Shown one piece after another: positions 1-20,797 of a stretch of DNA of 20,797 nt. The stretch is from a virus. A program made the translations under genes and the position numbers. The stretch covers positions 1 through 20,797 of IMG/VR virus record IMGVR_UViG_3300046008_000720; one strand, 5' to 3'. Every line of letters begins with the position of its first letter. Position 1 is the stretch's first letter. The notes under the pieces are model-generated. The model did not search any database, had not been told where the DNA came from, and saw only the letters and a program-made list of their open reading frames with translations.

Positions 1-505
1 GTTCAGAATTCTGCGAGATCGGAGCCATTGCTGATGCTGCGCCACGTGGGGCTGTTACATCAATCATAGGAACGTCATAACGGCTTGATGATACAGAAAT
101 CGTGTTTGCTACCATACGGTTAAATAACGCAGTGTAGCTTGTATTATCTTCCACCAAGTTAGCATTCATGATTTCTAAAATAACACTTGGGAACATCATA
201 CGCCCAGTGATACCGTTACGAGCATCACCTTCGTTACGAGTAATCGCACCCATGTTGATTTCAGACGAGCCATCTAAAATAGATGCCATCGTAGGTGGTT
301 TGATGCCATACTGCGAATCCTGCTTAACATACATACCCGCTGAAGCCAAGATTTGCTCATAAGCTGTACCGTGTTCACCGTCTGTGTCAAACTTGTTATT
401 CAAATGCTGTGCAAGTGACATACCTTTTGCATCTGCATCTGCATAATCAGACATCGCAATGTCTACTTCATAACTTGCGCCATTTTTACCAATAATTTGT
501 GTCAT
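1..505 (-). CDS. Major capsid protein, N-terminal part (runs off the window)
   Basis: This is the first 168 codons of a protein that continues past the left edge. It starts with ATG at 505-503 behind a strong AAGGAGA ribosome site, 10 nt after the decoration-protein stop. The visible part begins MTQIIGKNGASYEV and contains soluble, Ala/Ser/Gly-rich stretches with no membrane segment. I call it the major capsid protein from its position: last visible gene of the order protease/scaffold, decoration protein, capsid, as in lambda and many other siphophages and myophages. No fold motif was checked, so the fold (HK97-like) is inferred from context. It could instead be another head protein, but an abundant structural protein directly after a decoration protein is most likely the shell subunit. 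The strong ribosome site fits high expression. Confidence 0.65.
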   Translation of the reverse strand, partial: MTQIIGKNGASYEVDIAMSDYADADAKGMSLAQHLNNKFDTDGEHGTAYEQILASAGMYVKQDSQYGIKPPTMASILDGSSEINMGAITRNEGDARNGITGRMMFPSVILEIMNANLVEDNTSYTALFNRMVANTISVSSSRYDVPMIDVTAPRGAASAMAPISQNSE

Positions 506-515
506 CGAATTCTCC

Positions 516-998
516 TTAGATTCTTTCGATTAAGATAACGTCATTCAACGCCGCAGCAGCTGATGGGTTTGAGTTTGTGAAATTGCGGATATATCGCCAG
601 CTTGCACGTGTCGTTGTATGTGTGTCTGTAATAACTACGCCTAATGTTTCAGTCGTGCCGACAGCAGGAGCTGTACCAGCCATAACGTAGGCACCATAGG
701 CAATTGCAGCGCCTGCTTTAACTGCACGGCGACCTTCACGTTGGATTGACGCTAGTGTCATCCCACCATTTACTGGAAATGGCTCAATTGCGGCTAAGAA
801 ACCATCAATCTCGTCACCTGAAGCGCACTCAACGAAACCGTTAGTACCACTGACCAAGCCTAATTTCATAGCACGACCTAAGTCTTTACCTGTGTATTGA
901 CCTGCACCTTTACCTGCTGCATCCAAAGTAACTACACCAACTGCTGCGGTTTCCCACGAACTGGTGACAATTAACTCTTCAAAATATGCTGTTGACAT
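516..998 (-). CDS. Putative capsid decoration (cement) protein
   Basis: 160 aa, ATG start with an AAGGGGAAA ribosome site 14 nt after the protease stop. The protein is rich in Gly, Ala, Thr and Val, with no membrane segment or signal peptide. Repeated short strand-like runs (for example AVGVVTLDAAGKG, YVMAGTAPAVG, LGVVITDTHT) suggest a beta-rich fold. Its place between the protease/scaffold gene and the putative capsid gene is that of lambda gpD and related head decoration proteins, which trim and stabilise the expanded shell. I see no diagnostic motif; the assignment rests on gene order, size and composition. It is longer than gpD (110 aa), closer to longer cement proteins. A minor capsid protein is the main alternative. 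Confidence 0.5.
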   Translation of the reverse strand: MSTAYFEELIVTSSWETAAVGVVTLDAAGKGAGQYTGKDLGRAMKLGLVSGTNGFVECASGDEIDGFLAAIEPFPVNGGMTLASIQREGRRAVKAGAAIAYGAYVMAGTAPAVGTTETLGVVITDTHTTTRASWRYIRNFTNSNPSAAAALNDVILIERI

Positions 999-1012
999 CT
1001 ATTTCCCCTTGA

Positions 1013-1531
1013 TTAAATTTTGGTTGCGCCAACCGCTCTCTTTTGAGCCGCTGACATTGTTACTTTTTCTTTTTCAGTAGAAGCTAATTCAGTTAAGCTA
1101 CCGACTGCGAAAGTGTTGTTGAACTCTTTACTAATGTTGCTGTACGTAGACAAAATCACTTCGTCACTCGCAGTAGCGAGATCCACACGACCACGCCCAA
1201 GACCCACGTTTCGTAAATTGATTGAATCTGCTGCAATTGCGCGTAACTGAGTGTGCGTAACATCGATTGTTTCCAATTTTGATTTCATCTCACGGTTATC
1301 TAACATCAAGGAAATCATCTTTTCGTTAGATTCTGCTAATTGCGCCTTGAAGAAATCTGATGCTTCTACAGGCGCTGGAGCTGGAGCTTCAGGTTCTGGA
1401 TCTTGCACATCTTCTGGTTCAACTACATCTTGTTCTATTACTTCATCTTCTGCATCAAGTGCAGCTTCCAACGACACACCTGCAGCTAATAAAGCTGCGG
1501 ATTTATCGCTTAAAACATTTTTACGTGCCAT
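1013..1531 (-). CDS. Predicted scaffold protein from an internal in-frame start (Nu3-like)
   Basis: An ATG at codon 281 of the protease gene (1531-1529) is preceded by AGAAGGA with about 6 nt spacing, a good ribosome site inside a coding region. Translation from it would give 172 aa beginning MARKNVLSDKSAALLAAGVS, with an acidic Asp/Glu/Pro-rich region, then a likely coiled coil (QLAESNEKMISLMLDNREMK) and a basic C-terminal end (AQKRAVGATKI). This is the nested-gene design of lambda C/Nu3, where the shared C-terminal part made alone is the scaffold. The ribosome site and frame are seen directly; expression as a separate product is inferred. Confidence 0.6.
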   Translation of the reverse strand: MARKNVLSDKSAALLAAGVSLEAALDAEDEVIEQDVVEPEDVQDPEPEAPAPAPVEASDFFKAQLAESNEKMISLMLDNREMKSKLETIDVTHTQLRAIAADSINLRNVGLGRGRVDLATASDEVILSTYSNISKEFNNTFAVGSLTELASTEKEKVTMSAAQKRAVGATKI

Positions 1532-2371
1532 ACAATTTCCTTCTGTTGATAAATTCATTCGACCAGAATCTTTACTAGACGCTGAAACCTTTTTTACTAA
1601 ACTTGATGTTAATTCCTCGAAGGTCGTGATTTTATCTACTAGACCTAAAGGAAGGGCTTCAAAGCCCAGCTGGGTTGAGCCATTTCCCCATATATCTGCC
1701 GTGTCCATAGACAAGCCTCTAAGTTGAGAAATGTTCGTTTTAAATTCCATGTAAAGTGTGTCAATCTTACTTTGGATTTCTGCTTTAGCTTCTGCAGATA
1801 ATACCTCGTATGGAGAGCCCATTGCCTTCCGCGAGGTGCTGCGAATCACGGTTGCAGTGACCCCATCCTGTTCCATTCGACCCACATACTGCATCGAAAT
1901 TGCTATGCAGCCAATGCTTCCGACTGTTGCAAGCCTTTCAGCATGAACAGTATCAGTTGAGCTTAATAACCAATACCCTGCTGAACACGCCTGGTTTTCT
2001 ACAAACCCTGTGATGGGCTTATGCTCGCTTGAAATCTTCTGGATTAAAGCGGCTACAGAAGAAATTCCCATAGCCGAGCCGCCAGGAGAATCCACGTTAA
2101 GCAGGATTTGTTTAATCTCAGGATCTTGCGCGGCTGTAATCAGGGTGTCCTTAATTACGTTATAGCCAATCACCCCAAACATGGCTGCGAAAGCTGGGGC
2201 TTCTGTTACAAGTGACCCTGAGATGGATATAACCCCCACCCCTTCATGTACAGATAAAAGACCATAGTCTGCGGGGTCAAAGTTACTCGCACTTGCCAGT
2301 TCAATCTTTGCAAGGTTTATTTCTACTTCGCGGTAGTTGTTTTCACTACCCAACCAAATCTCTGTGTTCAT
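1013..2371 (-). CDS. Prohead protease (S49/SppA family) fused to scaffold domain
   Basis: 452 aa. Residues about 40-250 form an S49-family serine peptidase: the strand and oxyanion segment ILLNVDSPGGSAMG (89-102), the nucleophile in QACSAGYW (Ser130), the TVGSIG segment (149-154), and SRKAMGSP with Lys182, which matches the lysine of the Ser-Lys dyad in SppA-type enzymes. The C-terminal part (from about 281) is acidic with a long Glu/Ala/Pro linker and a helical segment, as in scaffold domains. The layout equals lambda gpC, which carries Nu3 in its 3' part. The protease degrades scaffold during head maturation. The start codon overlaps the HNH stop (ATGA), and the ribosome site AAGGAAAAG lies inside the last codons of the HNH gene, so the two genes are translationally coupled. 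Confidence 0.85.
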   Translation of the reverse strand: MNTEIWLGSENNYREVEINLAKIELASASNFDPADYGLLSVHEGVGVISISGSLVTEAPAFAAMFGVIGYNVIKDTLITAAQDPEIKQILLNVDSPGGSAMGISSVAALIQKISSEHKPITGFVENQACSAGYWLLSSTDTVHAERLATVGSIGCIAISMQYVGRMEQDGVTATVIRSTSRKAMGSPYEVLSAEAKAEIQSKIDTLYMEFKTNISQLRGLSMDTADIWGNGSTQLGFEALPLGLVDKITTFEELTSSLVKKVSASSKDSGRMNLSTEGNCMARKNVLSDKSAALLAAGVSLEAALDAEDEVIEQDVVEPEDVQDPEPEAPAPAPVEASDFFKAQLAESNEKMISLMLDNREMKSKLETIDVTHTQLRAIAADSINLRNVGLGRGRVDLATASDEVILSTYSNISKEFNNTFAVGSLTELASTEKEKVTMSAAQKRAVGATKI

Positions 2372-3288
2372 TCTTTTCCTTTATAAACTTCTGGCATCTT
2401 TGATCCTTTTCGTAAATTATCTTTAGCCCAAAGTGGCTGTAAATTTGTGTAATGGTTTAGTCTGATTACATCTTCTTCTGTTTTAGCTGAAGCTAAGGGT
2501 ATTTTATGATCAATGTGCCATTCTGACCGATTTTCCCATGACATCCCTTGTTGAAAACTGACCTCTAAATGCTGCATCAGCTCTTGATAACTACAACCAA
2601 GAATTTGTTCCGTACTGCTTCCCTTTGCGACCACGCTCCGTCTAAGAGCGTCATGTATGAAAGACCTAGTCTGGAGTTTAAACTTGAACAAGGGGTCACT
2701 CTCTTTGCGTTTCTTCCTGTATTCACTATCGTACTTTAGTCTTGCATCTTTAGTGGCTAGAACCCATTTCTTGCGAGTTTCCTCAGTCCGTTCTTTAGTG
2801 TTAGCCATGTAAGTTTTTCTACAGATTTTACATTCGCTGTTCACTCCCAGTGGTTTTGTCCTGTTCCGTTGGAAATTACTTAACAGTTGCTCGACGTTAC
2901 ATACAGTACAGAATTTATGCCCTTCTGCTGGTTTAGGTGTGATCTTATCCTTTTCTTTTCTAGCAGCATCTCTCTTAGCTTTTACTTTTTCGGATGAGCG
3001 GTCTCGGATGGTTTTTAGTTTTTCTGGGTTTTCTTGATAATACTTCTTCTTTCTTTCTGCGATTTTTGAGGCACTATTCTTTGTATAATCCCGTTTTTCT
3101 GCAAGAATATCTTCTCGGTGTTCTGCGTAGTACTCTTTTCGCTGGGATTGAATGCGCTCTTTATTATCTTTGTTATACTGTTGACAGCAAGATACACACT
3201 TTGGTTGTCTACCGTCCCTATATTTCTTTGCTCTATAAAACATAGCTTCAGGTTTAACTTCTTTACACGTTGTACAAACTTTTGTCAT
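2368..3288 (-). CDS. HNH homing-type endonuclease with two zinc-knuckle repeats
   Basis: 306 aa from the ATG at 3288, chosen because GGAG lies 8 nt upstream. A longer frame to 3390 has no such site and its first codon overlaps a -10 box. Two N-terminal-half modules of the type CxxC...F...CxxC are visible (VCTTC...KCVSC and FCTVC...ECKIC), separated by a Lys/Tyr/Glu-rich helical linker. The C-terminal nuclease motif is WHIDHKIPLAS followed by NHYTNLQPLWAKDN and LRKG, the usual phage HNH pattern. Such enzymes are mostly free-standing mobile genes. It sits alone between the lysis cassette and the protease gene and supplies that gene's ribosome site, so it looks like an insertion that has become coupled to the head operon. 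A packaging-associated HNH is possible but less likely, because it is far from the terminase. Confidence 0.85.
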   Translation of the reverse strand: MTKVCTTCKEVKPEAMFYRAKKYRDGRQPKCVSCCQQYNKDNKERIQSQRKEYYAEHREDILAEKRDYTKNSASKIAERKKKYYQENPEKLKTIRDRSSEKVKAKRDAARKEKDKITPKPAEGHKFCTVCNVEQLLSNFQRNRTKPLGVNSECKICRKTYMANTKERTEETRKKWVLATKDARLKYDSEYRKKRKESDPLFKFKLQTRSFIHDALRRSVVAKGSSTEQILGCSYQELMQHLEVSFQQGMSWENRSEWHIDHKIPLASAKTEEDVIRLNHYTNLQPLWAKDNLRKGSKMPEVYKGKE

Positions 3289-3388
3289 TTCAGATTCTCC
3301 AGAACCAAATCTACCAGAATAAAAAGATAGCACAGCAAGGTAATCTGGTTTACCTGTTCGGGTTGCATTCCCTAGCTGTACTGTGTTC

Positions 3389-3397
3389 ATTATATCA
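3389..3397 (-). promoter_or_regulatory. Extended -10 promoter ahead of the HNH/protease/capsid genes
   Basis: On the minus strand the sequence reads TGATATAAT, a perfect extended -10 (TGnTATAAT), ending about 100 nt upstream of the chosen HNH start. No good -35 is seen at 15-18 bp, which extended -10 promoters can tolerate. It would serve the HNH, protease, decoration and capsid genes. The first 34 codons of the longer HNH frame would then be untranslated leader. The sequence is seen; activity is inferred. Confidence 0.5.
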
Positions 3398-3423
3398 CAA
3401 ATCCTTGACTTAACATCCAGTGC

Positions 3424-3828
3424 TTAACTCTCGTCTCTTGCAACAAGTCTTCTTTCAACTTGTGAATTATGTGGTGCATCATTAGACCTTCCTGCCATAT
3501 ATAAATTGTCCATGCGTTCATGAACTCGTGTGAATAAGCAGTCAATGTCTTCCTTTAATTCTTCACGCAACCCATTGAATACTTTGTCTAAATCTTCTCG
3601 TTTGATACTAGTTGTTTTAAGAATCTCCAAGTCCGTCTTCATCTCTTGGATTTTCTCACCCTGCTTATCAATCCGTGAGGAATTATCTTTATGCTTACGG
3701 TCTAAGTCCCCGATTTTATCCGTAGCCATTGACTTAACCGTATTGATAAACCAGGCTAAAATTGCTACAACTGTTCCGATTGCTAGTTCTGACATAAATT
3801 CTGTGTCTAGTGAGAATCCATCGTGCAT
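3424..3828 (-). CDS. Membrane-anchored coiled-coil protein of the lysis cassette (spanin- or XhlA-like)
   Basis: 134 aa, ATG with GAGG 8 nt upstream, 3 nt after the holin-like stop. Residues about 14-32 (SELAIGTVVAILAWFINTV) form a single membrane segment. Residues about 35-110 are strongly charged heptad-like sequence (RKHKDNSSRIDKQGEKIQEM and onward), a probable coiled coil. The tail is polar and basic. The order endolysin, holin-like, then an N-terminally anchored coiled coil fits an inner-membrane spanin such as Rz. I see no outer-membrane lipoprotein partner nested in it, so a haemolysin XhlA-like holin accessory is equally possible. I did not find a motif that decides between them. Confidence 0.45.
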   Translation of the reverse strand: MHDGFSLDTEFMSELAIGTVVAILAWFINTVKSMATDKIGDLDRKHKDNSSRIDKQGEKIQEMKTDLEILKTTSIKREDLDKVFNGLREELKEDIDCLFTRVHERMDNLYMAGRSNDAPHNSQVERRLVARDES

Positions 3829-3831
3829 GGG

Positions 3832-4077
3832 TTAACCCTCTGTAATGAAATTGTGAACACCCATTACACCTAAAAAGAACGTGAGTATTGCTACCATGTC
3901 TTCTGCAGGAAAGTGTAATTGGGTGGCGATGAACGGGATAATAGCAAATATGCCTCTCTGCGATCCCTGCTCTGAAAGTTTATTTTTGATCTTTTCCCAC
4001 ACGCTAGGCTGTGGGACTGGTTGCTGTTCCGCCAGAATGTCTTTGATCAAACTTTCCAAAACGATTCTGTCTACCAT
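3832..4077 (-). CDS. Holin-like small membrane protein
   Basis: 81 aa. The N-terminal 35 residues are polar and end in a basic stretch (WEKIKNKLSEQGSQRG). Two short hydrophobic segments follow, about residues 43-54 (IFAIIPFIATQL) and 60-76 (DMVAILTFFLGVMGVHN), separated by HFPAE. The pattern of a basic segment, hydrophobic segment, 'PxE' turn, second hydrophobic segment and short polar tail is common in small phage holins. The start overlaps the endolysin stop by 7 nt (ATGGTAG) with no clear ribosome site of its own, so translation is probably coupled to the endolysin. The assignment rests on topology, size and its place next to the endolysin. Confidence 0.6.
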   Translation of the reverse strand: MVDRIVLESLIKDILAEQQPVPQPSVWEKIKNKLSEQGSQRGIFAIIPFIATQLHFPAEDMVAILTFFLGVMGVHNFITEG

Positions 4078-4418
4078 CGGATGGGTTTGGAGCTGAATTT
4101 TCTAACGTCAACATGGACGAAAGTGGGGTAGATTCCCATACCGCCGATTTTAAAGTTCTTCTCTAAAAACGCAGCAAGTTGTTTGGGGGATTTTGACTTT
4201 ATGTGGATGTCAGCGGCTTTACCTAATAGGTGTTGTGACTTAGGTTTTCCACCGCATTTTTTATTATGGACTTCACAACGGTATGCTGATGTAAGGAAAA
4301 TCGGTTCCCCTAGCTTCTCTCTGATTGATTCGAGAAGGACTAATAACTCTTGTGTTACCCCATTAACTCCACAGTGGTGGCAGGATAACTCTTTTGTTTT
4401 GAAGTGTTTACTTTCCAT
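4071..4418 (-). CDS. Endolysin, peptidase M15 family (peptidoglycan endopeptidase)
   Basis: 115 aa from the ATG at 4418. It has the M15A-type metal site: Arg47 in TSAYRC, His63 and Asp70 in SQHLLGKAADIH (pattern SxHxxGxAxD), and His102 in FVHVDVR. These bind zinc in the VanY/L-alanyl-D-glutamate peptidase and carboxypeptidase fold used by several phage endolysins. No signal peptide is present, so it needs a holin, which follows directly. A GTG two codons upstream is excluded as start, because it lies 2 nt from the -10 box at 4427-4432 and would not be in the transcript. There is no ribosome site before the ATG; see the promoter entry. Cys13/Cys16/Cys48/Cys55 are extra cysteines near the fold core. 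Confidence 0.88.
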   Translation of the reverse strand: MESKHFKTKELSCHHCGVNGVTQELLVLLESIREKLGEPIFLTSAYRCEVHNKKCGGKPKSQHLLGKAADIHIKSKSPKQLAAFLEKNFKIGGMGIYPTFVHVDVRKFSSKPIRW

Positions 4419-4426
4419 TTGCACGC

Positions 4427-4453
4427 ATTATACCAGAAGTTTCGTCAAGTCAA
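4427..4453 (-). promoter_or_regulatory. Promoter of the lysis genes giving a leaderless mRNA
   Basis: On the minus strand, between the portal stop and the endolysin ATG, the sequence has TTGACT (4453-4448), a 15-bp spacer, and TATAAT (4432-4427) with the extended -10 TG (TGGTATAAT). Only 8 nt separate the -10 box from the ATG, so the usual start point falls 0-3 nt before the start codon. No Shine-Dalgarno sequence could fit in the transcript. The boxes are seen; the leaderless transcript is inferred. Confidence 0.6.
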
Positions 4454-4461
4454 CAGGATAA

Positions 4462-5919
4462 TTAAGGCTTAACCTTATTATTTCCACCCGCCGACTTAGG
4501 TGCTTTATTCGTACTCGATTGTTTCGTAGCAGGATTAGCGTCTGTGTTAGTTTTAAGAATGTCTTGTGTTTGGTTGTTCAAGAATTGCGTACCTGATAAA
4601 GGCTTGAATCCTGCTGACAATTCACCCGTACCTAAAATAGCTGCTGCTTCACTATCAGAAATAAACCCGTAGCTTAACTGCTCGAGTATCCGTGTTTGAG
4701 CCATCATCTTAAAACTTTCAAGCTCTTCTTTCGGACGTAGCGCAATTGAATTAAACTTGGCTACTACGTACCCCTCAAACCCAATTAGTCGGCATGCTAG
4801 AGTCAAAGCTCTTGATAAAACCGTCTCAACAGGTTGCTGCATTCCAGCCGCTTGCTGGATAAATAATAAGCTTTCAGTTGATGCGGTATTCTGCGTGCCT
4901 GTGCCCTTGCCTATGACTGATTGTGGTACTTTCAATGCAGTTGCAAGGATAGAGTCAATAATACCCACCAAGCCCGTGTAATCGCCTGACGCACCTATCT
5001 GTGAATTCAAGTAATCCGTCTCAATGTTAGAGAACGTGACAATTGCACTTTCAGGAGATAGTTTCTCAATCTCACTAATCACACTTTGGCGTACTGATTC
5101 AACCCATGCCTCTAATTTATCCGCATCACCTCGCACTGCTGCAGGTGCTGATTTGATAATGTCTTCATAGTTAATTTTAACTGTTAACCGACTATGACCT
5201 GAGCGTTCAACAGATCTGCGAATGTCCTGCACAACTTCAGCATGGAATATCGCTGAGTTGATTGCTGGCTCGATTGGGGAATATGTGTACGCCGTTGTGG
5301 GGTCAAAGTCTAACGCAGCATAAAAGAAAGTCGGAACATCAAGGTCGATGTTTCCTTTCTGTGATGAGTATCTGGGAATCAAGTTTTGTGTAATTCCGTC
5401 CGCTTTGGTTGATACTACAAACTGCATCTTTTCAGTAGATGCTGGCTTTAGTGAGTAAGGCAACCTTGCTTTGTCCAAGACTAACTCAGCAGCACATGAC
5501 CCTGTCAGTACCACTCCTCGTAGTAACGTTTCCAAAACACCTGCGATTGACTGTCTACCGTCATACCCCGTAGTGTAATCAAACTGGGTTTCTAGTCGGT
5601 TGAGAATAGAGCGTAATAGCGTTGACCCTTCTGGGGATAACTGATGCGTTGCATCGTAGACCCTATAACTTAGTCCCGAGTTTGCAATCCGTACCATCGC
5701 TGAAACAGTTGCGGATACGTCAGGATTCGTCCGTGCCAGTTGTCTAATAGCCTCAAGCTCATTTCCAGAAGCCCTTAACTGAGACACATCCTTGTTAAAA
5801 TAACTCGTATTCGTATTTGTTAACTTTGCTCCACCAGTTTTACCTGTTGTTACATCTGGTGTTTGTACACCTACTACTAACTTTTTTACTTTAACCGTTG
5901 TATCTATTGTATTTGCCAT
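4462..5919 (-). CDS. Portal protein
   Basis: 485 aa. The protein sits directly after the large terminase, with the terminase stop and this start overlapping by one base (TAATG), so translation is probably coupled. Features typical of portals: an N-terminal region with scattered basic residues, 'ARTNPDVSATVSAMVRIA' (residues about 62-80; the 'NP.V...V..i...' segment precedes the clip/wing region in many portals), a central region with PIEPAINSAIFHAEVVQDI, then PQSVIGKGTGTQNTASTES and a long helical stem region, and a low-complexity Asn/Thr/Lys/Ser tail. It would form the dodecameric head vertex and DNA channel. The call rests on gene order, length and these segments. I do not see a minor-head-protein fusion. 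Confidence 0.8.
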   Translation of the reverse strand: MANTIDTTVKVKKLVVGVQTPDVTTGKTGGAKLTNTNTSYFNKDVSQLRASGNELEAIRQLARTNPDVSATVSAMVRIANSGLSYRVYDATHQLSPEGSTLLRSILNRLETQFDYTTGYDGRQSIAGVLETLLRGVVLTGSCAAELVLDKARLPYSLKPASTEKMQFVVSTKADGITQNLIPRYSSQKGNIDLDVPTFFYAALDFDPTTAYTYSPIEPAINSAIFHAEVVQDIRRSVERSGHSRLTVKINYEDIIKSAPAAVRGDADKLEAWVESVRQSVISEIEKLSPESAIVTFSNIETDYLNSQIGASGDYTGLVGIIDSILATALKVPQSVIGKGTGTQNTASTESLLFIQQAAGMQQPVETVLSRALTLACRLIGFEGYVVAKFNSIALRPKEELESFKMMAQTRILEQLSYGFISDSEAAAILGTGELSAGFKPLSGTQFLNNQTQDILKTNTDANPATKQSSTNKAPKSAGGNNKVKP

Positions 5920-7667
5920 TAACTTCTACCATCCTGATTTTTATACTGTTTACCCACAAACGCTTGCGCTATTGTAGCACGGGGACTGAAATTTGTGTAG
6001 GCTCCAGTTTCCACCATGCTGCCTGCAATTTGTAAATAGTTCAATGCGTGGAAATAATGATCAGCTGAAATCTTTTGCCACTTCTCCGTTAACTTTCCTT
6101 CCGTATCCGTTCTCTCAACACGCTTCATACCTTGTAAGTGTTTTGATAATGTTTCATTCTCTGGGAAAGAAGCAAACTTAACCTTACCTGTATTCACCTG
6201 CTTCACAAGAAAGTCTAGGGACTTAGTCCGATTAAGACTAACTATCCAGTCACTCTCATTCACCTTGTGTGATGGCATGTTTCTATCTGTTAACGTGTAC
6301 ATAGCAGGCATTACCATACCGTCAGGAAACTGGTGCTGAATCTTAATCACGGTATCCCAGAAAGGCGCACTATCTATTATCGCTTGTACCACATTGAACT
6401 GCTTAAACCGCTCAACCACTGTGAGAAACAAGTTATCTACATTGTTACCGTCTACACGTATTTGCTCCGCCCATATCACATGAAGTTCTTCAACACCATT
6501 CACATTCATAGGCTTGCCAATTAACAGCCATGACGTTTTACCTATATCAAGCCCAGCTACACAACCATTTACATTACTTCCTGGCATTACAGGATTAAGC
6601 GTTGTGTTGTCCCGAACAGCACTTGGTAAAATTGAGTTACTCGAAGAATCATGCGGTAAGCCAAGGACGAAGTTGTAAAAATGCCCTTGCTCCTCCATAA
6701 AGTTTATCCTTTTTCTCAGGATTGACTCTGCACTATGATACTCAGGCAAATCAAATGGGTTTACAGAAAAGCCCTCAGTGTGCTTAACGCTTGGGTTTTC
6801 TGCTACCCACTCACGGTAATCAGGCTGTAGGTTTTCTTTCGTTATGACATTTTTACAACTAGGGCATAGTAACTGGGCAGTAGATAAAAGACCTCTCTCA
6901 TCCAAATCAAGTACGTCTACATACGAAATTTCGTGCATGCTTCTGTCATACCCCTGCACGACCACGTTATCAAGGAATGATGGGTTTGACCATTCACCAC
7001 AATGCTTACATTTGACTAAACGATACTGTTTATTCGACTGCTCAAACATAGCAGAAATCCCCACCCCTATTAAGGAAGGTGTTGATAACTGTCTACGTAT
7101 TCCACGCACGTTTAATTCCTCATTCTTGAACTTTGAGTGAGTTAATCGAGATTCCGCAGTAACTAAATTTTCAGCATTACAGAAATCGATCTCATCAATC
7201 ACAAGAAAATCCGTGGCAACCGAAATAACTGCCTTTTGTGACCCACTCATGTGTAATTGGGACGTACCAAGCATCTTAAACGCCGCGTTATCATTACCTG
7301 CCTGCATAATTCCAGACAAATACTTACTATCTCGGATAATTGGCTCAATTCTGGACTTAGAAAACCTCAATGCTTCACTTACCGTAGGTAGTATGTACAT
7401 TGCAGTCGTATCTGATTGCACAGCTAAGAACGCTAGTACAAGACGTGCAGACATTTCAGATAATCCACACTGGGAGGGCTTAATTACCGCTTGATTGGGA
7501 CTTTTCGAGTTTATGATGGGTATTTGGTACTCATGCTCTAAAAATGAGAACTTTGAGCCATTTAATGACGTATTTTGGACTAACCAGTCAGATAATCGCC
7601 CTAAAGAGGACGTTCTTGCTACAGTATCACGTAATCTGCTTAAAAACTCACGGCTTATCTTATCCAT
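5919..7667 (-). CDS. terL: Terminase large subunit (lambda gpA family)
   Basis: 582 aa from the ATG at 7667. That start has AGGA upstream and overlaps the previous stop by 13 nt; a longer frame to 7700 lacks a ribosome site. The ATPase shows a deviant Walker A around KPSQCGLSE (63-71) as in gpA-type terminases and a Walker B FLVIDEID (154-161). A zinc-ribbon-like insert has Cys220/Cys223 (CKHC) and Cys268/Cys271 (CPSC). The nuclease domain starts at GLDIGKTS (372-379, Asp374) with a further acidic site in AIIDSAPFWD. It cuts concatemeric DNA and drives packaging through the portal encoded next. The gpA-type relation suggests cos-type or similar packaging, but no cos site is seen here. Confidence 0.9.
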   Translation of the reverse strand: MDKISREFLSRLRDTVARTSSLGRLSDWLVQNTSLNGSKFSFLEHEYQIPIINSKSPNQAVIKPSQCGLSEMSARLVLAFLAVQSDTTAMYILPTVSEALRFSKSRIEPIIRDSKYLSGIMQAGNDNAAFKMLGTSQLHMSGSQKAVISVATDFLVIDEIDFCNAENLVTAESRLTHSKFKNEELNVRGIRRQLSTPSLIGVGISAMFEQSNKQYRLVKCKHCGEWSNPSFLDNVVVQGYDRSMHEISYVDVLDLDERGLLSTAQLLCPSCKNVITKENLQPDYREWVAENPSVKHTEGFSVNPFDLPEYHSAESILRKRINFMEEQGHFYNFVLGLPHDSSSNSILPSAVRDNTTLNPVMPGSNVNGCVAGLDIGKTSWLLIGKPMNVNGVEELHVIWAEQIRVDGNNVDNLFLTVVERFKQFNVVQAIIDSAPFWDTVIKIQHQFPDGMVMPAMYTLTDRNMPSHKVNESDWIVSLNRTKSLDFLVKQVNTGKVKFASFPENETLSKHLQGMKRVERTDTEGKLTEKWQKISADHYFHALNYLQIAGSMVETGAYTNFSPRATIAQAFVGKQYKNQDGRS

Positions 7668-7870
7668 TTCCGCATCCTTGCCTCTTCCAGCTTCGCACAC
7701 TCAATACACATTGATGCGTTAATGGCTTTCACACGCTCAGGAGGTATCGTTTCACCACAGTCCTCACAGATTCCATCAGACAATACGTAACGCGCATTCC
7801 CTAACTGGACACGTATCGCTATTTCTGTGTCGCGTAACTGCGCCTCTTGAGATTTTTCGATGTCATCCAT
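7655..7870 (-). CDS. TraR/DksA-family zinc-finger protein
   Basis: 71 aa from the ATG at 7870, which overlaps the previous stop by 8 nt. A longer frame to 7924 exists, but only this ATG has an AGAG-type ribosome site close by. The C4 zinc finger is CEDC (Cys35, Cys38) and CIEC (Cys55, Cys58), with ETIPPERVKAINAS between them, the signature of TraR/DksA C4 fingers ('IPxxRl.a.P.a..Ci.C'). TraR-like proteins bind in the RNA polymerase secondary channel and mimic DksA plus ppGpp. The coiled-coil N-terminal part is short, with DDIEKSQ at the start, as in TraR. Its place between the small-terminase-like region and the large terminase is shared with several lambdoid and P2-like phages. It could reprogramme host promoters late in infection. 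Confidence 0.8.
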   Translation of the reverse strand: MDDIEKSQEAQLRDTEIAIRVQLGNARYVLSDGICEDCGETIPPERVKAINASMCIECAKLEEARMRKWIR

Positions 7871-8402
7871 AACGTACTCTATACATATCAGCGTAAGGCG
7901 AAGGTGTTTCAAGCTCTGGTACAAACGGTGGGTTCATATCAAGTACAACCTGAATCAGCCCATTCATCGTTTTCATCCACTCAGGTGAGATCGCCGCCCC
8001 ACCAAAAATTCTATAAAAAGATACCGCAATCCCATCCCGAGCCTCGTCAGTGAATAAGAATATGGCTGGAACTAATTCGCCATCCTCCAATATGAGGAGC
8101 CAACGACTCTTCAAGTTGACAAGGAACACAGGTTGTTCTACCTCTAGCGTATGCCTAAGTAATGAATTTGCGCCGCATTTGGCTATTTCATACCAGGGAT
8201 GTGTACCATCTCGTAAAACAACCCACGTCTCGGGTTGGCTCTTCAAATAACCCATCACTTGCTCAGTTTCCCAAGGTGTGGATTTCACTAACTCTAATAA
8301 GTCAGCATGCTTCTTGATTGCAGTAACGTCAATTCCCCTCATCAGGAACGAAGATACTTGCGTTACTAGTCTACTCGGAGAGTAAACGCTCAAGGTTGTC
8401 AA
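7863..8402 (-). CDS. Protein of unknown function in the packaging operon
   Basis: 179 aa, read from a TTG start at 8402-8400. That start is supported by a full AGGAGG ribosome site with 6 nt spacing, which is unusually strong and probably offsets the poor start codon. It overlaps the end of the upstream gene by 32 nt. I do not recognise the family. The protein looks soluble and globular, with hydrophobic strand-like runs (QPVFLVNLKSRWLLILEDGE) and several Trp residues (STPWETE, ETWVVL, GTHPWYEI, SPEWMK). There is no signal peptide, membrane helix or cysteine cluster. Gene order suggests a role in packaging or early head assembly, or an accessory of the terminase, but nothing in the sequence shows this. 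Confidence 0.7.
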   Translation of the reverse strand: MTTLSVYSPSRLVTQVSSFLMRGIDVTAIKKHADLLELVKSTPWETEQVMGYLKSQPETWVVLRDGTHPWYEIAKCGANSLLRHTLEVEQPVFLVNLKSRWLLILEDGELVPAIFLFTDEARDGIAVSFYRIFGGAAISPEWMKTMNGLIQVVLDMNPPFVPELETPSPYADMYRVRYG

Positions 8403-8805
8403 AATAAGCCTCCTGTACTTCTAAATCCAACGTCTTAATAGCTGCTGCCACAGACAACTCAATCTTCTTAATCCGTTCCTGGTTGATCATCTGGTCTGAA
8501 TACTTCGTCAACATAGCAAACAATGACGTAGACGTAGACACCAACGCCTGTAAATCCTTCGGATTCGCGTTTGCACCCAATGATGTAATCTGTGCACGTA
8601 ACAAACGAACCATCTGCATCTGCTCCTGTACCTCAACCAACATATCAATAGGCTGTCCCAACTCAAATCCTGGTGGCTTTTCAGACTCACCATACGGGAC
8701 ATTGATTAAATCAGCCAATCGCTTACGGTCTGCATGCTCCGCATATTTGAAATGGAGCGCAAGGTAATCAATTACATCAGGTATAGACAGTTGGAGGTTC
8801 TTCAT
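8371..8805 (-). CDS. Putative terminase small subunit
   Basis: 144 aa, first gene of the minus-strand operon. It is mostly helical: an N-terminal segment with SIPDVIDYLALHFKYAEHAD that could hold a small DNA-binding fold, then a Gln/Met/Leu-rich helix (MLVEVQEQMQMVRLLRAQI), and a C-terminal helix rich in Glu/Ala/Leu. A helical DNA-binding protein of this size at the head of the operon, two genes before the large terminase, fits a small terminase. I cannot show a helix-turn-helix by eye, so the call rests on position and helical character. It has no ribosome site: the -10 box of a consensus promoter lies 9 nt before the ATG, so the mRNA is probably leaderless. Confidence 0.45.
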   Translation of the reverse strand: MKNLQLSIPDVIDYLALHFKYAEHADRKRLADLINVPYGESEKPPGFELGQPIDMLVEVQEQMQMVRLLRAQITSLGANANPKDLQALVSTSTSLFAMLTKYSDQMINQERIKKIELSVAAAIKTLDLEVQEAYFDNLERLLSE

Positions 8806-8814
8806 AAGTGTAGG

Positions 8815-8842
8815 ATTATACCCTACGTTTTAAGTATGTCAA
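8815..8842 (-). promoter_or_regulatory. Consensus sigma70 promoter of the packaging/head operon (near-leaderless)
   Basis: On the minus strand, TTGACA (8842-8837), a 16-bp spacer and TATAAT (8820-8815): both hexamers match the consensus exactly. Only 9 nt (CCTACACTT) lie between the -10 box and the ATG at 8805, so transcription should start 3-4 nt before the start codon, leaving no room for a ribosome site. The promoter is seen; the start point is inferred from usual spacing. Confidence 0.75.
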
Positions 8843-8909
8843 CCAACAAGCTAGAGTGTGGGTATAACCACTCAGGTTGTAAGGTTGAAAAGTGAGATTT
8901 GGAAAATTT

Positions 8910-8921
8910 TGTTGATCAACA
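8910..8921. promoter_or_regulatory. 12-bp perfect palindrome, possible operator between divergent operons
   Basis: TGTTGATCAACA is a perfect palindrome about 70 bp upstream of the minus-strand promoter. On the plus strand it lies between TTGGAA (8899-8904) and CATAAT/TAATAA (8920-8927), a weak promoter-like pair. A dimeric repressor site is one reading. A chance palindrome is possible, and no second copy was seen in the window. Confidence 0.3.
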
Positions 8922-9107
8922 TAATAATGCCTAACAACAGGTCAGTAGGTATATTGTATGCACCCGTAAAGCTATAATGATTACAAGTTAAACGAAACGG
9001 CAAGCAGAACAAGCCTTAGTCATTTTTCCCTTTGTCAAAAATCGAGCAAAAGTTGCGACCTTATAAAATGGAAAGGCACGCATAAAATCTTTTTGGCAAG
9101 TCATAAA

Positions 9108-9120
9108 CGCTCTTTAAAAA
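9108..9120 (+). promoter_or_regulatory. boxA-like antitermination element
   Basis: CGCTCTTTAAAAA closely resembles boxA of rRNA leaders (TGCTCTTTAACA) and of lambda nut sites (CGCTCTTAAAAA). About 27 nt downstream is a small hairpin with a GNRA-type loop (CGCT-GTGA-AGCG, 9147-9158), in the place of a boxB. A nut-like site here would let polymerase read through the hairpins of the right half. A rival reading is a promoter with TTGGCA (9093-9098) and TAAAAA as -10. Confidence 0.4.
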
Positions 9121-9203
9121 TTTGGATAGCTACGCCCTGAATCGTCCGCTGTGAAGCGTGATAAGCACGATGTTGTCAAGGCAAGCGAACAAGTACCGTC
9201 TTG

Positions 9204-9225
9204 AAAGTACCCTTTGGGGTACTTT
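9204..9225 (+). repeat. GTACCC hairpin, copy 1 (TTTG loop)
   Basis: AAAGTACCC-TTTG-GGGTACTTT, a perfect 9-bp stem with a four-base loop inside the noncoding central region. First member of a family repeated through the right half. Confidence 0.85.
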
Positions 9226-9883
9226 GTAAAACGGGTTAATCAAGTCACAGAATACTTGTCTTTGCATCAAACGCAGGCAATCTGAAAGTGCTAGGGTTGA
9301 ACTGACTGAAAAACGGCTTTAATGGTAAGTTATGCGTAACGAACCAGCTTTTAAGGCTTATAAAATCTGCTGGGTAATTAGTCGTCAGGACAGCCACGAG
9401 TACCTCTTTGAGAGAGCATGAATGCGTGGAATCGCCTAATACGGAATGGGTGGTAACAGTCACAAAGGTCAAGTAATGCCTAGAATATATTGAATAGGGC
9501 ATAGAGTGGTGTATCGGATACGTCATAGAATAATGATTGAAATTTAGCGGGAGAGCTACGCCTATAGAATTAAACTTCGTGGGCGGGTTCGACAACAAAC
9601 CGTTTTAAAGTAGATAAACATTTTGAAGGCTTGGTTATCGTGAGAGTGTGGAAGAGTGTGCCTGTTGATTTATCGCAGTAAAATTGAAAGTTCCCGCGTC
9701 AATGTTGTACGACTTTGGTAGAAGTACCAGTTAGGAATTAGTAAAGGTAAAAACCCACGATTTAGAATCACCCGACCTCGGTAGTAAGGCGGACTCTAAT
9801 GCTCACAACTTCACTTTGGCAAGTCCCCCCTGGGGTACTTGGTGACACTTAGTGATTATAGATTTTAAATTTTAAATTACGTT

Positions 9884-9937
9884 ATAACCTTGCTAGGAAC
9901 AAGGTTATTGCGTCAAGCGTGCATTCCGTATGCTTGA
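9884..9937 (+). promoter_or_regulatory. Two strong hairpins in the 5' leader of the next gene
   Basis: ATAACCTTG (9884-9892) pairs perfectly with CAAGGTTAT (9900-9908) over a 7-nt loop. TCAAGCGTGC (9913-9922) pairs with GTATGCTTGA (9928-9937) with two G-U pairs and a 5-nt loop. Neither has a T-tract, so they are more likely leader structures or mRNA-stabilising hairpins than terminators. The gene's AAGGAA site and ATG follow within 30 nt. Confidence 0.6.
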
Positions 9938-9964
9938 TTCAATAACTTTATTAAGGAATTTAAA

Positions 9965-10624
9965 ATGTCAACTCTAAATTTAACTAAAACATCTACAATC
10001 ATCAAATTAGCTCAAGCTGTAAAATCTGAGTTTAACACTCACAGCTTAGAGTCTGACGGCGTAGAGTTTAAACAAGTTACAGCAACAACCCAAAACATCG
10101 GCAACATTGTCAACGCCTCAATCATGGGCAACAGCGCGGGTATTGTTTTAGCCTCTTTTATTCGTGGTGCGTCAAAAGCTGACGTTAGCGAATACTTCAA
10201 CTCGTTAGAAGCGCAAGCCTTAATTTTAGGCTTCGATGCTACTTTTGTCAGTGACTGTTCAAAACGCTTTTTTCATGAAGTTTCAAAACAACGCGCAACT
10301 TTTGGCAAAGACTTAACATTTTTGCCTTTTGAAGACGCGGCTTCTTGCTTACAACGTGAAAAAGGAACAGCTTCAGGTATCAAATGGGGTGACTGGGTTG
10401 ATAATAGCTGGGTAATGAAAGCAATCTATGCTTCAGCTAAATCTGAAAAAGAAACCGAAACCGAAACCGCTCAAGGTGGTGAAGGTGAAGTGAATAAAAC
10501 GCAAGAAGTCTCTATGGTTGATAGAGTGTTCAACGCGGCGGCAACTCTTGAAATCAACGATTTGATTGAATTACAAAATAGAATTAACGCTCTTGTATCA
10601 GAAAAACAATCTGCTACAGCGTAA
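9965..10624 (+). CDS. Unknown protein, first gene of the plus-strand operon
   Basis: 219 aa, ATG with AAGGAA 6-7 nt upstream. Family not recognised. The N-terminal 150 residues look like a compact soluble domain (SAGIVLASFIRGASKADVSE, ALILGFDATFVSDCSKRFFHE), followed by a charged linker with a Glu-Thr repeat (KETETETAQGGEGE) and a C-terminal helix (MVDRVFNAAATLEINDLIEL). This domain-linker-helix layout is common in phage DNA-binding or partner-binding proteins, but no motif is decisive. It is preceded by a long hairpin-rich leader and followed at once by a UUCG hairpin and a hammerhead ribozyme, so its mRNA 3' end is probably defined by ribozyme cleavage at 10670. A strong ribosome site and the leader suggest high expression. 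Confidence 0.8.
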   Translation: MSTLNLTKTSTIIKLAQAVKSEFNTHSLESDGVEFKQVTATTQNIGNIVNASIMGNSAGIVLASFIRGASKADVSEYFNSLEAQALILGFDATFVSDCSKRFFHEVSKQRATFGKDLTFLPFEDAASCLQREKGTASGIKWGDWVDNSWVMKAIYASAKSEKETETETAQGGEGEVNKTQEVSMVDRVFNAAATLEINDLIELQNRINALVSEKQSATA

Positions 10625-10641
10625 GCGTAAGGATTAAAACG

Positions 10642-10661
10642 AAGTACCCTTCGGGGTACTT
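10642..10661 (+). repeat. GTACCC hairpin, copy 2 (UUCG tetraloop)
   Basis: AAGTACCC-TTCG-GGGTACTT: an 8-bp perfect stem closed by C(UUCG)G, the most stable RNA tetraloop class. It lies 17 nt after the stop at 10624 and only 2 nt before hammerhead 1. After ribozyme cleavage it would sit 9 nt from the new 3' end and could block 3' exonucleases. The T-tract after it is too short for a convincing terminator. Confidence 0.9.
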
Positions 10662-10663
10662 TG

Positions 10664-10719
10664 TGTTGTCTGCTGATTTAAACAGCACTGATGAGCCTTC
10701 AGTTCAAGGCGAAACAACA
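10664..10719 (+). ncRNA. Hammerhead ribozyme 1 (type III)
   Basis: Every core position of the hammerhead is present. Stem III is TGTTG (10664-10668) with CAACA (10715-10719). The cleavage triplet is GTC, so cleavage falls after C10670. Stem I is TGCTG (10671-10675), loop ATTTAAA, CAGCA (10683-10687). The core is CTGATGA (10688-10694). Stem II is GCCTT, loop CAGTTC, AAGGC (10695-10710). GAAA (10711-10714) closes the core, with A10714 pairing to U10669. Stem III is the open stem, hence type III. The RNA cuts itself to a 2',3'-cyclic phosphate and a 5'-OH. The gene's ribosome site (AGGAA) begins in the last base of stem III, so release of the 5' strand after cleavage could expose it. Confidence 0.93.
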
Positions 10720-10729
10720 GGAATTATTT

Positions 10730-10861
10730 ATGCAAGTAAAAACAGTTTATCCTTTCGAGTGGGCAGTAACTCGTAAAACATACTTCACAGGTTACATTTA
10801 TCAAAATGATTTCCAAAGAAAACTAGGTCTTAGATTGCAAAATGGGGTTTTAGGACTTTGA
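10730..10861 (+). CDS. 43-aa protein encoded between two hammerhead ribozymes
   Basis: Starts with ATG at 10730, 10 nt after ribozyme stem III, with AGGAA as ribosome site. It encodes 43 residues beginning MQVKTVYPFEWAVTRK, aromatic- and basic-rich (TYFTGYIYQNDFQRK), with no membrane segment or cysteine. Family not recognised. Cleavage at 10670 and 10897 would excise a 227-nt RNA containing this whole frame. The leader is 94 of 95 bases identical to that of the next gene, but the proteins are unrelated after Met-Gln. It is short, and translation is inferred from the ribosome site and intact frame. Confidence 0.6.
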   Translation: MQVKTVYPFEWAVTRKTYFTGYIYQNDFQRKLGLRLQNGVLGL

Positions 10862-10867
10862 TTAAAT

Positions 10868-10889
10868 GAAGTACCCTTCGGGGTACTTC
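10868..10889 (+). repeat. GTACCC hairpin, copy 3 (UUCG tetraloop)
   Basis: GAAGTACCC-TTCG-GGGTACTTC, 9-bp perfect stem with a UUCG loop, 6 nt after the stop of the 43-aa gene and 1 nt before hammerhead 2. It duplicates copy 2. The single base that differs between the two leaders (T to C at 10889) adds one G-C pair to the stem. Confidence 0.9.
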
Positions 10890-10890
10890 G

Positions 10891-10946
10891 TGTTGTCTGC
10901 TGATTTAAACAGCACTGATGAGCCTTCAGTTCAAGGCGAAACAACA
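10891..10946 (+). ncRNA. Hammerhead ribozyme 2 (type III)
   Basis: Identical to hammerhead 1 over all 56 bases. Stem III is TGTTG (10891-10895) with CAACA (10942-10946), cleavage after C10897, stem I TGCTG/CAGCA (10898-10914), core CTGATGA (10915-10921), stem II GCCTT/AAGGC (10922-10937), GAAA (10938-10941). It sits in the 5' leader of the next small gene, with the AGGAA ribosome site overlapping the end of stem III. As a pair with ribozyme 1 it bounds a 227-nt segment (10671-10897). The near-identity of the whole 95-bp leader points to a recent duplication or gene conversion. Confidence 0.93.
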
Positions 10947-10956
10947 GGAATTATTT

Positions 10957-11220
10957 ATGCAAAAATTATCAGTAGTATATCAGCAGTATGAAGAGTTTTC
11001 AGCAACAGCGGCTGACGTAGTACAAGCCGCACTCGTGGAGGGGCATCCTATCATGGAAGCTCTAGCAATGGTCGGCGCAAAAGGTCTAAACGACCTGCAC
11101 CTGATTGATACTGAAAGAGCTGTGGCTTTTCTTGGCTGGGACACATACGCCCAATCTCACGAAATCATGTATCAGGAAAGATTCCCAGAAGCACCAGAAA
11201 CAAAGTGTTACGTTTTATAA
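10957..11220 (+). CDS. Unknown 87-aa protein downstream of hammerhead 2
   Basis: The ATG at 10957 is chosen: it has AGGAA 7 nt upstream and matches the layout of the previous gene. A longer frame from 10918 would translate the ribozyme core and is rejected. The protein (MQKLSVVYQQYEEFSATAAD onward) is helical and acidic, with AALVEGHPIMEALAMVGAKG and a Trp/Tyr region near the C terminus (FLGWDTYAQSHEIMYQ). Family not recognised. The stop codon's last two bases start the next GTACCC hairpin, so the mRNA ends directly in a stable stem. Confidence 0.75.
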   Translation: MQKLSVVYQQYEEFSATAADVVQAALVEGHPIMEALAMVGAKGLNDLHLIDTERAVAFLGWDTYAQSHEIMYQERFPEAPETKCYVL

Positions 11221-11255
11221 GTACCCCAAAGGGTACTTGTTGGTTCCACACAACA
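11219..11255 (+). repeat. GTACCC hairpin, copy 4 (CAAA loop), with a ribozyme-like stem III remnant
   Basis: AAGTACCC-CAAA-GGGTACTT (11219-11238) overlaps the TAA stop of the preceding gene. It is followed directly by TGTTG (11238-11242), an 8-nt loop GTTCCACA and CAACAGGA (11251-11258). TGTTG...CAACAGGA is exactly the stem III and ribosome-site flank of hammerheads 1 and 2, but the catalytic core is missing. It looks like a ribozyme leader that lost its core. No good ORF follows. Confidence 0.6.
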
Positions 11256-11437
11256 GGATTCCCTTTAAAGATACAAATGGGGCATTTATAAAGAATGTGG
11301 ACGGACGTTCACGTTTTATATAACCTTACTATGGGTGTGGGAGTGTTACTTAGGAGACCCTTCGTAACAGTTTCACACTTCAGTACGAACCTTCATTATG
11401 TGACAGGCGAGGCAAAATGTAATCTAGGGTGTACGAT

Positions 11438-11453
11438 GTACCCTTTGGGGTAC
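11438..11453 (+). repeat. GTACCC hairpin, copy 5 (TTTG loop)
   Basis: GTACCC-TTTG-GGGTAC, perfect 6-bp stem in the noncoding region. Not followed by a gene. Confidence 0.85.
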
Positions 11454-11694
11454 TTTGGCGCGGGGTTCACTCAAGAAAAGCCAGCGCGGAGCGGGTTAGT
11501 GCAACGGTTGCGGAATTTGAGACTCTTGTAAAGTATATATTTTATATATAATTGTATAATTTACAGGTGTTTTATGGGCTGAATCAAGGTGTGGCGGGTC
11601 AAGATGGGAACAAAACCACTTGAGAGGTGAATGCACACTATTTGAAATCTGTCAAGAAGAATAGAATTATATTTCTATGTATTCCTCTATAACG

Positions 11695-11967
11695 TTTTGA
11701 CAGGGGTCTCCCCTACTTTTGTAGGAAAAGTGGGAAAATGGCTGCAAGCCGCACCACCACTGGATAGTTGTTTTTAAGCAACAAATGTGGTTTTCGCAGA
11801 GTGGGTGTCAGAATCAAAAAGGGAGCCTATGACAGACCTTTACTTTATAAAAAAAAAAATAATTATATTTATATATATATAATATAACCCCCTTTTTCCG
11901 CACTCCCTGCCCACCAGTCGTGTTCAGTAAAGTTGCAATTAAATAGGGGGAGACCCCTGTCAGAAAA
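11695..11967. repeat. 273-bp nested inverted repeat with an AT-rich centre
   Basis: Outer arms: TTTTGACAGGGGTCTCCCCT (from 11695) and its near-perfect reverse complement at 11944-11967 (one extra G in each of two places). Further complementary blocks occur in nested order: GCAGAGTG (11796-11803) with CACT-CC-CTGC (11901-11910), and AAAAAGGG (11816-11823) with CCCTTTTT (11890-11897). The centre (11835-11887) is almost pure A/T. Side hairpins include CCTAC-TTTT-GTAGG (11712-11725) and an AGTGG/CCACT stem. Readings: a replication origin, a long structured RNA, or a MITE-like element with 20-bp terminal inverted repeats. No clear target-site duplication is seen. Confidence 0.6.
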
Positions 11968-12031
11968 TTATATTAAAAATATTGTTTTGTAAAATATATA
12001 AAACTTGACAGATGTAACTCAAGTGTGTGCA

Positions 12032-12087
12032 AGTTGTCTGCTATTCTTGATAGCACTGATGAGCCTGTCGTCTAAGGCGAAACAACT
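12032..12087 (+). ncRNA. Hammerhead ribozyme 3 (type III, diverged)
   Basis: A third complete hammerhead with different stems. Stem III is AGTTG (12032-12036) with CAACT (12083-12087), cleavage after C12038 (GTC). Stem I is TGCTA, loop TTCTTGA, TAGCA (12039-12055). The core is CTGATGA (12056-12062). Stem II is GCCT, 8-nt loop, AGGC (12063-12078), then GAAA (12079-12082). Compared with copies 1 and 2, one pair in stem III (T-A to A-T) and one in stem I (G-C to A-T) changed on both strands, which supports the fold. It lacks the GTACCC hairpin upstream. Downstream are twin 31-bp repeats, a GTACCC hairpin and three tiny genes. Confidence 0.92.
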
Positions 12088-12159
12088 CATAGGGCATAGG
12101 ATTAACTTAATCCTCCCCACTCACAAGGTCATAGGGCATAGGATTAACTTAATCCTCCC
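12087..12159 (+). repeat. Two identical 31-bp direct repeats, each with a palindrome
   Basis: Copies at 12087-12117 and 12129-12159 (period 42) are identical and begin TCATAGGGCATAGG. Each holds AGGATTAA-C-TTAATCCT (12098-12114 and 12140-12156), a 17-nt palindrome. The first copy starts on the last base of hammerhead 3. They could be paired protein-binding sites or two RNA hairpins in the leader of the tiny genes downstream. Confidence 0.8.
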
Positions 12160-12166
12160 TCACCAT

Positions 12167-12182
12167 GTACCCCAAAGGGTAC
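12167..12182 (+). repeat. GTACCC hairpin, copy 6 (CAAA loop)
   Basis: GTACCC-CAAA-GGGTAC, 26 nt before the first of three tiny ORFs. Perfect 6-bp stem. Confidence 0.85.
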
Positions 12183-12208
12183 TTTGAACCATCTAATAGG
12201 ACATACAC

Positions 12209-12307
12209 ATGAACCGCCCAATGTACGCAATACTCCAATCCGTTACAGCTTTCCTCACGAGCCATGCAAAAGGGTCTGCATCCAACAACCCAGCGTGTGA
12301 GGCTTAA
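12209..12307 (+). CDS. Small ORF, 32 aa
   Basis: ATG with AGGA 8 nt upstream (AATAGGACATACACATG). It encodes 32 residues starting MNRPMYAILQSVTAFLTS, with a weakly amphipathic N-terminal half and a polar end. Family not recognised. The next ORF starts 1 nt after its stop with its ribosome site (GAGG) inside this frame, which suggests a real coupled unit. It lies in the processed region after hammerhead 3. Confidence 0.45.
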   Translation: MNRPMYAILQSVTAFLTSHAKGSASNNPACEA

Positions 12308-12308
12308 A

Positions 12309-12398
12309 ATGTTAATAAACGGTCTTTTAGCAGTAGTCTTCTCTTTGTCCTTGGTATCCTTGATATGTCTTCTTGCTTGGAGAAGTATTCATGGATGA
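12309..12398 (+). CDS. Small single-pass membrane protein, 29 aa
   Basis: ATG with GAGG 7 nt upstream. It encodes 29 residues that are almost entirely one membrane helix (LLAVVFSLSLVSLICLLAW), followed by RSIHG. No soluble domain. The position just before a secreted SleB-type hydrolase suggests a lysis or membrane accessory role, which is inference only. It overlaps the next ORF by 8 nt. Confidence 0.5.
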   Translation: MLINGLLAVVFSLSLVSLICLLAWRSIHG

Positions 12399-12468
12399 TT
12401 TACACATCATGCTTCACGAATCCTTGCAAGAGCTTTTAATCCTCCTTGAACTCTTAACCATTGATTAA
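12391..12468 (+). CDS. Small leucine-rich acidic ORF, 25 aa
   Basis: ATG at 12391 inside the end of the preceding ORF, with GGAG about 9 nt upstream (TTGGAGAAGTATTCATG). It encodes 25 residues, acidic and Leu-rich (ESLQELLILLELLTID), one amphipathic helix with no basic residue besides two His. Family not recognised. The overlap and ribosome site support translation. It may bind its membrane-protein neighbour. Confidence 0.45.
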   Translation: MDDLHIMLHESLQELLILLELLTID

Positions 12469-12512
12469 GTTTCATTTGATAAAATCCATTCAACTCAACA
12501 GATGGAAAAACA

Positions 12513-12959
12513 ATGAAATATCTAATTCTTCTCCTTGCGTCAATGAATATACACGCCGCCACCGCTCAACAAACGTGTTTGGCATCCGTAATATGGCATG
12601 AGAGCCGTTCACAGCCTGTTTCAGCTCAACTTGATATAGTGACGGCTGTAACTTTGAATCGTGCCTCAGACAGGCTTGTAGACGGTCATTCTCGGTCAGG
12701 CAGTAGAGTTAATCCGAAGTTACTTAATGTATGTAAAGTAATTCATGAGAAGGGACAGTATCAGTGGGTGAAGCGTCAGCCACTTGTACCGCATAAGGAT
12801 ATGGAATCGTGGGAGCAATCCTTGAAGTTGGCAGGAGAAATACTTCGCCAGAGGTATTATGTAGTTGGGAGCAGGAGATATTTTAATAACAGGACGTTAG
12901 GTATTTTACACAAGACAAACACAAAGCCATTGGCGATAGCGTCAATGGTGGCTTATTAA
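12513..12959 (+). CDS. Secreted cell-wall hydrolase, SleB/Hydrolase_2 type
   Basis: 148 aa. Residues 1-18 look like a signal peptide (MKYLILLLASMNIHAATA). The mature part matches the SleB-like hydrolase pattern: CLASVIWHESRSQ (Glu30 in the place of the catalytic Glu of 'Ea.gE'), then VTAVTLNRASD (the 'vvlNRv' segment), NVCKVIHEKGQYQW (the 'vc.Vv.q..qFsw' segment), and LKLAGEIL. This family cleaves peptidoglycan as a lytic transglycosylase or related enzyme. With an M15 endolysin also present, the phage has two wall-degrading enzymes. This one can reach the periplasm by the Sec route without a holin. It may act in entry, superinfection control or a second lysis step. A GGA ribosome site precedes the ATG. 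A Lys/Arg-rich C-terminal half is notable. Confidence 0.75.
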   Translation: MKYLILLLASMNIHAATAQQTCLASVIWHESRSQPVSAQLDIVTAVTLNRASDRLVDGHSRSGSRVNPKLLNVCKVIHEKGQYQWVKRQPLVPHKDMESWEQSLKLAGEILRQRYYVVGSRRYFNNRTLGILHKTNTKPLAIASMVAY

Positions 12960-13172
12960 GCCAAGCCCTCAGCGAGCAGGTAGGGTATCATTGAAAAACG
13001 GCTCGCAGTATGTTGCCAGTAATTCCTTGGATGTGCATACCGTGTGATGGATATACGACTGAATGGGTGGAAGTATAGAATTTGCATGACTTGAAATTTC
13101 AGGGTAATACGGTTGGATTATATGACTGTATTGCCGTGCCATTTTGGTACGCTTAAATAATTGGAGTTAGTC
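12960..13172 (+). other. 213-nt intergenic leader with hairpins
   Basis: No gene. It holds GCGAGC...GCTCGC (a 6-bp stem over a 23-nt loop, starting near 12973) and CGTGCC-ATTTT-GGTACG (13135-13151, one G-U pair) just before the next ribosome site, in the place where other genes have the GTACCC hairpin. TTGCAT-17-TAATAC (around 13083) is a poor promoter match. Confidence 0.45.
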
Positions 13173-13364
13173 ATGAGAAAAGAAACATTTGAAGCACAAA
13201 TAATTCATGTTGGGTTATCAACATTTTTCAACAACGCGAGAAGTGTTGAAGGAATGCGAGTTGGAGAGGTGACTGCTTATTTGAACAAGTGGTATGACCA
13301 TCACTTGCCAGACAGAAGTGAAGCGGAAAGATTTGAGTCATTGGTTGGGTACATTCTCCGATAG
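13173..13364 (+). CDS. Unknown 63-aa protein
   Basis: The ATG at 13173 follows TTGGAGTTA, a ribosome-site context shared by several genes downstream. A TTG at 13161 is part of that site, not a start. The protein (MRKETFEAQIIHVGLSTFFN onward) is a small mixed helical protein ending in a Glu/Arg-rich segment (DRSEAERFESLVGYILR). Family not recognised. Its TAG stop is the first of a series of stop codons that leads into the structured leader of the next gene. Confidence 0.7.
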   Translation: MRKETFEAQIIHVGLSTFFNNARSVEGMRVGEVTAYLNKWYDHHLPDRSEAERFESLVGYILR

Positions 13365-13375
13365 GGTTTAGGATT

Positions 13376-13434
13376 TAGTTCATGTGACAGGTGAACTACG
13401 TCCTACGTCCTGTAGGAAGTACCCTTTGGGGTAC
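13376..13434 (+). ncRNA. Three-hairpin leader RNA, copy A
   Basis: Three stems follow with only 1-4 nt between them. P1 is TAGTTCA-TGTGACAGG-TGAACTA (13376-13398). P2 is CCTACG-TCC-TGTAGG (13402-13416). P3 is GTACCC-TTTG-GGGTAC (13419-13434). The ribosome site TTGGAG lies about 12 nt after P3. The P1 loop ACAGG and the P2 segment CCTGT are complementary and could form a loop-loop contact. Copies B and C repeat this; P1 covaries in copy C. Confidence 0.7.
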
Positions 13435-13458
13435 ATTGATTATTATTTGGAGTTAAAG

Positions 13459-13701
13459 ATGACGTTACGAAGAATGAGTGAAACAGTGAAAGGCATTGTG
13501 TATTTCAGTGCTGATAAGTGTGTAGACGGTGGGATTATCTATCGTGGTTATTTGTCACTAAAGACGAATATTGGAAGTTTTACCATGCAAAGTAAGGTTT
13601 TCAGGTCTTTCCTTGACTGCTCAAGTCATGTTGAGGAATTGAAGTTTGATTTATTAAATTATGATAATGACGCGCAGTCGTATTTACGAATGTTTGTGTA
13701 A
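13459..13701 (+). CDS. Unknown 80-aa protein behind leader copy A
   Basis: The ATG at 13459 follows TTGGAGTTAAAG. A longer frame reading from 13384 translates the leader hairpins (…KYPLGY…) and is rejected, because the same 'peptide' appears before unrelated genes. The protein (MTLRRMSETVKGIVYFSADK onward) looks beta-rich: GIVYFSADKCVDGGIIYRGYLSLKT has alternating strands, then a helical C-terminal third. Family not recognised. Together with the next two genes it forms an unbroken set. Confidence 0.7.
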   Translation: MTLRRMSETVKGIVYFSADKCVDGGIIYRGYLSLKTNIGSFTMQSKVFRSFLDCSSHVEELKFDLLNYDNDAQSYLRMFV

Positions 13702-13714
13702 CTTGGAGAATAAA

Positions 13715-13975
13715 ATGATTACTTTGGGGCAGGTAGTATTGACATGTGGCGTTGACGCTATGGGATTTGAGTATTCTGAGTTGTTACATTTGTTGTCCCG
13801 CCATGTGAATGGTGATTGGGGAGCTGTGTGCGAAGAGGATGCACAGACGAATGACGATGCAGTTGAGCATGGAGACAGGGTAATGTCGGTGTACATTCAT
13901 AAAGGGGTTCGCTTGTGGGTAATCACGGAATGGGACAGAAGTGTCACCACGATTTTATTACCACAGGAGTATTGA
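13715..13975 (+). CDS. Small conserved mobile-element protein ('GDWG...LLPxxY' family)
   Basis: 86 aa from the ATG at 13715 (TTGGAGAATAAA upstream); the frame extends further upstream without a ribosome site. I recognise the pattern: LLSRHVNGDWGAVCEEDAQT, then RVMSVYIHKGVRLWVITEWD and RSVTTILLPQEY. Small proteins with 'RH..GDWG......D' and 'LW.ITE.DRS.TT.LLP..Y' are widespread on plasmids, integrative elements and phages of Proteobacteria. They are usually hypothetical and sometimes mislabelled as restriction subunits. The function is not known to me. It is conserved as a single-domain protein of about this length. Confidence 0.75.
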   Translation: MITLGQVVLTCGVDAMGFEYSELLHLLSRHVNGDWGAVCEEDAQTNDDAVEHGDRVMSVYIHKGVRLWVITEWDRSVTTILLPQEY

Positions 13976-13976
13976 A

Positions 13977-14174
13977 ATGATTAAAGTAGAAATGAACGAT
14001 GGCAGTATCCATTTGATTAACCCTGCACATATAGTTAGGGTTACGAATGATGGAAGGACAATGGACATCTTTTGTGTGAACACGAGTTTCTTTTTCAAGT
14101 TGACGGAAGAGGATTGGGGTAACGGGTTGAGTCCTGCTCGATGGAATTTATTGTGGGAAGAGTTGAGTAAATAG
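13977..14174 (+). CDS. Unknown 65-aa protein
   Basis: The ATG at 13977 comes 1 nt after the previous stop, with AGGAG in the preceding codons, so translation is coupled. The protein (MIKVEMNDGSIHLINPAHIV onward) has a beta-hairpin-like N-terminal half (VEMNDGSIHLIN, IVRVTNDGRTMDIF), resembling small FlbD-like or LytTR-like strands, and a Trp-rich C-terminal end (EEDWGNGLSPARWNLLWEEL). The likeness is only in pattern. The TAG stop again starts a stop-codon-rich stretch before the next leader. Confidence 0.65.
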   Translation: MIKVEMNDGSIHLINPAHIVRVTNDGRTMDIFCVNTSFFFKLTEEDWGNGLSPARWNLLWEELSK

Positions 14175-14185
14175 GGTTTAGATTC

Positions 14186-14244
14186 TAGTTCATGTGACAG
14201 GTGAACTACGACCTACATCCTGTAGGAAGTACCCTTTGGGGTAC
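14186..14244 (+). ncRNA. Three-hairpin leader RNA, copy B
   Basis: P1 TAGTTCA-TGTGACAGG-TGAACTA (14186-14208) equals copy A. P2 CCTACA-TCC-TGTAGG (14212-14226) has an A-T pair where copy A has G-U. P3 is GTACCC-TTTG-GGGTAC (14229-14244). The spacing to the TTGGAG ribosome site is the same as in copy A. The proteins behind copies A and B are unrelated, so the conservation belongs to the leader. Confidence 0.7.
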
Positions 14245-14268
14245 ATTGATTATTATTTGGAGTTAGAA

Positions 14269-14778
14269 ATGATTAACATAGAAAAATTAACCCGATTAGG
14301 TTACATGACTTTGATTGAAGATGAAGACTTGGGTGTAATTCATGAGTTTGTTGCGCCCTTGTGGTTGTTGCACCAATCGAAGTGGGAAGGACACATCACT
14401 GATTTGCGTGGTGTGTTACCTGATGGTAAAACGGGTATTGATTGGGAAGATGAGAAGTACGACTTGACAGAGAATAATTGGGTTCAGTTAATTAAGACAC
14501 CAACGTTGACGATGCCTTGTAATAGAACGAGGGTAGCGAATTTGCTTGATTACCTTGCATTTGAGGGGGAGGATTTTGAGCAGAATCCGACAACAAATCA
14601 CATTTGGAATAGTATTCAAATTGTGAGGCACATTTGGAATGTGCAGTGGCAGAGCGAGTTTGTGAGAACACATTTGGGAATTGTGCTTGAGTATTTGATT
14701 CAGTACGAGAAGGGTTCTGAGTCTGAAATTCTTGCTCAAGCGATTGAGTTGCGTGATGAGTATGGATTTGATGAGTAG
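14269..14778 (+). CDS. Unknown 169-aa protein behind leader copy B
   Basis: The ATG at 14269 follows TTGGAGTTAGAA; an upstream extension would translate the leader. The protein starts MINIEKLTRLGYMTLIEDED, is acidic and Trp-rich (EFVAPLWLLHQSKWEG, NHIWNSIQIVRHIWNVQWQS), and ends in helices (SESEILAQAIELRDEYGFDE). No signal peptide or membrane segment. Family not recognised. High Trp and acidic content is common in phage inhibitors of host proteins, but no target can be named. Confidence 0.75.
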   Translation: MINIEKLTRLGYMTLIEDEDLGVIHEFVAPLWLLHQSKWEGHITDLRGVLPDGKTGIDWEDEKYDLTENNWVQLIKTPTLTMPCNRTRVANLLDYLAFEGEDFEQNPTTNHIWNSIQIVRHIWNVQWQSEFVRTHLGIVLEYLIQYEKGSESEILAQAIELRDEYGFDE

Positions 14779-14786
14779 ATAGGTTC

Positions 14787-14858
14787 TAGGGCATACGAAC
14801 AAGTTTTGTGTGCCTTACTGCCTAGCAATTCTGTTAGGAAGTACCCCAAAGGGTACTT
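14787..14858 (+). ncRNA. Three-hairpin leader RNA, copy D (variant)
   Basis: P1 differs: TAGGGCATAC (14787-14796) pairs with GTGTGCCTTA (14808-14817) over an 11-nt loop. P2 is CCTAGCA-ATTC-TGTTAGG (14821-14838), longer than in the other copies. P3 is AAGTACCC-CAAA-GGGTACTT (14839-14858). The P2/P3 order and the TTGGAG ribosome site are kept. P1 still begins with TAG. Confidence 0.6.
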
Positions 14859-14877
14859 TGATTATTTGGAGTTAGAA

Positions 14878-15186
14878 ATGATTAAGTTATCTGATTATGT
14901 AGAATTAAATATGTTTGACCATACGCAGTACAAAGTTATTGCGTTGCCTATTCTCTTAGTGATAGGGGAACGGGAAATTATTGGTGAGTATCGTCACCAT
15001 CTTCTTTTCGATGTGATTTCTTCAAAAAGCGAATTAGAGTCAGCTGGGTATTGCACGAAAGTTAAGTACAAAGGGTTGTTCCCGTTTCGTTTTGGGAATT
15101 ACCTTGTATCAAACAAGACGCTGCTTTGCAGAGCTGAAGGCTCTGACAAGTGGATAAAGATTGACGTTGAATGGAGTATAAAATGA
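14878..15186 (+). CDS. Unknown 102-aa protein behind leader copy D
   Basis: The ATG at 14878 follows TTGGAGTTAGAA. The longer frame from 14806 reads through the hairpins and is rejected. The protein (MIKLSDYVELNMFDHTQYKV onward) has strand-like hydrophobic runs (VIALPILLVIGEREIIGEY) and a C-terminal Trp/Lys/Asp segment. Family not recognised. It overlaps the next start by 3 nt (ATGA), so the two are coupled. Confidence 0.7.
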   Translation: MIKLSDYVELNMFDHTQYKVIALPILLVIGEREIIGEYRHHLLFDVISSKSELESAGYCTKVKYKGLFPFRFGNYLVSNKTLLCRAEGSDKWIKIDVEWSIK

Positions 15187-15485
15187 GTATCGAACCAATT
15201 TCTGTATCGCAACAGAGTAAAATTGCGAAAAACGTGATTGCGGCTTGCAAGGACATCAGTAAACTGAACAAGACGGGTTACAACTTTGTGTATCTTTGCC
15301 CTGGGTTCATAGCCCACTATAACCTGCATGGTTTCATTGATTATTACTCTGAGAATAGTCTTGCTGAGGACATACTTCGTAATCGTTCAATCAACATGTG
15401 GGGCAATTTCGCTCCACATGAGCAGAATTACGAGTATTACATGAGCAAAAAAGCTGTGTACATGCAAATCTTGGAGGCATTATGA
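15183..15485 (+). CDS. Unknown 100-aa protein
   Basis: The ATG at 15183 is chosen, with GGAG 6 nt before it; an ATG at 15171 is part of that ribosome site context. The protein (MSIEPISVSQQSKIAKNVIA onward) has an N-terminal helix and a Tyr/Asn-rich C-terminal half (YNFVYLCPGFIAHYNLHGF, HEQNYEYYMSKKAVYMQ). Family not recognised. Its stop overlaps the next start (ATGA). Confidence 0.7.
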   Translation: MSIEPISVSQQSKIAKNVIAACKDISKLNKTGYNFVYLCPGFIAHYNLHGFIDYYSENSLAEDILRNRSINMWGNFAPHEQNYEYYMSKKAVYMQILEAL

Positions 15486-15637
15486 GTAATTACGGATTAA
15501 CCCAACAACCTAGTGTGTTGGAGTTGGAAGCTCGTATGCTCGAAATTGAGCTTGAAAAGGCATTGTTAATGGTTGAGTTATTGACTAAGAAATTGGCAAT
15601 CACTCGTGTACAGATTGGAATGGAGAATAAGTTATGA
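15482..15637 (+). CDS. Small coiled-coil protein, 51 aa
   Basis: ATG at 15482 overlapping the previous stop, with TTGGAGG 7 nt upstream. It encodes 51 residues starting MSNYGLTQQPSVLELEARML, then a single long amphipathic helix with Leu/Ile/Met heptads (LEIELEKALLMVELLTKKLA in essence). Probably a dimeric coiled coil. It overlaps the next start by 4 nt. Function not known. Confidence 0.65.
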   Translation: MSNYGLTQQPSVLELEARMLEIELEKALLMVELLTKKLAITRVQIGMENKL

Positions 15638-15777
15638 GTTTTGAAGACGCGCAGTTCATTTACGACAACATGTCTGAGCCTGACTATCCAGACGAAGACG
15701 AAGTTGAACAGGATTATGAGCCTGACCTCGAAGAAGAAGAATTTGATTTAGACGCTGAGTGCGTTTGGGACATTTAA
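15634..15777 (+). CDS. Extremely acidic 47-aa protein
   Basis: ATG at 15634, GGAG 8 nt upstream, overlapping the previous stop (ATGA). Of 47 residues, 21 are Asp or Glu and none is Lys or Arg. It starts MSFEDAQFIYDNMSEPDYPD; small phage proteins with a 'DAQ..YDN..PPxY.D' start are familiar to me, but without a known function. The C-terminal half is an Asp/Glu/Phe/Leu run. Such composition fits a DNA or nucleic-acid mimic, or a highly acidic binding peptide. This is inference from composition. A strong hairpin follows the stop. Confidence 0.65.
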   Translation: MSFEDAQFIYDNMSEPDYPDEDEVEQDYEPDLEEEEFDLDAECVWDI

Positions 15778-15783
15778 CTAAGA

Positions 15784-15808
15784 AGGGCGTAGGTACGAAC
15801 TACGCCCT
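15784..15808 (+). terminator. Strong intergenic hairpin (terminator-like)
   Basis: AGGGCGTAG-GTACGAA-CTACGCCCT, a 9-bp perfect stem 6 nt after the stop. No T-tract follows (AACCACAAATTAACAGG), so as an intrinsic terminator it would be weak. It may be an mRNA 3'-end stabiliser or processing hairpin. The CTACGCCCT arm also occurs beside the leader modules. Confidence 0.5.
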
Positions 15809-15834
15809 AACCACAAATTAACAGGAGTAATATC

Positions 15835-16542
15835 ATGGCAGTAAAAAATTATAGAGGAATTCAAGCGGCATCGCCATACAATGGTGAAGAGTTCATTGAA
15901 CTATTCAAGATGTATGGCAACGCGAAGGTAGGATTTCCTGCCATCGAAATCGGGTATTTCCCGCTCAACTTTTTTGAAGAAGATGCGGATGTTGCTGTAT
16001 GCTATGACTGTAAGCATCGTAAAACCTCGTGTTATGTTGATAAACGTGGTTTGATTGCGATGTTCAAAAGTTTTATAACAGGGACGAATTACGTTGAGCA
16101 AGTAAAGATGCGTCATTTCAAAAACCGCTTTGTGCGGTTTGGGTTATGGGGAGACCCTGTGGTTGTGGGATATGAGCGATGCGATGAAATTCGGAACGCT
16201 GCAACGGGTCATGCGGGATATACGCATCAGTGGAGGACGTGTGACCAGCGTTTCTCAAAACTGATACAAGCATCAGCCGACACTGAGAAAGAGGCGTTAG
16301 AAGCCCAGCAGATGGGTTGGAAGACGTTTCGTGTGAAGTTACCAGCCATGGCAGTCATGGTAGGTGAAGTGGTGTGTCCGAATCAGAAGGACAAAGAAAT
16401 CAACTGCATCACCTGTGGTATATGTGATGGAGTCACGGCGAATGTTGTGATTGATGTGCATGGGTTAGAACACAAGCAGATTAAGTTTGAGAAGATTCAG
16501 GCTGATTTAATGGGGGTGGAAAATGTACACGATATTGGTTAG
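15835..16542 (+). CDS. Conserved phage/mobile-element protein with 'GYTHQWR' motif
   Basis: 235 aa with AGGAG ribosome site. Recognisable segments: CYDCKHRKTSCYVD (a cysteine group near residues 56-66), FVRFGLWGDPVVVGYE, GHAGYTHQWRTCDQRF, a segment with GWKTFRV, then VCPNQKDKEINCITCGICDG (CP...C..CG.C). I know this pattern from phage and actinobacterial/proteobacterial element proteins of unknown function, where 'RfG.yGDP', 'GhTGYTHqW', 'GwrtFRV' and 'CP...E....C..C..C.G' recur. The paired cysteines suggest bound zinc or an iron-sulfur group. The function is not known to me. It is the first gene after the hairpin at 15784-15808. Confidence 0.75.
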   Translation: MAVKNYRGIQAASPYNGEEFIELFKMYGNAKVGFPAIEIGYFPLNFFEEDADVAVCYDCKHRKTSCYVDKRGLIAMFKSFITGTNYVEQVKMRHFKNRFVRFGLWGDPVVVGYERCDEIRNAATGHAGYTHQWRTCDQRFSKLIQASADTEKEALEAQQMGWKTFRVKLPAMAVMVGEVVCPNQKDKEINCITCGICDGVTANVVIDVHGLEHKQIKFEKIQADLMGVENVHDIG

Positions 16543-16900
16543 GTTTAACTTATCGAAGGTTGATGGTAAGCACAAGATGATTCAGGTCAAGGATACGGTG
16601 ACGGGTCTTGTTGAGCATCATGACCCTGCTAAAGTGCAGGTGAAGTTGACGAATTGCAGGTTGGTTAATCGTAGGGGTGGAGCTAGAAAGATTTACGAAG
16701 GCGCGAACAAGAGTGTTGTGGCTTGGATTGCGTGCAGTAAGATTGAGATTTTAGAGCACCCTGTAGTACCTAGTAACAGACCTGTCAAGTACAACCCGAA
16801 GGACTATCCGAATTGGACTGATTATGCTAATCAGAACATTGATGGTCATATTTTCAAGAGCCTAGTATCGCTAGGAAACAAATTTTTCGTAGGAGCATAA
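16523..16900 (+). CDS. Unknown 125-aa protein
   Basis: The ATG at 16523 lies inside the end of the previous gene (20-nt overlap), with GGGGTGG just before it. The protein starts MYTILVRFNLSKVDGKHKMI, is basic, and looks beta-rich in the first 80 residues (VQVKLTNCRLVNRRGG, KSVVAWIACSKIEIL), then Pro/Tyr-rich (KYNPKDYPNWTDYAN). Family not recognised. The basic charge may mean nucleic-acid binding. Confidence 0.7.
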   Translation: MYTILVRFNLSKVDGKHKMIQVKDTVTGLVEHHDPAKVQVKLTNCRLVNRRGGARKIYEGANKSVVAWIACSKIEILEHPVVPSNRPVKYNPKDYPNWTDYANQNIDGHIFKSLVSLGNKFFVGA

Positions 16901-16901
16901 G

Positions 16902-17198
16902 ATGAGCAAAGTATATTTAGGTGTGAGTGAATACACAAATCTTCCAGAATACGTGTTAGAAGTAATCAAGCGGACAGCATCATATGTAGTTGACAAGCCA
17001 AAGGGCAGAATCTTTGTCTGGACTGAAACGGCGTGGTACGCCATGAGTTATGACGATATGTCTGAGATACATGAGTACATATACGACTTAGCATATTCTG
17101 AATACAAGTACGCCAATTTAATAAATGGCGATTCTTTTGAAATCAAAGGATGCGCTGACCTGTTTAATGTAACTGCTCAGGTAGAATTATCATGCTAA
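16902..17198 (+). CDS. Unknown 98-aa protein
   Basis: ATG with AGGAG 7 nt upstream, 1 nt after the previous stop. The protein (MSKVYLGVSEYTNLPEYVLE onward) is acidic and Tyr-rich (ETAWYAMSYDDMSEIHEYIY), a small mixed fold. Family not recognised. It overlaps the next gene by 7 nt. Confidence 0.7.
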   Translation: MSKVYLGVSEYTNLPEYVLEVIKRTASYVVDKPKGRIFVWTETAWYAMSYDDMSEIHEYIYDLAYSEYKYANLINGDSFEIKGCADLFNVTAQVELSC

Positions 17199-17479
17199 AA
17201 GTTAATAACGAGTTAGACCCATCGGGTACATCAAAGCAAGGTGTTTTGCATGCTTCATTCTTGGACATAGTCAATCATTTTGGTTATCCAGAAATAATAG
17301 GAGAAGATGGTGACAAGTCCCGTGTGGAGTGGGTTCTTCAGGATGATAACCGAGTCATCACCATTTACGACTGGAAAGAAATAGTCGAAATAGAAGATGT
17401 CACAAGCTGGAGTGTTGGAGGGAAAAGTACCCGTGATTGGACGAGTGTAGCGTTATTGATTAAAGGGGAAAAGTCATGA
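17192..17479 (+). CDS. Conserved small protein with 'IYDWKE...WSVGG' pattern
   Basis: 95 aa, start overlapping the previous stop by 7 nt with only AGG about 11 nt upstream, so probably coupled. The pattern LDIVNHFGYPEIIGEDGDKS, RVEWVLQDDNRVITIYDWKE, then TSWSVGGKST resembles a small family in phages and plasmids in which 'F..P......D.KV..EW.i...dG.v.tIYnWK' is followed by 'W.iGG'. The family has no known function that I can name. Likely beta-rich. Confidence 0.7.
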   Translation: MLKVNNELDPSGTSKQGVLHASFLDIVNHFGYPEIIGEDGDKSRVEWVLQDDNRVITIYDWKEIVEIEDVTSWSVGGKSTRDWTSVALLIKGEKS

Positions 17480-17682
17480 GAACGCATTTAATCTCCCAAA
17501 CAGTTGGGGAATCAAAAGACCCGATCAGTACAAAGTTCTACGCTGTAGTCATTATTGATGGGTTACGTCACATCATTACGAATAACGGTAAGATGTACGC
17601 TTCAAAGACGACTATTAAAAAGTGGATTAAAGAACACAGGGCTGTTTTTAAACATGAAGAATATGAGTGCCTTTCATCTTAA
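17476..17682 (+). CDS. Unknown 68-aa protein
   Basis: ATG overlapping the previous stop (ATGA), with GGGG about 9 nt upstream. Basic, beta then helix (KFYAVVIIDGLRHIITNNGK, TTIKKWIKEHRAVFKHEE). Family not recognised. The stop TAA is followed by four heptamer repeats and leader copy C. Confidence 0.65.
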   Translation: MRTHLISQTVGESKDPISTKFYAVVIIDGLRHIITNNGKMYASKTTIKKWIKEHRAVFKHEEYECLSS

Positions 17683-17710
17683 AGTTTAGAGTTTAGAGTT
17701 TAGAGTTTAG
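17683..17710 (+). repeat. Four tandem AGTTTAG heptamers
   Basis: AGTTTAG occurs four times head to tail directly after a stop codon. Because 7 is not a multiple of 3, the TAG falls in all three frames within 21 nt. Degenerate two-unit versions precede leader copies A (GGTTTAG-GATTTAG) and B (GGTTTAG-ATTCTAG). The last unit overlaps the start of P1. Confidence 0.85.
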
Positions 17711-17768
17711 TCCCTGTGACAGGGGGACTACGCCCTACATTCTGTAGGAAGTACCCCAAAGGGTACTT
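17708..17768 (+). ncRNA. Three-hairpin leader RNA, copy C (covarying P1)
   Basis: P1 is TAGTCCC-TGTGACAGG-GGGACTA (17708-17730). The loop is identical to copies A and B, but three positions of the stem changed on both strands (TTCA/TGAA to TCCC/GGGA), keeping 7 pairs. P2 is CCTACA-TTC-TGTAGG (17734-17748). P3 is AAGTACCC-CAAA-GGGTACTT (17749-17768). The conserved loop with a covarying stem is strong evidence for selection on RNA structure. Confidence 0.75.
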
Positions 17769-17791
17769 TAAATTTAAATTGGAGTTATATC

Positions 17792-18208
17792 ATGGCTAAT
17801 TGGTACGGTGCGGCAAGAAGTAATTATGTTTCAATCACAGACGTTGAAGCAGTGGAAGCGATTGTTTCGCCTTTTGGTATTGAGATGAGTCAAGGCGAAA
17901 ATGATAAATGGGCGTTCTTTCCATCAAACGACACGGATGGTGATTTCAACTACAGCACGGAAGATGAGGATGGTGACGAGATTGAGTTTGCTTGGGACGA
18001 AGTGATGGCGTATGTTCCTGAAGGGGAAGTTCTTGTTGTAATGTGTAGTGGGGCGGAGAAACTTCGGTTTATAACTGGGGAGGCTTTTGCAATTTGCAGG
18101 AAGGGTGCTGAGGTCAACTACACATGCCTTCGTTTGTATGACATTTACAAACAAGCTGCAACTAATTTCAATGTTGACATACAAACAATCAGCGTAGCGG
18201 AGTATTGA
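17792..18208 (+). CDS. Conserved mobile-element protein, 'MANWYGxARSNY' family
   Basis: 138 aa, TTGGAG ribosome site. The N-terminus MANWYGAARSNYVSITDVEA is a recognisable signature of a small acidic protein found on plasmids, integrative elements and phages ('MANWYG..RSNYF.VkD'). The rest also fits: an acidic middle (TDGDFNYSTEDEDGDEIEFA), then YVPEGEVLVVMCSGAEKLRF ('EGEVAV...aGAEKLRYi.G'), and the C-terminal LYDIYKQA. The function is not established to my knowledge. It is often found near antirestriction genes, and an ArdA-like gene lies two genes downstream here. Leader copy C controls it. Confidence 0.8.
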   Translation: MANWYGAARSNYVSITDVEAVEAIVSPFGIEMSQGENDKWAFFPSNDTDGDFNYSTEDEDGDEIEFAWDEVMAYVPEGEVLVVMCSGAEKLRFITGEAFAICRKGAEVNYTCLRLYDIYKQAATNFNVDIQTISVAEY

Positions 18209-18209
18209 G

Positions 18210-18512
18210 ATGAAAAAACTATTAAACTTTTTGGTGGCGATGGAAATCCTAGCCACAGCGCATGATGAAGCACTTGTTGACCTAAGATTCGAGCCTAACC
18301 ACAACGAGTATTTCGTTGAGGCTTTTGATGGTGAAGTATGGTGGGAAATCACCAACATATGGGCAGATTTCACGGATGGGGATGACAACCAGTATTTTGC
18401 TTGGTGTTCAGATGCTGATGGCGAATTTGTGAAAGACATCCTTGTAATCCCAAACACATTGCGTGTAAGGGATTGGGAATCTGATGAGTGTGTTTATTTT
18501 GGTGGTCAATAA
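18210..18512 (+). CDS. Unknown acidic 100-aa protein
   Basis: ATG 1 nt after the previous stop, GGAG 7 nt upstream. The first 20 residues are helical (MKKLLNFLVAMEILATAHDE), too polar at the end for a clear signal peptide. The rest is rich in Asp, Glu and Trp (DGEVWWEITNIWADFTDGDD). Family not recognised. The acidic character and place between two anti-defence-type families suggest a similar role, as inference only. Confidence 0.65.
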   Translation: MKKLLNFLVAMEILATAHDEALVDLRFEPNHNEYFVEAFDGEVWWEITNIWADFTDGDDNQYFAWCSDADGEFVKDILVIPNTLRVRDWESDECVYFGGQ

Positions 18513-18541
18513 TTAACTTTCAATTTAATAGGAGAATATTT

Positions 18542-18973
18542 ATGTTTGTTCCATCGTGTGAAGTAAAAGATAAAGGTGAAATCGAACTTTGGAGATTCTT
18601 CGATTACGAAGAATTTATTGAGGACGTAGGTGAAGACCACGAGGTCCTGAGCGTGTTCCAAGTCCCAGACGGAATGTGGAATGATGGCAGGTTAGACCCA
18701 GACTTTTGGGAATTTATGAAAGTAGTTGAAGAATCCAGCTATGAGCAGGCTGAGGCAGGCTACGAACTGGGAATCCAATTCGACAAGATAAATAGGGCTT
18801 GTCGTGGGCATTTTGGGTCAGATAGATCATTTGCTCAAAGTATGCTGTATGACGAGTTTGAAGCGATGTCACCAGCCTTTCAGTGTGCAGTTGATTGGGA
18901 CTTGGTTTGGAGCAGGTCACTAACCGTTAGCTATACAGAGCAGAACCACTACTATTTTAGAAGTGACTGGTAA
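18542..18973 (+). CDS. Possible ArdA-like antirestriction protein
   Basis: 143 aa from the ATG at 18542 (AGGAG upstream; a longer frame to 18488 lacks a ribosome site). The protein is very acidic. The segment FDYEEFIEDVGEDHEVLSVF and the C-terminal block resemble ArdA domains: FDKINRACRGHFGSDRSFAQ ('i..a..G.f.s...FA'), then a Pro, VDWDLVWSRSLTVSYT ('iDye.war.l') and NHYYFRSDW ('..yyF...'). ArdA mimics B-form DNA and inhibits type I restriction enzymes. The protein is a bit short for full-length ArdA (about 165 aa), and I rely on pattern only, so a distant or partial relative is likely. No paired immunity gene is seen. Confidence 0.5.
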   Translation: MFVPSCEVKDKGEIELWRFFDYEEFIEDVGEDHEVLSVFQVPDGMWNDGRLDPDFWEFMKVVEESSYEQAEAGYELGIQFDKINRACRGHFGSDRSFAQSMLYDEFEAMSPAFQCAVDWDLVWSRSLTVSYTEQNHYYFRSDW

Positions 18974-18990
18974 AAACTTGGAGAATAACA

Positions 18991-19221
18991 ATGTTATATG
19001 CTAAACGAGTAAAAGAAGACGTGGCTATCTTGTACTGCTACGAGGATATTGTGGGAACAATTAACCTTGATGGTGCTGTCACTGTGCACTTGAGGAATGT
19101 GGGGAACTACATGCACCTATTGCCCTTGATTACCTACGTTTTGACCACTGCATGGTCAAATTACATGTACATAACACCATCAGGTGTAGTGTATGGGGTA
19201 GATGAATTGATTGGTGAATAA
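18991..19221 (+). CDS. Unknown 76-aa protein
   Basis: ATG with TTGGAGA 7 nt upstream. Small and beta-rich: RVKEDVAILYCYEDIVGTIN, LDGAVTVHLRNVGNYM, then a helix and YITPSGVVYGVDELIGE. Family not recognised. A strong hairpin follows its stop after 8 nt. Confidence 0.65.
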   Translation: MLYAKRVKEDVAILYCYEDIVGTINLDGAVTVHLRNVGNYMHLLPLITYVLTTAWSNYMYITPSGVVYGVDELIGE

Positions 19222-19229
19222 GTACCCAA

Positions 19230-19254
19230 AGCCCTACAAATTCCTTGTAGGGCT
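19230..19254 (+). terminator. Strong intergenic hairpin (terminator-like)
   Basis: AGCCCTACAA-ATTCC-TTGTAGGGCT, a 10-bp perfect stem 9 nt after the stop. It is preceded by AAGTACCC, half of the GTACCC hairpin. No T-tract follows (AATTAACTAGG), so it is more likely a processing or stabilising hairpin, or a weak terminator. Confidence 0.55.
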
Positions 19255-19275
19255 AATTAACTAGGAGTTACAAAA

Positions 19276-20214
19276 ATGAGTAAGATCGAAAATTTTGGGC
19301 AAGCGTTGCCACCTGTAACAAGAAACGTGGCGCGTAAAGTTGCTACAGTAAAAACGCCAAGAGTTGTTAAGCCTGTGCAGTTCACTTGTTACCGACACAC
19401 CTCCACTGGTGTGTGTTTCATAAGCAAAAAGGGTGATAGTATTCACCGCAGGTTATTTGAGGGGAGTAGTTTCAAGGAATGCCAGAATTATTTGTACTCA
19501 GATGATGGTTATGCTGAGTTGTGTGTTCGTTGGGACATAATAAAAGAACAGGATAACGTGTCTGACTCTGATGTACGAACTGACTCAGAAAGCATAAACA
19601 CTTGGGATAAGTGGGAGTTAGATGGGTTGACAGTTGAGCGTTTTCACCGTACATTCCCTTTCCGTGGAGTCGAGTTCGGGGATTGGGTTTCAGAAACTGA
19701 GCGCAGAAATTTCTTACAGAAAACGTTTGTTGCCTTATGCGACTTGGAAGCCTTGATTGGTAAGTTGCCATTGGAAGGCTTGGGCATTGCGTTTGGGGAT
19801 CGTGGAGCTGGTCGTAAGGCTTCAGCCCATTACGAACCCACAAATCATGTAATCAATCTCACAAAACGAACAGGGGCTGGGTCGTTGGCGCATGAGCTTT
19901 TCCACAGCATGGATACAGATGACCAGTATTCAACGCAAGTAATGGGCTATGTGCCACGTTCTTTCCTTGACCGATGCCAACGCATGGACAAGTCCAGAAG
20001 TAAGGCTTACTGGGCAACAAAAAGGGAGATAGGGGCGCGTGTGTTCGAGTCATGGGTTAAGGATAAGATGGAGGAACAAGGATTTGTGAACGAGTTCTTA
20101 GTCAACATCATTTCGTTAAATGAGTTCTCAAAGAACAAAGGGATGTATCCATACTTGCTAGAAAGTGAGAAGGCTTTTGTTTATAAGTATTTGGATGGGA
20201 AGTATTTATGTTAG
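19276..20214 (+). CDS. Zincin-like metallopeptidase with LPD1-like polyvalent-protein domain
   Basis: 312 aa; ATG with AGGAG upstream. The N-terminal 130 residues are basic to mixed with no recognised motif. From about residue 125 the pattern FPFRGVEFGDWVSETERRNF, LEGLGIAFGDRGAGRKASAH, YEPTNHVINLTKRTGAGSLA, HELFHSMD matches a domain known from polyvalent proteins of phages and plasmids (LPD1-like, 'F.FRGVeFGNWv', 'aFGaRG.G...AHYEP...VINLTK..GAGsLAHEw.HalD'). The zinc motif HELFH is at 206-210, with Asp213 as a likely third ligand. In large polyvalent proteins this domain is delivered with DNA; here it stands alone. It probably cleaves a host or phage protein, but the target is unknown. Its stop overlaps the next start. 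Confidence 0.8.
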   Translation: MSKIENFGQALPPVTRNVARKVATVKTPRVVKPVQFTCYRHTSTGVCFISKKGDSIHRRLFEGSSFKECQNYLYSDDGYAELCVRWDIIKEQDNVSDSDVRTDSESINTWDKWELDGLTVERFHRTFPFRGVEFGDWVSETERRNFLQKTFVALCDLEALIGKLPLEGLGIAFGDRGAGRKASAHYEPTNHVINLTKRTGAGSLAHELFHSMDTDDQYSTQVMGYVPRSFLDRCQRMDKSRSKAYWATKREIGARVFESWVKDKMEEQGFVNEFLVNIISLNEFSKNKGMYPYLLESEKAFVYKYLDGKYLC

Positions 20215-20480
20215 GGCGTAGGTTATACAAACAAGGTGGTGTTCAGCTCCTCGTAGTAACGGAGACTTTGCAATCGGATGTGAAGAAGAGTTACAAGATA
20301 TTACGTGGTGGCAAGTGGTACAGGTTGCATGAGGGATGGATTGAGAAGAGTGGTGAGACGATTGCTGAAATCATGAAGTACCCTGAAGGGTACATTGTTC
20401 ATGAAGAAAGTTCAGAAAGTGTTGCTTGGATTAACAAGTATGACCTGCCTGGTGCAGAAGTTGAGGAGATGAAATGTTAA
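20208..20480 (+). CDS. Unknown 90-aa protein
   Basis: ATG overlapping the previous stop by 7 nt, with GGGAAG 6 nt upstream. Beta-rich, SH3-like in pattern (VQLLVVTETLQSDVKKSYKI, LRGGKWYRLHEGWIEKSGET). Inside it, residues KYPEGY are encoded by a GTACCC hairpin that reads in frame. Family not recognised. It overlaps the next gene by 7 nt. Confidence 0.65.
   Translation: MLGRRLYKQGGVQLLVVTETLQSDVKKSYKILRGGKWYRLHEGWIEKSGETIAEIMKYPEGYIVHEESSESVAWINKYDLPGAEVEEMKC
20378..20393 (+). repeat. GTACCC hairpin inside a coding region (TGAA loop)
   Basis: GTACCC-TGAA-GGGTAC, perfect stem within the 90-aa gene, encoding part of KYPEGY. It is the only intragenic copy and the only one with a TGAA loop. It may be a hairpin captured by the gene, or a chance match preserved as coding sequence. 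Confidence 0.7.
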
Positions 20481-20671
20481 ATGTACAGGGTGATGAGTTA
20501 GAAGAACACGGTGGATTCTTTTTGAACCGTAGTTATTGGGACTGTTGTTGCGATGATGACTACATCAAGCGTAAGGCGGATATGATTTACTGTCCAAAGT
20601 GTGATTGTCACGAAGTAGATTACCCTGATTCTAGGGAAAATGAAGTTCAAGAAATGCTTGGGAGGGTGTAA
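20474..20671 (+). CDS. Small cysteine-rich protein, 'WDCxC...PDSRxNEV' family
   Basis: 65 aa; ATG with GAGGAG 6-7 nt upstream. FLNRSYWDCCCDDDYIKRKA, then YCPKCDCHEVDYPDSRENEV. The layout 'LN..YWDCeC...fIh.K....C..C....d.PDSR.NEV' is a small protein family I know from phages and plasmids, of unknown function. The cysteine groups (DCCC and CPKCDC) suggest a zinc ribbon. Confidence 0.75.
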   Translation: MLNVQGDELEEHGGFFLNRSYWDCCCDDDYIKRKADMIYCPKCDCHEVDYPDSRENEVQEMLGRV

Positions 20672-20673
20672 GA

Positions 20674-20797
20674 ATGGCGTTATTGATTTTGATAAGTGCG
20701 GTAACAACGTACAGTAGTTTAGGATCGCCGCACATAAATTATGTGGCGAGTGTTGAGAGAGTTCACTACAAGGACTGTCTTGTAATCAAGAAAGCTG
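20674..20797 (+). CDS. Unknown protein, N-terminal part (runs off the window)
   Basis: ATG at 20674, 2 nt after the previous stop, with GGGAGGG about 7 nt upstream. The 41 visible codons begin MALLILISAVTTYSSLGSPH. The first 15 residues are hydrophobic, and the remainder reads as strand then basic segment. A signal peptide is possible but there is no N-terminal charge. Too short to assign. Confidence 0.6.
   Translation, partial: MALLILISAVTTYSSLGSPHINYVASVERVHYKDCLVIKKA

Follow-up and report, generated by a model that had tools for sequence, protein, structure and literature searches.

Type III hammerhead ribozymes in hairpin-ribozyme-gene cassettes of a phage: predicted signals for RNA processing

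The closest described counterparts of the locus analyzed here are the prophage hammerheads reported by Perreault et al. (2011; PMC3088659), where single genes or short blocks of genes often have multiple ribozymes beside them. Triple clusters of this kind cleave in vitro, and one cluster does so in E. coli. These authors proposed that the ribozymes process polycistronic phage RNA, and they left the function of phage hammerheads open. The same study (PMC3088659) describes the HHphage hammerhead of haloviruses HF1 and HF2, which lies 13 nt upstream of a start codon.

The present locus resembles the prophage clusters (PMC3088659) in that its hammerheads sit close together around single genes or short blocks. 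It differs from them in belonging to another phage lineage with other genes, in carrying a duplicated cassette of hairpin, ribozyme and Shine-Dalgarno (SD) sequence, and in that one of its copies ends a long, structured, non-coding stretch. With HF1/HF2 it shares the placement of a ribozyme shortly before a phage start codon (about 13 nt there, about 11 nt from ribozyme to ATG at the small genes A and B described below), but the HF1/HF2 element is a variant hammerhead of a haloarchaeal virus, whereas the copies described here have the canonical core and come from a tailed phage distantly related to SHOU24 and PMBT3. Retrozymes and viroid-like circular RNAs likewise have directly oriented type III hammerheads around a structured RNA; unlike these, the present locus bears no signs of a retroelement or RNA replicon, and its ribozymes are placed among ordinary genes of the phage.

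The DNA analyzed, hereafter the window, is the entire virus record IMGVR_UViG_3300046008_000720, with a length of 20,797 bases. Genes for terminase, portal and head protease lie on its minus strand, and a series of small genes starts at about 9.9 kb on its plus strand. At about 30-34% identity, the terminase and portal match those of Vibrio phage SHOU24 and Pseudomonas phage PMBT3; the best phage matches are at about 33% identity, and a GTDB search by terminase found no relative. A second sample holds the same phage as two contigs, one of which (G001) is 99.9% identical to the window up to position 11281, while the other (G013, 70 kb) begins at window position 11155 and is 99.96% identical. 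The two contigs overlap by 127 bases, window positions 11155-11281, which is where the phage of the second sample is split. The window is a piece of a tailed phage with a full size of perhaps 80-95 kb. A relative, L128, has a terminase 80% identical to that of the window.

Hammerheads 1, 2 and 3 occupy positions 10664-10719, 10891-10946 and 12032-12087 of the plus strand, with cleavage predicted after positions 10670, 10897 and 12038, respectively. The first two copies share the same 54 nt without a mismatch, and the third is 80% identical to them. In each case (10665-10718, 10892-10945 and 12033-12086) the elements follow one another without fault in the order stem III-C17-stem I-CUGAUGA-stem II-GAAA-stem III', with stems I and II closed by loops and stem III open. 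The type III core (CUGAUGA, GAAA and the NUH triplet, here GUC) is exact in all three copies and in the hammerhead of L128; in the window copies stem I has 5 bp (7 in copy 3), stem II 4-5 bp and stem III 6 bp. The pattern CTGATGA-N8..38-CGAAA occurs three times on the plus strand of the window and not at all on the minus strand, against 0.12 occurrences expected from dinucleotide shuffles. Furthermore, all three copies match the full length of the Rfam type III model (RF00008, Hammerhead_3; model positions 1-54) in cmscan, with scores of 40.5, 40.5 and 44.2 bits and per-record E values of 1.7e-10 to 1.9e-9. The pattern count and the full-length model matches exclude a chance origin of the three motifs. 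When RF00008 was run on the window, G001 and G013, it returned the three known hammerheads and no further ones, and the type I model (RF00163) found none on G013, G001 and G002.

An earlier note on this DNA had proposed the comparison with the Rfam model and had named the absence of a match above threshold as a refuting outcome. Taken literally, that outcome is what the curated threshold returns, since no window match is listed at the gathering score of 48.5 bits. Eleven other phage type III hammerheads, from seven contigs, score 34-47 bits and every one of them misses the same threshold, so the curated cut-off is too strict for phage type III hammerheads. Annotation at the gathering score of RF00008 will overlook elements such as those scored here.

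Copy 3 differs from copies 1 and 2 by paired changes, from G-C to A-U in stem I and from U-A to A-U in the outermost pair of stem III. Because copies 1 and 2 share a 110-nt duplication with 94% identity, they represent a single independent case, and the independent evidence comes from copies 1/2, copy 3 and the L128 version. Among these three distinct versions six stem pairs differ on both sides, arguing that the hammerhead fold has been conserved. Secondary-structure models of longer stretches prefer other pairings over stem III, which is most strongly outcompeted in copy 3 (within a long inverted repeat) and in copy 2 (with downstream sequence); models of this kind leave out tertiary contacts and co-transcriptional folding. 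Judged by sequence and fold, the three are genuine type III hammerheads, and they are predicted to cleave themselves. The earlier note had claimed three complete ribozymes, all on the coding strand of the phage contig, with the fold of copy 3 kept under change; the presence of all elements, the positions of genes and ribozymes, and the altered pairs in stems I and III bear this out, and the L128 version adds further support.

Hammerheads 1 and 2 are each part of a 110-nt cassette (10637-10746 and 10864-10973, plus strand) that has been duplicated at a spacing of 227 nt, and that consists, in order, of a hairpin, the ribozyme, an SD sequence, and a start codon with the first codons of a gene. 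The hairpin of the first cassette, ACGAAGTACCC-TTCG-GGGTACTTTGT at 10639-10664, has a predicted energy of -16 kcal/mol and abuts stem III of hammerhead 1; its second copy, at 10866-10891, abuts stem III of hammerhead 2 in the same way. The gene upstream of the first cassette (9965-10624) encodes 219 aa with no confident family. Downstream of hammerhead 1, an SD-like AGGAA (10719-10723) and the ATG at 10730 together span 10719-10732; this ATG opens small gene A (10730-10861; 43 aa, no family match). Hammerhead 2 is followed by small gene B (10957-11220; 87 aa, predicted to be helical in a low-confidence model), and at both copies an SD is present and 15 nt separate the GAAA from the ATG. The claim that two of the ribozymes lie in the 5' leaders of small genes is correct, with AGGAA and then an ATG at 10730 or 10957: copies 1 and 2 lie on the gene strand directly 5' of a start codon, and copy 3 does not. 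The upstream hairpin, the cassette duplication, the conserved position in L128 and the different setting of copy 3 go beyond what the note had described.

The cassette hairpins were considered as typical intrinsic terminators and rejected, in that hairpin 1 has no clean U-run and the hairpins at 10639 and 10866 are both absent from a terminator scan. These UUCG-type hairpins belong to a family of the form GTACCC-N4-GGGTAC that has 11 copies, all in the plus-strand half of the window (at 9207, 10644, 10871, 11221, 11438, 12167, 13419, 14229, 14841, 17751 and 20378), where shuffling predicts none. Most of these hairpins are intergenic and have no ribozyme, and one, at 20378, falls within an open reading frame.

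In L128, a single hammerhead at 1470-1521, with stem sequences different from those of the window, lies directly 5' of a gene homologous to gene B (37% identical over 41 aa, with a pairwise E of 6e-9). The module of hammerhead and gene B runs in the same direction as the late genes in L128, and in the direction opposite to theirs in the window. The two components co-occur in the window, in its near-identical copy and in L128; the hammerhead was absent from more distant relatives, and gene B was absent from the nine relatives other than L128 that were searched for it. A hairpin also abuts stem III in L128, where it is the palindrome AACCCTATGGCATAGGGTT, unrelated in sequence to the window hairpin, so the position of the hairpin has been kept and its sequence has not. 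Non-coding regions of the window and L128 align too poorly for an analysis of covariation.

Hammerhead 3 has a different setting. No SD with a start codon occurs within 55 nt downstream of it, and the nearest predicted gene start is 176 nt away. Upstream lies a long imperfect inverted repeat, or rod, with its 5' arm at 11632-11714 and its 3' arm (86 nt) at 11946-12031 of the plus strand; the last pair ends directly before stem III of the ribozyme, and the rod closes a non-coding stretch of about 800 nt. Two exact 31-nt direct repeats (12087-12117 and 12129-12159) follow directly after the ribozyme. The region 11215-12037 folds far better than its shuffles (z -7.5), mainly through the rod, and the rod interior (11715-11945) shows no excess of structure over shuffles (z -0.3). 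When the whole stretch around copy 3 is folded in models, the hammerhead does not form. The minus strand of the rod is nearly as stable as the plus strand (z -6.9 vs -7.7), and the rod may thus be an inverted repeat at the level of DNA rather than RNA. An 18-bp helix (11219-11236 with 11438-11455) was set aside, as each arm is a self-palindromic repeat able to fold by itself.

Searches for relatives of this region gave nothing further: an Rfam search of the non-coding stretches at 8700-10000 and 10500-12600 for known large RNAs returned nothing credible, blastn of 11220-12220 against phage records gave no match, and a pattern scan for further copies of the rod arms found them in the same phage only. 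A retrozyme or viroid-like element was also considered and rejected: L128 has a single ribozyme, the 799-nt region has no second copy in the 70-kb contig G013, and no target-site duplication was seen by eye around the rod. Most likely, hammerhead 3 forms the 3' end of the gene B/non-coding transcript, a reading held with less confidence than that for copies 1 and 2. A bolder combination, to which we lend only tentative and rather doubtful credence, is that hammerhead 3 matures the 3' end of an undescribed phage non-coding RNA (closed by the rod and at most about 800 nt long) and that a hairpin followed by a type III hammerhead is a general phage device for making 3' ends, by cleavage instead of termination. 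Further downstream, positions 12513-12959 encode a small protein that looks secreted and weakly matches Hydrolase_2 (cell wall hydrolase).

The hairpin-ribozyme arrangement was also sought in two surveys of viral contigs with hammerhead patterns, the second using a different pattern, with types assigned by stem pairing; both collections hold 120 contigs from among the matches listed and are not random samples. A hairpin was counted when it had -8 kcal/mol or better and ended at the first stem of the ribozyme, a rule fixed on survey 1 and left unchanged in survey 2, and redundant entries were thinned on the basis of 8-mers shared in the upstream 100 nt rather than by a phylogeny. Among the matches listed, such a hairpin abuts stem III in 19 of 35 non-redundant type III ribozymes of survey 1 (54%; control 22/140, p 7e-6) and in 22 of 27 of survey 2 (81%; control 19/108, p 8e-10). 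Type I ribozymes have an upstream hairpin in only 5-9% of cases (2/44 and 8/91, among the matches listed), and the contrast between the types is strong in both surveys (p 8e-7 and 7e-13). Under a harsher clustering of survey 1, the hairpin is found with 7 of 14 type III and 0 of 19 type I ribozymes. In both surveys the gap between hairpin and stem III is mostly about 1 nt or less. The newer result is this rule, that phage type III hammerheads usually lie directly 3' of a stable hairpin; no mention of it was found in the literature searched, which was mostly outside subscription journals, and a prior report is possible.

Start codons follow both types. Among the matches listed, an ATG opening at least 50 codons occurs within 80 nt (all of them within 60) after 28/32 and 23/27 type III ribozymes, and within 80 nt after 34/43 and 66/89 type I ribozymes, compared to about 35% (31-40%) for controls at random positions. 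A strict SD test was positive for 29/37 in survey 1, among the matches listed (control 18%); for the type III ribozymes of survey 2 it showed no enrichment (5/27, control 18/108), perhaps because many of the hosts do not use SD sequences. The earlier note had called three hammerheads in 1.4 kb unusual, and this does not hold: clusters have been published (PMC3088659), and among the matches listed in survey 2 two or more hammerheads occur on 24 of 99 contig pieces, about a quarter. Clustered phage hammerheads are already known, and the window adds a further case. The maximum among the matches listed is an array of seven on one viral contig (L091), and two others (L224 and L269) have three type III hammerheads each.

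The best way to explain these arrangements, and probably the right one, is that the hammerheads are cis-acting signals by which a polycistronic RNA of the phage is cut into mRNAs that carry a hairpin cap at the 3' end and a structured leader with a 5'-OH. The grounds for this proposal are the sequence and fold of the ribozymes, their positional conservation, the layout of hairpin, ribozyme and start codon, and the recurrence of that layout in other phages; cleavage in the cell, protection of the ends and an effect on translation are what we infer from them. The plus-strand operon would be transcribed and each hammerhead would cut its own RNA co-transcriptionally. In the two cassettes, the mRNA upstream of the cut would then end in the stable hairpin, a tail of roughly 6-11 nt and a 2',3'-cyclic phosphate, and the downstream mRNA would begin with a 5'-OH and the hairpins of stems I and II, directly before the ribosome-binding site of gene A or B. 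Either end should be a poor substrate for exonucleases and for decay that depends on a 5'-monophosphate, and neighboring genes would in this way receive separate, stable messages; the cut would also remove a short pairing beside the ribosome-binding site. At hammerhead 3, the long rod would take the place of the small hairpin.

Stabilization of both ends is expected from bacterial mRNA decay in general. A type III hammerhead is cut near the 5' end of the motif, so that the hairpins of the ribozyme stay with the downstream RNA and the upstream RNA ends as an open strand, whereas a type I hammerhead is cut near its 3' end and leaves the upstream RNA with a closed stem III hairpin. The presence of an upstream hairpin with type III and its absence with type I is as expected if phages need hairpin-capped 3' ends. 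The survey contrast accordingly offers a testable answer to what phage hammerheads are for, namely selection for protected 3' ends, and the window provides a compact natural test set, made up of a pair of identical cassettes, a copy that has diverged, and a relative whose hairpin is different.

The upstream hairpin could instead be merely an insulator that shields stem III from pairing with upstream sequence, with the ribozymes having little effect on mRNA stability. The tight spacing of about 1 nt between most hairpins and stem III would suit such a role, as would the ease with which flanking sequences disturb stem III in the models. However, type I ribozymes, which would equally require insulation, generally go without the hairpin (2/44 and 8/91), and the window hairpin itself competes with stem III in the models, so that this explanation seems unlikely. 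The same competing pairings, which give two possible states, along with the leader position beside the ribosome-binding site, might suggest that the hammerheads are mainly switches, in which a protein, an ion or a small molecule alters cleavage and hence the expression of genes A and B. We consider this quite improbable, since no extra conserved, aptamer-like domain lies between ribozyme and gene and the competing pairings are model predictions only.

Pairs of ribozymes could also excise and ligate small circular RNAs, a 227-nt piece with gene A from hammerheads 1 and 2 and a 1141-nt piece from hammerheads 2 and 3. The stem III strands are identical and the ribozymes equally oriented, so that ligation would regenerate a hammerhead at the joint, and the rod resembles rod-like circular RNAs. 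Against this, the single hammerhead of L128 cannot excise anything (although the L128 contig is a fragment), the start codons after most phage hammerheads fit mRNA leaders, and Perreault et al. (PMC3088659) detected neither circles nor spliced products from clustered phage hammerheads; excision of circles is very unlikely here. Copies 1 and 2 could, finally, be passive by-products of a recent duplication, their ribozymes decayed or inactive relics, as a 110-nt duplication at 94% identity might suggest. This is hardly credible in view of copy 3 and the L128 copy, which have diverged by paired changes while the cores are fully conserved. Processing of polycistronic RNA into end-protected messages is the reading that we favor.

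Several other features of the intergenic DNA were observed. In repeated intergenic cassettes at 13361-13462, 14171-14272, 14835-14885 and 17694-17787, two or three hairpins are stacked ahead of a TTGGAGTTA-type SD and an ATG; these cassettes have the same role as those with hammerheads but lack a ribozyme. The first two of these are 93% identical to each other, and the third (14835-14885) is a shorter match. Long non-coding stretches lie 5' of the first plus-strand gene in both the window (8812-9960) and L128 (1-554), and TAGCTACG-type motifs occur in both; the L128 stretch folds better than its shuffles (z -4.4). On the minus strand, positions 8842-8815 hold a perfect match to a sigma-70 type promoter (TTGACA-16-TATAAT), upstream of the terminase and head genes.
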